Shown piece after piece: positions 1 to 64,000 of a stretch of 64,000 nucleotides of DNA. The stretch comes from an uncultured Pedobacter sp. (GTDB lineage Bacteria > Bacteroidota > Bacteroidia > Sphingobacteriales > Sphingobacteriaceae): positions 272,742-336,741 of the forward strand of contig NZ_CAMLIG010000002.1 of assembly GCF_946480185.1 (NCBI RefSeq). The letters run 5' to 3'. The notes below the pieces were generated by a model. The model was given only the letters and a program-made list of their open reading frames with translations. It made no database searches and was not told where the DNA came from. The translations under genes were made by a program, and so were the position numbers. Within the stretch, counting starts at the first letter, position 1. Every line of letters begins with the position of its first letter.

Positions 1-65
1 AACATTTGAAAAATAACCAAATAGAGAAAATACGAGCCACGGTGGGAATAGAAATTTTTAAAGCT

Positions 66-95
66 ATAAAAGTGGGAGAAAGCCCCACTTTCTTT
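66..95. terminator. hairpin, possible terminator
   Basis: An 8-bp stem (69-76 with 84-91) is followed by a T-rich run on the + strand. It could end a gene lying left of the window. No coding region is visible in 1-190. Confidence 0.35.
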
Positions 96-191
96 CTATT
101 TCAGGTACAGATGGGAGCACATTTTTTTAAAAATCGGGATTGAGTAACCCCAAATTCGCATCTAGTTATGAAACAGAAATCGGTACAAAAA

Positions 192-228
192 ACAAAAGGC
201 GACAAAGGAAAAACCTGTCGCCTTTTTA
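192..228 (-). terminator. rho-independent terminator of pgk
   Basis: A perfect stem GGCGACA/TGTCGCC (198-204 with 216-222) is flanked by A and T runs, so it can act in both directions. It lies 17 bases past the pgk stop codon. Confidence 0.7.
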
Positions 229-244
229 TAAAGATTTAGTAATC

Positions 245-1435
245 CTAATCCAAGATAGCTTTAACGCCCGGCAGTTCTTTGCCTTCCATATATTCTAATA
301 ATGCACCACCGCCGGTAGAAACATAGCTTACTTGGTCTTCAAAACCGAACTTAGCAACTGCAGCTGCAGAATCTCCTCCACCAATTAAAGAAAAAGCACC
401 GTTTTCTGTAGCTTCAACTACAGCGTGAGCTACGGCTTTAGTTCCGTTTTCAAATTTCGACATTTCAAAAACACCCATCGGACCATTCCAAAGAATGGTT
501 TTTGATTTTTTGATAATCTCAGAAAACTTTTCGATCGTATCTTCACCAATATCCAAGCCCATCCAATTATCTTTAATATGATCGTTATAAGCGTTACCCG
601 TTTCAGCATCATTACTAAAAGAGTCTGCAATAATAGAATCTGTAGGAATCAATAATTTAACACCTTTCTCGTTAGCTTTTTTAATTAGCTCTTTGGCTAA
701 TTCCAACTTGTCGTCCTCAACAAGTGACTTACCAATATTTCCGCCATTGGCTTTGATAAAAGTATAAGTCATTCCACCACCGATTAGGATATTATCAACT
801 TTATCCATCAATCTTTCAATCAACAAAATTTTGTCAGATACTTTTGCACCGCCCATAATTGCAGTGAAAGGACGTTCTGGAGCATTTAATACTTTTTCAG
901 CATTTTTCAACTCGGCGCCCATTAAATAACCAAAGTATTTTGCATTTGGAAAAAACTGGGCGATTACTGCTGTTGATGCGTGTGCCCTGTGAGCCGTACC
1001 AAAAGCATCGTTTACATAAACATCGCCTAAAGCAGCCAATTTCTCGGCAAAAGCCTTATCACCTTTTTCTTCTTCTTTATAAAAACGCAAGTTCTCTAAT
1101 AACAAAATACCACCAATTGGCAAATTGGCAGCTTTTTCTTTTGCTTCTTCGCTAATACAATCAGCCGCAAATTCAACCTTTGTACCGGTTAACTCGCTTA
1201 AATGATCAACAATATGCCTTAAAGAATATTTGTCTGTTGGACCATCTTTTGGCCTGCCCAAGTGCGACATTAAGATTACGCTTCCGCCATCGCTTAATAT
1301 CTTTTTAATAGTTGGCATTGCCGCCGTCATTCTTTTATCGTCGGTAATATTATAATCAGCATCTAAAGGGACGTTAAAATCAACCCTAACTAATGCCTTC
1401 CTTCCTGAGAAATTGATATCGTCTATTGTTTTCAT
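245..1435 (-). CDS. pgk: phosphoglycerate kinase
   Basis: Cytoplasmic glycolytic enzyme that transfers phosphate between 1,3-bisphosphoglycerate and ADP. The 396-aa length is usual for the bacterial enzyme. Visible family signatures are RVDFNVPL near residue 17, SHLGRPK near residue 57 and the nucleotide-binding GGGDSAAAV near residue 352. The start is the first Met, and MKTIDD is normal for the family. The gene is monocistronic here, with a strong hairpin just after the stop. The upstream 157 bp carry no gene. Identification rests on motifs along the whole length and is secure. Confidence 0.97.
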
Positions 1436-1540
1436 TATTATTTAATTGAAATGCTAAGCTAAAGTTTTACGCGGAAAATAGAAAGTGAATTCAGCAATTA
1501 GTGTAAAAAATACACTATTGATTTATTAGCGCAATAAATA

Positions 1541-1572
1541 AAAAAAGCCGACGTCTTTCGAAATCGGCTGTT
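1541..1572 (-). terminator. rho-independent terminator
   Basis: Stem AGCCGA/TCGGCT (1546-1551 with 1564-1569), followed on the minus strand by a run of T. It sits 20 bases after the DUF4403 lipoprotein stop. Confidence 0.65.
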
Positions 1573-1592
1573 GCTTTACCTTTAAAACCAGT

Positions 1593-2996
1593 CTATTGGG
1601 TGCCATCGATGGTAACCGCTACTTTACCGGAAGCTACAACCATTGCAACAATGGCATTTGGAGTTAAAATCACTTTATTTGGGGTAATTCCAGTTAGTTT
1701 TCCGTTTATCTTTACGCCTTTAATAGGTTGGTAATTGTTTAAATAACTTGACATTGTTTTTTCGCCATCTGCCAATTGGCTTGCGATAGAAAACCGACAA
1801 GCATCACTCATTTTTTTAAGAATTAAACCGTGGGCTAACCAATTTCCTACTTTCAGTAGTTTATTTTTAGAGTCTAACACAAAATCAACTTGATTTAAAT
1901 AAATCTCTTTAGTTGTTGCATTATAAGCAGGTATTCCGGTAAGGTAAAAATCGCCGTTTACAGAACCGCTCAAATTTAAATCCACAATCATTCTTCCATC
2001 TTTACCCCACAAACTCACCTTATTTACAGTAACAGAGCGAGTTCCAGATTCAAATTTCTGACCTGCGAAATTTTTCGTCACCACGTCAGAAGCATAGCTA
2101 TAAGGCGCAAAGGCCGCTACGTTTGCGGTAAACTGATCGGGCATTTTATCTACAGATTTTAATGCAATGGCATTTCTATCAAAAACCATCGAAGGCTTAC
2201 GTCCAATTGCAGTTTCTAAATAAGTTTTTAAACCCATGTTAACAGTTATTTTTTGATTTGCTACAGTTGCTTTAGTAGCATAAATTTCAACAGGCTGCAT
2301 AGTAAACCAAGTTTCATACTCATCGTTTACCTTTGTTGGCTGGCTAAAACTTTCTAAAGCATCCAGCACATAAGGTTTAATATCTAAAGATTGCGCAATG
2401 GCATCATCAACCAGTTTAGCTAATGTTGGTTTAAAAACAGCTATGGCCGGATTTATTAAATAAGTAATTGGAATGGCTTTTCCTGCCACTGTTACTGTTG
2501 GCGACTCTTTCCACTGAACATTTTGAATGTTTGTTGCTGTAGTAATTTTCCAATCTTTTAGGCCAATTGCGCTACTGAGCCTAATTGTACCATTTAAATT
2601 AAAGTCTTTAACGTCTGTTAAATCTATACCGAAAGATTGAACTCCATATTTTACCTTGCCTATAATTTTCAAAGGTAAATCCATTAAAATTTTGCCATTT
2701 TGCTCGCTAATAACAATATTAGCAGACTTATAAACCTTCATCATCAAGTTGTCGCCATCAAGAGAATTGTCATCATAAATTAATCCGTTGAGGAATTTGT
2801 TGGCTTGTGTCTGCAAATCTTTAACAGAAACCTCTACAGGCATATTTATAAAAGAAAGTTGTTTTTCGTAAACCACCTCGGTAGAAGAATAGTCTGGTAA
2901 GGGTTTTAACGCTTGCACTTTTTTTGAGGTACTGCAAGACGAGAGGTATAGCCCAAAAACAACCAATGTTAGTTGAGAAAATTTATTGAAATTCAT
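1593..2996 (-). CDS. DUF4403 family lipoprotein
   Basis: 467-aa predicted lipoprotein. Residues 1-21 form a signal peptide ending in a lipobox (LSSC, Cys 21), so it should be anchored in an envelope membrane. The mature part is a mostly beta-strand protein resembling the Bacteroidetes DUF4403 family, whose fold is thought to be of the lipid-binding TULIP/BPI type; the biological role is unknown. It stands alone, with a terminator just downstream. The family call is by recall of sequence style and length, not by a search. Confidence 0.75.
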   Translation of the reverse strand: MNFNKFSQLTLVVFGLYLSSCSTSKKVQALKPLPDYSSTEVVYEKQLSFINMPVEVSVKDLQTQANKFLNGLIYDDNSLDGDNLMMKVYKSANIVISEQNGKILMDLPLKIIGKVKYGVQSFGIDLTDVKDFNLNGTIRLSSAIGLKDWKITTATNIQNVQWKESPTVTVAGKAIPITYLINPAIAVFKPTLAKLVDDAIAQSLDIKPYVLDALESFSQPTKVNDEYETWFTMQPVEIYATKATVANQKITVNMGLKTYLETAIGRKPSMVFDRNAIALKSVDKMPDQFTANVAAFAPYSYASDVVTKNFAGQKFESGTRSVTVNKVSLWGKDGRMIVDLNLSGSVNGDFYLTGIPAYNATTKEIYLNQVDFVLDSKNKLLKVGNWLAHGLILKKMSDACRFSIASQLADGEKTMSSYLNNYQPIKGVKINGKLTGITPNKVILTPNAIVAMVVASGKVAVTIDGTQ

Positions 2997-3077
2997 GTTT
3001 TAAAAAATATTTTAATCCACAAATATATCAGCTAATTATCTATTTTTTTTTCGGAAGAATTTTATTTGTTGAATTCA

Positions 3078-3227
3078 CTATACAGGTTCTGATAAAAACT
3101 TAATGATGAATGAGAATATTGCCAATATTAATAGAATATGCACCATTATTCCGGCTGCAAAAACAAATACACCTAGCACCCAACCTATTAAAAAAAGAAG
3201 TATCAAAATATTTAATATCAGTCTCAT
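3078..3227 (-). CDS. lmo0937-type small membrane protein
   Basis: 49-codon gene read directly from the sequence: it starts MRLILNILIL, has a hydrophobic segment at about residues 3-25 and a second at about 28-43, and ends FLSEPV. Two short membrane helices with a Gly-Trp-Val-Leu-Gly turn match the widespread lmo0937/DUF5670 family of about 50 aa, whose function is unknown. It sits alone between an oxygenase gene and a lipoprotein gene, all on the minus strand. The family call comes from length and hydropathy pattern. Confidence 0.7.
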   Translation of the reverse strand: MRLILNILILLFLIGWVLGVFVFAAGIMVHILLILAIFSFIIKFLSEPV

Positions 3228-3295
3228 CGCTATATCGTGTTAACAACGATAGACAAACGTTATGCCACTAAAAAGATATTAAATAGCATTATCAG

Positions 3296-4135
3296 TTAAG
3301 TATCAGAAGATTTTAATTTTTTTACAATAATAGGAGGAATACAGTCTTTCAAAAACGACTTTAATTTTTCTTTTGAAGACGGCTTAAATGCTACAGTATC
3401 TTCAGTGTTGTTTTTTCTTTCTTTAAAAAGCGTATTATGTTTTTCGTGGTTAATGTTTATTTCGGATGCTGGCCGTCCATTAGAGTAATAATATAAAGCT
3501 AAAGATTTTCTACTTCTATCTTCTGGACAAGTCAAGGCATCTGGGTGTCCGTGATAAGAAAAATCGGTGGTGGAAAAAATGGCCATTCGGTTAAAAACCG
3601 GCAAGAACTTTTTTTCGCATTTCTCCATATTTTTATCCCATAATTCAAAATTCCCGCCGTACTCTTCTTTCCAATCCTTATTTAAATAGACTAATACATT
3701 AATTCTTCTATCCAACCTAAGTTGGGGATGTTTATTAAAGTCCGCATGAACTTTTAACAAACCTCCCGGTTTAATTTCATGCTGTCCGCCCCCAAAAAAA
3801 TAAGGATCACTAATTAAGGGCTCCTCAATTCCGGTTAAAATTTGGAGAAAATTCAAGAACGGTTCCGAATTTAAAAAGTGCATCAAGCTTTTTGTTTTTG
3901 TACCAAAATCACTTTCGCCCTTACCGGCTAATTTTATTTGTTTGGTATCGTTAAAACTGATGCTATCTTTTTTAGAAAGATCTGGAAACTCGTTTAAAAC
4001 CTCAGTTAAGAACTCACTATCAAAAAAATCATCAAAACTTATATTTGGAAAAGGTGCTGCAGTTTTATACTGAGTGGTGGAGTTATTCGCTAATTGGATA
4101 AGGTCTTGATTTTTTGAACTCAACAAAGTTGCCAT
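3296..4135 (-). CDS. 2OG-Fe(II) oxygenase family protein
   Basis: 279 aa. The central region (about residues 120-215) has the prolyl-4-hydroxylase-like double-stranded beta helix. The iron ligands are HADF (His-x-Asp) and a distal His in YHGHPD, and Arg residues in the RSRKSLALYYYS segment can hold 2-oxoglutarate. The substrate cannot be read from the sequence; relatives hydroxylate proline or other residues or small molecules. The Lys-rich C-terminal 50 residues fall outside the domain. Monocistronic; upstream lies the convergently placed tRNA-Ala terminator. Confidence 0.8.
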   Translation of the reverse strand: MATLLSSKNQDLIQLANNSTTQYKTAAPFPNISFDDFFDSEFLTEVLNEFPDLSKKDSISFNDTKQIKLAGKGESDFGTKTKSLMHFLNSEPFLNFLQILTGIEEPLISDPYFFGGGQHEIKPGGLLKVHADFNKHPQLRLDRRINVLVYLNKDWKEEYGGNFELWDKNMEKCEKKFLPVFNRMAIFSTTDFSYHGHPDALTCPEDRSRKSLALYYYSNGRPASEININHEKHNTLFKERKNNTEDTVAFKPSSKEKLKSFLKDCIPPIIVKKLKSSDT

Positions 4136-4289
4136 GTAATATTTCTAATTTAAATTAAATATACAAATAGCTTGTTAAAGTGCAAATTTCCAAAAAGTTA
4201 AGGTTGAGGAAATTGTTTTAGAAGTTTTGTTTAATAGGAAAGAAACAATTTGGTAAATTGATGTGGTTCTATAACGGCCGGATTCATTA

Positions 4290-4322
4290 AAAAAAGCTAT
4301 TTCTTATCGAAATAGCTTTTAA
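4290..4322 (-). terminator. terminator of tRNA-Ala
   Basis: A 12-bp stem (4292-4303 with 4309-4320) with T-rich flank on the minus strand, just after the tRNA-Ala 3' end. Confidence 0.7.
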
Positions 4323-4328
4323 AAATTG

Positions 4329-4402
4329 TGGAGAATATCGGATTCGAACCGATCACCTCTTCACTGCCAGCGAAGCGCTCTAGCCAAATGAGCTAATCCC
4401 CC
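4329..4402 (-). tRNA. tRNA-Ala (anticodon GGC)
   Basis: The minus strand folds into a full cloverleaf of 74 nt: a 7-bp acceptor with two G-U pairs, a D arm, anticodon loop CTGGCAG (GGC, reads GCC), a T arm with TTCGAAT, and discriminator A. CCA is not encoded. A 33-bp copy of the 5' half lies 86 bp away (4455-4487). Confidence 0.95.
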
Positions 4403-4454
4403 CTTTTATTTTATAAATCTAAAAATCTCCCAACCTATCATCCCTTTCAAGCCG

Positions 4455-4487
4455 AGCGAAGCGCTCTAGCCAAATGAGCTAATCCCC
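4455..4487 (-). repeat. partial duplicate of tRNA-Ala 5' half
   Basis: 33 bp identical to 4369-4401, covering the acceptor 5' strand, D arm and 5' side of the anticodon stem. The 3' half is absent, so it cannot be a functional tRNA. It looks like a scar of recombination or of a lost tRNA-targeting element. Confidence 0.9.
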
Positions 4488-4729
4488 ACTTTTTAGAGAT
4501 GCAAATATGTTAAATAAATCAGAATTTACAAGGCTTGCTTTCTTTTTATCTCAAAAAAAGACAAATATTTCTATTCAAACAGCACTCAATTCGATCTGTT
4601 CGACTTAAAATTAACTCTTTTAGACGATCAGTTGTGATAATCCCTTTTGGGCATGATTGTTATACTTATCCGGTAGATTATAAGGAATAATCCAATTAAA
4701 AATCATTTACCTCATTTATTTAAAACATT

Positions 4730-5317
4730 ATGGCAGAAATTAAAATTGAAAAGAAAAAAACCATTTGGCCTTGGATGCTACTTGGTTTAATCGTTGTTGC
4801 GCTTTTAGCTTATTTTCTCTTCTTTAAGAATAAAAACAACGAGGTGGTTGCGTTAACTAATGGCGACACCACAACCGTATCGCAAAACCACTCCAATGAT
4901 GCGGTAGCTGATTACATTAATTTTATGGAAAAAGACACATCAAATATGTCTTTGAGCCATGAGTATAGTCACGATGCACTTACAAAGCTGGCAGACGCTA
5001 CGGAAGAAACCGCTAATAAAAACGATGTAAACATTAGTGAAAATTTAGAAAAGGTTAGAGCCCTTGCAGATAGCATTACAAAAAATGAGAATGCTACAAC
5101 ACATGCAGACGATATTAAAGAAGCCGCTAAAATCATCAGTAATGCTCTTACTTCTATTCAGCAAGTGAAATTTCCAGATTTAAAATCAAATGTTGACGAA
5201 GTAAGTGGCAATGCACAAACAATTGATGTAAAAGATCTTACGTTAGATCAAAAAGGAACAGTGAAAGGCTTTTTTAAATCTGCAAAAGACGTTATCAAAA
5301 AAATGAACAAGTATTAA
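4730..5317 (+). CDS. membrane-anchored protein of unknown function
   Basis: 195 aa, not recognised. A short basic N-terminus (EIKIEKKK) is followed by one membrane helix at about residues 14-32, then a Ser/Thr/Asn-rich soluble region and a helical tail at about 80-195 with repeated Ala/Lys/Asp heptad-like spacing. The topology suggests an inner-membrane protein with a periplasmic helical domain. It lies 18 bp upstream of the broken PRC-barrel gene on the same strand and is probably co-transcribed; in related genomes such small genes accompany stress proteins, but that link is inference. Confidence 0.7.
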   Translation: MAEIKIEKKKTIWPWMLLGLIVVALLAYFLFFKNKNNEVVALTNGDTTTVSQNHSNDAVADYINFMEKDTSNMSLSHEYSHDALTKLADATEETANKNDVNISENLEKVRALADSITKNENATTHADDIKEAAKIISNALTSIQQVKFPDLKSNVDEVSGNAQTIDVKDLTLDQKGTVKGFFKSAKDVIKKMNKY

Positions 5318-5335
5318 TCTATTTATATAAATATT

Positions 5336-5830
5336 ATGAAAGACGAAAATAAAGACCTTTACTATCTGCATGACCTATCAGATTATAAAATTGCAAGCGA
5401 TTATCCCGACTTTAGAGGTTGGAAATTACAAGATACTGCTCACCGAGAAATTGGGACTGTGGACGGACTTTTAGTGAGCAAATCTGCTGAACGTGTAGTT
5501 TATTTAGATATTGAAGTAAACGAGGATTTAATTAAATAAGGGCATGAGGCTTACGGAAAGCCGACAGCGGATGGTGTCCATGAGTTTTTAAATAAGGACG
5601 GCGAAGACCATTTAATTGTACCGATTGGATTGGTAGAATTTGACGAGGATGCGAAAATAGTATTTTCAAACCGTGTAAATTATAGTACTTTCTCTGCAAC
5701 AAATAGGTATAGTAAAGAAAACAACATCACTCGTGATTACGAACTGGGCGTTTATAAAAACTATTTCCCTGAAGGAGACAAACAAGCTTCAGAGGATTTA
5801 TACGATAACGAAGGCTTTAAGCGGGTTTAG
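5336..5830 (+). pseudogene. PRC-barrel domain protein, interrupted by a stop codon
   Basis: One frame carries a PRC-barrel protein: residues about 11-66 (DLSDYKIASDYPDFRGW to YLDIEVNEDLIK) form the barrel. After an in-frame TAA at 5537-5539 the same frame continues with GHEAYGKP, VHEFLNKDGEDHLIVPIG and a normal C-terminus ending at 5830. Both halves belong to one protein of about 164 residues, so this is a single nonsense change, most simply GAA or CAA to TAA, or a sequencing error. PRC-barrel proteins of this type act in stress response or RNA/photosystem assembly, and the role here is unknown. Convergent with the next gene across a shared terminator. Confidence 0.85.
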
Positions 5831-5835
5831 TTATC

Positions 5836-5870
5836 AAAAAAGGCGATTAGGATAAATTAATCGCCTTTTT
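5836..5870. terminator. bidirectional terminator
   Basis: Stem GGCGATTA/TAATCGCC (5842-5849 with 5858-5865) with A run before and T run after. It serves the PRC-barrel gene (+) and the old yellow enzyme gene (-). Confidence 0.8.
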
Positions 5871-5878
5871 GTTTTCAT

Positions 5879-6964
5879 TTATTTGTTCATAAAATGATAA
5901 TCCGTATATCCTTTTTCACCAGGAGTATAAAATGTATCCATATCTGGTTGATTTAATTCTGTTCCTGATTTGTATCTTTCCAGTAAATCGGGATTTGATA
6001 AATAAGGTCTTCCAAAAGCAATTAAATCTGCTTCGTTATTTTCTAAAGCTTTCTCTGCTGATTTATCATCAAAATTACCGCAAAGAATTAATGTGCCTTC
6101 AAAGTTTTTACGGATGTCTTCTCTCACTTTTTTTGGAAGCGGAGTTGAACCCATTGCAGAATGGTCTAACAAATGAATATAAACCGGTTTCAACTTATTT
6201 AATTCCACCGCTAAATAATGGTATGTTTCTTCCATTTCATCGTAAGCTTTCATATCATTAAAAGCACCGTTTGGAGACAAACGTATTCCCACTTTATCCG
6301 CACCAATGGCTTCAATTGTTTTTCTAACAATGCTTAATAAGAATTTAGAACGGTTTGCTACACTTCCACCAAATTCGTCCTGTCTTTGATTGCTATGGGG
6401 GTTTAGGAACTGTTCAATTAAATATCCGTTTGCACCGTGAATTTCAACACCGTCAAAACCGGCTTCAACTGCCAATTTAGCAGAACTCACATATTCTGCA
6501 ATGGCTTCAAAAACTTGTGCGGTGGTCATCTCTTTCGGCATGTCATTCACTTTCAGCCCTTCCGCATCAGTGTACATTTGTCCTTCGGCTTGGATGGCAG
6601 ACGGCGCCAAAACTTTTGCTCCTGCCGGTAAATTTAAATGGTGCGCAATTCTACCGCAGTGCATCAGTTGCAAAAATATTTTTCCGCCTCTTGCGTGTAC
6701 CTCATTGGTTGTTAATTTCCACCCTTCAACATGCTCCTGATTAAACATTCCGGGAATGCGTGGATAACCGATACCATTTGCAGATGGTGATGTACCTTCT
6801 GTAATAATGAGCCCGGCACTTGCTCTTTGTCCGTAATATGCTGCCATCAACTGGTTAGGGGCATTTCGTTCTACAGCCCTTGACCGCGTCATTGGCGCCA
6901 TTACCAAACGGTTTTTTAGCTTAATGTTTCCTAATTCGTATTCTTGAAAAAGTTTATTTTCCAT
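5879..6964 (-). CDS. alkene reductase, old yellow enzyme family
   Basis: 361-aa FMN-dependent NAD(P)H oxidoreductase of the NemA/OYE class, a single TIM barrel that reduces activated C=C bonds and often nitrate esters or nitroaromatics. Visible: KNRLVMAPMTRSRA at 17-30, QLMHCGR near 100, the FDGVEIHGANGYLIEQFL substrate/FMN segment near 170 (His-x-x-Asn), and RLSPNGAF near 230. The start MENKLFQEYELG fits the family. The gene is convergent with the PRC-barrel pseudogene and shares its terminator. Its physiological substrate cannot be predicted. Confidence 0.92.
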   Translation of the reverse strand: MENKLFQEYELGNIKLKNRLVMAPMTRSRAVERNAPNQLMAAYYGQRASAGLIITEGTSPSANGIGYPRIPGMFNQEHVEGWKLTTNEVHARGGKIFLQLMHCGRIAHHLNLPAGAKVLAPSAIQAEGQMYTDAEGLKVNDMPKEMTTAQVFEAIAEYVSSAKLAVEAGFDGVEIHGANGYLIEQFLNPHSNQRQDEFGGSVANRSKFLLSIVRKTIEAIGADKVGIRLSPNGAFNDMKAYDEMEETYHYLAVELNKLKPVYIHLLDHSAMGSTPLPKKVREDIRKNFEGTLILCGNFDDKSAEKALENNEADLIAFGRPYLSNPDLLERYKSGTELNQPDMDTFYTPGEKGYTDYHFMNK

Positions 6965-7093
6965 ACCTATAATTTAAATGTTTGAACAGACAATTAGCAA
7001 AAATGATTCCAAGTAAACTGCCTGTAATAAAACGAAATTCAAATGACATTGTTTTTAATACAGCTTTTTTAATTCAATCTGTTTTCACCCTGA

Positions 7094-7447
7094 TTAGGTA
7101 AAAACCCAAGCCCAATAAATAAAAAGAAACTGAAAAGGCAACCGGATTAAGGAAAAATAAAACAACCAGCCACCAACATTAAACTGATCAATACTCATTT
7201 GAATATTTGCGGGGAATACTGCTACTAGTAAAACTATGATACACCACGCCCCTATTTTTCTTGTTTTTTTCGGAATGAGTAAAGCGCCAGAAGTTATTTC
7301 TGCCAAACCACTTAAATAAACCAACGCCAAAGGAAATGGCAAATACGGAGGCATTATTTTGAGATAAAAATCAGGATTTACCAAATGATTGATGCCTGCC
7401 AAAATATATATGCAAGCCATTAAAATGGCGTATTGGTGTTTTTTCAT
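7094..7447 (-). CDS. DoxX-family membrane protein
   Basis: 117 aa from the chosen start MKKHQYAILM; an upstream Met at 7513 would add 22 residues and overlap the next gene, so the internal Met is preferred. Four membrane helices are visible (about 5-22, 45-60, 68-85, 95-115). The segment GINHLVNPDFYLKIMPP, followed by a GLAEI helix, is typical of the DoxX-like family, small integral membrane proteins of unclear function sometimes linked to redox stress. It follows the 158-aa gene at 7497-7973 on the same strand and may share its transcript. Confidence 0.75.
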   Translation of the reverse strand: MKKHQYAILMACIYILAGINHLVNPDFYLKIMPPYLPFPLALVYLSGLAEITSGALLIPKKTRKIGAWCIIVLLVAVFPANIQMSIDQFNVGGWLFYFSLIRLPFQFLFIYWAWVFT

Positions 7448-7496
7448 TATTGAAAAATACCCGGAAGTAAACTCTCTTAAAAGTAAAGCAACGAAA

Positions 7497-7973
7497 TTAT
7501 ACAGCAAAAACACTACTATGCCAGCTATTCGCTATCGTAGTTTCCCATTTGTTTTGGTAATCCTGATAGTTATTTACCATATTGTTAAAAACCGTGGTTG
7601 ATGCATCTACAGTTCCTGCTTTAATCAATTCCTCAAATCCACTCCTATCAACAGATTCTACTTTATCAGCAATTTTATAAGCGATGTTAAACCTATCCAA
7701 CAGGTTAATCTGAAATTTCTTTTCCAGTTCCTGCATCAAATGCACCGATTTATCTATCGAACATCCACTTGCTCCGGCTTGGGTTTCGTCAACAATCAAC
7801 ACAATAAACCGATCATATTTGATTTCGAAACCAGCTTTAAGCGCCTGGTTATGGGCAGACCAAGAAGCGGTGAAATCTTTAAGAATGGCATTAATCTCTG
7901 TTAGCTGATTTTGGTTTAATGGTCTGTTCGATTGGTATATCCATACCCTTGCTTCCGGATTTATCATTTTCAA
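7497..7973 (-). CDS. conserved Bacteroidetes protein (often labelled ABC transporter ATPase)
   Basis: 158 aa, soluble, with no signal peptide. It resembles a conserved Bacteroidetes protein with the N-terminal pattern NPEARVWIYQSNR and a central GCSIDKSVHLMQELEKKF segment. Databases often label these ABC transporter ATPase, but no Walker A or B motif is present here, so that name is not supported. Function unknown. It lies upstream of the DoxX gene on the same strand, and the two are probably co-transcribed. Confidence 0.7.
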   Translation of the reverse strand: MKMINPEARVWIYQSNRPLNQNQLTEINAILKDFTASWSAHNQALKAGFEIKYDRFIVLIVDETQAGASGCSIDKSVHLMQELEKKFQINLLDRFNIAYKIADKVESVDRSGFEELIKAGTVDASTTVFNNMVNNYQDYQNKWETTIANSWHSSVFAV

Positions 7974-8087
7974 AAATAATTATATTTAAAAATGTAGGTG
8001 GTAAATTATTGTCATATTTTTTACCAAAAAGTTAATAAGTTGATAAGTTCTTTAAACGCATACATCATTTTTCACATAATTTTAATC

Positions 8088-8543
8088 ATGGCTTTTTCGC
8101 TTACGTCAAAAATACTGCTACTTGCGCTGTCGTGTTTTATTCCAAAACATAATGAATTGACTTTTACGGAAGCTAAGAACCAATTGATTAACCAGTACAA
8201 ACTTCATAATGCCGAGCAAGATTTCGGTGCAAAAACCGCGAGTTTTGAAATATCGGATACTGGTTTTATACGATACAAAAAAAAAGTAGCCGGAAATAAA
8301 ACAGAATACTATAGCGTAAAATTAGATCAGTTTAAAGATGCCTTTTATTCTGGAGATGAAAAAGAAGGCTGGCTTTTGTTAAAATTTACAGACGAGGCAG
8401 TGATTTACCAAACCTATAATGATAAAGCCGGCAATGTAGATGAAATGGTTGCTGAGATAAAAATCCCTTTAAAAAACATTGATGTAAATGACATCAATAT
8501 TTTATACGAAGCAATGAAAACACTCAAACAGCACCATAATTAA
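8088..8543 (+). CDS. hypothetical exported protein
   Basis: 151 aa from ATG 8088; the longer frame from 7998 adds 30 residues with little protein character. From the chosen start, MAFSLTSKILLLALSCF reads as a signal peptide or lipid-anchored leader. The mature part (about 20-151) alternates charged and aromatic residues as in a small beta-rich domain. I do not recognise the family. It is divergent from the gene at 7497-7973 and convergent with the nitroreductase gene. Confidence 0.6.
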   Translation: MAFSLTSKILLLALSCFIPKHNELTFTEAKNQLINQYKLHNAEQDFGAKTASFEISDTGFIRYKKKVAGNKTEYYSVKLDQFKDAFYSGDEKEGWLLLKFTDEAVIYQTYNDKAGNVDEMVAEIKIPLKNIDVNDINILYEAMKTLKQHHN

Positions 8544-8571
8544 GCACTTTTTGAGATTAATTATTCTTTTA

Positions 8572-9204
8572 TTAAATGTGGATAAACAAATCTTCTTTAG
8601 CTTTCCTCACTTTTGTATAATGCTGATAGCTGTCGTCCGCTGATCTAAATCCTACTGCTGCAATTGCAACTGCATGTAAGTTCTTGTTTTCTAAACCTAA
8701 GATTTCATCAAATTTCGTTGCGTCAAAGCCTTCCATTGGGCAAGCATCAATATTATTTAAAGCTGCTGTTTCTAACAAAATGCCTAAACCTATGTAAGCT
8801 TGGCGGGTGTTCCAAGCATCTACTTCTTCTTTGGACCGTGAATTTACTGTTGCTTTCATTACATCCGCATAACCTTTTAAGCTTTCGATTGTAACGCCTC
8901 TAGTTTCTGCAATGTTTTTTGTAAAAGCATCAACATGTTCTTCAGAAAAGTTTTCCTCAATAGCAAAAACAAAAATTTCAGACGCTTCTGTAAGTTGGGC
9001 TTGTCTGTAAGCGGCTTGTTTAAGCTGTTCTTTAATTTCCTGATTTTTTACCACAATAACTTTATAGGGTTGTAAACCAAAAGAACTAGGCGCTAACTGA
9101 ACTGCCGATAGCAGACCTTCTAACTGGCTATCATTTAATTTTTTGCTGGTATCAAATGATTTTGTAGCATATCTCCAATTTAAGGAGTCGATAATCTCTT
9201 TCAT
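8572..9204 (-). CDS. NAD(P)H-dependent oxidoreductase, nitroreductase family
   Basis: 210-aa FMN enzyme of the NfsB-like nitroreductase fold. The N-terminal RYATKSFD at 12-19 holds the Arg that contacts FMN phosphate, LAPSSFGLQPYKVIVV at about 37-52 is the second FMN loop, and GILLETAALNNIDACPMEGFD near 145-165 is the conserved C-terminal core. Relatives reduce quinones and nitroaromatics with NAD(P)H. Length is standard and no neighbour suggests a particular pathway. Confidence 0.9.
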   Translation of the reverse strand: MKEIIDSLNWRYATKSFDTSKKLNDSQLEGLLSAVQLAPSSFGLQPYKVIVVKNQEIKEQLKQAAYRQAQLTEASEIFVFAIEENFSEEHVDAFTKNIAETRGVTIESLKGYADVMKATVNSRSKEEVDAWNTRQAYIGLGILLETAALNNIDACPMEGFDATKFDEILGLENKNLHAVAIAAVGFRSADDSYQHYTKVRKAKEDLFIHI

Positions 9205-9282
9205 GATTTAAATATTTTTAACAAAATTACATGTTTAAACATTTAAATTTCAAACAAATTGCAATAGATGACCTTTTGGTGA

Positions 9283-10356
9283 TTATTTATCGGAACTATC
9301 TAAACTCGCTCGCAATTTTGGTAAAGCTTGCGGATACTTTTCCTGAATAAAAACAATGAGGTTTTCTCTTATGTAACAGCGCAAATCAAAAGCATCTGAC
9401 GAGTTTCTAGCGCTCATCAAAGCTCTAATTTCTATCACATTATCTTTTGCGTCCGTAAGTTGTAACGCTTGCAGCTTTTTATCCCATAAAGGGTTAAGAG
9501 ATAATAATCTGCTAAATTCAGCTCGCAATTTATCTAAGGGCAAGCTATAATCTGCATAAATAAAAACCGTTCCCAATATTTCGGCGGTAACGCGGGTCCA
9601 ATTTTGAAAAGGCTTTTCTATAAAATAATTAATGGGCAAAATCAAACGGCGTTGATCCCAAATATGCAATACCACATAAGTTAATGTAATTTCTTCAACG
9701 CGTCCCCATTCTCCCTCAACCACTAAAACATCATCTATTCTTATGGGCTGTGTAAATGCAATTTGAAAACCTGCCAATAAATTGGAGAGAGATTTCTGTG
9801 CCGCAAAACCAATAATAATGCCGCTCACTCCTACTCCGGTAAGTAAACCGGCACCAATTCTGCGCATTCCATCAAAACTAAATAAAATCGCCGCCAGGGT
9901 TAAAATAATGATTAAACCAACGGAAACCTTACGCAAAAACTGGAGTTGCGTTCTAATCTTCCGCTCTCTTAAATTATCCTCTTTTTTTAAATCATAAGTG
10001 GAAAAAACAAAGTCTTGAAAAACATTGATCATGCTTACCAAAATGTATGCAAAGGATACAATTAACGCGATTTCGATAAATTTACCATAAACCGTTAACA
10101 GAAGTGGGCCCAAAAAAATTACAGATTTGGTTATGCTCAAAAACACCAATGGCAAAAAAATATTCATCGGTTTGCCCAACCTTATTACAATTGATTTTGC
10201 AAAAGAAAAATTGCTCTGACTATTATAATATCGGGTTAACCGAAGCAATAAAAACTTGAGAATAAAGCCTGCAATAATTGCCGTTAAAATAATGATGATA
10301 TCAAATAGCCAATTCGGGATACCCCAGTAGTCGCTCTCAGAAATAAGTTTTAACAT
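9283..10356 (-). CDS. MscS-family mechanosensitive ion channel
   Basis: 357 aa from the Met at 10356; a Met at 10446 would add 30 residues with a Cys/Trp-rich unlikely leader. Several N-terminal membrane helices precede the pore-lining segment GVGVSGIIIGFAAQKSLSNLLAG and the MscS beta domain (RIDDVLVVEGEWGRVEEITL, then LPINYFIEKPFQNWTR). The protein opens under membrane tension and releases osmolytes on hypo-osmotic shock. It is divergent from the trehalose synthesis gene, a suggestive osmotic-stress pairing, though shared regulation is inference. Confidence 0.9.
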   Translation of the reverse strand: MLKLISESDYWGIPNWLFDIIIILTAIIAGFILKFLLLRLTRYYNSQSNFSFAKSIVIRLGKPMNIFLPLVFLSITKSVIFLGPLLLTVYGKFIEIALIVSFAYILVSMINVFQDFVFSTYDLKKEDNLRERKIRTQLQFLRKVSVGLIIILTLAAILFSFDGMRRIGAGLLTGVGVSGIIIGFAAQKSLSNLLAGFQIAFTQPIRIDDVLVVEGEWGRVEEITLTYVVLHIWDQRRLILPINYFIEKPFQNWTRVTAEILGTVFIYADYSLPLDKLRAEFSRLLSLNPLWDKKLQALQLTDAKDNVIEIRALMSARNSSDAFDLRCYIRENLIVFIQEKYPQALPKLRASLDSSDK

Positions 10357-10527
10357 ATTAATCCTGTAAAGTATAGACTTATCATTTACACAAAAAACAA
10401 GCCAAGCAAAGATTATTTTTACGTTTAAAAAGCCCGTTTCTTGCAATTATATCAGCTATTTTAATGTTTTTATGCTTTTTGGTTAAATTATTGATATAAT
10501 TTAAACCAGCATTCATTTACTAAAATC

Positions 10528-12696
10528 ATGGGGAAAACAATTATTATTTCGAATAGGTTACCGGTTAAAATCACAAAAGAAAACAACAACTATCAATTAA
10601 AAGTAAGCGAAGGTGGTTTGGCAACTGGACTGGGCTCGGTGTATAAAGAAGGCAATAATATTTGGACTGGATGGTGTGGATTGGATATTCCAAAAGCTGA
10701 TGAAAACAACATTAAAAATAAATTAAGCAAAGAAAACCTTGCTCCGGTTTTTCTAACCGAAGAAGAGATTCATTTATATTATGAAGGTTTTTCTAACGAA
10801 ACACTTTGGCCTATTTTTCATTACATGTCCACCTATGCACAATATGAGCAAAGCTATTGGAATAGCTATAAAAATGTAAATAAAAAATTTAGAGATGCTG
10901 TTCTGGCTATCGCCCAACCCGATGACGTCATCTGGATCCACGATTATCAATTGCTTTTATTGCCAGCTTTGCTGAGGGAACAGCTTCCCGATGCTACTAT
11001 TGGCTTTTTTCAGCATATTCCTTTCCCTTCTTATGAATTATTCAGGTTAATTCCGTGGAGAGCAGAACTTTTAGAGGGAATGCTTGGCGCAGATTTAATA
11101 GGTTTCCATACTTATGATGATGTAAGGCACTTTACCAGCTCCGCTACTCGGGTACTGCCGGTGCAAACCAGTGCCAATGTAATTCATAAAGAAGACAGAA
11201 ACATTACGATAGATGCTTTCCCAATGGGGATTGATGCAGAAAAATTCAGCCTCTTGCCCACAACACCAGAAGTTGAAGAGATTAAAAAACAGTACGATGA
11301 AATTTTAGGTAACACTAAGCTTATTTTATCCATTGACCGCTTGGATTATAGCAAAGGCATTCTACAAAGGCTAATGGCATTCGAGAAGATTTTGACCGAA
11401 AACACCAAATACATAGAACAAATTTGTCTGCACATGATTGTGGTTCCCTCTCGTGATACCATCCCACAATACATTGAATTACGCGATAACATTGATAAAA
11501 TGGTGGGTAATATCAACGCAAGGTTCCGCACTTCCAGCTGGAATCCTATTCAATATTTTTACCGGTCTTTCCCTATTGAGGAACTTTCGGCACTTTATAA
11601 CAAATCACACATTTGCTTGGTAACCCCTATGCGTGACGGGATGAATTTGGTGAGTAAGGAATACGTTGCCAGCAGGACAGATAACACCGGCGTACTTATT
11701 TTAAGCGAAATGGCGGGCGCATCCAAAGAATTAATTGAAGCTTTAATTGTTAACCCCAATAATTTGGGAGAAATGAGCGACGCCATAATTCAGGGATTGG
11801 AAATGACAACAGCAGAACAGACCAGCAGAATGGAAAGCTTAAAGCAAACGGTAACAAAGTTTGACATTAAACATTGGGTAAAAATATTTATGGACCAGTT
11901 AGAAGAGGTAAAAGCAACAGAACATTCAAGAAGAGCCAGACACGTCAATAAAGAATTATTGATTGAGTTTGGTGCTACCATGAACGCCGCAAAAAAACGG
12001 GCACTATTTTTAGATTACGATGGAACATTGGTAGATTTTAAATCGAATATTGATGAAGCATCTCCGGACGCTGAACTTTACAAGCTTATCACTAAACTGA
12101 GCAACGATGACAGAAACAAAGTGATTATTATAAGTGGCAGAAAACACGAAACTTTAGACCAATGGTTTGCGCACATGCCAGCCGTGGATTTAATTGCCGA
12201 ACACGGCGCTTGGAAAAAAATAGATGGTGGAGCTTGGGAAGAAACACCTAATTTATCTGACAAGTGGAAGATGAATATCCGCCCCATGCTGGAGTCATAC
12301 TCGGACAGGACACCCGGTAGTTTTATCGAAGAAAAACGATATGCTTTAGCTTGGCATTACCGCAAAGTGGAGAAAGGCTTGGGAGAATTAAGGGCAAACG
12401 AATTGGTGAGCAATATGCGTTATCTTACCCGAGAAAAAGGTTTACAACTTTTGCCCGGAAACAAGGTTATAGAAGTTAAAAATGCAGAGATCAACAAGGG
12501 AAAAGCAACCTTGGATTATCTTCATAACAAAGAATTTGATTTTATTTTAGCCATGGGCGATGACCATACAGACGAGGATATTTTTGTAGCCATTAACGAT
12601 ATCGCTATTACCATTAAAGTAGGGAGTAGCATTTCTGAGGCTAATTATTACCTCAGAAATGTACAGGAAGTTAGAACTTTACTTAATAGTCTCTGA
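10528..12696 (+). CDS. otsAB: bifunctional trehalose-6-phosphate synthase/phosphatase
   Basis: 722 aa. Residues about 1-465 are a GT20 trehalose-6-phosphate synthase ([31 protein letters not shown] near 275, GMNLVSKEY). Residues about 490-722 are a HAD-type trehalose-phosphatase, with DYDGT near 495 and [10 protein letters not shown] near 677. The fusion makes trehalose from UDP-glucose and glucose-6-phosphate in one protein. Its 3' end overlaps the oppositely oriented GH15 gene by 18 bp. The mechanosensitive channel gene is divergent upstream, pointing to osmotic or desiccation stress. Confidence 0.95.
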
Positions 12697-14487
12697 GGAT
12701 AAATACAGAGGTTTATTTAATTTATTAGAAATTCTGTAGGCTGCATTCATTAATCCAACATGACTGTATGCCTGCGGAAAATTTCCCCACATACTGCCGT
12801 CTGTTTCGTCAATATCTTCACTAAACAACTTTAAATGGTTGGCATAAGGCATCAGTTTTTCGAACTCTCTTATCGCATCATCCACACGGCCTACGCAAGC
12901 TAAAGCTTCAACATACCAAAAGGCGCAGATTAAAAAAGTGCTCTCAGGCTTACCAAAATCATCAGAATGTAAATACCTGTAAAATAAACCGTTAGGTGTT
13001 TTAAGTTCTTTCTCCAAAGCTTCCAGATGGTCTCTTGCTTTTTGCGAGTTAGGATCAATATAATTCATCATAATTAACTGCAAAGTACTGGCATCTAAAT
13101 ACGGACTGCCAACTGCGTGGGTATAAACTTTCCTAACGGGATCATAACATGCCTCGATATGTGCGGCAGCTCTTTCCATCAAGTGCAGTGCTTTTTCCTC
13201 CAACTCTTTATGATCAATAGTTCTCGCAATTTTCAGCGCTGCACTACAGCCTGCCCATTGAAATAAATTGCTGTAACAATGCATATAAGCACTGTTTCTA
13301 AACTCCCAAATCCCCGCGTCTTTCTCATCAATGGTATGCTCAATTCTTTTAAGCGCAACTTCAACCAAGTGCGCAGAATCTTTACGTTCTGAAAACACAA
13401 AACGATGATCGGTATATAAAGGCAATAAAGAAATCAAAGCTTGCCCGTAAATATCATTTTGAATATGTTCATAAGCTTGATTTCCAATCCTAACCGGACC
13501 GTTACCCATATAACCTTCCAAATGATCTGCAATATGTTCCGTTAAATCTTTTTGGCGAGAAATACTGTATAAAGGCTGATAACGCAATCCTTCCTCAAAG
13601 GAGATATCAGTGATATAATCGAAATATCTTTCGGTTTCTTCAAAATGGCCAATATGGTGCAATGCCGTAATTACATAATAAGTATCTCGTAACCAGCAAT
13701 ATCGGTAGTCCCAATTTCTTCCGCTTCCCGGAAACTCGGGTAAACTTGTTGTGCTTGCCGCGATGATTGCTCCGGTATCTTCGTACTGATGGATTTTTAA
13801 AGCCAAAGCAGATCGGATAACATATTCTTGGTTAAAATCACCGATGGAAGATCGTTTAATCCAAGTTCGCCAATAAGCATTGGTTTCTTGCAAAAATCGC
13901 TCAGCAGTAACTTCTGCACCAGCTTCAAGCGGTTCACCGTAAGTTAAAATAGCGTATTTAGTTTCTTTTAAAATAAAATACTGGTCTTCTACAATATATG
14001 AAATGGTGGCATTTGTAGTTAACCTCAAACTTTCGCCACAGCCATCAAAATTAACGTGGTTACTTCCCCTAACAGTTTTTAATTCTGTTAATCCGTAATT
14101 ATAAACAGGTTTACATACAATTTTTATATGTGGATTTCCTTCTAATGGTTCTATTTTCCTGACCAGCATTAAGGGTTTAAAATACCTATCGTATTGTTGA
14201 AAACGCGGTGCAAAATCGGTAACTCTATATTTTCCGGTTTCTGTGGTAATTTCTGTACAGAGAATATTTGTGTTTTCTTGATAATACTGTTTGGAGGTAA
14301 ACTCGCCAGAAGGCTTAATGGAAAACTCGCCACCTTTTTTATCATCCAACAATGATCCAAAAACAAAAGAGCTGTCAAACCGTGGCCAACAAAGCCATTT
14401 TACATCGGTATTTTTATGTATGTGTGCTAAAAAAGAGCAATTGCCTATTAATCCGGTCTCATAAATATGTCGTCCCATAAATGTCAT
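12679..14487 (-). CDS. glycoside hydrolase family 15 protein (glucoamylase/trehalase-like)
   Basis: 602 aa with the GH15 layout: an N-terminal beta-sandwich (MGRHIYETGLIGNCSFLAHI) and an (alpha/alpha)6 barrel with the family segment RNWDYRYCWLRDTYYV near residue 255. GH15 members of this length hydrolyse alpha-glucosides, and some are trehalases. Tail-to-tail position with otsAB (18-bp overlap of coding ends) makes a trehalose-related role likely, but the substrate is inferred. The start could be Met 1 or Met 4 (14478); the latter gives the usual MGRHIYE N-terminus. Confidence 0.88.
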   Translation of the reverse strand: MTFMGRHIYETGLIGNCSFLAHIHKNTDVKWLCWPRFDSSFVFGSLLDDKKGGEFSIKPSGEFTSKQYYQENTNILCTEITTETGKYRVTDFAPRFQQYDRYFKPLMLVRKIEPLEGNPHIKIVCKPVYNYGLTELKTVRGSNHVNFDGCGESLRLTTNATISYIVEDQYFILKETKYAILTYGEPLEAGAEVTAERFLQETNAYWRTWIKRSSIGDFNQEYVIRSALALKIHQYEDTGAIIAASTTSLPEFPGSGRNWDYRYCWLRDTYYVITALHHIGHFEETERYFDYITDISFEEGLRYQPLYSISRQKDLTEHIADHLEGYMGNGPVRIGNQAYEHIQNDIYGQALISLLPLYTDHRFVFSERKDSAHLVEVALKRIEHTIDEKDAGIWEFRNSAYMHCYSNLFQWAGCSAALKIARTIDHKELEEKALHLMERAAAHIEACYDPVRKVYTHAVGSPYLDASTLQLIMMNYIDPNSQKARDHLEALEKELKTPNGLFYRYLHSDDFGKPESTFLICAFWYVEALACVGRVDDAIREFEKLMPYANHLKLFSEDIDETDGSMWGNFPQAYSHVGLMNAAYRISNKLNKPLYLSSETIK

Positions 14488-14596
14488 TTAATTTTGGTTT
14501 AACCTTACAAGCTTTGTACCTAAGCTATTAAAAAAACAAAATTATTTTGCTTAAAGGATAAAAAAGGGGCTTATTTGACAATATTTTAGAAAGGCC

Positions 14597-16735
14597 TTAT
14601 TCTTTTCTCCGTTGTGCCCGCCGCTCTTTACGAAGCTCTTTCGGTGTTTTTTGTGTGCTATCCTTAGCATTTGGATTAGGTTCAAAAACCCGTTTCAAAA
14701 AAGGTTCTTTTTTCTCAACAGAATCTTTGCTCGACTGCTTTTTAAAAATATTGAGGTTAAAAAATCCGTTATCGTCTTCTTCTGCCAAACTATCCGGCAC
14801 AAAATCGCTAGGCGCAATTTGCTTACGTAAACCCTCCCGCAACCGAACTCCATAAAATCCGTAACCGCTGCTGTCTCTCGGAATGTATCCGTTTATCGCC
14901 ATTAATTTCCCCAATGAGTTAAAATAACCGCTTAAATACGGTTTCAATGAACCATCTGACTGCCATTTATATAATGAAGCTTTAGGTTTGGGCACAATGC
15001 TTGCCAAATAGATAGACTCGCCTACCGATAGTTCTGAAGGCGATTTACCGAAATAGTAGTGTGCGGCTTCGCCAATTCCGTAAACGTTATTTCCCCATTC
15101 TATAATGTTTAAATAAACCTCGTACATTCTTGATTTACTGATTAGATGCTCATTTTCTATCAGCCAAACAATCAATATTTCTTCAAATTTGCGACCTAAA
15201 TTCTTTTTCCGGTTTAAGAAAACATTTTTCACTAATTGCATTGAAATAGTGCTGGCTCCTCTTTTAAAAGATTTTGCTTTAAAGTTTGTAGCAATTGATT
15301 TTCTAATGGCTTCTTCCTCAAATCCTTTATGAGTATAAAAAGACGGATCTTCTGAACTGATCAACGCATTTTTCATGTTTGGAGAAATAGACTGCAAAGG
15401 CGTATAATTTGGATTACCTGGACCTACTATTATATCTCGCACCGGCTTTCCTTTTTCATACGGAGTGTAAACAAATGGTGAATTTATTTTTTGAAAATCA
15501 ACCTTTCCAAAGCGTAGGATTTTAAAATCATCACTACTGTTTAAATCCGAATTAAAAACTACATCATCCGGCTTGGCCGAATCCAAATAAAAATTAAGCG
15601 CATAATTCAATTTTCCCTGAACTTTTATTCCTTCTAAAGATTCAAATAAACCAACCGGGAAAGCATCAAAAACATCCTGCGCAACTTGTTCATAAGCGTT
15701 TAGCTTAAGCTGATATATTTTTTTATTGCCAAATGTTAATTTAACAAAAGGATTAACCTGCGCTTTTCCTAAAGTAATTACCGAACTACTGTCTAAAGCA
15801 ACGTAATTTGAACCTATCAGCATTTTGGCATCAATGGCTCCAGATTTCACAATCACATCATTAGGGGCAATTTTTGGATTATTGATTACTAAGTTTCTAA
15901 CATACCACGAACCATCAATCTGAAATTCGTCACCTACCATTTTGGCGCTTCTCATAGTTGTTCTAACGGTATCAAAACTTACTTTCAAATTGTATTTCTT
16001 ATCTAAATACGGGAATTTAACTTGTTGGTTATCTGCAAAAAGTTTTAAATCCAATTGCTGTCGCGATGGATTTGCAACGCCCGTTACATGCCATACCGCT
16101 TGGTTAGCATTTAGTTTGATTGTTGAATTTACCTGGCCGTTTACAATGGTTGCACTTTCTGTTTTTAAGCTAAAATGAGTGGTATCCTGATCAAAGGTGA
16201 CTATAAAATTTTTAACGTCCATGTCTTCCGGGATTTTATCCAAAGCCTTTTTGATCAATTTATTGGCAAGGTCAGACAAATCTGTTTTAGTTTCTGTTTT
16301 AACAGAATCCTGGTCATTTTTCTTAAATAAAAAATCGTAATTACTTAAACTATCGTTCCTTACAAGTGAAATAAGCGCATCATGAATGTCAAGTTCCGAA
16401 ATTTTAACGCTACCAAATAGCAAAGGAAAAAGCTTCACTCCTACTTTTAAATCAGCAATGTTTGCCAAACTATCTCTGTTTTCAGGAATTACAGTAATAT
16501 TTTTAAAGTGAACAGTGGTTAACCCATCAAATCCGTAAGCACCTATATTAACATTTAAATCGTATTTGCTTTTAGCCTTATCAATCCCTTTTGCAACCGC
16601 TGCCTTTAAAAGTGCATCTCTTTTGCTGTAAATCACTGTCACTCCAATAACCAATAGCGCTACAATAGCGCAAATACTAATTAAAATGGCTTTTTTATAT
16701 TTGTGTAAAAAGTTTTTTTGGTTGGGGTTGTCCAT
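14597..16735 (-). CDS. GT51 peptidoglycan transglycosylase with AsmA-like N-terminal region
   Basis: 712 aa. A membrane anchor lies at about 14-36. Residues about 40-430 are beta-rich and resemble AsmA-type envelope proteins (VNIGAYGFDGLTTVHFKNI, ISELDIHDALISLVR). Residues about 445-640 form a GT51 domain: SSEDPSFYTHKGFEEEAIR carries the catalytic Glu, followed by GASTISMQLVKN and YLNIIEWGNNVYGIGEAA. No penicillin-binding transpeptidase domain follows. It polymerises lipid II glycan strands at the inner membrane. The C-terminus is Lys/Arg-rich and low complexity. Divergent from mrp. Confidence 0.85.
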   Translation of the reverse strand: MDNPNQKNFLHKYKKAILISICAIVALLVIGVTVIYSKRDALLKAAVAKGIDKAKSKYDLNVNIGAYGFDGLTTVHFKNITVIPENRDSLANIADLKVGVKLFPLLFGSVKISELDIHDALISLVRNDSLSNYDFLFKKNDQDSVKTETKTDLSDLANKLIKKALDKIPEDMDVKNFIVTFDQDTTHFSLKTESATIVNGQVNSTIKLNANQAVWHVTGVANPSRQQLDLKLFADNQQVKFPYLDKKYNLKVSFDTVRTTMRSAKMVGDEFQIDGSWYVRNLVINNPKIAPNDVIVKSGAIDAKMLIGSNYVALDSSSVITLGKAQVNPFVKLTFGNKKIYQLKLNAYEQVAQDVFDAFPVGLFESLEGIKVQGKLNYALNFYLDSAKPDDVVFNSDLNSSDDFKILRFGKVDFQKINSPFVYTPYEKGKPVRDIIVGPGNPNYTPLQSISPNMKNALISSEDPSFYTHKGFEEEAIRKSIATNFKAKSFKRGASTISMQLVKNVFLNRKKNLGRKFEEILIVWLIENEHLISKSRMYEVYLNIIEWGNNVYGIGEAAHYYFGKSPSELSVGESIYLASIVPKPKASLYKWQSDGSLKPYLSGYFNSLGKLMAINGYIPRDSSGYGFYGVRLREGLRKQIAPSDFVPDSLAEEDDNGFFNLNIFKKQSSKDSVEKKEPFLKRVFEPNPNAKDSTQKTPKELRKERRAQRRKE

Positions 16736-16860
16736 ACAATCAGCTGTTGCGTAAAATCTTGCTCAAAGATATTTTTTTATTTCTCGGTTTTGTGTCAAAA
16801 ACAACGCCGAATCCTGTATATCATTGTAAGTTTTGTAAATTCGGGCATAAATTAATTAAA

Positions 16861-17940
16861 ATGTCGTTTACGAAAGAAAATATATTAGACGCCTTAAAAA
16901 ATGTAGAGGATCCGGATTTTAAGAAAGATTTGGTGACACTAAAGATGATTGAGGATTTAATTGTTGATGGCAATAAAGTGAGTTTTACTGTGGTACTTAC
17001 TACACCGGCTTGCCCGATGAAAGAAATGCTAGAGAATGCTTGCAGAAATGCTGTTAAACATTTTGTCAGTAAGGATGCTGAAATCAGCATAAAAATGACC
17101 AGCAGAGTTACTTCTCCTCAGCAACAATTAACAGGAGATATCAAAAATATTATTGTTGTAGCGTCCGGAAAAGGTGGCGTTGGAAAATCAACCGTGGCTG
17201 CAAATTTAGCTTTAGCACTAAAATTAAACGGCGCAAAAGTAGGTTTAATTGATGCCGATATTTACGGACCATCTGTACCTATTATGTTCGGCCTGCAAGG
17301 CGCAAAACCAAAAGCATCAGAAGTTAATGGCAAAACCAGAATTGAGCCCATTGAACAATATGGCATCAAACTACTTTCCTTAGGTTTTTTTACGGACCCA
17401 AACCAACCTGTGCCTTGGCGAGGACCAATGGCTTCCACAGCAGTAAAACAACTTTTCAACGACGCAGATTGGGGCGAACTTGATTATTTAGTGGTGGATT
17501 TGCCTCCAGGGACAGGTGATATCCATATTACTGTGGCCCAAAGTTTCCCAATCTCCGGCGCTGTGATTGTTACCACACCACAACAGGTTGCATTGGCTGA
17601 TGCCAAAAAAGGTATTGGTATGTTTAGGATGGATGCCATTAACATCCCAATTTTAGGCGTGGTTGAAAACATGTCGTACTTTACCCCTGCCGAATTGCCC
17701 GAAAACAAATATTATATTTTTGGTAAAAATGGCGGTAAAGAACTGGCCGAGCTATACAATACTCCATTTTTAGGCGAATTGCCTTTGGTACAAAGTGTAA
17801 GCGAAGCCGGCGACAGTGGTTCGCCAGTGGTTTTACAAGCAGATAATGTGATGTCTGTTGCATTTATTGAGTTAGCGCAAAAAGTGGCGCAACAAATTGC
17901 CATTAGAAATAACGAGGCGAAAATAAAAAGCACCGTTTAG
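16861..17940 (+). CDS. mrp: Mrp/NBP35-type iron-sulfur carrier ATPase
   Basis: 359 aa from ATG 16861 (MSFTKENILDAL); the frame is open 114 bp further upstream but those residues do not look native. Residues 1-85 are a DUF59/MIP18-type domain with a CPM motif. The rest is a deviant Walker A P-loop ATPase (GKGGVGKST near 102-110) with VVDLPPGTGD. Mrp/ApbC proteins carry [4Fe-4S] clusters to apoproteins. The NifU-domain gene follows 40 bp downstream, forming a small Fe-S assembly operon. Confidence 0.93.
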   Translation: MSFTKENILDALKNVEDPDFKKDLVTLKMIEDLIVDGNKVSFTVVLTTPACPMKEMLENACRNAVKHFVSKDAEISIKMTSRVTSPQQQLTGDIKNIIVVASGKGGVGKSTVAANLALALKLNGAKVGLIDADIYGPSVPIMFGLQGAKPKASEVNGKTRIEPIEQYGIKLLSLGFFTDPNQPVPWRGPMASTAVKQLFNDADWGELDYLVVDLPPGTGDIHITVAQSFPISGAVIVTTPQQVALADAKKGIGMFRMDAINIPILGVVENMSYFTPAELPENKYYIFGKNGGKELAELYNTPFLGELPLVQSVSEAGDSGSPVVLQADNVMSVAFIELAQKVAQQIAIRNNEAKIKSTV

Positions 17941-17980
17941 ATAAGACGAATAAATTCTGTATTTTTATATAAATTAAAAG

Positions 17981-18271
17981 ATGATGAGTGATCACGAAAT
18001 TTTATTAGCAAAGGTAGAAGCGGCCTTAGACACTATTAGACCGTATCTAATTGCTGATGCTGGGAATGTATCAATTTTAGAAATAACAGAAGATAAGGTT
18101 TTGAAGATTAAACTTTTAGGCTCTTGTGAATCATGCCCTATGAGTATTATGACATTAAAAGCAGGAATAGAGCAAGCGGTAAAAAAAGCTGTCCCAGAGA
18201 TTACAGCAGTTGAAGCCATCAATATTACACCTATTGATTCGCCAAATGCTGTGATGCCCAATAGCAACTAA
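17981..18271 (+). CDS. NifU C-terminal-domain Fe-S scaffold protein
   Basis: 96 aa, a stand-alone NifU-like domain. The cluster-binding Cys-x-x-Cys is at residues 49 and 52 (GSCESCP), and RPYLIADAGN near 20-29 is the usual start of the domain. It binds or transfers Fe-S clusters and probably works with the Mrp ATPase encoded 40 bp upstream. A strong terminator follows. Confidence 0.92.
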   Translation: MMSDHEILLAKVEAALDTIRPYLIADAGNVSILEITEDKVLKIKLLGSCESCPMSIMTLKAGIEQAVKKAVPEITAVEAINITPIDSPNAVMPNSN

Positions 18272-18293
18272 CATTCGCTAATTAAAACATTTC

Positions 18294-18328
18294 AAGAGCC
18301 TTTCCGTTAAAAGATAAGGCTCTTTTGT
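18294..18328 (+). terminator. rho-independent terminator
   Basis: 9-bp stem AAGAGCCTT/AAGGCTCTT (18294-18302 with 18316-18324), then TTGTTT. It ends the mrp-nifU unit. Confidence 0.8.
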
Positions 18329-18387
18329 TTAACAAAAATTAACAAGATTTAAGCACTGCGGTACTTTTTTTGATATAAATTAGCAAC

Positions 18388-19017
18388 TTGAAAAATCTAA
18401 TTATCCTTATATTACTCGCTGTCGGTATGCAGGCATTTGCCCAGCAGGAGAAACCGTTGGTGCAATTTTCTGGGATAATTTATGATAGGGACAGCAATTC
18501 TGTGGTTCCTTATGTGACTATCAAAAACTTATCTGAAGACGGGAAAACCTATTCTGCCAACTATAAAGGCTATTTCTCTTTTGTTGTACACGAAGGTGAC
18601 AGTGTGTTATTCAGTTCTGTGGGTTACAAAAAATTAAAGCTCAACATTCCAACAAATTTACCGGAAAAGAAATTTACCGCTTTAGTTAAAATTCAGTCTG
18701 ATAATATTGAGTTGCCTATGGTTACCATATTTCCATGGGCGAGTATTGACGAATTTAAAAAGGATTTTTTAACCTTAAAATTTGCGGATGACGATTTAGC
18801 AATAGCGATGAAAAATTTATCGAAGAAAAGTTTAAAAGACTTATCTGCATCTTTACCCAGAGATGGAGGCGAATATAACCTCAGCAATTTTCAAAACAAC
18901 CACAACAACCTTGTAAATAGCCACATGGTGCAAACCAATCCATTGTTAAATCCGTTGGCTTGGGGCGCATTAATCAAACAAATTAGCGATGGTAATAAGG
19001 CAAGAAATAAAGATTAA
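18388..19017 (+). CDS. exported protein with carboxypeptidase-regulatory-like domain
   Basis: 209 aa from a TTG start at 18388, chosen because the product begins with a clean signal peptide (MKNLIILILLAVGMQAFAQ). Residues about 25-110 look like the carboxypeptidase D regulatory-like beta sandwich common in Bacteroidetes envelope proteins (FSGIIYDRDSNSVVPYVTI, FSSVGYKK). The remaining Asn/Leu-rich part is unknown. Without a TonB receptor barrel it may be a small periplasmic or outer-membrane accessory protein. Monocistronic. Confidence 0.75.
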   Translation: MKNLIILILLAVGMQAFAQQEKPLVQFSGIIYDRDSNSVVPYVTIKNLSEDGKTYSANYKGYFSFVVHEGDSVLFSSVGYKKLKLNIPTNLPEKKFTALVKIQSDNIELPMVTIFPWASIDEFKKDFLTLKFADDDLAIAMKNLSKKSLKDLSASLPRDGGEYNLSNFQNNHNNLVNSHMVQTNPLLNPLAWGALIKQISDGNKARNKD

Positions 19018-19031
19018 AAGCCTCAAACCAA

Positions 19032-19050
19032 CCCTCTCCGAAGGAGAGGG
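19032..19050. terminator. hairpin with GC-rich 8-bp stem
   Basis: CCCTCTCC pairs with GGAGAGGG around a 3-nt loop. The rest of the 138-bp gap holds two copies of a TAATGACTAATGAACTA stretch (19066 and 19138). The hairpin may terminate the upstream gene; no T run follows on the + strand. Confidence 0.45.
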
Positions 19051-19155
19051 AGCTACCTACAACTATGTAATGACTAATGAACTAAATTACAATGAGGAAA
19101 GTTCTAACAAACTAAAACCTAACCACCTAACAAACCTAATGACTAATGAACTAGA

Positions 19156-19725
19156 CTACCTCTTTTTCTTTTGCAAAGGGAATTTCATCTTATAATCCAC
19201 TTTTACAGCACCTCTGGAAATTGCATCTAACTTGCTTTTTATCATAGTTTTCCGTAACGGATTAATTCTATCTGTAAACAGTTTTCCTTGGATATGGTCA
19301 TACTCATGTTGAATCACGCGGGCAGCTAAACCTGTGAAAGAAGCTTCGTGTACATTAAAATTTTCATCCTGATAAGTGATTTTTAAATCCTTATGTCTGC
19401 TTACATTTTCCCTAATATCAGGAATACTCAGGCATCCTTCATTAAAATCCCATTTTTCGCCAGTTTCTTCCTTAATAACGGGGTTGATAAAAACTTTTTT
19501 GAAATCTTTTAATTCTTCTTCATCCTCAGCAAACGGAGAAGCATCAACCACAAATAATCTGATAGGCAAACCCACCTGTGGTGCAGCCAACCCAACGCCA
19601 CTTGCAGCATACATTGTTTCAAACATATTATCAATCAATACCTTAAGTTCTGGGTAATTTTGATCAATATTGTCCGCAACTTTCTTTAAAACCGGATCTC
19701 CGTATGCTACTATTGGTAATTTCAT
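19156..19725 (-). CDS. def: peptide deformylase
   Basis: 189-aa metalloenzyme that removes the formyl group from nascent N-terminal methionine. All three signatures are present: GVGLAAPQVG near 43-52, EGCLSIP near 96 (metal-binding Cys), and QHEYDHIQGKLF near 143 (HExxH metal and catalytic residues). Length is standard for the type I enzyme. The C-terminus is Lys/Arg-rich. No operon partner is visible; divergent from the sorting-domain protein gene. Confidence 0.96.
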   Translation of the reverse strand: MKLPIVAYGDPVLKKVADNIDQNYPELKVLIDNMFETMYAASGVGLAAPQVGLPIRLFVVDASPFAEDEEELKDFKKVFINPVIKEETGEKWDFNEGCLSIPDIRENVSRHKDLKITYQDENFNVHEASFTGLAARVIQHEYDHIQGKLFTDRINPLRKTMIKSKLDAISRGAVKVDYKMKFPLQKKKR

Positions 19726-19835
19726 CGTACAAAAATAAAAAAATATGTATCTATTCCGCTAAATATTAGTATAACCGTTGAAAAGTATATGGTCTCAAAA
19801 AATAATTTACTTAACTTTAATAAATTTTTGAATTA

Positions 19836-20612
19836 ATGAGAAAACTCCTACCTTTTCTTTTTGTGCTGAGTGTTTCGGTTGGCAATCTATTTGCGCAATG
19901 TACGCCACCACCAGATGTCACCATATCTGGACCTGTTTCTGGCTGTACAGATCGGGTTGCAACCTACACCATTTCTACTTCTGCTGGAGCTACAAGTTAT
20001 TTATGGAACATCACCGGTACCAGCAGTAAAACACAACAATCAGACACAAAATATAGTATTGTGTTTGAAAACAGCAATGTAACTATTGAAGTTACTCCAA
20101 TGAACGGTACTTGTGCCGGTAACAAAACAACTATTACCATTCCGGTATCTCAAACTCCAAATAAACCTTCAATTGCACAAAGCGGAAATAATTTAGATGC
20201 AAGTACCACTGCAACATCATACCAATGGTATTTGGAAAGTACCGCAATTGCTGGAGCAACTGCAAAAACATTTACGCCTACTTCAAACGGATCTTATCTT
20301 GTTGAAGCTAAAAATGCCAACGGCTGTAGCACTTTTTCCAACAGCTTTAATTTCTTTAAAACTGCCATAAAAGAAGATGCTGTTTTCGCCGGCTTCAGTT
20401 TTTATCCAAATCCGGTTACTACAAAACTTTTTGTAGATTTCAACAGCCGTTATGATTTAAGTTTTACCGATTTATTAGGACATCAGGTTTTGCAACAAAC
20501 AGATTTACAGGGCAAACAAGAAATAGACTTGTCCTCGCTAAAAAGAGGGCTTTATTTAATGAAAGTGAACAGCAACGGAAAAACCGCGGTACGGAAGTTG
20601 CTTTTAAAATAA
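19836..20612 (+). CDS. T9SS type A sorting domain protein
   Basis: 258 aa: a signal peptide (residues 1-21), two Ig/PKD-like beta domains (about 25-180) and a C-terminal type IX secretion sorting domain (about 185-258; FSFYPNPVTTKLFVDF and a KTAVRKLLLK end). It should cross the outer membrane by the Por/T9SS system and be displayed or released. No catalytic motif is visible, so it is probably adhesive or structural. A terminator follows at once. Confidence 0.85.
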   Translation: MRKLLPFLFVLSVSVGNLFAQCTPPPDVTISGPVSGCTDRVATYTISTSAGATSYLWNITGTSSKTQQSDTKYSIVFENSNVTIEVTPMNGTCAGNKTTITIPVSQTPNKPSIAQSGNNLDASTTATSYQWYLESTAIAGATAKTFTPTSNGSYLVEAKNANGCSTFSNSFNFFKTAIKEDAVFAGFSFYPNPVTTKLFVDFNSRYDLSFTDLLGHQVLQQTDLQGKQEIDLSSLKRGLYLMKVNSNGKTAVRKLLLK

Positions 20613-20633
20613 TATTAAAAAACAATTTGAACA

Positions 20634-20666
20634 AGCCCCGAAGATTGATTTTTCGGGGTTTTCTTT
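20634..20666 (+). terminator. rho-independent terminator
   Basis: Stem CCCCGAA/TTCGGGG (20636-20642 with 20652-20658), then TTTTCTTTTT. It ends the T9SS protein gene. Confidence 0.8.
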
Positions 20667-20678
20667 TTATATTAAAAC

Positions 20679-22220
20679 ATGTCAACAAAACCAAATTTAA
20701 TAGAGACAGTAGAACTAAGAACCTTAAAAAGCGAAGATTACGCAGATCTGAAATCGGCAATGATTTCTGCCTACGCCGCAATGGGAGAGAGTTTTTGGAG
20801 AGAAAAATCAATCGATAAGTTAATAGAGATTTTTCCCGAAGGCCAACTTTGTATAGAAATTAACGGCAAGGTGGTGGCTACCGCATTAAGTATCATTGTA
20901 GATTTCGATAAATTAGGAAATACGCATACTTACGCTCAAGCAACCGGAAATTACACCTTTAGTACGCACACCTATGATGGTGATGTGTTATACGGAATTG
21001 AAGTATTTGTTCATCAAGATTACCGTGGAATGCGTTTGGCCCGCCGACTTTATGATGCCAGAAAACTGCTGTGTGAAAACCTGAATTTAAAATCAATCAT
21101 TTTAGGAGGACGGATTCCAAATTTTGAAAAGTTCAGCAATTTAACGCCCCGCCAGTATATTGATAAAGTAAAGATGAAGGAAATTTATGATCCTACACTT
21201 ACTTTTCAGATTTCGAACGATTTTCACGTCAAAAAAATCTTAAAAAATTACCTTCCAGAAGATCAGCAGTCTAAAGAATTTGCAACACTTTTAGAGTGGA
21301 ACAACATCTATTATATTGATGAGGAAAAAGATAACCTACTGAAAAAATCAACCGTTAGAATTGGCTTGGTGCAATGGCAAATGCGTTTATTTCCCACCGT
21401 TACAGATTTGATGGAAAGCGCAGAATATTTTGTGGATGCAGTAAGCGATTATTCATCTGATTTTGTGGTGTTTCCCGAGTTTTTTAATGCACCATTAATG
21501 GCTGATTATAACCATTTAGGCGAAGCCAAAGCGATTAGAGAATTAGCTGAACACACCGAATACATTAGAAGTAGATTTTGCGAACTGGCTGTTTCCTATA
21601 ATGTGAACATTATTGCCGGAAGTATGCCTTTATTGGAAGACGACAAACTTTATAATGTTTCCTACATCTGCCGTAGAGACGGTTCTTTTGGTCGATCTAT
21701 AAAAATTCATCCAACGCCTTCCGAAATTCACTCATGGGGAATGAGCGGTGGAAACGAGCTGAACGTTTTTGATACAGATGCCGGTCGTGTGGGGATTTTG
21801 ATATGCTATGATGCTGAATTTCCAGAATTAGCCAGGTTACAGGCCTTAAAAAAAATGGACATTTTATTTGTTCCGTTTTGGACAGATACTCAAAATGCTT
21901 ATAATCGGGTAAGAATTTGTTCGCAAGCCAGAGCGATAGAAAATGAATGTTACGTTGCCATTACCGGTTCCGTGGGGAATTTACCAAAAGTAAACAACAT
22001 GGACTTGCAATATGCGCAATCTGCAATATTTTCTCCATCGGATTTTGCTTTTCCATCAAACGCTATTGTTGCAGAAACTACTCCAAATACAGAAAACATT
22101 TTAATTGCCGATGTAAATTTAGATTTACTGAAAGAGTTACATGAGTTTGGAAGCGTTAAAAACTTAAAAGACCGCAGAACAGATTTTTACGATTTGAGTT
22201 TGAGAAAAAAAGGAAGGTAG
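20679..22220 (+). CDS. GNAT acetyltransferase fused to carbon-nitrogen hydrolase
   Basis: 513 aa, two domains. Residues about 8-215 form a GNAT N-acetyltransferase-like domain (VHQDYRGMRLARRLYDAR is the acetyl-CoA loop). Residues about 225-505 form a nitrilase-superfamily amidohydrolase with the Glu-Lys-Cys triad (FPEFF, KIHPTPSE, ILICYDAEFPE). This domain order is known in bacteria, but the substrate is not established. The start MSTKPNLIE follows a terminator by about 12 bp. No operon partner is visible. Confidence 0.88.
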   Translation: MSTKPNLIETVELRTLKSEDYADLKSAMISAYAAMGESFWREKSIDKLIEIFPEGQLCIEINGKVVATALSIIVDFDKLGNTHTYAQATGNYTFSTHTYDGDVLYGIEVFVHQDYRGMRLARRLYDARKLLCENLNLKSIILGGRIPNFEKFSNLTPRQYIDKVKMKEIYDPTLTFQISNDFHVKKILKNYLPEDQQSKEFATLLEWNNIYYIDEEKDNLLKKSTVRIGLVQWQMRLFPTVTDLMESAEYFVDAVSDYSSDFVVFPEFFNAPLMADYNHLGEAKAIRELAEHTEYIRSRFCELAVSYNVNIIAGSMPLLEDDKLYNVSYICRRDGSFGRSIKIHPTPSEIHSWGMSGGNELNVFDTDAGRVGILICYDAEFPELARLQALKKMDILFVPFWTDTQNAYNRVRICSQARAIENECYVAITGSVGNLPKVNNMDLQYAQSAIFSPSDFAFPSNAIVAETTPNTENILIADVNLDLLKELHEFGSVKNLKDRRTDFYDLSLRKKGR

Positions 22221-22330
22221 ATTTTGATGGTTTGGAGCAAAGAATAAAGAGTGAGTATTAAAGACTGTATAATCGGTAAGGAGAGATGAAAGAACCAAGA
22301 GCAAAGATTACAGACCGAATAAACTTTGTG

Positions 22331-22424
22331 ATCTCTGCGTCCTCGGTGGTTAAAAATAAATGCAAAAAATTTGTCTGATTTCTTTGTAAACTCCGTGAAA
22401 AACTCTGTGTCCTCTGTGGTTAAA
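22331..22424. repeat. two copies of a dispersed 24-bp intergenic repeat
   Basis: 22331-22355 and 22401-22424 share a CTCTGyGTCCTCkGTGGTTA pattern, 70 bp apart. The 247-bp gap before murF holds no gene. Similar stretches occur between genes in many unrelated bacteria (established observation); their role is unknown. Confidence 0.7.
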
Positions 22425-22467
22425 TAATCAATAATTCAATTTAACTTTACATTTTCAAAAACACGGT

Positions 22468-23766
22468 ATGTCAATTCAGGAACTCTACAAAATCTACCTT
22501 TCTCATTCAACTATCTGCACAGATACCCGCAAGATAACCGATGGTTGCTTATTTTTTGCCTTAAAGGGAGATCATTTTGATGCCAATACCTTTGCGTCTC
22601 AAGCGCTAGAAAACGGAGCCGCTTTCGCGGTAATTGATGACGCAAAGTATAAAACAAACAGTCAGTTTCTTTTAGTTGAAGACACCTTAACTGCGCTGCA
22701 ACAATTAGCAACATACCACAGAAAACAGCTGAAAATTCCTTTTATCGGTTTAACCGGAAGCAACGGAAAAACAACAACTAAAGAACTCATCAATAGCGTT
22801 CTGAGCGAAAAATTCAAAACCTCGGCCACCAAAGGAAATTTGAATAACCATATCGGTGTTCCTTTAAGTGTATTAGAAATTGGTAATGATATTGAATTGG
22901 CAATCATTGAAATGGGCGCCAACCATCAAAAAGAAATTGAATTGCTTTCGCAGATTTGCCAGCCCAATTTTGGGTTAATCACCAACATCGGCAAAGCGCA
23001 TTTAGAAGGTTTTGGCGGGATTGAAGGCGTGAAAATTGGCAAAGGCGAATTATATGATTTCCTCCAGGCTCATGGCGGAACGGTATTTATCAACCAGGAT
23101 AGTCCTGCGCTTAACGAAATGGCTGGCAAAAGGAGTTTTAACAAAATAATTACTTACGGAACCAGTAATTCCAGCAAAATTAAAGGGGAATTAATTGATA
23201 ATAATCCCTTCTTAAAAATTAAATGGACTGCAAATAACGAAAGCCACGAGGTACTTTCGCAACTGACCGGCACTTACAACTTTGAAAACATGTTAGCGGC
23301 CGTTGCTATCGGTTTAGAGTTTGGCTTAACTCCAAATCAAATCAATACAGGCATCTCCAATTACGCCCCAAAAAATAACCGTTCGCAAATTACCAAAACA
23401 GAAAAAAACACGGTTATTGGCGATTACTACAATGCCAACCCTAGCAGTATGGTTTTGGCCATTGAGAACATCAGCAAACTCCAAGCTGATAAAAAAGTAG
23501 TGATTTTAGGTGATATGTTCGAGATTGGAGAAACCGTAGAAGAAGAACATTTAAACGTGTTGAAAAAAGCCAATTCCTATGATTTTGACCAAGTGATTTT
23601 AATTGGCAAAGAGTTTAAAAAGCAAAGTTTAAATGGCGATGCACTGTTTTTTGAAGATACCACACAGGCTTTTGAATATTTAAAAGAACACCCAATAAAC
23701 GATGCCTTGATTTTGGTAAAAGGAAGCCGAAGCATGAAGCTGGAAAAATTGATGGAGTTGCTGTAA
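22468..23766 (+). CDS. murF: UDP-N-acetylmuramoyl-tripeptide-D-alanyl-D-alanine ligase
   Basis: 432-aa Mur ligase that adds the D-Ala-D-Ala dipeptide to the UDP-MurNAc-tripeptide in the cytoplasm, the last soluble step of peptidoglycan precursor synthesis. ATP loop GLTGSNGKTTTKEL lies near residue 92, EMGANHQKEI near 147 and GDYYNANPSSM near 315. DTRKITDGCLFFALKGDHFD near 19-38 is the N-terminal UDP-binding domain typical of MurF. It stands alone, convergent with rmuC. Confidence 0.95.
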   Translation: MSIQELYKIYLSHSTICTDTRKITDGCLFFALKGDHFDANTFASQALENGAAFAVIDDAKYKTNSQFLLVEDTLTALQQLATYHRKQLKIPFIGLTGSNGKTTTKELINSVLSEKFKTSATKGNLNNHIGVPLSVLEIGNDIELAIIEMGANHQKEIELLSQICQPNFGLITNIGKAHLEGFGGIEGVKIGKGELYDFLQAHGGTVFINQDSPALNEMAGKRSFNKIITYGTSNSSKIKGELIDNNPFLKIKWTANNESHEVLSQLTGTYNFENMLAAVAIGLEFGLTPNQINTGISNYAPKNNRSQITKTEKNTVIGDYYNANPSSMVLAIENISKLQADKKVVILGDMFEIGETVEEEHLNVLKKANSYDFDQVILIGKEFKKQSLNGDALFFEDTTQAFEYLKEHPINDALILVKGSRSMKLEKLMELL

Positions 23767-23768
23767 AG

Positions 23769-25112
23769 TTACTCTTCCAACAACTTTTCGTCAATATTTT
23801 TAGTGGCTTTTGCACCCAATTTTTTTAAGTTTTCAACCCGGCTTACTAAATTTCCATTTCCAACGCTTAATTTGCCCATCGCATCCTGATAAACTTTCTG
23901 CGATTTATCCAGATGTTCGCCTACTTTCTGTAAATCATTAACAAAGCCTACAAATTTATCGTAAAGCTGACCGGCTTTTGTAGCAATATCAATGGCATTT
24001 TTGGTCTGTTGTTCTTGTTTCCAGATGGAAGCAACCGTTTTTAAAGTTGCTAAAAGTGTGGATGGCGTTACAATTACCACCCGCTTGTTCCAAGCAAAAT
24101 CAAACAACTCCTGGTCATATTGTACCGCTATCGCGAAGGAGGATTCAATCGGAACAAAAAGTAAAACAAATTCTGGAGAATTAATCTGGTATAAATCATG
24201 GTAATTTTTAGCGCCCAAACCGTTGATATGCGCTTTTATTCCCGCCACATGCTGTTTAACAAATAGGTTTCGCTCTTCCTCGGTTTCGGCATTAACCAAT
24301 CGCTCATAAGCAATTAAAGAAACCTTGGAATCTATTACAATGTGTTTTTCATCAGGCAAAAAAACCACCACATCTGGTAATAACTTTCCGCCATCTTCTG
24401 CAATGTAACTGCCTTGTTTACTGTAATTTATTCCTTCCAACAAACCAGAACGTTCCATCAGTTTATCCAAAACCATCTCGCCCCAGTTTCCCTGCTTTTT
24501 ATTATCGCCTTTAAGCGCTTTGGTTAGGTTATTCGCCTCGTCGCTAATCTGTTTATTTAGCTCCATCATTTTTGTGATTTCGCCTTTTAAAACATTCCGT
24601 TCGTCCGATTCTGATTTATAAACTTTTTCCACTTTATCTTCAAAAGCCTTAATATTTTCTTTCAGCGGGTTCAGCAATAAATCCAGATTGTTACGGTTTA
24701 CTTCGGTAAACTCAGCAGATTTACGTTTTAAAATCTCATTTGCCATCAACTCAAAATCTTTTGAAAAACGAGTTTGGTTTTCGGCAATAAACTCTTTTTG
24801 CAACTCGAACAGCTGTTGTTGTGCTTTTGCACTTTCCTGCATTTTCGCCACTTCCTGCCGCTCAAAAGAAACCTGTTCCAATAAACTCGCTTTCTCGCTT
24901 TCCAATTTGCTCAATCGGGCCAAATAACTGTTTTCTAAAGTTTGTTTCTCCGCTTTTGCATCCAATAATTGCTGTTCTGCTACTGCAATCTGGGTTTTTA
25001 GCTTTTGATATTCATCCAAACTTACACCATCGGCAACAGCTGGCTTTTTCAGAAACATAAAAACCGCCACCAACAAAATCACCACCGCAACAATTAACAA
25101 GATTAAATCCAT
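23769..25112 (-). CDS. rmuC: DNA recombination protein RmuC
   Basis: 447 aa: an N-terminal membrane helix (residues 2-22), a long coiled coil (about 30-190), then the RmuC domain with GNWGEMVLDKLMERSGLLEGINY near 207-230, LPDVVVFLPDEKHIVIDSKVSL near 243-265 (PD-D-x-K-like nuclease core) and EFVLLFVPIE. It limits recombination between short inverted repeats. Convergent with murF, with the two stop codons 2 bp apart. Confidence 0.93.
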   Translation of the reverse strand: MDLILLIVAVVILLVAVFMFLKKPAVADGVSLDEYQKLKTQIAVAEQQLLDAKAEKQTLENSYLARLSKLESEKASLLEQVSFERQEVAKMQESAKAQQQLFELQKEFIAENQTRFSKDFELMANEILKRKSAEFTEVNRNNLDLLLNPLKENIKAFEDKVEKVYKSESDERNVLKGEITKMMELNKQISDEANNLTKALKGDNKKQGNWGEMVLDKLMERSGLLEGINYSKQGSYIAEDGGKLLPDVVVFLPDEKHIVIDSKVSLIAYERLVNAETEEERNLFVKQHVAGIKAHINGLGAKNYHDLYQINSPEFVLLFVPIESSFAIAVQYDQELFDFAWNKRVVIVTPSTLLATLKTVASIWKQEQQTKNAIDIATKAGQLYDKFVGFVNDLQKVGEHLDKSQKVYQDAMGKLSVGNGNLVSRVENLKKLGAKATKNIDEKLLEE

Positions 25113-25223
25113 CGAAAAGAAAAATAAATTAAAGTTCTAAAATTAACAATATTTAAAATAAGCGTTACGTCAATTCATTCCACATTGCAGAAAACAAGAC
25201 GCAAAAAGATTTGTTAATACAAA

Positions 25224-25511
25224 GTGAAAACTTCAACAATTGTACTGAACCAGAAAGACACAGACCGTGTAATTGAAATGGCTTGGGAAGACCGTACGCC
25301 TTTTGAAGCCATTAAATTTCAATTCGGATTAACAGAAAAAGACGTGATTACGCTGATGCGCCAACAGTTAAAAGAAAGCAGTTTTAAGTTATGGCGAAAG
25401 CGGGCGCAACGCATTTCTCACAAACATTTGAAAAAACAACCTGATGATATGCTGACTTTTAAATGCAATGCACAACGGCAAATAACGCTCAACAAAATAT
25501 CAAAACGCTAA
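25224..25511 (+). CDS. TIGR03643 family protein
   Basis: 95-aa small basic protein starting with GTG at 25224. DRVIEMAWEDRTPFEAIKFQ and LMRQQLKESSFKLWRKR match the TIGR03643 family, which is often encoded near cryptochrome/photolyase or DUF2256 genes; its function is unknown. The predicted fold is a helix-turn-helix-like bundle, so nucleic acid binding is possible. It precedes the pterin gene block by 94 bp. Confidence 0.85.
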   Translation: MKTSTIVLNQKDTDRVIEMAWEDRTPFEAIKFQFGLTEKDVITLMRQQLKESSFKLWRKRAQRISHKHLKKQPDDMLTFKCNAQRQITLNKISKR

Positions 25512-25605
25512 TTGTGAAACTCTAATGATAAATAGGTGTGAATTATTTACGTAATTATCCATAATTGTGTAAAACAAAATCATCACATTTTAAGTTGAGT
25601 ATAAA

Positions 25606-26019
25606 ATGAAACAAAAAGTAGCTGTTTTTAGAAAAGAACACTTTAACGCCGCACATAGGTTGAACAACCCTAACTGGAGCGAAGAAAAAAATAAAGCGTT
25701 TTTTGGTAAATGCAACAACCCAAATTACCACGGACATAATTACGATTTAACTGTAAAAGTTAGTGGTTATGTAGATGAAGAATCTGGTTATCTGTTAGAT
25801 ATGAAAGTGCTTTCGGACCTTTTACAAGAAAAAATAATTGAAAAGTTTGACCATAGAAATCTAAATTTAGATACTCAGGAATTTAAAAATTTAAACCCCA
25901 CAGCAGAAAACATTGCAATGGTTATTTATGATTTAATTAGGCCACACATTGCAAACGATTTAGAGTTAAAAGTAAAATTATATGAAACTGAACGAAACTA
26001 TGTCGAATATCCAGCTTGA
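25606..26019 (+). CDS. queD: 6-pyruvoyl-tetrahydropterin synthase/QueD family enzyme
   Basis: 137 aa. Zinc ligands are His in FNAAHRL (about 17) and in YHGHNYDL (about 42-44), with the catalytic Cys in GKCNNPNYHGH and PTAENIA near 102. Enzymes of this family convert 7,8-dihydroneopterin triphosphate to 6-carboxy- or 6-pyruvoyl-tetrahydropterin. Its end overlaps the folE start by up to 38 bp, and FolE makes its substrate, so the two act in sequence. Whether the product is queuosine precursor or tetrahydropterin cannot be decided from sequence. Confidence 0.9.
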   Translation: MKQKVAVFRKEHFNAAHRLNNPNWSEEKNKAFFGKCNNPNYHGHNYDLTVKVSGYVDEESGYLLDMKVLSDLLQEKIIEKFDHRNLNLDTQEFKNLNPTAENIAMVIYDLIRPHIANDLELKVKLYETERNYVEYPA

Positions 26020-26680
26020 TAATTTCTCTGACGAGGATGTGTTAGTTGATGTACTTGGCGATGACCATGTGGGTACATCGTATGATACACCTATGCGTGA
26101 AGATGCTTTTGATTTAAGTGATGATGAAAAAATCGCAAAAATTGAAGCCCATTTTAGAAGTATTATGGACATTATGGGTTTAGATTTAACCGATGACAGC
26201 CTCAAAGGAACGCCTAAACGCGTAGCAAAAATGTATATCAAAGAAATTTTCAGAGGCTTAAATCCTCAAAATAAACCTGATATCAAACTTTTTGAAAATA
26301 AATATAAGTACAACCAAATGCTGGTTGAAAAAGATATTACCCTTTTTAGCAATTGCGAACATCATTTTGTACCCATTATTGGAAAAGCGCATGTGGCTTA
26401 TATCAGCAACGGAACGGTGATTGGTTTATCAAAACTGAACAGAATTGTGCAGTATTATTCACAACGTCCGCAAGTGCAGGAACGTTTGAATATTCAAATT
26501 GCCAACGAAATCAAACGAGTTTTAAATACCGAAGACGTAGCTGTTGTAATAGAGGCTTCTCATTTATGCGTTTCCTCTCGCGGAATTAAAGATACCACAA
26601 GCTCTACCGTTACGGCAGAATACTCAGGCAAATTTTTGGAAGATGCCACCAGAAACGAATTTTTAAAATACATCGGTTAA
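25982..26680 (+). CDS. folE: GTP cyclohydrolase I
   Basis: 232 aa. It makes 7,8-dihydroneopterin triphosphate from GTP, the first step to folate and other pterins. Zinc-binding and active-site segments NCEHHFVPIIGKAHVAYI (about 120-138) and the CVSSRG loop near 200 are intact. The start could be 25982 or ATG 26000; both overlap the upstream pterin synthase gene, so the pair is translationally coupled. An SDR gene follows 1 bp after the stop. Confidence 0.95.
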   Translation: MKLNETMSNIQLDNFSDEDVLVDVLGDDHVGTSYDTPMREDAFDLSDDEKIAKIEAHFRSIMDIMGLDLTDDSLKGTPKRVAKMYIKEIFRGLNPQNKPDIKLFENKYKYNQMLVEKDITLFSNCEHHFVPIIGKAHVAYISNGTVIGLSKLNRIVQYYSQRPQVQERLNIQIANEIKRVLNTEDVAVVIEASHLCVSSRGIKDTTSSTVTAEYSGKFLEDATRNEFLKYIG

Positions 26681-26681
26681 T

Positions 26682-27380
26682 ATGAATTATTTGGTCATCG
26701 GCGGAAGCTCTGGAATTGGATTGGCATTGGTTAACAAACTGGCAGAAGCGGGTCATAAGGTATGGTCGGCTTCCAGGCAAAAAGGTGAAATTCCGGCAAC
26801 TGTAAATTTTATTGAGCTAGATGTTACTGCTGATGAAAACCAGCTAAAAGAACAGATTCCGGAGGTTTTGGATGGTTTGGCATATTGCCCCGGAACCATC
26901 AATTTAAAACCTTTTTTGCGCTTGACCGAAGCTGATTTTTTAGCCGATTTTAAAATTAACGTTTTAGGAGCAGTTAAAACCATCCAGACCTGCATTCCAG
27001 CTTTAAAAAAGTCCGAAACCGCATCAATTTTAATGTTCAGTACCGTTGCTGTTCAAACTGGGATGAATTTCCATTCCAGCATTGCGGCTTCAAAAGGAGC
27101 TATCGAAGGTTTAACAAAATCCTTAGCAGCCGAATTTGCTTCCAGTAAAATTAGGGTGAATACATTGGCGCCATCCTTAACCGATACACCTTTAGCCCAT
27201 AATTTGGTTTCTACGCCCGAAAAAAAAGAAGCATCAGATAAAAGACATCCTTTAGGCAGAATAGGTACTTCTGCAGAATTGGCGGATGCTGCATTTTTTC
27301 TGCTTTCCCCAAACAGTTCGTGGATAACCGGACAAATTTTAGGAATTGATGGCGGAATGTCATCAGTAAGAAATTTATAA
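26682..27380 (+). CDS. SDR family oxidoreductase
   Basis: 232-aa Rossmann-fold short-chain dehydrogenase: cofactor loop IGGSSGIGLAL at 6-16, N-terminal Asp in LDVTADE, and C-terminal ITGQILGIDGGMSSV. At the usual YxxxK site the sequence reads SIAASKGA, with Ile in place of the catalytic Tyr while the Lys is kept. It may therefore be a reductase with a rewired active site or be poorly active. It is encoded 1 bp after folE, so a role in pterin reduction is possible by context only. Confidence 0.88.
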   Translation: MNYLVIGGSSGIGLALVNKLAEAGHKVWSASRQKGEIPATVNFIELDVTADENQLKEQIPEVLDGLAYCPGTINLKPFLRLTEADFLADFKINVLGAVKTIQTCIPALKKSETASILMFSTVAVQTGMNFHSSIAASKGAIEGLTKSLAAEFASSKIRVNTLAPSLTDTPLAHNLVSTPEKKEASDKRHPLGRIGTSAELADAAFFLLSPNSSWITGQILGIDGGMSSVRNL

Positions 27381-27471
27381 CAAAAGTTCTTTTTTTGTCG
27401 AAATAAGATATGCTTTCCAGAAAACATCCTTCCTTTTTAAACGTTATTAAAGAGGATTAATAATTTAATAA

Positions 27472-27567
27472 TTAGGGCGTTCGAGCGGGCTTTACGTTGC
27501 AATCTTTTTTGCTACTCTTCCACTTCGATCAGAATAGCAAAAAAGGATTTACACTGCAATCCCTAAC
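27472..27567. repeat. dispersed imperfect palindrome
   Basis: Outer arms TTAGGG (27472) and CCCTAA (27561) enclose matching inner arms around TTTTTTGCTA and TAGCAAAAAA. The unit resembles a family of REP-like intergenic palindromes I associate with Sphingobacteriaceae genomes. The rest of the 27381-27578 gap holds no gene. Confidence 0.65.
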
Positions 27568-27590
27568 GCAAATTTTATATGATAACGCAG

Positions 27591-28238
27591 ATGGCAACTA
27601 AAGAAAAAATACAGAATGCTTATATCGATTATGTTTTAAGCGAAGGCAAAAAACCTAACTCGGTTTTTACATTTGCCAAAAAAAACAAATTTCCCGAAGA
27701 AGAATTTTACAAATATTTCGGCTCTTTTGATGCAATTGATGCAGATGTTTGGTCCAGTTTATTCACCACCACCATTAGCGAAGTGAAAGCTCAGGAAATT
27801 TGGGAAACGTATAGTACCAGAGAAAAGGCTTTATCTTTTTATTACACTTTTTTTGAGCTTTTAAAAAGCAAAAGAAGCTTTGTAACTTACAGTATGGGCA
27901 ACTTCAAAAAAGGATTGCATACCCCCGCCCAACTTAAAGAAAGCAAAGAAATTTTTGAAGAATTCAGCAAAGAACTTATTAACGAAGGTTTAGAGACCGG
28001 CGAAATCAACGAAAGAAAATTCATCAGCAATAAATACAAAGATGCACTTTGGTTACAACTGGCATTTTTACTGAATTTTTGGCTAAAAGATCATTCCGCA
28101 GGTTTCGAAAAAACCGATGAAGCCATTGAAAAAGGCATTAACGTAACTTTTGATTTATTCCAACGCAGCCCAATTGACAATTTATTGGATTACGGAAAGT
28201 TTTTAGCGCAGAACGCAGGGTTTAAGATGGGGTTTTGA
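27591..28238 (+). CDS. TetR/AcrR-family-like transcriptional regulator
   Basis: 215 aa from ATG 27591 (MATKEKIQNAYIDYVL); an ATG 12 bp earlier is also possible. The N-terminal 50 residues look like a three-helix TetR-type DNA-binding head (SVFTFAKKNKFPEEEFYKYFGS). The C-terminal part is all helical, and TetR family C-terminal domain is the usual label for this Bacteroidetes group. It is upstream of the ABC1 kinase gene on the same strand, separated by 261 bp of repeats; a regulatory link is possible but unproven. Confidence 0.72.
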   Translation: MATKEKIQNAYIDYVLSEGKKPNSVFTFAKKNKFPEEEFYKYFGSFDAIDADVWSSLFTTTISEVKAQEIWETYSTREKALSFYYTFFELLKSKRSFVTYSMGNFKKGLHTPAQLKESKEIFEEFSKELINEGLETGEINERKFISNKYKDALWLQLAFLLNFWLKDHSAGFEKTDEAIEKGINVTFDLFQRSPIDNLLDYGKFLAQNAGFKMGF

Positions 28239-28499
28239 GGAAGTATTGAGTATTGAGATATGCGTATTGAGTAGCAAGATTTAAGAATTAAATTATAAAT
28301 ATTTTCTCTTACGATGAATTTTTCGGGACTTGGGACTAGTTAATGTATCAGGAATCTCACTAATTGCAAGTCAGTCTCATACCTCAATACTCACATCGCA
28401 ATACTAACTTAAGAAAATCAGTCTTATATCTCAATACGCATATCGCAATACTAACTCAAGCAAATCAGTCGCAATACTCAATACTCACATCTAAAAAAA
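28239..28499. repeat. intergenic repeat region with 15-bp inverted arms
   Basis: GATATGCGTATTGAG (28257-28271) is the exact inverse of 28430-28444. In between and after, several CTCAATACTCACATCGCAATACTAACT-like units repeat; each is quoted only by position (28383-28410, 28430-28456, 28467-28490). No gene is seen. The long-range arms could fold in RNA. Confidence 0.7.
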
Positions 28500-29810
28500 A
28501 TGAAAGAACAAAACAGTATCCCAGCAAGTAAGGTAGCCCGCTCTGCAAAGTTTGTGGGTACGGGTTTTAAAATTGGCGGGAATTATATTAAGCATTATTC
28601 TAAAAAAATATTCAATCCAGAATTGAGTAGAGATGAGCTAAATGAGGACAATGCTACGGATATTTACAGTTCTTTAAGCGAGTTGAAAGGAAGTGCATTA
28701 AAAGTTGCACAAATGCTCAGCATGGATAAAAATATATTGCCAAAAGCCTATGTCGATAAGTTTTCCATGTCGCAATATAATGCTCCGCCTTTAAGCGGAC
28801 CGTTGATTATGCAAACTTTCAGAAAAAACTTCGGAAAAACACCGGATAAAATTTTCGATAAGTTCGATTTAAAATCAACCAATGCCGCATCAATTGGACA
28901 GGTGCACAAAGCAGAATTAAATGGCGAAAAACTGGCCGTAAAAATTCAATATCCAGGCGTTGGCGATTCCATTTCCTCCGATTTAAAAATGGTAAAGCCT
29001 TTTGCTTTCCGGCTGTTGGGAATGAGCGAGAAGGAGTTAGAAGTTTACATGAAAGAGGTAGAAGAGCGTTTGATAGAAGAAACTGATTATGAGCTGGAAG
29101 TAGAAAATTCTTTAAAAATATCAAAAGCCTGTGTCAATATCCCTAATCTGGTTTTTCCTACTTATTACAAAGAACTATCTGGCCCGCGTGTAATTACCAT
29201 GAGTTGGTTAAACGGTTTGCATTTAAAAGAATTTTTGGCAACAAACCCTTCACAAGAAACTCGAAATACCATTGGACAAGCGCTGTGGGATTTCTATAAT
29301 TTCCAACAGCATGAACTTAGGGCAGTACATGCGGATCCGCATCCCGGAAATTTTTTAATTACCCCAGAAGGCAAGTTGGGAATTATTGATTTTGGCTGCA
29401 TCAAAGAACTTCCTGATAGTTTTTACTATCCGTTTTTCTCTACAACTTCAACCGATTTAATGACAAACCGGGAAGAAACCATCAAAGCTTTTAGAGCTTT
29501 AGAAATGATTTTACCTAAAGATACCGAAGCGCAGATTGAGTTTTATTACCAAGCTTATAAGGAAATGATTACGCTTTTTGCACAGCCTTATATTAAAGGA
29601 AAGTTTGATTTTAGCAAACCCGAGTTTTTTGATGAACTTTACAGTTTTGGAGAAAAAATTGCCAAAATGCCCGAATTTAAGCAAGCCCGCGGGGTTAAGC
29701 ATTTTATTTATGTTAACCGTACTAACTTTGGCCTTTACAATATTTTAAATGAGCTTGGTGCAACGGTAAAAACCGATACGTATAAACCTCATGTAAAAGA
29801 TAGGTTTTAA
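28500..29810 (+). CDS. ABC1/UbiB/AarF family atypical kinase
   Basis: 436 aa. Conserved elements: a KVAQMLSMD segment near 62 (counterpart of the KxGQ motif), Ala-rich loop with SIGQVHKAEL near 135, AVKIQYPG (ATP-binding Lys) and the catalytic and metal motifs ADPHPGNFLI near 280 and IDFG near 297. The UbiB family supports ubiquinone synthesis in Proteobacteria; Bacteroidetes use menaquinone, so the role here is unknown. Its stop codon overlaps the ATG of the broken MepB-family gene (TAATG). Confidence 0.9.
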   Translation: MKEQNSIPASKVARSAKFVGTGFKIGGNYIKHYSKKIFNPELSRDELNEDNATDIYSSLSELKGSALKVAQMLSMDKNILPKAYVDKFSMSQYNAPPLSGPLIMQTFRKNFGKTPDKIFDKFDLKSTNAASIGQVHKAELNGEKLAVKIQYPGVGDSISSDLKMVKPFAFRLLGMSEKELEVYMKEVEERLIEETDYELEVENSLKISKACVNIPNLVFPTYYKELSGPRVITMSWLNGLHLKEFLATNPSQETRNTIGQALWDFYNFQQHELRAVHADPHPGNFLITPEGKLGIIDFGCIKELPDSFYYPFFSTTSTDLMTNREETIKAFRALEMILPKDTEAQIEFYYQAYKEMITLFAQPYIKGKFDFSKPEFFDELYSFGEKIAKMPEFKQARGVKHFIYVNRTNFGLYNILNELGATVKTDTYKPHVKDRF

Positions 29811-30306
29811 TGGTGTTAAATTCCCCAATTGCTTTACAGAATTTTATTGATTTGATTTCTAAGAATCAGCCGTTTCCGATATCAGAATTGATTTAGAAAA
29901 CAAGGAATATAGCGCTTGCAGCTTTAGATTAGACGATAAAAAAGTTCTCTTCCGGAAAGCGAAAATCACACCCAAAAAAGTTGGGCAGTTTATTAGCATT
30001 TGGAAAAGAAACGATTTAGGAATTACACAGCCCTTTGATGAAACTGATCCGATTGATTTTATTATTATAGTTTGCGAATTTGCGAACAGGTCTGGCGCTT
30101 TTGTATTTCCGAAATGGGTGCTTCAAGAAAATAGAATATTTACCACAAACGGCATCGAAGGTAAACGAGGAATAAGAGTTTATCCAACTTGGGATTCAGC
30201 TACTAATACGCAAGCCAAAAAAACACAAAATTGGCAAGTGAACTATTTTGTTGAGTTTGATGGAGATTCGAAACATCAGCTCATCATGAAACTTTTAGAA
30301 GCTTAG
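29810..30306 (+). pseudogene. MepB family protein, frameshifted
   Basis: An ATG at 29810, overlapping the ABC1 stop, opens a 28-codon N-terminus (MVLNSPIALQNFIDLI, ending at a TAG near 29895). The rest of the protein continues in another frame from about 29870: RIDLENKEYSACSFRLDDKK, KITPKKVGQFISIWKRN, SGAFVFPKWVL, GIRVYPTWD and QNWQVNYFVEF, ending at 30306. These match the MepB family. No start codon serves the second frame upstream of 30118, so the gene is broken near 29870-29895 by an indel, or the assembly has an error there. It overlaps the recG end by 4 bp. Confidence 0.8.
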
Positions 30307-32408
30307 GATATTTTATTCAACATAATCCCAGTTTCAGATTGTAAAAGAATCGATTTTAGAACCTGATGTTCAGGTTTTTCTAAATCTGGGTCGCTTTCAA
30401 ATATTTCGATTACGGTTTTCCGGGCTTCCGCAAGTATAGCTTGGTCTGTTGCCAAATCGGCCAATTTCAATTCCATTACGCCACTTTGCTGTTTACCTTC
30501 AATATTTCCTGGTCCACGTAACTGCAAATCAATTTCCGCAATTTCAAATCCGTCGTTGCTTTTAACCATTGTTTCTAAACGCACTCTGCCATCTTTACTC
30601 AGTTTATCGCCCGACATTAATATGCAATAAGACTGTTCTGCACCTCGTCCAACACGCCCTCTTAATTGGTGCAATTGCGAAAGTCCAAACCGTTCCGCAT
30701 TTTCTATAATCATTACCGAAGCATTCGGAACGTTTACTCCAACTTCAATTACAGTAGTTGCCACCATAATCTGCGTTTCTCCTTTTACAAAGCGTTGCAT
30801 TTCAAATTCCTTTTCCGCAGCTTTTAGTTGTCCGTGAACAATGCTAATTCGATACTCGGGCAGTGGAAATTCACGGCTCATGGTATCAACGCCATCCATC
30901 AGATTTTTTAAATCCAGTTTTGCACTTTCTTGGATTAATGGGTAAACAATATAAATCTGGCGTCCTTTAGCAATTTCCTGCTTCATAAACCCGAACATTC
31001 TTAAACGTTGGCTTTCATATAAATGGCGGGTTTCAATAGGTTTTCTACCGGCAGGCAGTTCATCAATCATAGAAACATCCAAATCGCCGTAAAGCGTCAT
31101 CGCAAGCGTTCGAGGGATAGGCGTTGCTGTCATCACCAATATATGTGGTGGAATTACATTTTTTCGCCACAATTTCGCTCTTTGCTCTACACCAAAACGG
31201 TGTTGCTCATCAATTACTGCAAAACCTAAGTTTTTAAACTTTACCGGATCCTCAATTAAAGCATGTGTACCTATTAAAATAGAAAGCTTCCCACTTTCCA
31301 AATCATCTGCAATTATTTTACGTTCTTTTTTTTTGGTTGAACCTCTTAACAATGCAATAGAAACAAATTCGTTTTTTAAAAGCGCCTTTAATGAATGGTA
31401 ATGTTGGGTAGCCAAAATTTCTGTTGGTGCCATTAAACAGGCTTGAAAACCATTATCAACGGCTAAAAGCATCGTCATCAGTGCAACCACGGTTTTTCCA
31501 GAACCCACATCTCCCTGAACCAACCTATTCATTTGAATGCCTTTTTGTGTGTCCAGTCTAATTTCTTTTATTACCCGCTTTTGTGCATTTGTTAAAGAAA
31601 AAGGCAATAGGTTTTCGTAGAAATAGGTGAATTTTTCACCTACATTTTCAAAAATATTTCCCTTAAATTTTTGCGTTCTAATGAGTTTAGATTTCAACAT
31701 CCTAAACTGAATCAGAAATAATTCTTCAAACTTTAACGTATTTTGTGCAGCTCGTAAATCATCCGCATTAGCGGGAAAATGGATATTATAAATGGCGTTT
31801 TCTCTAGATAAGAGCTTATATTTTTGACGGATATAGTGGGGTAAAACTTCTTCTATTTCTTTCAGGCAAGCATCCAAAACATTTGCAACAAGCTTTTGGA
31901 TGCCTTTGGCATCCAAACTATACTGTTTTAATTTTTCTGTAGAAGAATAAACGGGTTGGAGTTTTAAATTACCTTTGTTTGACGCGTTTTTATTATAAAG
32001 TTCAATTTCGGGATGAGCCATTTGTACTTTCCCATTAAAAAAAGTGACCTTCCCAAAAATAATATAAACATGATTTAGTAAAAGGTGTTTTTGAACCCAT
32101 GTTACGCCTTGGAACCAAACCAACTCAATTTCTCCAGTATCATCAATAGCTTGGGCAACCAATCTTTTCGTCCGCTTTTCGCCGATGATATCCATCGATT
32201 TTAACCTTACCAAAATCTGCAGATAAGGTAATTCAGCGTTTACGTCTTTAATTTTATAGAATTGTGTTCTGTCTATGTATCGAAAAGGATAATACGAGAT
32301 TAAATGGCGATAGCTAAAAACAGCAATTTCCTTTTTCAGGATTTCTGCTCTTTGCGGACCTACTCCCTTTAAGTAAGCTATTGGCGTATCTAATAATGAT
32401 TGACTCAA
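30303..32408 (-). CDS. recG: ATP-dependent DNA helicase RecG
   Basis: 701-aa SF2 helicase that remodels stalled forks and Holliday junctions. An N-terminal OB/wedge domain occupies about 1-260. Helicase motifs follow: Walker A GDVGSGKTVVAL near 297, DEQH box near 397, TATPIPRTLA near 425 and QLRGRVGRG near 588. Length fits the family. No frame problems. It converges on the MepB pseudogene. Confidence 0.96.
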   Translation of the reverse strand: MSQSLLDTPIAYLKGVGPQRAEILKKEIAVFSYRHLISYYPFRYIDRTQFYKIKDVNAELPYLQILVRLKSMDIIGEKRTKRLVAQAIDDTGEIELVWFQGVTWVQKHLLLNHVYIIFGKVTFFNGKVQMAHPEIELYNKNASNKGNLKLQPVYSSTEKLKQYSLDAKGIQKLVANVLDACLKEIEEVLPHYIRQKYKLLSRENAIYNIHFPANADDLRAAQNTLKFEELFLIQFRMLKSKLIRTQKFKGNIFENVGEKFTYFYENLLPFSLTNAQKRVIKEIRLDTQKGIQMNRLVQGDVGSGKTVVALMTMLLAVDNGFQACLMAPTEILATQHYHSLKALLKNEFVSIALLRGSTKKKERKIIADDLESGKLSILIGTHALIEDPVKFKNLGFAVIDEQHRFGVEQRAKLWRKNVIPPHILVMTATPIPRTLAMTLYGDLDVSMIDELPAGRKPIETRHLYESQRLRMFGFMKQEIAKGRQIYIVYPLIQESAKLDLKNLMDGVDTMSREFPLPEYRISIVHGQLKAAEKEFEMQRFVKGETQIMVATTVIEVGVNVPNASVMIIENAERFGLSQLHQLRGRVGRGAEQSYCILMSGDKLSKDGRVRLETMVKSNDGFEIAEIDLQLRGPGNIEGKQQSGVMELKLADLATDQAILAEARKTVIEIFESDPDLEKPEHQVLKSILLQSETGIMLNKIS

Positions 32409-32482
32409 ATTATTCGTTTAGTTTAGGTTTAAAGGTTACTAACAAACATCCCGATTTCTCCATCATTAGGTTAAAATCAATA

Positions 32483-32866
32483 TTATACCTCCACTGCAAT
32501 TGCAGATATTTCGACACTTACATTTTTGGGTAATGTTTTAACGGCAACGGTTTCTCTTGCAGGATAATCTTGGGTAAAGTACTGACCGTAAATTTCATTT
32601 ACTTTCGCAAAAGAATTCATATCGCTTAAAAAGATAGATGTTTTTACCACGTTAATAAAATCAAGTCCAGCCGCGTTAAGTACAGCTTTTAAATTTAACA
32701 TTACTTGGTGTGTTTCCGCTTCAATATTTGTGTCGATTAAATTCCCTGTTTTTGCATCTATAGCAATTTGGCCCGAGATGTAAAGTGTATTTCCTGCCAT
32801 TATTGCCTGATTGTAAGGACCGATTGGTTCAGGAGCATTTCCAGTTTTTATAATTCTTTTTACCAT
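32483..32866 (-). CDS. ridA: RidA family protein
   Basis: 127 aa, full length for RidA. The family signature region with the imine-binding Arg (YPARETVAVKTLP) is near residue 103, and GPYNQAI is near 17. RidA hydrolyses reactive enamine/imine intermediates such as 2-aminoacrylate. It follows the DUF6728 gene by 3 bp and is followed by recG, all on the minus strand. Confidence 0.93.
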   Translation of the reverse strand: MVKRIIKTGNAPEPIGPYNQAIMAGNTLYISGQIAIDAKTGNLIDTNIEAETHQVMLNLKAVLNAAGLDFINVVKTSIFLSDMNSFAKVNEIYGQYFTQDYPARETVAVKTLPKNVSVEISAIAVEV

Positions 32867-32869
32867 TAT

Positions 32870-33013
32870 CTATTTTCTTAATATGAGGATGTCAATTAAT
32901 TTCCACAAAACACCCAGAATAAATACAATAATTACAAACTTGTTTATCCAGTGCATTGCTCTGATATTGAAATTTGTTGGTCTTGTTGGATCTTTTTTTC
33001 TAAAGAAATACAT
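32870..33013 (-). CDS. DUF6728 family small membrane protein
   Basis: 47-codon gene read from the sequence: MYFFRKKDPTRPTNFNIRAMHWINK followed by a membrane helix (residues about 26-44) and a basic end. The FRKKDPxRPTNFNxRxMH N-terminus is the hallmark of the DUF6728 family, found in Bacteroidetes. Function unknown. It ends 3 bp before ridA starts, so the two are probably one operon. Confidence 0.75.
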   Translation of the reverse strand: MYFFRKKDPTRPTNFNIRAMHWINKFVIIVFILGVLWKLIDILILRK

Positions 33014-33030
33014 AAAACAAATTTATAAAT

Positions 33031-33060
33031 AAAAAAAGGGAGTCTGCTAACAGACTCCCT
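33031..33060 (-). terminator. rho-independent terminator of the OmpA-like gene
   Basis: Perfect 10-bp stem AGGGAGTCTG/CAGACTCCCT (33037-33046 with 33051-33060) followed on the minus strand by seven T. Confidence 0.85.
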
Positions 33061-33086
33061 CTCTTTAAGATTAAAACTTAATCTAA

Positions 33087-34544
33087 TTATTTTTGTCTGA
33101 ACTCAACACGACGGTTAGCCTGACGACCTTCTTCAGTTGCATTAGAAGCAATCGGACGAGTTTCTCCGTAACCTTTAGTTGAAATTCTTTTAGCATCAAC
33201 ACCAGAGTTAACTAAGTAAGTTTTTACCGCATTAGCTCTATCTAATGATAATTGCATGTTGTAAGCATCAGTTCCTTCTGCAGAAGCGTGACCATCTAAT
33301 TGTAAGCCAATTGTTTTATCAGCTCTTAAAGTAGAAGATATTTTATCTAACATTGGGTAAGAAGAAGTTCTTAATACTGAAGAGTTGTATTCAAATTGGA
33401 TAGCAGAAGTACCAGCCATAGTTGGTGTTCCCATTTCTGGACAACCATTTAATTCAGCAGTACCTTTTTCTGTTGGACATTTGTCTTTCCAATCTGGCAC
33501 ACCGTCACCATCTGTATCTAATTCGCAACCAGCACCATCAACTTTAGCTCCAGCTGGAGTGTTTGGGCACTTGTCTAAATGATCAGCAACACCGTCACCA
33601 TCAGTATCTTTTTTCAAGTCTTGAACAGCTTGTTCAACATTAGTTACACGACCTTTTAAAGCTTCAACTTCTTGACGTAAAGTTGGATCTTTTAATTCGT
33701 CATACATCATAGCTACTGGATTAACCCAGTTGATATCGGGTTTTGATTTAGAACCTAAAGAGAATTCTAAACCGGCTCTCATTACAGAAAATTTATCTTT
33801 AGAAGTTCCGCCTGCGTAAACACCATCAAAGTTATCAGAATCAATGAATTTAGCATCGTAACCTAAGTCTAAAGCTATTCTATCGCTTAATTTAAATTTA
33901 ACACCTAATCCAACTGGAATGTAAGCTTGTCTGATGTAATCATTGTTGTCACCAGCACCACCGTACTTTCCTTTGTTTTCTTTCTTTGTTCCGCTTAAAT
34001 CATAACCAGTATAAAGAACAGGATTGTAGGCAATTAAACCGTAACCAACTTTACCATAGAAATTAACCGCATTGGTTCTGTGTAAGAAGTTAATAGTAGC
34101 AAGGTTAAAATAACCGCTTAAGTTAACATCATATTGAACTTCAGTTTGAACAGATTTGTAGTAAGTACCTGCAGTTCCGAATCCCGGAGCTAATGTACCT
34201 ACACTAGGTGCTTTATCAATAGAATTTACGTGACCTCTGTAGCCGTTTAATTCTAACCCGAAAACATGACCTAACTGTTTTCTTAAACCAAGACCATAAT
34301 AACCGCCAAGTTTGTATTCTCCAAACTTAACATTATCTCCGAAATCGTCTGTTCCGCCTGTAATAACAGTAGGCACAGTTACGCCTCCGTTAACACTAAG
34401 CGTCCAAGTACGATACTGTTTTTTTCCACCAAATACTTTGGCAGAGCTAGTAGTTGGCTGTGAGTCTTGTGCATTTGCAGCGATAGCAAAAGCAGTAGCT
34501 AGAGACAAAGCAACTGTTTTTTTTAATGTAGAATAATTCATCAT
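33087..34544 (-). CDS. OmpA family outer-membrane protein
   Basis: 485 aa with a signal peptide (about 1-25), an N-terminal beta-barrel (about 40-270), two thrombospondin type 3 calcium repeats (DTDGDGVADHLDKCP and DTDGDGVPDWKDKCP near 315-370) and a C-terminal OmpA peptidoglycan-binding domain (LDGHASAEGTDAYN, GYGETRPIASN, RRVEF). It ties the outer membrane to the cell wall and is likely abundant, judged by the strong terminator and clean codon pattern. The start could be Met 1 or Met 2. Confidence 0.92.
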   Translation of the reverse strand: MMNYSTLKKTVALSLATAFAIAANAQDSQPTTSSAKVFGGKKQYRTWTLSVNGGVTVPTVITGGTDDFGDNVKFGEYKLGGYYGLGLRKQLGHVFGLELNGYRGHVNSIDKAPSVGTLAPGFGTAGTYYKSVQTEVQYDVNLSGYFNLATINFLHRTNAVNFYGKVGYGLIAYNPVLYTGYDLSGTKKENKGKYGGAGDNNDYIRQAYIPVGLGVKFKLSDRIALDLGYDAKFIDSDNFDGVYAGGTSKDKFSVMRAGLEFSLGSKSKPDINWVNPVAMMYDELKDPTLRQEVEALKGRVTNVEQAVQDLKKDTDGDGVADHLDKCPNTPAGAKVDGAGCELDTDGDGVPDWKDKCPTEKGTAELNGCPEMGTPTMAGTSAIQFEYNSSVLRTSSYPMLDKISSTLRADKTIGLQLDGHASAEGTDAYNMQLSLDRANAVKTYLVNSGVDAKRISTKGYGETRPIASNATEEGRQANRRVEFRQK

Positions 34545-34699
34545 TTTTTTTTTAAGGTTAACAATTCTTAATTGTAATTTTTTGTAAAATTAATTATAAG
34601 TTTGACTTCAGCAACTATTCAAAATCTGTTCCAAAATCTTTTATGTGACAAATAAAAGTCATAAAAGTTTAATTTTCGGATTTAATTAATTCATTATCA

Positions 34700-35989
34700 A
34701 TGAAACATCAAATCGTAGAACCAATTTTACTCGGTAAAAATAGAGAAAATTTTTATTCAAAACTTAAAAAAGAATCTTTATGTATAATAAATGCTAATGA
34801 TGAGTTTCCAAGAAGCGGAGATCAAAGCTTTACATTTAAGCAAAACCCTGATCTATTTTACCTTACAGGCATTGATCAGGAACAAACGATACTGCTTCTA
34901 TTTCCTGATTGTCCTAATCCGTTATACAGAGAAGTACTATTTTTAAGACAGACCAACGAGCATATAGCTGTTTGGGAAGGACATAAATACACCAAAGAAC
35001 AAGCAACTGAGGTTTCGGGCATTAAAAGTATTTATTGGTTAGAGGAATTTTGGCCAATATTATCATCTATAATTCATTACGCCACCAATATCTACCTTAA
35101 TACCAACGAAAACGACCGATATTCACAGTCTGTTCCTTATCGTGATATCCGTTTTATTGAGGAGATTAAAAGTAAATACCCTTTACACCATTATGAAAGA
35201 GCTGCTCCAATTTTCAGAAAATTAAGAGCAATAAAATCAGAAAGTGAACTAAAATATATACAAAAGGCTTGTGATATAACCAATGATGCCTTTCAGCGCA
35301 TTTTAAAATTCATCAAACCAAATGTTGGTGAATGGGAAATTGAAGCTGAAATTATTCACGAATTTATTAGGCAACAAGCTACAGGCCACGCCTACTCTCC
35401 CATTATTGCCTCCGGAAAAAATGCATGTATCCTTCATTATAACGACAATAATCAAATTTGCAGAGACGGAGAAGTTATATTATTTGACTTTGGAGCAGAA
35501 TATGGCAATTACAATGCGGATTTAAGTAGAAGTGTCCCGGTAAACGGAAAATTCACTAAAAGACAAAAAGAAGTTTACAATGCTGTTTTGCATGTGATGA
35601 AAGAAGCTACAAAAATGTTGGTGCCGGGGACAATATGGAATAACTATCATGACGAAGTTGGCAAAATTATAACAGCCGAACTTATTAAAATTGGTTTGCT
35701 GGATAAACACGATGTTGCAAAACAAGACCCTAAGGTGCCAGCATATAAAAAATATTTTATGCATGGTACATCACACCACTTAGGAATTGATGTCCACGAT
35801 TATGCCAGCAGATACGAGCCTTTTGCTGTAGGAAATGTATTGACTTGCGAGCCGGGCATTTACATTCCGGCGGAAAATTTAGGTATTAGATTAGAGAACG
35901 ACATCTACATTAGTAAAAATGGACCAATAGATTTAATGGAGAAAATCCCAATTGAGGCAGAAGAAATCGAAGACCTGATGAATAGTTAG
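34700..35989 (+). CDS. pepP: aminopeptidase P family protein (Xaa-Pro aminopeptidase)
   Basis: 429 aa with the creatinase/prolidase N-terminal domain (1-170) and a pita-bread metallopeptidase domain. Metal ligands are visible: DFGAEYGNYNADLSRS (two Asp near 262 and 273), HGTSHHLGIDVHD near 355 (His), TCEPGIYI near 388 (Glu) and GIRLENDIYI near 400 (Glu). It removes the N-terminal residue when Pro is second. Monocistronic; divergent from the OmpA-like gene. Confidence 0.93.
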   Translation: MKHQIVEPILLGKNRENFYSKLKKESLCIINANDEFPRSGDQSFTFKQNPDLFYLTGIDQEQTILLLFPDCPNPLYREVLFLRQTNEHIAVWEGHKYTKEQATEVSGIKSIYWLEEFWPILSSIIHYATNIYLNTNENDRYSQSVPYRDIRFIEEIKSKYPLHHYERAAPIFRKLRAIKSESELKYIQKACDITNDAFQRILKFIKPNVGEWEIEAEIIHEFIRQQATGHAYSPIIASGKNACILHYNDNNQICRDGEVILFDFGAEYGNYNADLSRSVPVNGKFTKRQKEVYNAVLHVMKEATKMLVPGTIWNNYHDEVGKIITAELIKIGLLDKHDVAKQDPKVPAYKKYFMHGTSHHLGIDVHDYASRYEPFAVGNVLTCEPGIYIPAENLGIRLENDIYISKNGPIDLMEKIPIEAEEIEDLMNS

Positions 35990-36151
35990 CTATTTAAATA
36001 ATAACGCTTCAACAATAGCTTTGGAGGATTAAATTCGCGGAAGCTTTTTTTATTTTCATCCATTTTAAAGTCGCTATAAAATTCTCCCGTAAATAAAAAA
36101 CCTTTACAAAAAAGCCATGCCTCAAAACATTAATTTTACTATTTTGCAAAC

Positions 36152-37300
36152 ATGCAATTTAAAGACATTGTAGGGCAACAAGCAATAAAAAACCACTTAA
36201 CACAAACCGTTAAGGATGAAAGGATTAGCCATGCACAACTTTTTTTAGGCCCAGAAGGTTCTGGGAGTTTACCTTTAGCATTAGCTTATGCCCAATTTAT
36301 ATGTTGTGAAAATAAATTGGACGATGATTCTTGCGGAGTTTGTTCCTCTTGCAGGAAATACAGCAAATTGGTTCATCCAGATTTACATTTCTCCTATCCA
36401 TTTTTCGCAAAACACAAGGAAGATACTGCTTTAACTTTCATTGAAGAATGGCGAACTGCTTTTTTAGCAAACCCATATTTAGGTTTAGATGAGTGGCGTG
36501 AGCAGTTGAGCGCAGAAAACAAACAGGCCAACATCAATATTGCGGAAGCTCACAGTATTATCAGCAAACTGAGTTTAAAACCTTTTGAATCAGAATATAA
36601 AGTTTTAATCCTGTGGTTGCCCGAATATTTAGAAAAAGAAGGAAATGCACTGTTAAAAGTTATTGAAGAACCTTCGCAAAAAACACTTTTTTTGTTAGTT
36701 GCACAAAATCAGGAACAGATTTTAAACACCATTATTTCCAGAACTCAGCTGGTAAAAATCCCTAAACTTAAAGCAAACGAAATCGAAGATTATCTGGTAA
36801 CCAAAAAAAATATAGATATTCCCATGTCTAAAACTTTGGCTTACCTCAGCAACGGAAGTTTGCAAACAGCACTTCAATTGCTGGTACATCAAGAAAACAA
36901 TTATCATGACTTATTTTTAGGATGGTTAAGGGCCTGTTGGGGAAACAAGGGATTAGAAATTGTTGGATATACCGAAGGTGAGCTCTCCAAAATGGGACGG
37001 GAAAACCAGAAAAACTTTTTGCGCTACGGTGTAAATCTAATGAGAGAATGTACTCTTTTTATTGCCCAAACTCCGGGATTAATTCATATCCCAGAAAAAG
37101 AATTAGACTTTATCAGTAAATTTTCGCAGGTTTTAACTTTGGCACAGGTGCAAGCAATCACCAATGAGCTAGAAAAAGCACAATATCATATCGAAAGAAA
37201 TGCAAACCCGAAAATATTATTTTTAGATGTATCTTTGATTTTAGTAAAAATTTTAAAGTTTAAAACGCTCCGCCCAATAGCGGACTCAATTATATTATAG
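36152..37300 (+). CDS. holB: DNA polymerase III delta' subunit-type clamp-loader ATPase
   Basis: 382 aa. The N-terminal AAA+ part has the zinc-module cysteines (CC, CGVCSSC near 50-70) and sensor segment KVIEEPSQKTLFLLVAQN near 160-185, ending ISRTQ. The P-loop reads GPEGSGSLPLA, with Ser-Leu where GKS/T is expected, as is usual for the non-ATP-binding delta' subunit. It is the first gene of the holB-ricT-gldH unit, a typical Bacteroidetes arrangement. Confidence 0.88.
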   Translation: MQFKDIVGQQAIKNHLTQTVKDERISHAQLFLGPEGSGSLPLALAYAQFICCENKLDDDSCGVCSSCRKYSKLVHPDLHFSYPFFAKHKEDTALTFIEEWRTAFLANPYLGLDEWREQLSAENKQANINIAEAHSIISKLSLKPFESEYKVLILWLPEYLEKEGNALLKVIEEPSQKTLFLLVAQNQEQILNTIISRTQLVKIPKLKANEIEDYLVTKKNIDIPMSKTLAYLSNGSLQTALQLLVHQENNYHDLFLGWLRACWGNKGLEIVGYTEGELSKMGRENQKNFLRYGVNLMRECTLFIAQTPGLIHIPEKELDFISKFSQVLTLAQVQAITNELEKAQYHIERNANPKILFLDVSLILVKILKFKTLRPIADSIIL

Positions 37301-37304
37301 ATTT

Positions 37305-38630
37305 ATGGGATGTGGAAGTTGTTCATCAGGTGGTGGTTGCACCCCTAATGGCTGCAAAAGTAACGGCACCTGTTTAACAGACGGCGGTTGCAGCAAATTA
37401 GATGTTTACGATTGGTTGTCCGATATGGATTTACCTTCAAATTATAAGCCTTTTCCCTACGTAGAAATACGTTTTAAAGGGTCTAGAAAAGATTTTTACA
37501 GAAATGATGAAAACATTTATATAGAAACCGGCGAATTAGTAGCAGTTGAAACCACAACTGGCGGTTATGATATTGGCCATGTTACCCTCACAGGCGAATT
37601 AGTGCGTATGCAGATGAAGCGCAAAAAGGTTACCGAAGACAAAGCGCAACTGAAACTTTACCGAAAAGCTACTCCTCAGGACGTAGAAAAATGGAAAAAC
37701 GCAAAAGAAAAAGAATCCGAAACAATGCATAAAGCCAGAACAATAGCTTTAGAACTGGGTTTAGCGATGAAACTTTCTGACGTAGAATACCAAGGAGACA
37801 AATCCAAAGCTACGTTTTACTATACTGCAGATGGCAGAGTTGATTTTAGAGAATTAATTAAAAAACTAGCCGAATCTTTTCGGGTTCGGATAGAAATGCG
37901 CCAGATTGGTATGCGCCAAGAAGCCAGTAGATTAGGTGGAATTGGCTCATGTGGCAGAGAACTTTGCTGCAGTACTTGGTTAACAGATTTTAAAACAGTT
38001 TCTACCTCTTCTGCCCGTTACCAAAACCTATCTTTAAATACATTAAAACTTGCCGGCCAATGTGGCAAACTTAAATGTTGTTTAAATTATGAGCTTGACA
38101 CTTATATGGATGCGCTTAAAACCATCCCTTCTAATGCTGACCGCTTAAAAACAGAAAAAGGAGAAGCTAGACTTCAAAAAACCGACATCTTTAAACAATT
38201 AATGTGGTTCAGTTATTTTGGAGACGACAACGCTTGGATTCCGGTTGAAGCAAAACGTGTAAAAGAGATTCAGGAGATGAATAAAAAAGGCGAAAAGCCC
38301 GAGGATTTACGCGATATGGCAGCAGTAATGGAAGAACTAAAGGCAACTGAAAAATCTTTTGATTACGAGAACGTTGTAGGACAGGATAGTTTGACGCGTT
38401 TAGACGAGAAAGCCCGCAAAAACAAAAATAATAACAGGAACAAAAACAGAACAAACAGGCCAACCCACAAAACTGAAAAACCTGCATCGGACACTAGCGC
38501 TCCAAAAAATACGGCTCCAAAAACCAGTACAGGCATTCCGTCAGAAAACACCGATAAAGCTGCTAAGCCAAAAAAAAATAATAGAAATAAAAAACGGAGG
38601 AATAACAATAGCAAACCCGATCAAGAATAA
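37305..38630 (+). CDS. ricT: PSP1/RicT family protein
   Basis: 441 aa. A Cys-rich N-terminus (MGCGSCSSGGGC, CKSNGTC) precedes the PSP1 domain (about 70-250) with conserved cysteines (GSCGRELCCSTWL, GQCGKLKCCLNYE). These can carry an Fe-S cluster, as in the Bacillus RicAFT complex that acts on RNA processing. The C-terminal 80 residues are Lys/Asn-rich and disordered. Starts 4 bp after holB; its stop codon overlaps the gldH ATG. Confidence 0.9.
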   Translation: MGCGSCSSGGGCTPNGCKSNGTCLTDGGCSKLDVYDWLSDMDLPSNYKPFPYVEIRFKGSRKDFYRNDENIYIETGELVAVETTTGGYDIGHVTLTGELVRMQMKRKKVTEDKAQLKLYRKATPQDVEKWKNAKEKESETMHKARTIALELGLAMKLSDVEYQGDKSKATFYYTADGRVDFRELIKKLAESFRVRIEMRQIGMRQEASRLGGIGSCGRELCCSTWLTDFKTVSTSSARYQNLSLNTLKLAGQCGKLKCCLNYELDTYMDALKTIPSNADRLKTEKGEARLQKTDIFKQLMWFSYFGDDNAWIPVEAKRVKEIQEMNKKGEKPEDLRDMAAVMEELKATEKSFDYENVVGQDSLTRLDEKARKNKNNNRNKNRTNRPTHKTEKPASDTSAPKNTAPKTSTGIPSENTDKAAKPKKNNRNKKRRNNNSKPDQE

Positions 38631-39103
38631 TGGAACTTAAAAAGTTATTCATTTACTTTTCTTTTTTGATATTAATCTTGCAATCTTGTATAGATCAAAA
38701 TATTAAAGTAGATACTTACAACGCTATGCCGAAACAAAATTGGACATACGTTAATCCCGTTAAGGCAACTTTAAATGTCACTGACAGTACGCAAGCTTAC
38801 AACATCTATGTCAATTTTAGGCATACTGCAGATTATAAATATTCAAACATTTGGTTAAGATTCCATATTATTGGACCCAATCAAAAAGATATTCCAATTA
38901 GACAAGAGTTTCAATTGGCTATGCCAGATGGTCAATGGTTAGGTAACGGTTCCGGAAATTTATTTACCTACCAACTTATTTACAAACAGAACTACAAATT
39001 TGCCGGAACCGGCAAATACACCTTAATTGTTGAGCAGAACATGAGAGATAATCCGCTTAAAGGGATTAGCGACGCAGGAATTTATGTTGAGTTAGCAAAG
39101 TAA
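38630..39103 (+). CDS. gldH: gliding motility lipoprotein GldH
   Basis: 157 aa with a signal peptide ending in lipobox LQSC (Cys 20). NWTYVNPVKATLNVTDST and the LRFHIIGPNQKDIPIRQEFQ region match GldH. In Flavobacterium it is needed for gliding and type IX secretion-linked motility; in non-gliding relatives it persists with an unclear role. It is translationally coupled to ricT (TAATG overlap). A long hairpin follows. Confidence 0.9.
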   Translation: MELKKLFIYFSFLILILQSCIDQNIKVDTYNAMPKQNWTYVNPVKATLNVTDSTQAYNIYVNFRHTADYKYSNIWLRFHIIGPNQKDIPIRQEFQLAMPDGQWLGNGSGNLFTYQLIYKQNYKFAGTGKYTLIVEQNMRDNPLKGISDAGIYVELAK

Positions 39104-39130
39104 AAATCATTAACCAATTTAATTGCTAAA

Positions 39131-39165
39131 GGAGTTTAAATTCTGATTTTCAGAATTTAAACTCC
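39131..39165. terminator. bidirectional terminator-type hairpin
   Basis: Perfect 15-bp stem (39131-39145 with 39151-39165) around a 5-nt loop, between convergent gldH and the gene at 39189-39725. T-rich but without a pure T run. Confidence 0.7.
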
Positions 39166-39188
39166 TATCTCTCTTAATGTCGATATAG

Positions 39189-39725
39189 TTAATTAATAGT
39201 AATTACTTTAATGGTATAATCTGTCCCAACTTTGTGTCTGGGTTTGGTTGGGAAGAAAACGTTAGCCGTTAATATTGCTGATGGGAATAAGGAGAAAACT
39301 CCGGCAAAAGCAACTGCTCCTGGGTTTAAATCCGCAACGTTTGTAATTAAAACTGCTGCGCCACCAACAACTATTGATGTGCCTAAAAAAGTAAATAGTT
39401 CAGCTGATTTGGAAACACCTTTTATTGCAACGATATCACTAACATTAAAAGCCTGTTTTTTACCGGTTCTTTTGTCAATTTTCAACCAAATTTGTTCTGT
39501 GCTTATAGAATCTACTCTTCCGCGAAAGCCCAAAAGTTCCGGCATTTTAGCAAATTTCTTTGTGGCGAGTTTAGCAGTTGGATAAGAAAGCCGTACATAA
39601 TCTCCTTTTTTAACCACTTTTGAGGTGCTATCTTTAAAAGAAATTAATAACTTATTTTCCTGAGAATGTGCAAAATATACGCCCAAACACATCGTAAGCG
39701 TAATAATGAAAGATTTAATAAGCAT
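39189..39725 (-). CDS. hypothetical envelope protein
   Basis: 178 aa, not recognised. Signal peptide at 1-20, a beta-rich region at about 25-105 with the pattern KKGDYVRLSYPTAKLATKK and RGRVDSISTEQIWLKI (reminiscent of SH3-like barrels), then two hydrophobic helices at about 110-160. It could be an inner-membrane or outer-membrane-associated protein. Convergent with gldH; its upstream region faces the rpsP promoter. Confidence 0.6.
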   Translation of the reverse strand: MLIKSFIITLTMCLGVYFAHSQENKLLISFKDSTSKVVKKGDYVRLSYPTAKLATKKFAKMPELLGFRGRVDSISTEQIWLKIDKRTGKKQAFNVSDIVAIKGVSKSAELFTFLGTSIVVGGAAVLITNVADLNPGAVAFAGVFSLFPSAILTANVFFPTKPRHKVGTDYTIKVITIN

Positions 39726-39780
39726 AGAATAAAAGTAATTACATTTTCTTAGCTTCCTAATAAAAAAATAATATTATCGA

Positions 39781-39814
39781 ATTAGTGTATCCGCATTAAA
39801 AAATGTATATTTGC
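39781..39814 (+). promoter_or_regulatory. Bacteroidetes-type promoter of rpsP
   Basis: A TAnnTTTG -7 element (TATATTTG, 39806-39813) with a TTAGTG-like -33 box about 20 bp upstream. Transcription would begin near 39820, 45 bases before the rpsP ATG. Confidence 0.65.
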
Positions 39815-39864
39815 GTCCCTCTTCGTGAAAGAGGGGTATTGCAAAACTTTAATGTATTTAAAAA

Positions 39865-40422
39865 ATGGCAACTAAAATTAGATTACAAAGACACGGTAAA
39901 AAAGGAAAACCTTTTTACTACATCGTAGTGGCAGATTCAAGATCTCCAAGAGATGGTAAATTTATTGAAAGATTAGGTTCTTACAATCCAAATACCAACC
40001 CAGCAACCATCGATCTTAACTTCGATAGTGCAGTTAAATGGGTATCTACTGGTGCAACTCCAACTGATACTGCAAAAACTATCCTTTCTCACCAAGGTGT
40101 ACTTTACAAAAACCACTTAAACGGTGGTATTACTAAAGGTGCTTTAACAGCTGAGCAAGCAGATGCTAAATTTGCCTCATGGTTAGAAAGTAAAGAAGGT
40201 AAAACTCAAGCTAAAAAAGATAGTTTATTATCAACTAAAGAATTAGCTAAGAAAACTGCTTTAGAAGCAGAAACTAAGAAAAAAGAAGCTATTGCTGCAG
40301 CAGTAGTTGCTAAAAACACTCCTGCTGAGGAGCCAGTAGCTGAAGAAGAAGTTACGGAAGAGGTTAGCGCTGAAGCTACTTCTGAAGAAGCAACAACTGA
40401 AGAAACTCCAGCAGCTGAATAG
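39865..40422 (+). CDS. rpsP: 30S ribosomal protein S16
   Basis: 185 aa. Residues 1-85 are the conserved S16 core ([39 protein letters not shown]). The C-terminal 100 residues are a Lys/Ala/Glu-rich helical extension of the kind common in Bacteroidetes S16. It binds 16S rRNA early in 30S assembly. Own promoter and strong terminator, so monocistronic. Confidence 0.97.
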
Positions 40423-40440
40423 GTTTGAATTTTTAATGTT

Positions 40441-40479
40441 AAAAAAAGCTTCTTGAAAAATTTCAAGAAGCTTTTTTTT
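40441..40479 (+). terminator. rho-independent terminator of rpsP
   Basis: A-run, stem GCTTCTTGAAA/TTTCAAGAAGC, then eight T. Near-perfect palindrome. Confidence 0.9.
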
Positions 40480-40592
40480 ATGATAAACTATTTAATCCAT
40501 TAAACTATACCCATTTTTTGGTATTTGAGTAGGGTTAATTTTTATTTATATTAGCAACGTCAAAAAAAAAACGTTACTCAAACTCAATTTTG

Positions 40593-40835
40593 ATGACTAA
40601 CAAAAAGGGATATCATTTATTCATTATGCTAATTGTACTTTTAGTACATACTTTGGCATTAAGTTTTTGGTTATCAAAGGATGAAACGATACAAAAGCAA
40701 GCTAGCTTTAAAACAGAAGAACCAAAAGGAAAATCAATAACCGCAATACAAAAAACAAAACCTTACGTTGTCAAAGATTCTATATCGGTAACACGTTCAA
40801 TTTTTTCTAGCAGTTTTGGAATGAGTGTTAAATAA
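40593..40835 (+). CDS. hypothetical small membrane protein
   Basis: 80 aa from ATG 40593. One membrane helix (residues about 7-28, FIMLIVLLVHTLALSFWL) is followed by a polar Lys/Ser/Thr-rich tail. No family recognised. The start sits about 30 bases after a poly-A stretch, as is usual for AT-rich leaders here. It could be a single-pass protein or an uncleaved signal anchor. Confidence 0.5.
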   Translation: MTNKKGYHLFIMLIVLLVHTLALSFWLSKDETIQKQASFKTEEPKGKSITAIQKTKPYVVKDSISVTRSIFSSSFGMSVK

Positions 40836-40876
40836 TTTACACAGTCCAAAAATCATTTAGTTCCCTAAAACTAGGC

Positions 40877-41668
40877 TTAAAGTCCGTTTACCTTAGCAGT
40901 TATTTCTGCAATATCTAACACTTGAATTTCATGTTCCTTTTCAAAATGCTTAACACCATCGTTAATCATTGTCATACAGAAAGGACAGCCCACGGCAACA
41001 ACTTCAGCTTCAGACGCTAAAACGTCTTCCATACGCTCAACATTTATATCCTTCTTCCCTTTTTCCGGTTCTTTAAACATCTGCGCTCCACCTGCACCGC
41101 AACATAATCCATTTGACTTGCAACGCTTTAATTCAACCAAGTCAGCATCCAAGACTTCTAACGCTCGGCGTGGAGCTTCATAAACACCATTTCCCCGACC
41201 TAAATAACATGGATCATGAAAAGTAATTTTCTTGCCTTTAAACTCCCCTCCTTCTGCTTTTAGTTTTCCTTCTTTGATTAAATCTTGAATCAGCTGGGTG
41301 TGGTGAATAACTTCGTAGTTACCACCTAAACTAGGATACTCATTTTTTATAGTATTGAAGCAGTGAGGACAAGCAGTTACTATTTTTTTTATCTCATAAC
41401 CATCCAACACCTGAATATTGGTCATTGCTTGCATTTGGAACAAAAACTCATTCCCTGCCCTTTTTGCAGGATCGCCCGTACAACTTTCTTCTGTCCCTAA
41501 AACCGCAAATTTTATTCCCACGTGATTTAAAATTTTAGCAAAGGCTCGGGTAATGCGTTGTGCTCTTTCATCGTAACTACCTGCGCAACCCACCCAAAAT
41601 AAGATTTCAGGTTTTTCTTCACTAGCAACCATTTGCGCCATGGTTGGTACTTTTATATTTTCTGTCAT
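40877..41668 (-). CDS. CCG-domain Fe-S/heterodisulfide reductase B-like protein
   Basis: 263 aa with two cysteine-rich (CCG) domains: the first with WVGCAGSYD, ESCTGDPAKRAGNE and TACPHCFNTIKNEYP, the second with DPCYLGRGN, LCCGAGGAQMF and GCPFCMTMIND. Such domains hold a non-cubane [4Fe-4S] cluster in HdrB, LldE and GlpC type proteins. It follows the membrane Fe-S gene (98-bp gap), and together they look like an electron-transfer pair between a quinone pool and an unknown donor. Confidence 0.88.
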   Translation of the reverse strand: MTENIKVPTMAQMVASEEKPEILFWVGCAGSYDERAQRITRAFAKILNHVGIKFAVLGTEESCTGDPAKRAGNEFLFQMQAMTNIQVLDGYEIKKIVTACPHCFNTIKNEYPSLGGNYEVIHHTQLIQDLIKEGKLKAEGGEFKGKKITFHDPCYLGRGNGVYEAPRRALEVLDADLVELKRCKSNGLCCGAGGAQMFKEPEKGKKDINVERMEDVLASEAEVVAVGCPFCMTMINDGVKHFEKEHEIQVLDIAEITAKVNGL

Positions 41669-41765
41669 ATTTAGTTTTTTAGATGGTTAGTTTGATAGTA
41701 TTTGCAGAGCCGGCAGATTTAGTCTTGATTCTTGTGTCTTGATTCTTCAATCTTTTCCCTCAATT

Positions 41766-43067
41766 TCAATCTGCTCCATTCGCCCAATTTAACCTATCTG
41801 CTGGCGAATACTTCCAAGGAGCACCGTTGTTTTCCACATTAGAAAACATAGCATTCAAGCTCCCCGTTACATTAGACTCTTCCATTACTGCATAACGGCG
41901 CAAATCCACAATGATAGAAAGCGGGTCAATATTTACCGGACAAGCCTCTACACAAGCGTTGCAAGATGTGCAGGCCCAAATTTCTTCTCTACTTACATAA
42001 TCATCCAACAAAGATTTCCCATCATTATAGTCTTTTCCATGTTTATCAATGTTTTTACCTACCTCCGTTAAGCGATCTCGCGTATCCATCATAATTTTAC
42101 GTGGCGAAAGCAGTTTCCCAGTTAAGTTAGCGGGGCAAACCGAAGTGCAACGCCCACATTCTGTACAAGTATAGGCATTCATCAATTGTACCCAATTCAA
42201 ATCTTGAACATCCTTGGCGCCAAATTTAGAATTTATATCTGCCGTTGGCGGCGTAAACGAAGGATCTAACATGGCTTTTACTTCGTTACTTACCGATTCC
42301 ATATTATTAAACTGACCTTTTGGGCCAAGCTTACTGTACCAAGTATTTGGAAAAGCCAATATAATATGGAAGTGTTTTGAAAATGGCAAATAGTTGAGAA
42401 AAGCAAAAATACCGATGATATGAAACCACCAACAAGTACGTTCTACCATTACCAATGCCCCTGCTTGGTTGGGCAATAGATCCATCAAAAACTGTGATAC
42501 TGGAAAACTCCCCGCTATTATATAATGACCGTACCCTATAAGCTGTAGTTTATGGTCAGCAGCATTCATGGTTAAAAAAGCACTCATTAAAAGTACTTCA
42601 ATAATTAAAATATAGATGGCATCTGATTTTGGCCAGGCAGTCATCTCCACACCTGAAAAGCGCTTTAAACCCACTACCAACCTACGGGCCAGAAAAACGA
42701 TAACTCCAACCAAAACCAGCAGTGCTAATATTTCGAACGAGCCAATTAGAAAGTTATATAAACCGCCTAGGAATGAAAAGATACGATGCGTCCCAAAAAT
42801 ACCATCTATGATAATCTCGAGTACTTCTATATTGATGATGATGAAACCTACATAAACGAAGATGTGCATAATCCCCGCTACTGGACGAATTACCATTTTA
42901 CTTTGACCCAGCGCAACTTTCGCCATTACCGTCCAACGTTTAGCGGGCTGATCACTACGGTCAACCTCTTTCCCAAGATTAATATTTCGGATAATTTTGC
43001 GAACCTGAATAGTAAATAAAACTACCGCCAATATAAAAGCAAGCGTGAAAATTATTTGTGCACTCAT
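41766..43067 (-). CDS. membrane-bound 4Fe-4S dicluster oxidoreductase subunit
   Basis: 433 aa. Five or six membrane helices occupy residues 1-240 (NarI/HdrE-like, heme b possible). A cytoplasmic ferredoxin part then carries two 4Fe-4S motifs: CTECGRCTSVCP near 307 and CTSCNACVEACP near 371, each with the fourth Cys in CP. It probably moves electrons between quinone and the CCG protein encoded next to it. The substrate is unknown. Last chromosomal gene before tRNA-Phe. Confidence 0.88.
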   Translation of the reverse strand: MSAQIIFTLAFILAVVLFTIQVRKIIRNINLGKEVDRSDQPAKRWTVMAKVALGQSKMVIRPVAGIMHIFVYVGFIIINIEVLEIIIDGIFGTHRIFSFLGGLYNFLIGSFEILALLVLVGVIVFLARRLVVGLKRFSGVEMTAWPKSDAIYILIIEVLLMSAFLTMNAADHKLQLIGYGHYIIAGSFPVSQFLMDLLPNQAGALVMVERTCWWFHIIGIFAFLNYLPFSKHFHIILAFPNTWYSKLGPKGQFNNMESVSNEVKAMLDPSFTPPTADINSKFGAKDVQDLNWVQLMNAYTCTECGRCTSVCPANLTGKLLSPRKIMMDTRDRLTEVGKNIDKHGKDYNDGKSLLDDYVSREEIWACTSCNACVEACPVNIDPLSIIVDLRRYAVMEESNVTGSLNAMFSNVENNGAPWKYSPADRLNWANGAD

Positions 43068-43256
43068 TCTAATTAATGTTTATGAAGCTAATATAAAGAA
43101 TAGGCTTTAGAAAAATTACTATGCTTGCATATTATTTTTATTTAGAGCGATTTAAATTAAGAATCTTTAGCATTATGGAATATAAACAAATAATTAATTG
43201 ACCTCTAGATAATTATAAAAAAAACCTGAAATTTAATCGCTTTTTTTGAGAAAATA

Positions 43257-43287
43257 TTTGGTTTTAAACAAAAAGAACCTACATTTG
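43257..43287 (+). promoter_or_regulatory. Bacteroidetes-type promoter of tRNA-Phe
   Basis: TTTG at 43257-43260, a 19-bp spacer, and TACATTTG at 43280-43287: an exact fit to the -33/-7 consensus. The tRNA starts 38 bases downstream. Confidence 0.75.
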
Positions 43288-43325
43288 CAATCCCTAACAG
43301 AAAGCAATTTCAATACGGGACGGCG

Positions 43326-43398
43326 GGTGCCTTAGCTCAGTCGGTAGAGCAAAGGACTGAAAATCCTTGTGTCGCTGGTTCGATCCCAGCAGGCACCA
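43326..43398 (+). tRNA. tRNA-Phe (anticodon GAA)
   Basis: 73-nt cloverleaf: a fully paired acceptor (GGTGCCT with AGGCACC), D arm GCTC/GAGC, anticodon loop CTGAAAA (GAA), T arm GCTGG/CCAGC with TTCGATC, discriminator A; CCA not encoded. It marks the junction between conserved chromosome and the island, so its 3' end is the likely integration target. Confidence 0.97.
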
Positions 43399-43403
43399 CA
43401 CCC

Positions 43404-43440
43404 AAAAAAGCTTCACAGAAATGTGAGGCTTTTTTGTTTT
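43404..43440 (+). terminator. terminator of tRNA-Phe
   Basis: AAAAAAGCTTCACA, a short loop, then TGTGAGGCTTTTTT, with T-rich tail. Starts 6 bases after the tRNA. Confidence 0.85.
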
Positions 43441-43696
43441 ATACTTAAATGTGGCTTTAAATGACTCTCAAGCTTGTTTCCGCCAATATTCAAAGAAACG
43501 GTTAAACCATTTTGTTAATTACGGCAATTTACAAATTAATTTTGGTTTGTCTCTTTCTGTCTCTCTCCTTGTCTCTCATACATAATAACAACCCTCTTAT
43601 CTGATATTAGTAATATTACCTTTTAAATAAGCAACATTGTATGCATACAAACAAAAAAGGCACCATCGCTGGTGCCCAAAAATCAATCAATCATTT
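43441..43696. other. left end of the island, no gene
   Basis: No open frame with protein character. Three GTCTCT hexamers sit at 43549, 43559 and 43571, close to the presumed attL. A TAATATTACCTTTTAAATA element at 43611-43629 recurs exactly at 59291-59309. Confidence 0.5.
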
Positions 43697-44188
43697 TTAA
43701 TCCTGTGTTATCTGCACAAGATCAAAGGCTATCTTATAGCCGATAATCCGCCTTTTATTTTTAGGCAGTTCCATATCATCTATATGGTATTCAGGTTTAA
43801 CAATGAAGAACTTATTAAGCTCGTTCATTGAATTCTGTTTTACCTTTATTGTGATTGGTGGCAAGTTAAACTTACGTCTGCAATCAGCAACCATGTAATT
43901 AACATCCTCCGTAGAGTAAACAGAGTCCACTTCGAAAGAAGCAGACATTAATTCCGCATACTGAACTTTGTTGTATTCCGTCTCTGATTTTATGGCATTA
44001 GCCTTATCATAAACGTTTGCATAAGAGTTGGAACCTCTTGGTTCTAACAATTGGACCAAATTCAATGCGTCTTTTGGTGAGTAAAAGATCACCAATGCAT
44101 CAAATTTATTTTTGTTTGTGACGCTTAAAGCATCGTAGCCTGTTTTAGAAGGTTCTTGGCTAACACCTTCATTTAATATATTTTTCAT
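43697..44188 (-). CDS. island protein of unknown function
   Basis: 163 aa, not recognised. Soluble, with no signal or membrane helix; ends with a beta-rich part (NELNKFFIVKPEYHIDDMELP, RRIIGYKIAFDLVQITQD). The N-terminal 25 residues are polar. First gene inside the island next to tRNA-Phe, on the minus strand, with a 28-codon gap to a degraded minus-strand gene upstream. The ATG at 44188 is the only good start. Confidence 0.6.
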   Translation of the reverse strand: MKNILNEGVSQEPSKTGYDALSVTNKNKFDALVIFYSPKDALNLVQLLEPRGSNSYANVYDKANAIKSETEYNKVQYAELMSASFEVDSVYSTEDVNYMVADCRRKFNLPPITIKVKQNSMNELNKFFIVKPEYHIDDMELPKNKRRIIGYKIAFDLVQITQD

Positions 44189-44222
44189 ATATTTGAAATT
44201 AAACTGTTAAAATTAATTAATT

Positions 44223-44258
44223 GTGGATTATGTCTTCTGACGACATAGTCCACTTTTT
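44223..44258 (+). terminator. hairpin with T-tail
   Basis: GTGGA/TCCAC outer and ATGTC/GACAT inner stems (44223-44234 with 44242-44253), then TTTTTG. It would stop + strand transcription heading toward the degraded gene remnant. Confidence 0.55.
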
Positions 44259-44285
44259 GTTTATAGATGATCGATTTTTAATTGT

Positions 44286-44564
44286 TTACTCTTTAAGCAG
44301 ATCGGATATATACTCAATCTGTTGTCCTAAAGTTTTAAGTTGCCAGTACGAGTTCAAGAATGTATCCTATAAGAATCCACCCGTTATACCGGTAGTATAC
44401 CTCTTAACCCTTGGAACATGTTCATCATTTTCATGATATCTTCTGTTAGGGATTATCTCCCTTCTTCGTGGTTGGATAGTAATATCCTTTAACTATATTA
44501 TCATTCAGGATTGCACCTGATGTGACTAAATAGTTCCTTATGCCAATATTTCAAAGAACGCCAT
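44286..44564 (-). pseudogene. degraded minus-strand gene remnant
   Basis: Reading the minus strand, protein-like pieces appear in shifting frames. ATG 44564 gives MAFFEILA then stops. Next comes RNYLVTSGAILNDNIVKGYY followed by YPTTKKGDNP. Then EHVPRVKRYTTGITGGFL ends at an internal TAG, and the same frame resumes with NSYWQLKTLGQQIEYISDLL to a final TAA at 44286-44288. The pieces suggest one gene of about 90 codons broken by two frameshifts and a stop. Family unknown; chance cannot be excluded. Confidence 0.35.
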
Positions 44565-45014
44565 ATACTAAACGCATATGAATTTCAACTTCTCAAATGA
44601 GGATTACAACCTTTAGGATGTAGGTGCATAATCCATCTAAATAAAGTCATTTCAGTCGTGATGATCTTAAAACCATCTATACTTTTTGACTATCCCTAAT
44701 CAGTAGGCTAAACTCTTTTAACTAATAGCAAATATAAGGTTACCATTTTAAAAGATACGACGTAAATTTTGGGGCTAATGTTGAAATAATGTCATTTGAA
44801 ATAAGATTTTTGCTCTATTTAACTTGTTTAAGACCCGAAATTTTCGTATATTTATATCAATAAGGATAACATAAAGCATATAGAATTAAAAGAATCAGTC
44901 ACCTGACTGGTTTTTTTATGCTCATACTTTCCTCATTTCAGATCATATCCACCCATCAGATAAGTATATACCAAAAGATAGCAATTCTATAAATTATGCT
45001 AATGTTAATACCTG
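44565..45014. other. noncoding leader with attenuator-like hairpin
   Basis: No gene seen. CAGTC/GACTG (44896-44909) followed by seven T forms a terminator 97 bases before the helicase ATG. A TATATTTA element at about 44849-44856, with TTGTTTAAG upstream, could start a short transcript, so this may be a leader or small RNA of about 55 nt. Confidence 0.4.
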
Positions 45015-46832
45015 ATGAACTTCAAAGAAAGAAACATCCATTACTTAGGCAGGTTCGACCTCCTAAACAAGATTTTTACATCCTTACCAGTTAACTCCTT
45101 TATCGATAAAGGCAGATGTGGCAATGGAGGAACTCACCTTGAGATATATAACCTGTTGCGTTGCTCAATCATTATTGTACCCAACGTAACCATTACAAAA
45201 GATAAAGCATATCCAGATGATAAACCTTATGAAGATAGACTCTTTGCAATACACGGAGATATAACTAAAGAAGAAGTGATGGATTTCTTGATGAGAAGAG
45301 ATAAAGCACAGAAAATCATATCAACACCAGCAGGTCTGAATAAAATATTATGGGCAGTAGAACAATTAGGTATGCTCGATGAAGTTCACAGAGACTGGCT
45401 CCTGATGATAGATGAGGCTCACAGTGCGATTACTGAAGCATATAGAGAAGATATATTGATTGTGTTTAAAAAGCTATGGGACTTTAAGAAAATATGTATC
45501 ATATCAGCTACTCCATATTATTTCAGCGATCCAAAGATATATGAGCTGGAGTATCATAAAGTCGTAATTACAGAGCCTATCGGTACAGTAAAACTAATTG
45601 ATGCAGTAAGTGTCAAGGCAACTTTAAAACATATAATTGAACATTCAGAAGAGGGAGATAAATACTTCATATTCTATAATTCGGTAACCGAAATTGTTAG
45701 ATTGTTAAAAGATATGGACCTAACCGACTGTAACGTTTATTGCGCTGATGACGAGGATGGTGACAACCTCGAGAAACTTGGTGACTACAAAAGGTTCTGG
45801 AAGAAGCAACCAAAGAATGGAGAGTTTGCTAGGATTAATTTTTTCACTACCACAGCTTTTGAAGGGTGGGATATGAATCTTGAAAATGCAATCATGATAG
45901 TTGCAACTGACATACATCTACCCCATACACTAGTTGGAGTCAACAAATGTGTACAGGCATTAGGCAGAGCCAGAAAGGAAGTAAAGTCGTATCTACATAT
46001 AACCAACCACCGAAAGTCAAAAGCGTTCAATAGTTTAGAAACAGTCAAGTCGTACTATACAGCAGAAAGCCATAAGCTGTACAATGACTACCTTGAACAT
46101 AAGAGTAATGCAGAAGCAAACGGATTTGCACCCAGACCTGATGTTAGAATTGAAAAGTACTGTGATGACGTTGATACAGAACCTAAGTTGAACACTTATA
46201 AGTTAGACCAAGTAATTAATGAAGAATACAATAAAGAGGTTTACAATCACATTGAGCACATTGGCAAAGCATGGAAATCATTTTACTATGAAGTTCTATA
46301 TGGAACTAGTGAGGTTAAATGGGAGAGTAAACGTGATATGCAACGTAAAAGCAAAGCTGATCAACTGAAATCAGACTATGAAAAGATTCTTAAGTTCAGG
46401 ACCAACAGACCATTGTTTATATTAAGCAAAGACCCAATAGAGAAGATAAAGAAAAAGAACCCACTAGCTTACAGAGCTAGTTTACATTTAAACAATACCG
46501 AAATGGAAGCATTAAAATTCAACCCGAAGAAAGTGGAAGCTGAGCTGATTAAGAAAGAGAACGACAAAAAGTATATCCAGTTACTTAAACTCATAGACCT
46601 TCATTTTAAATCAGGTAGGAAATATACAAAAGAATGGATTGCAGATAAGCTACAAGAGTTATATACAGATTTAGATATACGTAAAAAGAAAGATGAACCA
46701 GCAAAGGCATTAGCCACCCACATCAAACAGTACTTTGATATAAATGAGTGCAAAATAAGGACAAAGGGCGGTAAATATGCCAATGGGTTCGAACTGATAA
46801 GACATAAATTCACTTTGAGAATGGCAAGTTAA
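45015..46832 (+). CDS. SF2 DEAD/DEAH-type helicase-like protein
   Basis: 605 aa. A phosphate-binding loop appears as DKGRCGNGGT near 31-40, a degenerate Walker A without the GKT lysine. The DEAH box is LLMIDEAHSA near 128-137, motif III ISATP near 159, and motif VI QALGRARKE near 316. The N-terminal 350 residues are the two RecA-like lobes; the Lys/Glu-rich C-terminal 250 residues have no recognised domain. Similar proteins are typical of Bacteroidetes mobile elements and may support element replication. Two copies of the TTCCTCA-flanked repeat follow the stop at once. Confidence 0.75.
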   Translation: MNFKERNIHYLGRFDLLNKIFTSLPVNSFIDKGRCGNGGTHLEIYNLLRCSIIIVPNVTITKDKAYPDDKPYEDRLFAIHGDITKEEVMDFLMRRDKAQKIISTPAGLNKILWAVEQLGMLDEVHRDWLLMIDEAHSAITEAYREDILIVFKKLWDFKKICIISATPYYFSDPKIYELEYHKVVITEPIGTVKLIDAVSVKATLKHIIEHSEEGDKYFIFYNSVTEIVRLLKDMDLTDCNVYCADDEDGDNLEKLGDYKRFWKKQPKNGEFARINFFTTTAFEGWDMNLENAIMIVATDIHLPHTLVGVNKCVQALGRARKEVKSYLHITNHRKSKAFNSLETVKSYYTAESHKLYNDYLEHKSNAEANGFAPRPDVRIEKYCDDVDTEPKLNTYKLDQVINEEYNKEVYNHIEHIGKAWKSFYYEVLYGTSEVKWESKRDMQRKSKADQLKSDYEKILKFRTNRPLFILSKDPIEKIKKKNPLAYRASLHLNNTEMEALKFNPKKVEAELIKKENDKKYIQLLKLIDLHFKSGRKYTKEWIADKLQELYTDLDIRKKKDEPAKALATHIKQYFDINECKIRTKGGKYANGFELIRHKFTLRMAS

Positions 46833-46835
46833 ATT

Positions 46836-46907
46836 CTTCTTCCTGAAAAAAGTTAAAACTTGTCATTATATAAGGCAGTGTCAAGAATTGAATAAAATGA
46901 GGAAGTT
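46836..46907. repeat. TTCCTCA-flanked repeat, copy 1
   Basis: 72-bp unit: CTTCCTGA at the left, TGAGGAAG at the right, core ACTTGTCATTATATAAGG plus CAGTGTCAAGAA. Immediately follows the helicase stop codon. Confidence 0.75.
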
Positions 46908-46918
46908 GAACAGCTGGA

Positions 46919-46992
46919 TTCTTCTTCCTCAAAAACTTAAATGTCTGCCATTATTATAGGTAGTGTCAAGAACTCGCAAAAATGAGGAAATC
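46919..46992. repeat. TTCCTCA-flanked repeat, copy 2
   Basis: 74-bp unit with perfect outer arms TTCCTCA/TGAGGAA and core CATTATTATAGGTAGTGTCA. In tandem with copy 1. Confidence 0.75.
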
Positions 46993-47099
46993 AATTCATT
47001 GAACTACGACTACAAAATCCAGATTAGACAACAATTGTTGCTAATCACCCTTTTTGCAAGAAAACTGGCTAAAACGTCGGTTATACACTAAAACTAACT

Positions 47100-47121
47100 A
47101 CCTGCTAAATGCAGGTTTTTG
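47100..47121 (+). terminator. small terminator
   Basis: ACCTGC/GCAGGT (47100-47105 with 47111-47116) followed by TTTTG. Probably ends the helicase transcript or a small RNA. Confidence 0.6.
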
Positions 47122-47557
47122 TTTGGTATACTTTATTAAGTAATTCATGAATGTTACCTTTTAAATGAATAGAACTTTAATGTGTTTCCCTTGCTTTATA
47201 AGGTACATTTTCTAAACAATCAATGACCAGACTAACATAAACACCCCCCTGGGGGAACATTCATTGTCTCCAAATGATATAATGGATTCCGATTTTAGAA
47301 TTACGTGTGGGATGCTTTCTCTTCGAGAGACCTGATTTAACCCCTCCGCTTGGTCACGTGGAAAGTCAAATAATATGCAGTCTAACTCTTACAGAGCCAG
47401 ACGCAGATTTAAACTTTTTCAGCCTTATTCTTTAAAAGGTAACACTTCTTAATCCACATATAAGTTGTTCCCAACATGGATTTACATTTCTACCTTTTAA
47501 ATCAATAAAGTGGAATGTGACCACTTAAAATCCATCAACTCCTTAATCTGAAACAAC

Positions 47558-47592
47558 GAAAGCTTGGTTTGTCAACCAGGCTTTCTTATTTA
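47558..47592 (+). terminator. rho-independent terminator
   Basis: GAAAGC/GCTTTC outer and GGTT/AACC inner stems, then TTATTT. Lies 25 bases before the next ATG. Confidence 0.55.
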
Positions 47593-47616
47593 ATAACCAT
47601 TTTAATCTTTTGAACT

Positions 47617-47928
47617 ATGATTTTCTTTGAATCGTACCACTTCATTGTACCGCTTAAACTCTTGGAAGCTAAATACCCAGGTGGACTGGAATACTTTAAA
47701 AAGGATGTTCCCAACACCACATATTTTGATGATGGACAGATTGCAACAGTTAGGTTTCTACTTCGAGAAGAAATCAATGAGTTTGTTGATTTAGTAGCAA
47801 GAAAGGGTCTGCATTTCCAACGTCAGGAATTCTACTCTGATGATTTTACAGTGTTCACTCCTGTTGGTGCATGGTGGAAACTTAAGAACTTAGTTTCTGA
47901 TATTATCTACTGTCATCTGAATGAGTGA
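47617..47928 (+). CDS. hypothetical island protein
   Basis: 103 aa, not recognised. It reads as a compact soluble alpha/beta protein (FIVPLKLLEAKYPGG, FDDGQIATVRFLLREEIN, FTVFTPVGAWWKLKNLV) with mixed polar and hydrophobic content typical of real genes and no signal peptide. A terminator lies just upstream, so its promoter must be short, or it is read from the upstream transcript. A candidate structured RNA follows. Confidence 0.6.
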   Translation: MIFFESYHFIVPLKLLEAKYPGGLEYFKKDVPNTTYFDDGQIATVRFLLREEINEFVDLVARKGLHFQRQEFYSDDFTVFTPVGAWWKLKNLVSDIIYCHLNE

Positions 47929-47937
47929 AATAATTTA

Positions 47938-47968
47938 TCTTCAAAATAAAGATTTCTACCTACCTTTG
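47938..47968 (+). promoter_or_regulatory. candidate promoter for the RNA/lipoprotein unit
   Basis: TACCTTTG (47961-47968) fits the TAnnTTTG -7 box; the -33 region (TCTT at 47938) is weak. A start near 47974 would place the structured element in a leader RNA. Confidence 0.45.
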
Positions 47969-48040
47969 TGCCAATCAAAAAGAAACTATAGAAGAATATA
48001 GAGTACTTCTTAAAATATAGGCGTTAGCTAATTTAATCTT

Positions 48041-48217
48041 GTCTTAGAAATCGGGAAATTTTTAACACAGCAAGGATGAATAAGTCAAATGCCCACGCAA
48101 TAAGCGTGGGCTGACTTGTTTGTTGTTGTGTGGGTTTTCCCGAACCTCTAAGACGCAAATGAGCTCAGTCCCACGCTTATTTCGTTTATAAACCACCGGT
48201 GTTGGGTCTGCACTGGT
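48041..48217 (+). ncRNA. candidate structured RNA (long hairpin plus competing strand)
   Basis: Nested perfect helices: 48041-48048 with 48147-48154 (8 bp), 48052-48058 with 48136-48142 (7 bp), 48065-48069 with 48127-48131 (5 bp), 48082-48087 with 48112-48117 (6 bp), and apical 48091-48098 with 48104-48111 (8 bp, AATAA loop). Downstream, 48170-48181 is exactly complementary (12 nt) to 48099-48110, so it can invade the apical stem. A further 7-bp hairpin is at 48195-48217, 24 bases before the lipoprotein ATG. No known RNA family was recognised. It may be a leader switch, a small RNA or a DNA-level element. Confidence 0.6.
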
Positions 48218-48241
48218 AACTAAATCATTAATTAACATTTT

Positions 48242-48952
48242 ATGAAGAAGATTTTATTATTGGCATTTACTGCCTCTGTTATGCTTGGTGCATGCAAAAA
48301 AAGTGATGACACTCCTAAAGAGGAGCTATGCACACAGGTCTCTACTTATACCGATGTTTATGAAAGTTCACAGGGAGACAGTGATTCAGATATCACCAAT
48401 GTAACCTATGACAGTCAGGGAAGGGTGTCTAAAGTAGCGTGGTCTGATGGAAGTTCCTTTTTATCCTATACCTATAATACAGGTTCAATAACAGAAGATC
48501 TAAATGACAACGGTTATCTGGAACAAACAGTTTACACACTTGATAACCAGAGCAGGATTGTAAGAGCGGTAAGAGGAACCGATGTGGATGTCAGCTACTC
48601 TTATAACGCAGAAGGATATTTATCGGAGATAAACGATGGGAGCGATAACATAACTTTTGAATGGCAGAACGGAAATATGGTGGAAAGTGACGGAACCACT
48701 TACTCTTATTATAATGAGGTGGCACCACAAAGTTATCTTATCACAACCTTTGGTGAAGACAATATGTACCTAAACAGTTCGCTTTACAGCTACTTTGGCA
48801 AGATGTCGAAAAACCTTCTTAAAACTGAAACCGAAGGTCAAAGTACTACTACCTATCAGTACGAGAAGGATACAAAGGGAAGAGTAAACAAGATAACTTC
48901 CGTCAACGGTGGAGACAAAGACACCTATGCGATAAGTTACTCATGCGATTAA
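48242..48952 (+). CDS. lipoprotein with YD/RHS-like repeats
   Basis: 236 aa. Signal peptide with lipobox LGAC (Cys 18), then a polar stretch and a beta-rich body. It has several RHS/YD-like pieces (NVTYDSQGRVSKV, YSYNAEGYLSEI, KDTKGRVNKI), as in Bacteroidetes DUF4595-type surface lipoproteins. Function unknown; an envelope location is expected. Its leader holds the structured-RNA candidate, and a terminator follows the stop. Confidence 0.8.
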   Translation: MKKILLLAFTASVMLGACKKSDDTPKEELCTQVSTYTDVYESSQGDSDSDITNVTYDSQGRVSKVAWSDGSSFLSYTYNTGSITEDLNDNGYLEQTVYTLDNQSRIVRAVRGTDVDVSYSYNAEGYLSEINDGSDNITFEWQNGNMVESDGTTYSYYNEVAPQSYLITTFGEDNMYLNSSLYSYFGKMSKNLLKTETEGQSTTTYQYEKDTKGRVNKITSVNGGDKDTYAISYSCD

Positions 48953-48968
48953 TCTAATGGAATTGAAC

Positions 48969-48995
48969 AAGGTAGGCCAAACGGTCTACCTTTTA
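48969..48995 (+). terminator. terminator of the lipoprotein gene
   Basis: AAGGTAGGCC pairs with GGTCTACCTT (one G-U) around AAAC, then TTTT. 17 bases past the stop. Confidence 0.75.
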
Positions 48996-49008
48996 AAACA
49001 ACAGAACC

Positions 49009-49188
49009 ATGTCAACAAACAACTCCGGCACCGGTGGGTGTCTTACTACCATTTTTATCTTATTAGTCATAGGTGCAATCTTTGGATTGGTAAGTTGGGG
49101 AACAGTTGGAAGCTTTGTCCAGGTAATCCTGACAATTACTGTTATCAGCATCGCTTTTTTTGGTGCACTTTACTTTTTCACTAAATAA
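49009..49188 (+). CDS. small two-helix membrane protein
   Basis: 59-codon gene read by eye. MSTNNSGTGGCL is followed by two membrane helices (about 12-30 and 36-57) separated by a short GTVGS turn, and it ends FFTK. No family recognised. Size and topology recall small toxins or phage/island membrane proteins, but nothing specific supports a function. The next gene starts 10 bp downstream, so the two are likely co-transcribed. Confidence 0.55.
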   Translation: MSTNNSGTGGCLTTIFILLVIGAIFGLVSWGTVGSFVQVILTITVISIAFFGALYFFTK

Positions 49189-49198
49189 TTGCTTTACA

Positions 49199-49531
49199 AT
49201 GGCAACTAAACAACAATATAGAGAACAATTGATTGATAACTTCAATCAGAACTTTAAGAATTCAAGTTTACAAGGTGAAGTCTCGATTGTCCAGCAATTA
49301 TTGGTAATCAATTTCATTTCACTACAACTTCGTAATCGATATATTTCTTACCAGATTGACAGCCACTTCGACGATGGTCCGCATCACGAATATTTTAAAA
49401 AGCTAAAAGAAAGCTTTATGAATCAGTTCAGAAATCTTTCTCCTTCAATTATAAATCTGTTTAAGATGGCTGATGTTAATGCAGTCAGGATAGATATCAT
49501 GCAAATGAAATTTTTAGAGCATAGTCTTTAG
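49199..49531 (+). CDS. hypothetical island protein
   Basis: 110 aa from ATG 49199 (MATKQQYREQLIDNF); the frame is open 39 bp further upstream but that part overlaps the small membrane gene. All-helical, amphipathic, with no signal or membrane segment. No family recognised. A short terminator (49578-49602) follows. Confidence 0.55.
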   Translation: MATKQQYREQLIDNFNQNFKNSSLQGEVSIVQQLLVINFISLQLRNRYISYQIDSHFDDGPHHEYFKKLKESFMNQFRNLSPSIINLFKMADVNAVRIDIMQMKFLEHSL

Positions 49532-49577
49532 AGTATGAAAAATAAATCAGAATAATTAACAATTAAACGGAAAAACT

Positions 49578-49602
49578 AAAGCCACAGCAGTGGCTTTTAT
49601 TT
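49578..49602 (+). terminator. small terminator
   Basis: GCCAC/GTGGC stem extended by AAA/TTT (49578-49597), then TATTTAA. Between two unknown island genes. Confidence 0.65.
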
Positions 49603-49611
49603 AATAAAACA

Positions 49612-50037
49612 ATGGGATCAGAACAAGCAATAAAACCAAATGAGGCATCACATGCAAGAAAGAAGATACATTCCTATCTACAGGAAGTGATGGACATCAA
49701 GACTAAGAACATCGATATAAAGTTCCATTTCGATAAAATAACGTTTAAAAGCATGTTCCAACCGTTGGTCTTCAAAATAGATGAAATTCAGCAGTCGCTT
49801 AGAAACAGCAAATCCAATCCTGATCTGCATAGCATCATGCAGGCGCAGTACCATACTGCTGTTAAGAATGTAAGGGACTACCACAAAATGCATCTTTTAG
49901 CCATGTCCGAGTACTTTGAAGAAGCTAAACTGTCCAGAGCAGAAGTCTTTGTGGGTGAACATCATTTATGCTCACTGGATCTGATGCGTTTGAAACAACG
50001 TAAGGGAGCTAAAGAGTCAGAACAACAGGAGCCGTAG
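49612..50037 (+). CDS. hypothetical island protein
   Basis: 141 aa, predicted all-helical and soluble, rich in Lys/His/Gln (KIHSYLQEVMDIKTKNIDIK, FDKITFKSMFQPLVFKIDEI). No recognised family. It could be a coiled-coil adaptor or DNA-binding protein, but no motif decides this. Its end lies inside the downstream terminator stem. Confidence 0.5.
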   Translation: MGSEQAIKPNEASHARKKIHSYLQEVMDIKTKNIDIKFHFDKITFKSMFQPLVFKIDEIQQSLRNSKSNPDLHSIMQAQYHTAVKNVRDYHKMHLLAMSEYFEEAKLSRAEVFVGEHHLCSLDLMRLKQRKGAKESEQQEP

Positions 50038-50056
50038 TAAAATATGGCTCTTTTTG
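50029..50056 (+). terminator. terminator overlapping a stop codon
   Basis: GAGCC/GGCTC stem (50029-50033 with 50046-50050) then TTTTTG. The left arm lies inside the upstream coding end. Confidence 0.65.
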
Positions 50057-50083
50057 TTCCATTTTTTAAAAGGTTACATTGCA

Positions 50084-50147
50084 ATATCCAAAATCTAGAG
50101 TTACCCTTAAAGAAGAATAATTTACCTATTCTTGGATATTGATTAAA
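50084..50147. repeat. TATCCAA/TTGGATA repeat, copy A
   Basis: Perfect 9-bp arms AATATCCAA and TTGGATATT enclose GAGTTACCCTTAAAGAAG; ends GATTAAAC. Related units at 50609, 61672 and 61937. Lies 12 bp upstream of the DUF6717-like gene. Confidence 0.65.
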
Positions 50148-50158
50148 CATAGTTAAAT

Positions 50159-50524
50159 ATGACAGCTACATTCAGATTTTATAAAGATAAACGTAATGAA
50201 TGGTACATCGATTTACCAGGATGGAAAGGATCTAAAGCTCAACTGGAAATGGTTGAAGGAGCGGATACCATGTTAGACATTGTAAGTGATTTCACCAATG
50301 AATGTTTCCTTAAGATGTCAGATAGACCATTTGATGGCGCAGAAATATTAACATTAACTTACGCAAGGACCAACGATCAAGGCGGTGGAGGGGATTATAT
50401 ATTGAACCAATATGAAGGCAGAACAATAGATCACATCATGTGGTTGTGTGAAGTAACCAAATATGTGTTCAAAGGGTTGCCACAATTTATTTATTTTGTG
50501 AAATGTGACAGCATTACTGATTAA
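50159..50524 (+). CDS. DUF6717 family protein
   Basis: 121 aa. The pattern FYKDKRNEWYIDLPGWKGSK, followed by LEMVEGADTMLDIVSD, matches the DUF6717 family of small proteins with no assigned function. No signal or membrane helix. It stands alone, preceded by a TATCCAA repeat that could be its promoter or operator region. Confidence 0.7.
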   Translation: MTATFRFYKDKRNEWYIDLPGWKGSKAQLEMVEGADTMLDIVSDFTNECFLKMSDRPFDGAEILTLTYARTNDQGGGGDYILNQYEGRTIDHIMWLCEVTKYVFKGLPQFIYFVKCDSITD

Positions 50525-50608
50525 GGGGAGTTTAAACTCTCTATCTTTTAAATTTAACATAGGCAAGCGATTTTCGAATGGTCTTCTTGCTTATGTTTTA
50601 TAAGGATA

Positions 50609-50660
50609 TATATCCAAACTTTGAACTGCCCTTTAAAAAAAAGATTATTAATTATTGACT
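50609..50660. repeat. TATCCAA repeat, copy B (partial)
   Basis: ATATCCAAACTTTGAACTGC followed by CCTTTAAAAAA aligns with the left two thirds of copy A. The TTGGATA arm is missing. It precedes the gene at 50749. Confidence 0.5.
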
Positions 50661-50748
50661 ATAATTATTTAAATTATTCGATCCCTTTCACTTTATACTT
50701 GTATCATAGTCAATCTGATAATTATATTTATATCTCTAATTCAATTTA

Positions 50749-52383
50749 ATGACTACGGAAGAAATACAGAATATCTTTGCTTCGGACGTTAAAGGTAATC
50801 CAATCTATATTGATGACGCTATTAGTGGTAGAAAAGGATATTTTTGTCTAGGTTGTGATAGAGAAATGCAGGCTGTGAAATCTATAATACGTGGAAGGAA
50901 ATCCTATTTCAGACACGATGTAGAAGCGAATAAGACAAAAGGAAAATGTACATATTCTGATGAAACATATCGTCATAAGCTCGCAAAAGAAGCATTGCAA
51001 ATATCAAAACGCATTAAAGTTCCTGCTATACTAAAATTTCATCCAACTAATCAAGGCGACGCTTTACTAATTAAACCATCACATTATATAGAGGCACATT
51101 CTGTTTCGATCGAGCTCGCTTTTTACGAAACTGATAATGGGGAGGTGAAATGGGGGAAGGATATTGGAGAGGGGAAAAATCTTCTAATCAGACCAGATGT
51201 TACCTTCTTTGACAAGAAGGGTCAACCTATATTACTTATCGAAATTGTAGCTACCCATAAACTCACAGAAGATAAAATCATACTTATGCGGAGACTCGGT
51301 ATTAACACAGTGTCAGTAACTATACCAAAAGATTCTCCAGAAGCTATAACTCAAACGTTCGAAGAAACAAGTAGAACCAAATGGATTTATAATTATGAAC
51401 AAGAGACAACCCAATATATATTGCTTTCCGACTCAGATGCAGAAGCAGTACCATTTATTGATGAGCAACAAAGAAGAGATTTTAAAATCACACTCAAATG
51501 CAGACAGGCGGAAATTGGAGATCTTATTCGCAGAATTGGAAGATGCTTGGCATCGGAACAATACCGAACAATTGACGAATCAAATAGACGAGAGTTACAA
51601 AGAGTTAAGGGAAATACAGACGAATTCCTCAGAGATATTGATAGAAAAGCAGAAAGCAATACAGGAACATTATCAACAGCAGAGGAACTTGAGATTAAAG
51701 ATTATAGAGAATCAAGAAGAGGAAATCAAGAAATCATCTCAGAAATTGGAGTTAATCAATACGAAGCTGAAAACAGATATAGGGAACTGGAAGAAAGATA
51801 TTTTAGAAAAAGAGAAGAACTTAGCAGAGAGCAGAAACAGGTTGACGGAGATTACACAAAACATGTCCAATCTAGAGGAAGAGAGGAAAGAGTCTTTAAT
51901 GATACTAGGTCACAACTTGAAAAAGAAACAATCAGAGTTGAAGACGCTATCCGAAAAGCAGAAAGAACTATTAGCGATACAACAGAAATTAGCTCGGATG
52001 GAGGCAGAAATCAAGAAGAGAGAGCTTCGAGAAGTACAGCTCTTAAAGAGAGAGAATATAGCCGAGGAAACGCAATTAAAGAACAGATTGAAAGACATAT
52101 CGCAAGAGAATTGGAAAATCGAGCTAAGTCATATAAAAGAATTGAAGATATGGGAAGCGAACTTAAAAAACAATATGAAGATTTTTGTACATCAACAATT
52201 GAAGCCATTGAGAGAGCAGATTATAACGGAATTCCCATACTTACCCAAGGACATGAAACAATGTTATCTACAAGGGGACTACTTTACGATTATTCAGAAA
52301 AACAACGCATTGAAAAGAGATATCGGTCAATTAGAGAGTTTCTTATCTCGGGCTCATTTAAAATATGGATGCCGAAGTCTTAA
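50749..52383 (+). CDS. CoiA/nuclease-like protein with coiled coil
   Basis: 544 aa. Residues 30-75 have a CoiA-like Cys/His pattern (CLGCDREM, RHD, C, H). Residues 130-200 look like a PD-(D/E)xK-type nuclease core (LIRPDVTFF, PILLIEIVATHKLTEDK). From about 215 on there is a long charged coiled coil, then a C-terminal module (NGIPILTQGHETML, RGLLYDYSEKQRIEKRY, SGSFKIW) that resembles conserved ends in Bacteroidetes relatives as I recall them. From 51395 a second frame is also open for 344 codons. The full-length first frame is preferred because its third codon positions stay AT-rich. Confidence 0.65.
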   Translation: MTTEEIQNIFASDVKGNPIYIDDAISGRKGYFCLGCDREMQAVKSIIRGRKSYFRHDVEANKTKGKCTYSDETYRHKLAKEALQISKRIKVPAILKFHPTNQGDALLIKPSHYIEAHSVSIELAFYETDNGEVKWGKDIGEGKNLLIRPDVTFFDKKGQPILLIEIVATHKLTEDKIILMRRLGINTVSVTIPKDSPEAITQTFEETSRTKWIYNYEQETTQYILLSDSDAEAVPFIDEQQRRDFKITLKCRQAEIGDLIRRIGRCLASEQYRTIDESNRRELQRVKGNTDEFLRDIDRKAESNTGTLSTAEELEIKDYRESRRGNQEIISEIGVNQYEAENRYRELEERYFRKREELSREQKQVDGDYTKHVQSRGREERVFNDTRSQLEKETIRVEDAIRKAERTISDTTEISSDGGRNQEERASRSTALKEREYSRGNAIKEQIERHIARELENRAKSYKRIEDMGSELKKQYEDFCTSTIEAIERADYNGIPILTQGHETMLSTRGLLYDYSEKQRIEKRYRSIREFLISGSFKIWMPKS

Positions 52384-52429
52384 AGAACTTTATAACGCAT
52401 ATATTAAATATGAAGATTCATTAAAATAG

Positions 52430-53173
52430 TACTAACTATAAGTGAGTTGCAATCCTGATTCTTACCTCTCCCGCATTGGTGCTTACAGGGGGAAAGGTAA
52501 GAAACAGTCTTTTGTACAGTGGTTGGGTACAATGTTCCACCTCATTCTTTAAAAGGTTACTGCTTTTAGTTTCTGGTCCGGTGTTCCATAGGTTGAGCCT
52601 GTGCGTACCCGATTAGGTAATAAGGCATTCGCAAAAGCTCCGAACGCAGATAGAACGCCAAATTGGTTGCGTTGATAAGTCTTGCAGACACATCAACTAC
52701 ACTTACTCACTTGGGTTCGCAATTTGTCATTCTATATGCTTAGTTCTACGGTTTGCTCATATATGCTCCCTTTATATTTATTGAACATTCTCTAGCGCTA
52801 ATGATCAATAAATCTAAACGCATATCTAGTTCAGCGAGCCTGCGCTTTCGAGAAAGCTTCGGATTCTGTCAGAGTTATTGTGTGGTCTCTCCCACTTCCC
52901 TTTTAACAATAACATCCGCCATAATCCTTGTGTTAAAACATATCTTGGTGCCCGTTTGCAAACTCCTGCACCAAGAACTTTCTCTCCACTCGCATGTCGA
53001 CTCGCAAGGTCTGTGCTGTTAATAAAAGGTAGTGCATTTTAAATAAAAGAAATTTGCATAAGGATATATATAAATTATTTATCTTAGAAAATAATATGGA
53101 ATCTTTGAACCTCCCTTAAGCTAATTAAATGCAGATGTGTTGTGGGGGTTATTGCACATATATATTAAGTTAG
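52430..53173. other. noncoding island region with inverted repeats
   Basis: No supported gene; the 89-codon frame at 52753 has no protein character. Features: TTCTTACC/GGTAAGAA arms around 52459-52503, CTTGGTGC/GCACCAAG (52944-52951 with 52968-52975), ATTCTTTAAAAGGTTAC at 52544, and a direct repeat (52977-53107) whose partner is at 55549-55680. Confidence 0.5.
52977..53107. repeat. 130-bp direct repeat, copy 1
   Basis: Shares CTCCACTCrCATGyCGACTC and GCAAGGTCTGTGCT with 55549-55680, then diverges but keeps AATAAATTT-like and TTATCTTAGAA blocks. The two copies bracket the first three genes of the defence region. Confidence 0.75.
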
Positions 53174-53560
53174 ATGCTATCTTACCAGACCGAATATATG
53201 AACAAAGATTCAAATCAACGAAATTGGAAATTAAGAGGAGCAGTATTCTTGACAATTGCTACAGTGACTTTTTTATGGAATTCAAAATTTACTAAAATAG
53301 GCATAAACCTTTATCAGAGTATTTTAGTCAGTTTGCTCCTCACGTGGTTGTTAGTGTATATAAAAGCGTTATTCACAGCTCGAATTAGGAAGGCAAAGGG
53401 ATGCATAAACAGAGGAAATAATATTTGGGAACACGACTACGTATTCAAAAGTTCCACCCTTGGCTATCACGACAATAAGGAGATAAATCATAGGGTAAGT
53501 TACGAATGCAAAAATTGTCGAAAGGTCTACGTTGAAAATGAAGTTAAATATTTACGTTAA
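53174..53560 (+). CDS. hypothetical membrane protein with Zn-ribbon end
   Basis: 128 aa, not recognised. Two membrane helices (about 22-38 and 47-67) are followed by a cytoplasmic tail with CINRG near 78 and CKNC near 112, which may bind zinc. The start may be Met 1 (53174) or Met 9 (53198, MNKDSNQRNW). Position just before the cassette-like units suggests accessory or defence cargo, by location only. Confidence 0.55.
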   Translation: MLSYQTEYMNKDSNQRNWKLRGAVFLTIATVTFLWNSKFTKIGINLYQSILVSLLLTWLLVYIKALFTARIRKAKGCINRGNNIWEHDYVFKSSTLGYHDNKEINHRVSYECKNCRKVYVENEVKYLR

Positions 53561-53720
53561 TGACCTGTCTTAAAATTGCAGTTTGTAATTCTCATTCAGA
53601 ATCACGAGCTATGCCTATCCAAATCCATGAGACTTTTATACACATAAATCGCTTTTATCATCTGAATTAAATCATTGAGTTGTTTATACCTAACTAAATA
53701 ATACGACTCTAAAAAATACA

Positions 53721-53855
53721 GTTACTAACCGCAAATTTGTATTATAATGGCTGAACTGCTTTACTTTATATCATCGCAATTAACTAACTTTATATGGGCA
53801 GACAAGTTTGTGCTTTCTAAGCCATTACAACACAAATTCGCCAACCGTTATGTGT
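53721..53855 (+). repeat. attC-like palindromic site 1
   Basis: 53731-53752 pairs with 53820-53841 in 19 of 22 positions, around a 67-bp spacer. The left flank is TACTAACC and the right flank CCGTTATGTG, resembling the RYYYAAC/GTTRRRY simple sites of integron attC. The next gene starts at the ATG inside GTTATGTG. Left half recurs at 54667, 58377 and 59174. Confidence 0.6.
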
Positions 53856-54662
53856 CATTATAGAAACATTGTGGAAAACAAGAAAATAAAAATAGACACT
53901 TTTAATCCATACGAAAACAGGTTCCCAAACAGAAAACTAGTTACAAGAGAAACTTTGCTTTTGGTTAAATATTTAAGGACTGAGGGTTATGAAGTAGTTA
54001 TTGAACCTGACAATGGGCTTCCTGTTGAGTATCTCTATCGAAAGGGAATTAGAGAATTTTTTGCTGACCCTGTTAATATAATGCTTATCAATATTCCAAT
54101 ATCAATATTGGTAAATATTATTTCAAACCAACTTCAAAAATTATTTGACAAAAAAGAAACCTTAAATAAGCAGAATGTAAATATTAAAATTGACAACTCT
54201 ACAAACGTTTACAATTACTTAGGAGAGCCACAAGAGAAGAACATCGACAAGATTATCGATAAAAAGCGAAAGGAATTAAAAGAAGGGTTTAATAAATGCT
54301 TTGAAATAAAATCGCCTTACGAAAATTTACCGATACCAGTATTCTTAGAACACAAGCCCAAAATTGTTGGTTGGTGTTGGCTTTGGAGTGATGATGAAGG
54401 TTTGAAGTCTAAAATGATAATAACCGACAAAGTTGTTAAAAGAAGAATTACACAAAACCGTTTAAATGGCTTAAGTGTGACGGGAATAGCAACAAAGACA
54501 AAATGCTCAATTTGCAAATCTGAATTTGTCAATTGTAAACATATACCAGGAAAAAAATATAAGGGGGAGAAATGTTTTAACACAATTATGGAAACCGAAT
54601 ATGTAGAAACCAGTATTGTTAAAGAGCCCATTAATTCCCAATGTTTAATTAGTTATAAATAA
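53850..54662 (+). CDS. cassette-borne protein of unknown function with Cys motif
   Basis: 270 aa from ATG 53850, which lies within the right end of the attC-like site; the frame is open 42 bp upstream but that part is repeat sequence. A hydrophobic segment at about 82-102 could be a membrane helix. The C-terminal half has CSICKSEFVNCKH near 223-235, a possible zinc site. No family recognised. The stop codon is 4 bp before the next repeat (CACATAAC at 54667). Confidence 0.6.
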   Translation: MCHYRNIVENKKIKIDTFNPYENRFPNRKLVTRETLLLVKYLRTEGYEVVIEPDNGLPVEYLYRKGIREFFADPVNIMLINIPISILVNIISNQLQKLFDKKETLNKQNVNIKIDNSTNVYNYLGEPQEKNIDKIIDKKRKELKEGFNKCFEIKSPYENLPIPVFLEHKPKIVGWCWLWSDDEGLKSKMIITDKVVKRRITQNRLNGLSVTGIATKTKCSICKSEFVNCKHIPGKKYKGEKCFNTIMETEYVETSIVKEPINSQCLISYK

Positions 54663-54666
54663 CGAA

Positions 54667-54786
54667 CACATAACAGCAAATTTCACAAAGATGGCTCACG
54701 CAGTTTACGTTAATTCGTCAGTTATTTAGTTACTTTAGTGCTGGATGACAATGGTTCTGCAAATAGTTTCTTATCCCAACGTGTTG
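54667..54786 (+). repeat. attC-like site 2
   Basis: CACATAACAGCAAATTT and a shared block GGCTCACGCAGTTTACGTTA align with site 1 and site 4; CACATAAC is the inverse of GTTATGTG at site 1. The right half (to CCAACGTGTTGAT) is degenerate. Confidence 0.5.
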
Positions 54787-54823
54787 ATAGAAGCGATCAT
54801 ATTCAGAGATAGAAAGCAAATAC

Positions 54824-55513
54824 ATGGAAATTGTTTTAATCATACTTTTCTTTGTTGGTTCAATTATAATCTTCATTAAGGTTCGAGATAAGAAGTTATT
54901 AGAAACTGTTACAAAATCAGATAGAGGGACTAGAACTGAGAGAAAGCTAGTATTAAAGCTTTTAAAATTTGGAACTCCGGCAGTTACTATCTTCCATGAT
55001 TTATACGTGAAAAAGCGTGACGGTAATTACACTCAAATTGACTTAGTCGTTGCAACCAAAGTCGGAATAATTGTATTTGAAGTCAAAGATTACAAGGGTT
55101 GGATTTTTGGAACTGGCTACAAACCGCAGTGGACTCAAGTACTAAGTTATGGTAAAATAAAACATCGATTTTACAATCCAATATTACAGAACAATAAACA
55201 CATCGAAGATTTAAGGAAACAGCTTAAACAGTTTGAAAATATTCCATTTTATTCAATCGTAGTATTCTATGGAGACAGCGAGTTAAAGGATATAACTTTC
55301 GTCCCAGAAGGAACATTTATTGTAAAACCTAATAGAATTTCGAAAGTCCTGAAGATGATTTTGAAGAACAACGAACCAGCCCATTACACCAACAAAAGGG
55401 AAGTGGTTAATATGTTGAAAGACGCTGTCAAGAACGGAGAAAATAGTGAGGTTCAAAGTCAGCATATTGAAAACGTCAATGATATGTTGGGTAGAGATAG
55501 GGTATTTGATTGA
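54824..55513 (+). CDS. NERD domain nuclease-like protein
   Basis: 229 aa. One N-terminal membrane helix (2-18), then a NERD (nuclease-related) domain: GTRTERKLVLKLL near 35-47, TQIDLVVATKVGIIVFEVKDYKG near 72-95 with the Asp...Glu-x-Lys nuclease core, and a C-terminal helical end. NERD proteins are often found in plasmids and defence regions, anchored at the membrane. It is the single gene between two repeats, so probably one mobile cassette. Confidence 0.82.
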   Translation: MEIVLIILFFVGSIIIFIKVRDKKLLETVTKSDRGTRTERKLVLKLLKFGTPAVTIFHDLYVKKRDGNYTQIDLVVATKVGIIVFEVKDYKGWIFGTGYKPQWTQVLSYGKIKHRFYNPILQNNKHIEDLRKQLKQFENIPFYSIVVFYGDSELKDITFVPEGTFIVKPNRISKVLKMILKNNEPAHYTNKREVVNMLKDAVKNGENSEVQSQHIENVNDMLGRDRVFD

Positions 55514-55777
55514 GAAAAATCATCTGTTCTGCAAATCAATTTTAACATGAACTTTTTCTCCACTCACATGCCGACTCGCAAGGTCTGTGCTATTTACAAC
55601 GGCAGTGATATTTTAAGAAAATAAATTTCGTTAATGGTTAACAAAGATTATCTTAGAACAATAAACCAACTTAATATGTACACATTAGAGATGTTATCGG
55701 TTTATGAAACACGTATATACGTTAGCAGTAAACATAAGACAGATTTTCCTAGAAACTAAATAAAACGAATTTTAACA
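55514..55777. other. intergenic region between cassettes
   Basis: No gene. Contains the second copy of the direct repeat (55549-55680) and an AT-rich leader for the ATPase gene. No attC-like block is recognisable here, unlike at the other boundaries. Confidence 0.5.
55549..55680. repeat. 130-bp direct repeat, copy 2
   Basis: Partner of 52977-53107, best conserved over the first 40 bp (CTCCACTCACATGCCGACTC then GCAAGGTCTGTGCT). Confidence 0.75.
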
Positions 55778-58366
55778 ATGTCAATATATCTGGATATTTT
55801 AAATTGGTCGCAAGGCAGACAACTTTTTGTTCAAGATGCCTTACGAAGACTAATCACATCAACAGCACTTACGCAAACAGACATTAGCGACCTTGTTGAA
55901 TTAGTAAAAAAGGACTGTGGCGACACCTCTATATCTATAAGCGCAATTCCACTCGATAATACACACATTCCAGCAGTGACAATAACAAGTGGTAATTATC
56001 CCAAATTGATTAGCCTAAAAAATCCAGTAAATATTTGTGCCTTACACAATCAAGGGAATTTACAATTTTCCAATATAGGTTTGAGCGTTGTGTATGGTAA
56101 CAATGGCTCGGGGAAATCAAGTTATTCACGTATTTTAAGAAAACTTTGTTGGAGTAGAAATCCAGGCGTTGATTTAAAAAAAAATGTATTCAATCCATCG
56201 CCAAACCAACAACAAGTAGATTTTATTGTTGAAGATAACGGGTCAAATGTAGGTTTTACTTGGAATGAAAACAATCCTAGTAATCCTATTCTCAATTCGA
56301 TCTTTGTTTTTGATAATGACTGCGGAAATATTTACATCAACAATGAAAATCCAACTGAATATAAACCTGTTGGAATTGACGTTTTAGAAAAATTGATAAT
56401 AACTTTTTCGAGCATAAATCACGAACTTGGTTTATCAATAGCTTCATATAACACACAAAAGCCACTACTACCGCAAAATTTACTTCTAACATCATTAGCC
56501 CAATGGTATGGAAGAATAGAAAATTTACAACGCACCGATATTGATTTACAAATTCAGTTCTCTCAAATAGACTCGGAAAGAAAACAAGAGTTGATGAATT
56601 TAACAACAGCACAAAATCCACAACAAAATATTACAAACTTATCAAATCGACGAACTCGAATAAACAACTATATTCACCAATTTACACAAATTGAAAATTT
56701 TTTCAACGAACAAAACATAAACGAATTAATAGCAAACAGAAACACTTTTGAAAGTGTAAATTTAGCATATCAAATTGCAACATTAGAATTACAAAACGTA
56801 AGCACTTTAGAAGGGTTTGGCACAAATCCTTGGCGCACATTATGGGAATCCGCAAAGAATTATGCACATATTTCAAATCTTTCAGACGGTCAAAATTTCC
56901 CATCTTTAGTTTCATTGGAAAAATGCGTATTCTGTCAACAAGAGCTTAGCGAAGAAGCACAGCAAAGACTGACAACATTCAATCAATTCGTTTTAAATGA
57001 CGTTTCAACACACTTAGATTTAATTAATTCGACAATCCAATCAAAACTAAACACATATAATTCACTTTTTGTTCCGGAAATAGAAACTTTCATTGAATTA
57101 GAGCAATTAATATCTGATTTTAGAGATAATTACGATCAGTTTTCTAATGCTATCTTAACGTTAAAAAATTCTGTGATTACGTTTTTGCAAAATGGCGGAG
57201 AATTGAACATCAATTTACAAACGCTGTCAACAAGCATTGCTAATATAATACCACTTATTGACGCAGGGATAAGCCAGAACAAGCAACTTCTACAAGATAG
57301 AAACACATTAGTTTCTGAACTTAATGAACTTTATGCTAAAGAGTTTTTGTTCAACAATAAACCTACAATCCTTCAATATTTTGATGAACACAAATACAAA
57401 ACTTGGATAAACCTTTGTAAATCGCAACTTTCCACAACTGCAATCTCACGAAAAATTGGCGAGTTAATGGAAAACCAAGCTGTAAATTTGCAACATCAAG
57501 AATTTGTATCACACCTTAATTTCTTCAATCGGGATTTAGCAAGCAAAGTTCTGATTTCACGAACAAGAACAAGTCAAGGAAGCACATATCAAAGATGCGG
57601 TCTGAACGGAATTAGTGAGGCCATAAATTCTATTTTAAGTGAAGGCGAACAAAAAATAATTGCATTATCAAACTTTTTAGCTGAATCCACAATCGACAAC
57701 CGTCTTAACACATTAATTTTTGACGACCCCGTTACTTCTTTAGATATGGATTATAGAGAATTAATTGCAAATAAAATAGTTCAATTATCACAAAACAGAC
57801 AGATTATTGTCTTTACTCACGATTTATCATTCTTACGTTTGCTTATTGACACTCATAAATCAATTACTAGTAATGATTGTACAATCATTGGAATTGACAA
57901 ATACAACGAAATAAGCGGAATTGTAACGGACGAAATTCCTTACCTAGCTAAAAATGTCCAAGAAAGAATTAATTCTATAAGAAGAATTTTAGCCGAACAC
58001 GATGCGCTTAATTTGACAGATTCACATGGAAGAAATACAAAACTTGAATCTAGTAGGAAAAGATTTAGAATGTTATTAGAGCGAACTGTTGAAGAAATCT
58101 TATCAAACAAAACATATGAAAGATTTAGCAAAAATATAAATCTAAAAAAAGGAACTTTGTCAAGTTATATAGTAACTGAACGGTCAGACATCGATTTTCT
58201 ACTAAACTTATATGGTAAGTATTCAATAGCTTTACACGATGGAGGAGCATCTACCATTTCGCAACTACCTACTAAAACAGAAATTGAGCAACACATTAGA
58301 GACTATTCTGATTGGAAAAACAATTTTAAATCTAAATTAGATACTTTTAAAGCAACATATAATTAA
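55778..58366 (+). CDS. ABC/AAA_13-type ATPase with CxxC hook
   Basis: 862 aa. Walker A YGNNGSGKSS near 105-114, ABC signature LSEGEQKIIALSNF near 620, Walker B LIFDDPVTSLD near 646, switch His in FTHDLSFLR near 676. Between them is a long coiled coil broken by C-V-F-C at 383-386, like the zinc hook of Rad50/RloC. A helical tail of about 150 residues follows. The layout is that of AAA_13 proteins such as PrrC/RloC, anti-phage tRNA nucleases, but I do not see a certain nuclease motif in the tail. Flanking repeats mark it as cassette cargo. Confidence 0.8.
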   Translation: MSIYLDILNWSQGRQLFVQDALRRLITSTALTQTDISDLVELVKKDCGDTSISISAIPLDNTHIPAVTITSGNYPKLISLKNPVNICALHNQGNLQFSNIGLSVVYGNNGSGKSSYSRILRKLCWSRNPGVDLKKNVFNPSPNQQQVDFIVEDNGSNVGFTWNENNPSNPILNSIFVFDNDCGNIYINNENPTEYKPVGIDVLEKLIITFSSINHELGLSIASYNTQKPLLPQNLLLTSLAQWYGRIENLQRTDIDLQIQFSQIDSERKQELMNLTTAQNPQQNITNLSNRRTRINNYIHQFTQIENFFNEQNINELIANRNTFESVNLAYQIATLELQNVSTLEGFGTNPWRTLWESAKNYAHISNLSDGQNFPSLVSLEKCVFCQQELSEEAQQRLTTFNQFVLNDVSTHLDLINSTIQSKLNTYNSLFVPEIETFIELEQLISDFRDNYDQFSNAILTLKNSVITFLQNGGELNINLQTLSTSIANIIPLIDAGISQNKQLLQDRNTLVSELNELYAKEFLFNNKPTILQYFDEHKYKTWINLCKSQLSTTAISRKIGELMENQAVNLQHQEFVSHLNFFNRDLASKVLISRTRTSQGSTYQRCGLNGISEAINSILSEGEQKIIALSNFLAESTIDNRLNTLIFDDPVTSLDMDYRELIANKIVQLSQNRQIIVFTHDLSFLRLLIDTHKSITSNDCTIIGIDKYNEISGIVTDEIPYLAKNVQERINSIRRILAEHDALNLTDSHGRNTKLESSRKRFRMLLERTVEEILSNKTYERFSKNINLKKGTLSSYIVTERSDIDFLLNLYGKYSIALHDGGASTISQLPTKTEIEQHIRDYSDWKNNFKSKLDTFKATYN

Positions 58367-58376
58367 TAGAATGCCT

Positions 58377-58450
58377 ACCGCTAACAGCTTGTTCAAAAAT
58401 GGCTCATAGTGTTTCCGGTAATTCTTGCATTAATTATTTATTTTGATGTA
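58377..58450 (+). repeat. attC-like site 3
   Basis: ACCGCTAACAGCTTGTTC, AAAAATGGCTCATAG, and a TTAATTATTTA block align with the left half of sites 2 and 4. It starts 11 bp after the ATPase stop and ends 22 bp before the next ATG. Confidence 0.5.
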
Positions 58451-58472
58451 CTAAAGATGACTTGACTGAAAA

Positions 58473-59204
58473 ATGAGCTCAATAATTCACTTTACCGAAA
58501 AATACGACACTTTAAAAAGTATTTTAACAGAGCAGTCATTTAGATTAAAATACTGTAACGAAGTGTTTTACTTGGGAGACAAAGTAGCGTCAAAAGCAGT
58601 TCATCCAATGGTTTCTTTCTCAGAACAAATAGTTAAGAATATCGATAGAAAATATATTACATACGGTAAGTTTGGAATAGCAATGAATAGAAGTTGGGTT
58701 ACCGCTAAAAAGTTACACCCAGTGCTTTACTTAGACAAAAATTCAACGGTTGCAAATGCGCTGACACTGTTATTAAAAGCAAGACGCGATAAAACAGAAA
58801 CACAACTGACTTCCCTAGTCAAGGTTTCAATAATGACAATAAAATGTTTTACAAAAAATGCAGTTGGCTATAATAGCTACTTTGACATTAATGATTTTAA
58901 TTTTAAGACTGAGAAAGAATGGAGGTTTGTTCCTACAAAATCAGACATCAATAACAATTTAATTTCTCAGACAAAAAGCCTCTACGACAAACGACCGAAG
59001 TATTACAATGACAAGTTAAAAGCGTATCCGCTTACATTTAAAAGAAGCGAAATTGATTACATATTTGTAGAAACAAAAGTTCAGCAGGATGAAATCTCTA
59101 CGCTATTTAAAATAGATAAAAATAGAATATTATTAAGTAAGTGGTCAACGGAGTTAAGAAAAAGAAAGGCGATCACATCAGCAAATTTGTCCAAAAATGG
59201 CTGA
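58473..59204 (+). CDS. AbiGi-like abortive-infection protein
   Basis: 243 aa. The N-terminus IIHFTEKYDTLKSILTE, then RLKYCNEVFYLG, PMVSFSEQIV and YGKFGIAMNRSWVTAKKLHPVLYLD, matches the AbiGi family, known as the antitoxin part of AbiG-type phage resistance; single relatives also occur alone. A C-terminal EKEWRFVP motif is kept. No AbiGii partner is seen beside it. The last 8 codons and stop lie inside the next repeat, so the gene end is encoded by repeat DNA. Confidence 0.65.
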   Translation: MSSIIHFTEKYDTLKSILTEQSFRLKYCNEVFYLGDKVASKAVHPMVSFSEQIVKNIDRKYITYGKFGIAMNRSWVTAKKLHPVLYLDKNSTVANALTLLLKARRDKTETQLTSLVKVSIMTIKCFTKNAVGYNSYFDINDFNFKTEKEWRFVPTKSDINNNLISQTKSLYDKRPKYYNDKLKAYPLTFKRSEIDYIFVETKVQQDEISTLFKIDKNRILLSKWSTELRKRKAITSANLSKNG

Positions 59205-59255
59205 CGGTGGTTTACATTAAATTTACTCGTTAGTTACTTAGTTCAATGGTGTAAG
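59174..59255 (+). repeat. attC-like site 4
   Basis: The block at 59181-59202 matches site 1 left arm in 18 of 22 positions; GTTTACATTAAATTTACTCG and TTAGTTACTTAGTT match site 2. It overlaps the AbiGi-like coding end. Right arm not found. Confidence 0.55.
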
Positions 59256-59485
59256 ACACCTATAACTCTTGCTAATAAACATCAATTAATAATATTACCT
59301 TTTAAATAGATGAGACTAAGATAACCCACCCCCTTAAAGCTATTTTCGATACTCTCGAAACTAATACGAATGTCATAAGCTTACCTCCAAATCAAACCTC
59401 AATTTCAAATATTTATTTGTCAACAATTGCTCATAATTGCTAATATTTTTAGTAAAATTGTATCCGCATTTAATTAGGATATAAT
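59256..59485. other. regulatory region before the UmuD-like operon
   Basis: TAATATTACCTTTTAAATA at 59291-59309 is identical to 43611-43629. Upstream of the first ATG are direct AATTGCT repeats near 59427 and 59438 and TATCC/GGATA arms near 59461-59481, either of which could be an operator for damage control. Confidence 0.45.
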
Positions 59486-59866
59486 ATGGTATTGACGACA
59501 AATAGAGTTGAGTTTGGTGTAATCTCATCAAACTCTAAAATGGAGATTGTTCCAGAGGGGTTTACCAAAGCATTTCCCAATTCTCAGATACATTCCATAT
59601 TTGAAGTTTGGAACAACGATGCAGAACACTTTGGAATTAAGAGAGGGAGTATTGTTTGTGTAAATCAATCCATAAAGCCAAAAGGTGGAATGTTGCTTAT
59701 TGTTAAACAGAAGGAGAGGTGGATGATTAGACAGCTTCTCACATATGGTGATATCAGTTTAATATCAACTGGAAAAGAGAACGCTAAACCCATCCATATA
59801 AATGAAGTTGAGGTTTACGGTGTGATAACCTGGTGCTGTTCTGCTAAAATAGATTACTCTCTTTAA
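59486..59866 (+). CDS. S24/UmuD-like protein, apparently non-catalytic (first copy)
   Basis: 126 aa with the LexA/UmuD S24 fold but no N-terminal DNA-binding head (FEVWNNDAEHFGIKRGSIVCV, NQSIKPKGGMLLIVKQKERW, EVYGVITWCC). The catalytic Ser loop (GDSM in active proteins) is absent, and the Lys position reads MIRQL, so autocleavage is unlikely. First of three tightly packed genes (9-bp gap, then ATGA overlap) ending in umuC. It may be a fixed partner for the polymerase or an SOS-type regulator. Confidence 0.65.
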   Translation: MVLTTNRVEFGVISSNSKMEIVPEGFTKAFPNSQIHSIFEVWNNDAEHFGIKRGSIVCVNQSIKPKGGMLLIVKQKERWMIRQLLTYGDISLISTGKENAKPIHINEVEVYGVITWCCSAKIDYSL

Positions 59867-59875
59867 AGTTGGAAC

Positions 59876-60283
59876 ATGCTTAGGGAATTAGGTAACAGAA
59901 ACGAAACACTTGAACCATTAGAAGATGCTGGTAAGGTAAGTGGGTTCCAATCTCCTGCTGAGGATTATGCAAGCAGAAGGTTGGATATAGACCATAAACT
60001 AAAGCACGACCCTATCAATACATTTTACTTTGAATCAAAACAAGATCTCCCAGCATTCTATATTAGAGTGGGTGATATCTTAATTGTTGACCGTTCTAAA
60101 ACCCCCAGACATAACAACAAACTGGTGGTATGGCATGACCAAAAATGGAGTGTCTGCGAGTATCAGAACAGGAACAAACGTAAGTACCTCCGTAACTGTA
60201 TAGATGGTCAGGAGCTTGAAGTCAACCAAGAGGGAGTATCAGTTTTTGGTGTTATCACTGGACATTATTCTGAAGATATATGA
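59876..60283 (+). CDS. UmuD-like protein, apparently non-catalytic (second copy)
   Basis: 135 aa. The N-terminal GFQSPAEDYASRRLDID is the typical UmuD segment around the cleavage site (here Ser-Gly), and GDILIVDRSKTP is intact. However, the region before it reads FYFESKQDLPAFYIRVGD without a GDSM motif, and the expected Lys of the dyad is replaced (WSVCEYQ). The fold is kept but self-processing seems lost. Its stop overlaps the umuC start (ATGA), so the two are translated together. Confidence 0.75.
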   Translation: MLRELGNRNETLEPLEDAGKVSGFQSPAEDYASRRLDIDHKLKHDPINTFYFESKQDLPAFYIRVGDILIVDRSKTPRHNNKLVVWHDQKWSVCEYQNRNKRKYLRNCIDGQELEVNQEGVSVFGVITGHYSEDI

Positions 60284-61536
60284 GGATGATTGCCATGGTT
60301 GACTGCAATAACTTCTACGCATCATGCGAGAGGTTGTTTAATCCAAAGTATGTTGGTTGGCCAGTAATTGTACTGTCTAATAATGATGGCTGTGTTATAG
60401 CAAGAAGTCAGGAAGCTAAAGATTTAGGTGTTAAAATGGGTGCTCCTTATTTTATGATACTTGAATTGATAAAAGAGCATAAGATAGCTGTGTTCAGTAG
60501 TAACTATAGACTTTATGCTGATATGAGTGCAAGGGTAATGAACAATCTAGCTCGTTTTACTCCTGATGTTGAGGTTTATAGTATCGATGAATGCTTTCTC
60601 CAATTTGATTTTCATGAATCTGTTTCATTGCAGGAGCTAGCTTTAAAGATTAGGAGTCAGGTTACAAGAAACACTGGAATACCCATTAGTGTTGGTATTG
60701 CATCTTCCAAAACACTAGCTAAGATCGCTAATAAGATTGCCAAAAAAGACCCTTTGGGAGTGATGGTTTTAGATAGTGATGACAAGATAACTGAAAAGCT
60801 TGCATCATTTCCAATAGAAGATGTTTGGGGTATCGGTAGAGCAGGATATAACAAGTATTCTGCACAGGGACTTAAATATGCAGGTGAGATCAGAGACCAG
60901 CCTTTGGACTGGATTCAGAAGACATTTACGATACAGGGAGTTAGGATGTGGCATGAGCTTTACGGTAGAGCAGTCATTCCATTTGGTTACTTCCCTGAAA
61001 GAAAAAAAGGGATATGCAGTAGTAGAAGCTTTGGTAAATTAACTGATGACATTCTACAGATTAAAGAGGCTACTGTTTCATATACCACCCGGGTTGCAGA
61101 AAAGCTAAGGGCAGACAAAAGCTGTTGTTCTTTACTTAATATAAGGCTTATTACGAATAAATTCAGAAGTGATCTTAAACAGTATTATCCAAGTATCAGT
61201 GTGCCATTAGCCCAACCGATGAACAATACACCTGATCTGGTCAAGATTGCGACTAAAGCTGTTGATACTGTTTATAGACCTGGATATATGTTTTTAAAAG
61301 TAGAAGTTATCGCTACTGGACTGATACCGGAAAGTGAGGTTCAGCTAAACCTTTTCAACAACTGGTGTGGCAAGAAGAAAGACAAGGTGAGTGATGTTAT
61401 GGATGTTTTAAACTCACATTATGGTAAGGGCACAATTCGTATGGCAGGGGAATCATATGTGAAAAAATGGAGTATGCGGAGGGAGCACCTAAGCCCAAAC
61501 TATACAACCAATTGGAATGATATAATCAAGGTTTAG
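60280..61536 (+). CDS. umuC: Y-family DNA polymerase (UmuC)
   Basis: 418-aa translesion polymerase: VDCNNFYASCERLF near 6-19 (first metal Asp), YSIDECFLQF near 100 (catalytic Asp-Glu), helix-hairpin-helix VWGIGRAGYNKYSAQG near 186, and a UmuC-type C-terminal part (KEATVSYTTRVAEKLR, SHYGKGTIRMAGES). It replicates past lesions. Encoded after two UmuD-like proteins. The start may be 60280 or Met 4 (60289). Mobile elements often carry such umuDC copies. Confidence 0.92.
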   Translation: MRMIAMVDCNNFYASCERLFNPKYVGWPVIVLSNNDGCVIARSQEAKDLGVKMGAPYFMILELIKEHKIAVFSSNYRLYADMSARVMNNLARFTPDVEVYSIDECFLQFDFHESVSLQELALKIRSQVTRNTGIPISVGIASSKTLAKIANKIAKKDPLGVMVLDSDDKITEKLASFPIEDVWGIGRAGYNKYSAQGLKYAGEIRDQPLDWIQKTFTIQGVRMWHELYGRAVIPFGYFPERKKGICSSRSFGKLTDDILQIKEATVSYTTRVAEKLRADKSCCSLLNIRLITNKFRSDLKQYYPSISVPLAQPMNNTPDLVKIATKAVDTVYRPGYMFLKVEVIATGLIPESEVQLNLFNNWCGKKKDKVSDVMDVLNSHYGKGTIRMAGESYVKKWSMRREHLSPNYTTNWNDIIKV

Positions 61537-61671
61537 TCGATCATGATTTCGAAACTGGATAGTCTGCCTATTAGTTTATAGCATAAGATCCTTTCAATTT
61601 AGAAGGTACACCCCTGAGTATATTATATATCTTACCTTATAAAATAATAGGATAAAACATCAATCCACTCA

Positions 61672-61736
61672 ACATCCAAATTCTTAATGTACCCCTTAAG
61701 AAAGTATATTTTAACATTTTTTGGATATGCATTAAA
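61672..61736. repeat. TATCCAA/TTGGATA repeat, copy C
   Basis: Same order as copy A: ACATCCAAA, GTACCCCTTAAGAAAG, TTGGATATGCATTAAAC. It ends exactly where the TTCCTCA-flanked unit begins. Confidence 0.65.
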
Positions 61737-61803
61737 CTTCCTCATTTTATTTAAAACTTGTCACTATTATAGGTAATGTCAAGAATTTACTTTTTTGAGG
61801 AAG
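61737..61803. repeat. TTCCTCA-flanked repeat, copy 3
   Basis: 67-bp unit with perfect 8-bp arms CTTCCTCA/TGAGGAAG and core TCACTATTATAGGTAATGTC. Closest relative is copy 2 at 46919, 15 kb away. Confidence 0.75.
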
Positions 61804-61936
61804 ATATGTTAAAATGCTTTTATCACATGAATAGTTGTCAAATCAGCGATTAAGCATTATAAATTGCTAAAACCGCATTTATGCATGATTTGATGCTTAA
61901 ACTAGGTTTATACATCGTTTCTACTTCAATTAATTT

Positions 61937-62000
61937 ATATCCAAGTTTCAGAGTTACCCTTAAGAAACCACTTTTAAAATATTCCGGACATTTAATTTAC
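61937..62000. repeat. TATCCAA repeat, copy D
   Basis: ATATCCAAGTTTCAGAG, TTACCCTTAAGAAACC, then ATTCCGGACATTTAA in place of the TTGGATA arm. Confidence 0.55.
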
Positions 62001-62012
62001 AAAGATCATACT

Positions 62013-62441
62013 TCAGAAAAACATATCGATTACTCTCCAAATGATAAAAGTAAATAGAGCAAATAGAAAAGAGATATATTGTACAATAACCCAGACTTTA
62101 AGTTTGTCATTAAACTCCTTAAAAATTGATTCGGTAGCTTCGAGTGCTTGTTTTCTTTCGATTTCATTATAATCTTTACTTTCGAACTTAATATCAAGAT
62201 AATGAAGATTTGTAAGAGTAGTGTTGATATTATATACGATTACACAAACCGATGATGTTAAACTTACAGTCCATAACAAGATTGACAATATAAGTGGTAA
62301 CAAACTATAGCTAAACAACTTATCATTCATTAAAAACATACAAAATCCGATACAGGCAACTGATATGGAGGCGATAAAGTAAGTAAGTTTATCAACCTGC
62401 TCTTTATAAAGTTTAAATACCTCTCTTAAATCCTCGTTCAT
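62013..62441 (-). CDS. hypothetical membrane protein (SLATT-like layout)
   Basis: 142 aa from the Met at 62441 (MNEDLREVFKLY); the frame extends 14 residues further but that part is AT-rich leader. A cytoplasmic amphipathic helix (1-20) is followed by two membrane helices (about 22-38 and 45-68), a soluble charged helix (about 75-115) and a final helix (about 118-140). This layout resembles SLATT-type membrane effectors of defence systems, but no motif proves it. It is the only gene between umuC and radC and is on the opposite strand. Confidence 0.5.
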   Translation of the reverse strand: MNEDLREVFKLYKEQVDKLTYFIASISVACIGFCMFLMNDKLFSYSLLPLILSILLWTVSLTSSVCVIVYNINTTLTNLHYLDIKFESKDYNEIERKQALEATESIFKEFNDKLKVWVIVQYISFLFALFTFIIWRVIDMFF

Positions 62442-62656
62442 AGTTATAAAAATTACGTTATCTAATTTAATATAATAAATCATTAATAACTCAACAAATT
62501 TAAGCTTGTGGTCTTAACACGTTTAAAGAAATTCCGGCATAAACCCTCCTATGGCAACCGCACAACCTATTTATTCCGTTGCTTCTTTACTTAGTTAACC
62601 CCAAAGCTGATTACAGTTTCATAATTAATTCTTTAACCTATTTAATCATTTAAATT

Positions 62657-63121
62657 ATGGAACAAAATGTAAACAACTTACTTATGGTAAGTGAAATCGA
62701 ACTGGTTTATAAGCCTAAGATCAAGCCGTCAGAGCGATTAAAAATCACATCTTCTAAATCTGCCTATGAGATATTTCTCGATAGCTGGGATAAAGGTTCT
62801 ATCGAATTCTACGAACAGTTTAAGATTATGCTGTTGAACAAAGCTTGTAAAGTTTTAGGTGTAATCACCATTTCAAGAGGTGGAATTGACGGTACTGTTG
62901 TTGATTTAAAACTGGTATTTGGAATAGCGATTAAAGCAGGTGCATCAAATATAATTCTAGCTCATAATCATCCAAGCGGTAATTTGAAACCGAGTAATCC
63001 CGATATTAATTTAACAAAGAAACTGGTTACTGCTGGTAAGATATTAGAGGTTCGGATCGTTGAACATTTGATAATAACTAATGAAGGATATTACAGTTTT
63101 TCTGATGAAGGATTGATGTAA
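62657..63121 (+). CDS. RadC-like JAB domain protein
   Basis: 154 aa, JAB/MPN metalloprotease-like fold: metal site HNHPSGNLKPSNPD near 106-119 with distal Thr/Lys, upstream Glu near 55, and the IEHLIITNEGYYSF-type end (here VEHLIITNEGYYSFSDEGL). RadC-type proteins are widespread in genomic islands and ICEs; the old DNA repair role is disputed, and an anti-restriction or mobility-related role is suspected. The short form lacks the N-terminal helix-hairpin-helix region of full RadC. A terminator follows. Confidence 0.88.
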   Translation: MEQNVNNLLMVSEIELVYKPKIKPSERLKITSSKSAYEIFLDSWDKGSIEFYEQFKIMLLNKACKVLGVITISRGGIDGTVVDLKLVFGIAIKAGASNIILAHNHPSGNLKPSNPDINLTKKLVTAGKILEVRIVEHLIITNEGYYSFSDEGLM

Positions 63122-63127
63122 TTAATT

Positions 63128-63162
63128 AAGCTCTCAGAGATGAACCCTGAGAGCTTTTTTTT
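63128..63162 (+). terminator. rho-independent terminator of radC-like gene
   Basis: GCTCTCAG/CTGAGAGC (63130-63137 with 63147-63154) then eight T. It also faces the integrase end on the other strand. Confidence 0.85.
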
Positions 63163-63168
63163 ATATGC

Positions 63169-64000
63169 TTACAATTCAGGAAGAGCATCCATCAATTGGT
63201 CAGTATTAATCTCTCCAAGACCACGGAGATAATTTAGCGTAACAATCATATTAGAATGCTGTAATAATTGTTGCAATACATGAAGATCTTTAGTTTTACG
63301 GTATACATTTACCGCTGATGTATGCCTAAAGGAATAGATTGTATGACCTTTCTCTAAAAGTCCCAATTCAACCATTCGCTTTTTAGCTCTAGACCATTGG
63401 GTGTTTATATAACTTTCATTATAAGTGACTATATCTTGGCTTAAAAGATTAGTTTCAGGATCTAATATTTTCTCCAATCGCTTTTTTAAAACCTCTTGCG
63501 CAAAAACTGGAATAATAGACGTTCTTACCCTCCTACTTTTGTTTTCAGAGGCAGATAATATGATTTTAGTTACTTCATCATTAACATGCTTCTTTTTTAA
63601 AAGTCTAATCTCTTGATGTGGTCTCAAGAAACATCCATAAGTCAGAATACAGCAAAAATGTAAATTTGGGTACTCTTCTTCTAGAAACGTCAATACGTCG
63701 TTAAGTTGCTTCTTATCATAGACCTGATGGAGTTTGGCAACTCTCTTCATAGGTCTTGTGTCCTTAACAGGATTTTCTGTAAGTAACTTTTTACGTACCA
63801 ACTCGGAGAAGAACACATTCGTTGTCTTCCTTTTACTCATATAATAAGTTCCGGAGCTCTTATATTGATTGAGAAAACTTTCAATATCGATTTCGCTTAT
63901 TTTAGTTACGTCTGTGTTGATTAAATCGTTGCCAAGATAATCTAAGAGAGAATTACAGACCTGATTTAGATCTCTTTTATAGACGTTGCTAAGGTTAGAG
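63169..64000 (-). CDS. tyrosine recombinase/integrase (5' end outside the window)
   Basis: Partial: the frame stays open to the window edge, so the Met at 63840 is internal (upstream codons read SNLSNVYKRDLNQVCNSLLD and on). The visible part has the end of the SAM-like core-binding domain and the catalytic domain: Arg in YGCFLRPHQEIRLLK, then YSFRHTSA (Tyr in place of the first His), LLQHSNMIVTLNYLRG with the second His and the nucleophilic Tyr. It probably drives integration at tRNA-Phe. Its 3' end converges on the radC-like gene, and the element end should lie to the right. Confidence 0.9.
   Translation of the reverse strand, partial: SNLSNVYKRDLNQVCNSLLDYLGNDLINTDVTKISEIDIESFLNQYKSSGTYYMSKRKTTNVFFSELVRKKLLTENPVKDTRPMKRVAKLHQVYDKKQLNDVLTFLEEEYPNLHFCCILTYGCFLRPHQEIRLLKKKHVNDEVTKIILSASENKSRRVRTSIIPVFAQEVLKKRLEKILDPETNLLSQDIVTYNESYINTQWSRAKKRMVELGLLEKGHTIYSFRHTSAVNVYRKTKDLHVLQQLLQHSNMIVTLNYLRGLGEINTDQLMDALPEL

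Follow-up and report, generated by a model that had tools for sequence, protein, structure and literature searches.

The question raised by this locus, which lies in a 64,000-nucleotide stretch of DNA from an uncultured Pedobacter sp. (the window), is whether four repeated sites set between defence genes are the attC sites of an integron-like cassette array that has no integrase, as a preliminary description had proposed. We read it as the decayed array of an integron of the Bacteroidota that lacks the I2 insertion and in which recombination would proceed as outlined below. That the window holds the integrase-less rest of a cassette array from some integron-like Bacteroidota system is very probable.

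Sites and genes of the window

A covariance model (R1) with five training rows, namely site 1 and four Pedobacter copies, recovered all four sites on the + strand where a shared left block had been described. Site 1 (53716..53861) was a complete attC-like site with R'' at 53716-53729, arms at 53731-53752 and 53820-53841, and R' at 53847-53861. It was matched at 53723-53854 with 124.5 bits (E 6.8e-28), partly by construction because it was among the five training rows, and a second site covariance model (R2), trained with the window rows excluded, gave 110.1 bits. Folding of site 1 was better on the bottom strand. Site 2 (54660..54790; match 54668-54790, 48.0 bits, E 3.2e-9) had an intact left half and an R'' (54660-54674) that pairs with the R' of site 1 (GTTATGTGT, with a one-base bulge and further matches), as the preliminary description had seen. 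Site 3 (58372..58492; match 58379-58492, only 24.5 bits, E 0.0018) retained its left half only, with R'' at 58372-58385, while site 4 (59173..59316; 41.1 bits and E 1.5e-7 with R1, 33.1 bits with R2) had an intact left half and a damaged AAC in R''. The right arm was gone from sites 2 to 4 and both arms were present in site 1, as reported earlier. The pattern ATGGCTNA..GTTTAC was found at two places in the window and was absent from all 100 shuffles, and the left block alone, searched as a 21-base pattern with 3 mismatches, was not above chance in the window. A viral contig matching a 17-base pattern was discarded as a single chance match inside a coding frame.

Two attI-like remnants on the + strand, both absent from the preliminary description, were also found. 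The first (53069..53182) comprises the 3' flank of an integrase gene now lost, followed by GGGGGTTATTGCACATATATATTAAGTT and an R' at 53169-53182, and has the anatomy of the sequence just past the integrase stop in loci L037 and L094 of relatives. Its R' matches the R'' of site 1 at 9/14 places plus the usual position-11 difference. The second, weaker remnant (55645..55734; TTATCTTAGA...GTATATACGTTAGCAGTAAACA) ends in an R' at 55721-55734 that agrees with the site 3 R'' at 12/14 places once the A/G difference usual at position 11 is allowed, and because of this match one site has probably disappeared between the NERD gene and the ATPase gene. Copies of a 43-nt direct repeat (GAACTTTYTCTCCACTCRCATGYCGACTCGCAAGGTCTGTGCT) lie on the + strand upstream of remnant 1 (52975..53017) and at 55549..55591; its core, the last 18 bases, was present in 0/270 loci compared.

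The cassette genes all lie on the + strand. The 128-aa product of cassette A (53174..53560) had no match in Pfam or PADLOC. The protein of cassette B (53850..54662) had 57 homologues, the named ones for the most part in scattered Bacteroidota, which aligned over 86-99% of its length and were mostly about 263 aa; the gene therefore probably starts at a GTG near 53871 rather than at the ATG within GTTATG to which its start had been assigned. Defence cargo was borne out by a NERD-domain gene (54824..55513; PF08378, with a weak PglW match, 5.5e-7), a gene for an 862-aa AAA_13/PDC-S06-like ATPase (55778..58366; PADLOC 7.2e-153; PF13166) and an AbiGi-like gene (58473..59204; PF10899, Pfam 1.5e-34; PADLOC AbiGi 1.5e-29), whose open reading frame does end inside site 4. 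Rfam identified two tRNAs and Flavo-1 in the window. The suggested tRNA island was supported by a break in synteny with two relatives at tRNA-Phe, and none of the island genes occurred within about 18 kb beyond tRNA-Phe in two relatives; a tRNA-end repeat was absent from the window.

No integrase was detected in the 64 kb by tblastn, in agreement with the earlier observation. With four attC-like sites under R1, the window corresponds to a CALIN, which the available part of one source (PMC9024848) defines as two or more attC sites without an integron integrase.

Cassette arrays and their ends in other genomes

The integron-like architecture, for which occurrence of the block next to unrelated genes elsewhere had been named as a check, was upheld in other genomes. 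The ~135-bp block adjoins unrelated genes in Pedobacter genomes, with 65 matches in one of them, and forms arrays confined to one strand, with 9-11 sites on each short contig and 16 sites in one stretch; L094 is a complete example with an integrase, attI and 16 sites, all on the + strand. Whole cassettes reappear in different genomes, their ends exact and their neighbours unrelated. One shared by two genomes was 93.4% identical over 1-730 / 1-732, and one present twice in a single genome was 99.7% identical over 1-391, the flanks being unrelated in both cases.

In intact arrays the first 14 nt of a cassette (R') are complementary to its own last 14 nt (R''), not to the other arm of the site. 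A first set of 73 consecutive pairs scored 7.59 of 10 against 3.45 +/- 0.17 for shuffled pairs and 3.55 for own-site pairs (n=82), with 55/73 at >=8 where 1.4 were expected and 13/73 under 7. A later set of 131 pairs scored 7.22 against 3.34 +/- 0.125 shuffled and 3.75 own-site (n=188), with 83/131 at >=8 (1.5 expected) and 38/131 under 7, and position 11 was A/C in 82/83 of the later-set pairs at >=8. These tests took in sites whose GTT and AAC lay no more than 3-4 nt from where they were expected, window sites being excluded, and sites cut by contig ends, which have no R'', stood outside them. Judged by sequence, this complementarity within one cassette is the signature of a gene cassette, and the sites resemble attC imperfect palindromes whose R'' and R' would derive from one circular cassette.

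Dispersed MITE-, REP- or terminator-like hairpins lying between genes by chance would also be long imperfect palindromes and could account for the isolated site copies that occur outside arrays. As an explanation of the sites this is hardly credible, and for the arrays it is refuted by the R'/R'' pairing and the exact-ended shared cassettes. The site's own ends stay at background (3.55 and 3.75 of 10) while cassette ends match, the arrays run on one strand away from an integrase, and an RNA is disfavoured by the share of top-strand G-T/G-U pairs (1% of stem cells).

A set of 150 cassettes, selected for matching ends because only end pairs scoring >=7 (and cassettes under 5 kb) were counted, had a median length of 728.5 bp, and 28 held more than one ORF. 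The longest ORF lay on the + strand in 128 and on the - strand in 10, and 12 had none of >=60 aa. The cargo in other genomes was very diverse and included some defence and toxin-antitoxin genes (147/163 proteins entered the cassette protein scan).

The integrase beside the arrays

In relatives some 100 bp separate an integrase gene from attI, and the array extends away from that gene. Downstream on the integrase's strand were 95/99 sites, with 4 upstream on the other strand, and 18/20 further loci had a site, 63/63 of these sites being on the integrase's strand; as Pedobacter-group sites served to train the site models and the integrase led to the extra loci, such counts do not give site frequencies elsewhere. 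Loci without a site numbered 7/24 in clade A and 11/31 among the other integrase loci, and 8 of these 18 have <300 nt downstream. The attI motif was present in 21/24 clade-A, 11/31 clade-B/C and 19/20 further loci, and also fired in 2/20 Xer and 6/29 IntI loci. The attI R' paired with the R'' of the first attC at >=8 in 30/40 cases (mean 7.55 against 3.61 +/- 0.24), so that both motif and R' match place an attI beside the integrase gene as in integrons.

The integrase is about 350 aa long in the main clade and 274-541 aa across all loci examined, with conserved R, K, H-x-x-R, H and Y, the residues of tyrosine recombinases at large. Its best sequence and fold matches were archaeal XerA/Xer-like recombinases (PDB 4a8e, 5hxy; NF040815, 218 bits, just below the cut-off of 220), from which it differs by an extra N-terminal part of ~70 aa and by its tie to cassette arrays; its AlphaFold model was used for fold family only because of a pLDDT of 78 and a pTM of 0.49. 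TIGR02249 scored 207 bits, under its cut-off of 265, with model positions 180-237 unmatched. The integrase aligned with IntI4 (PDB 2a3v, E 2.4e-36) on either side of a gap in which chain residues 184-242 have no counterpart. The landmark span was 92 residues against 133 in IntI, as measured in 21/24 clade-A, 6/30 IntI and 6/20 Xer proteins, and the integrase grouped apart from 30 IntI. On these alignments it is not an IntI and lacks the I2 insertion. An integron proper had been expected, but the adjoining enzyme in relatives is an I2-less Xer/XerA-like recombinase without the IntI-specific additional domain (I2 region), which in the accessible portion of one study is called unique to IntI and necessary (Sci Adv 2022, PMC9668308).

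Sites were present in 23/25 genomes with a >=59% identical integrase and in 44/176 others of the same family (p 9e-11) in a search with stricter filters and 16 candidates per genome. Some of the 44 site-bearing genomes without a close integrase carry a more distant one. The sites themselves are hairpins of ~135 bp accompanied by a dedicated integrase nearby, unlike dif sites, which are 28 bp long, and 20 XerC/D neighbourhoods held 0 sites, a weak argument since Xer acts in trans. It is thus very improbable that they bound pdif-like modules moved by the host XerC/XerD, although Xer-site-flanked resistance modules are known in Acinetobacter from the part of that work available to us (PMC7399989).

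An ordinary CALIN, in which the attC array belongs to a classical integron whose IntI acts in trans or is now lost, would have a like architecture, and IntI over the cut-off was found in 105/395 Bacteroidota genomes and in 4/18 site-bearing genomes of the phylum sample. We hold it to be quite improbable, as 36/40 site-bearing genomes were without IntI (4/4, 18/18 in the family and 14/18 in the phylum sample, which consists of draft genomes where the gene could be missed). This figure merges the family and phylum checks without double counting: the family check covered 26 genomes, 8 of them already IntI-negative in the phylum sample, and did not include the four IntI-positive ones of that sample. 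Integrase homologues (E<=1e-60) occurred in 99/395 Bacteroidota genomes, arrays being known only for the loci fetched, and comparing the two lists shows IntI in 26 of the 99, against 27 by chance. The site model found 0 sites in 30 IntI loci of only ~3.6 kb each.

The arrays are like sedentary chromosomal integrons and CALINs in the attI adjoining the integrase, the one-strand arrays of mostly single-gene cassettes, the hairpin sites, the R'/R'' identity within a cassette and the diverse cargo of unknown genes. They differ in an integrase that lacks the I2 insertion, clusters separately and is mostly transcribed along the array (divergently in 4 loci of one subclade), and in R arms whose pairing covers 14 nt, with an A-C fixed at position 11, an apparent contrast to the usual 7-nt R box of an integron attC. 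A comparison of R-arm length in new-type loci and in classical IntI loci from the same phylum (18 of each) gave, for the IntI and the new-type loci, 18 and 11 pairs respectively, the GTTRRRY filter being ill-suited to the new type.

Strand choice and the proposed mechanism

The bottom strand was predicted to fold more stably in 131/138 sites, and 15/21 stem pairs covaried among 92 sites. Top-strand A-C exceeded G-T by 55 to 18 in modelled pairs and by 145 to 6 in R, where almost all were at this stem's position 11. On the bottom strand the fixed top A-C at this position becomes a G-T wobble; together with similar ones in the inner stem it makes the bottom strand fold better, and this folded strand is therefore the probable substrate.

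A double-strand version, in which cassettes are moved by the integrase through ordinary two-strand Xer-type exchange on double-stranded R' cores, the hairpin serving as an inverted binding site only, departs from our preferred explanation in the last step alone. It would suit an enzyme that conserves the R, K, H-x-x-R, H and Y of the wider family and is without the I2 helix, tied to single-strand use in the accessible text of a previous study (eLife 2020, PMC7790495). We consider it unlikely but worth weighing, since neighbouring R' cores share little past GTT(A/G), an overlap too small for two-strand exchange as we understand it, and both the excess of top A-C over G-T and the greater stability of the bottom strand run against it.

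Under the preferred explanation, an intact member has, as its sequence shows, a tyrosine recombinase, kin of XerA/XerD and IntI and without I2, about 100 bp from an attI-like site, followed by an array of cassettes each with mostly one gene and one attC-like hairpin. A cassette starts with G|TT and 11 further nt (R') and ends with their complement (R''). The exact-ended shared cassettes and the R'/R'' identity suggest that cassettes travel as circles cut at G|TT. Exchange would probably be one-stranded on the folded bottom strand, by analogy with integrons, and this is the step of which we are least sure. Movement by the adjoining integrase is likewise our inference, adjacency alone being no proof. 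In the window the integrase gene is gone and two attI-like sites are left, and given this loss and that of the right arms of sites 2 to 4 the array is probably immobile.

On balance we lean towards a second kind of integron, spread across the Bacteroidota and capturing and shuffling its cassettes by way of folded single-stranded attC, whose integrase never had or has lost I2 and in which G-T wobbles replace the I2-docked extrahelical bases in strand choice. A description of such an I2-less system was not found in the open-access PMC literature, as far as its accessible text goes. The I2 helix has been put forward as the innovation by which integron integrases came to use single-stranded hairpins (eLife 2020, PMC7790495, in the portion available), and since arrays with the other integron features tested stand beside an I2-less enzyme, this claim becomes directly testable. 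The arrays also point to a large pool of mobile genes that lack annotation, among them genes for defence and toxin-antitoxin systems. If true, the second kind of integron would either have arisen by convergence or be a living relative of the ancestor that preceded I2.

Repeated sites and the ends of the cassettes

The repeated blocks reported in the preliminary description were present in the window as four attC-like sites (sites 1 to 4: 53716-53861, 54660-54790, 58372-58492 and 59173-59316, plus strand). A genome-collection scan with the core pattern of the block gave four matches, all from Pedobacter and each a full site of approximately 135 bp. The block had been expected next to unrelated genes elsewhere, and each copy was indeed beside different ones, including an FMN-reductase-like gene with a HigBA-like pair, an Xre-like antitoxin with sucD, and for the remaining two copies a TPR-like and a TIR-like gene, respectively (names read from ORFs). 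The covariance model R1, built from these four sites and site 1 (alignment A2), detected sites 1, 2 and 4, and site 3 weakly, and whole-genome searches of the four Pedobacter genomes gave 6, 36, 2 and 65 matches. In the last of these, three contigs of 9-10.5 kb carried 11, 9 and 10 sites, on a single strand within each contig.

In a cassette system, the 14 nt opening a cassette (R' of site n, beginning G|TT) and the 14 nt closing it (R'' of site n+1, ending AAC) come from the same circular cassette and therefore have to be complementary. No such requirement applies to the two ends of one site, which separates cassettes from other palindromic repeats. The 73 consecutive pairs of the first set had a mean score of 7.59/10 over positions 5-14 compared to 3.45 +/- 0.17 with shuffled partners (highest mean among 2000 shuffles, 4.14) and 3.55 for own-site ends. 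For 131 pairs from later-fetched loci the mean was 7.22 relative to 3.34 +/- 0.125 when shuffled and 3.75 for own-site ends, with scores of 8 or 9 in 83 pairs against an expectation of 1.5. Scores below 7 occurred in 13/73 and 38/131 pairs, respectively. Within the later set, pairs scoring at least 8 fell from 66/83 at spacings below 1 kb to 14/27 at 1-2 kb and 3/21 beyond 2 kb, as would be expected if sites were missed or lost in long gaps.

A recurrence search among 150 cassettes identified one shared by two genomes (93.4% identity across 1-730 / 1-732), a second also in two genomes (88.6% across 1-753 / 1-754) and a third on two contigs of one genome (99.7% across 1-391). These were alike from end to end while their flanks were at chance (24-32% ungapped identity), so the alignments indicate that the mobile unit would have its limits at R' and R''. 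Of the 150 cassettes, 128 had a co-oriented longest ORF and 10 an opposed one, and in 12 no ORF reached 60 aa. The 173 cassette proteins formed 156 families, 148 of them single. Among the matches listed for 147 scanned cassette proteins were at least seven HTH antitoxin-like proteins as well as GmrSD-, Eco47II-, AlwI-, PD-T7-4- and PDC-S02-like proteins.

Stem polarity and strand bias

On the top strand, position 11 was A in R' and C in R'' in 58/60 pairs scoring at least 7 (first set), 82/83 scoring at least 8 (later set) and 137/138 of the merged set; read on the bottom strand, this A-C becomes a G-T wobble. Two positions of the inner stem were polarised likewise, with top A-C in 67/84 and 45/82 sites. 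With DNA-parameter folding, the bottom strand was more stable in 131/138 circular sites (mean -27.5 vs -23.5 kcal/mol) and in 114/138 sites as found in the array. Both sides of the stem had changed in 15/21 pairs, a count as high as which occurred in 0/500 shuffles and which compares with 6 to 12 in slid controls, these covariation counts being inflated by shared ancestry.

An integrase beside the arrays

All but one of the four Pedobacter genomes contained a tyrosine recombinase matched by the integron integrase model; the intact protein has 348 aa, with one copy interrupted by stops in locus L038/L110 and another truncated by a contig end in L036. It aligned to model positions 2-179 and 238-315 with nothing between, and scored 207 bits (cut-off 265) and slightly better, 218, against NF040815 (cut-off 220). 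In L037 and L038 a single gene separates this array integrase from the first site, and an attI-like R' was complementary to the first R''. The complete example, L094, has the integrase at 2038-3081, attI R' at 3178 and 16 sites up to 18658, all on the plus strand.

Array integrases were found at E<=1e-40 in 63 of 201 family genomes and sites in 67, including 23/25 genomes of the closest integrase clade. At 55 integrase loci, 95 of 99 sites were downstream on the integrase's strand, where strand rather than side is the fair measure because most fetched stretches extended further downstream. Sites were present in 18 of 20 phylum-sample loci, with 63/63 on the integrase's strand, and in none of 20 XerC/D loci. 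In one subclade (L160, L162, L163 and L165) the integrase was divergent from the array, as in classical integrons, with the attI-like R' at its 5' side and R'/R'' agreement at 10, 10, 7 and 5 of 11 positions.

Two catalytic landmarks were separated by 92 residues in clade A of the array integrases (21/24 proteins measured), and 91-97 in other clades (31/31), compared with 96 in Xer (6/20 measured) and 133 in IntI (6/30 measured). Phylogenetically, IntI and Xer were each a single clade (both 100/99) in a 105-protein tree and array integrases a third group (98/93), with the deep order unsure since long branches meet. A PDB sequence search gave XerA-like 4a8e (9.9e-42), XerA 5hxy (1.2e-36) and IntI4 2a3v (2.4e-36), residues 184-242 of the latter being unmatched. 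The array integrase is therefore not IntI. IntI itself was below the thresholds used in 36/40 site-bearing genomes (4/4 Pedobacter, 18/18 family and 14/18 phylum sample), and was present in the other four, the phylum-sample genomes of L262, L266, L267 and L269. The family set gave no match anywhere in this search; its positive control was a search of 395 Bacteroidota genomes, in which 105 were over the family cut-off, more than the available portions of the integron literature suggest for the phylum.

The array of the window and its relation to integrons

The window originates from a Pedobacter segetis relative, with 90% for a 513-aa protein (best matches overall 95%). Its synteny with this species and with P. 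psychrophilus ended at tRNA-Phe (43326-43399) over the approximately 18 kb compared. A Flavo-1 RNA was located at 27479-27574 (minus strand), and two long overlapping frames of 544 and 344 aa were on one strand at 50749-52429. The attI anatomy was repeated at 53069-53182, the start of which corresponds to the integrase stop codon position in L037, and the array integrase was absent from the window, in agreement with the preliminary description. Cassette A begins at 53169 and extends as far as site 1 (ends agreeing at 9 of 14 positions plus position 11), and cassette B, with a good end match, begins at 53847 and extends to site 2. Further along come NERD, another attI-like piece (R' at 55721) from which the ATPase cassette reaches to site 3, and AbiGi up to site 4. 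Having lost its integrase and three right arms, this array is probably frozen.

Copies of a direct repeat (52975-53017 and 55549-55591) were upstream of each attI-like remnant, and its 18-base core had no match in the loci examined. Directly after the array (59486-61536) lay a pair of S24-peptidase-like genes, of which the second scored below the Pfam cut-off, and a UmuC-like gene read from the ORF. The region 62657-63840 held a RadC-like gene (plus strand) and a 223-aa tyrosine recombinase (minus strand), which by score was outside the array integrase family (best 40 bits to XerC).

According to the IntegronFinder 2.0 publication (PMC9024848), only In0 had earlier been noted in Bacteroidetes, and Salinibacter ruber has one complete integron; a review lists Bacteroidota among phyla having integrons (PMC8618304). 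The additional domain has been described as a defining mark of IntI (Sci Adv 2022, PMC9668308), and I2 as the step to single-strand use, with Xer proteins being without I2 (eLife 2020, PMC7790495). For the integron-like subgroup of a tyrosine-recombinase survey (PMC8138268), the insertion is described as 'not fully conserved' yet essential for integron function, and this subgroup may include the array integrases. The accessible parts of these publications do not describe these arrays. By its anatomy the system would work like an integron, and by a definition requiring IntI with I2 it falls outside integrons.
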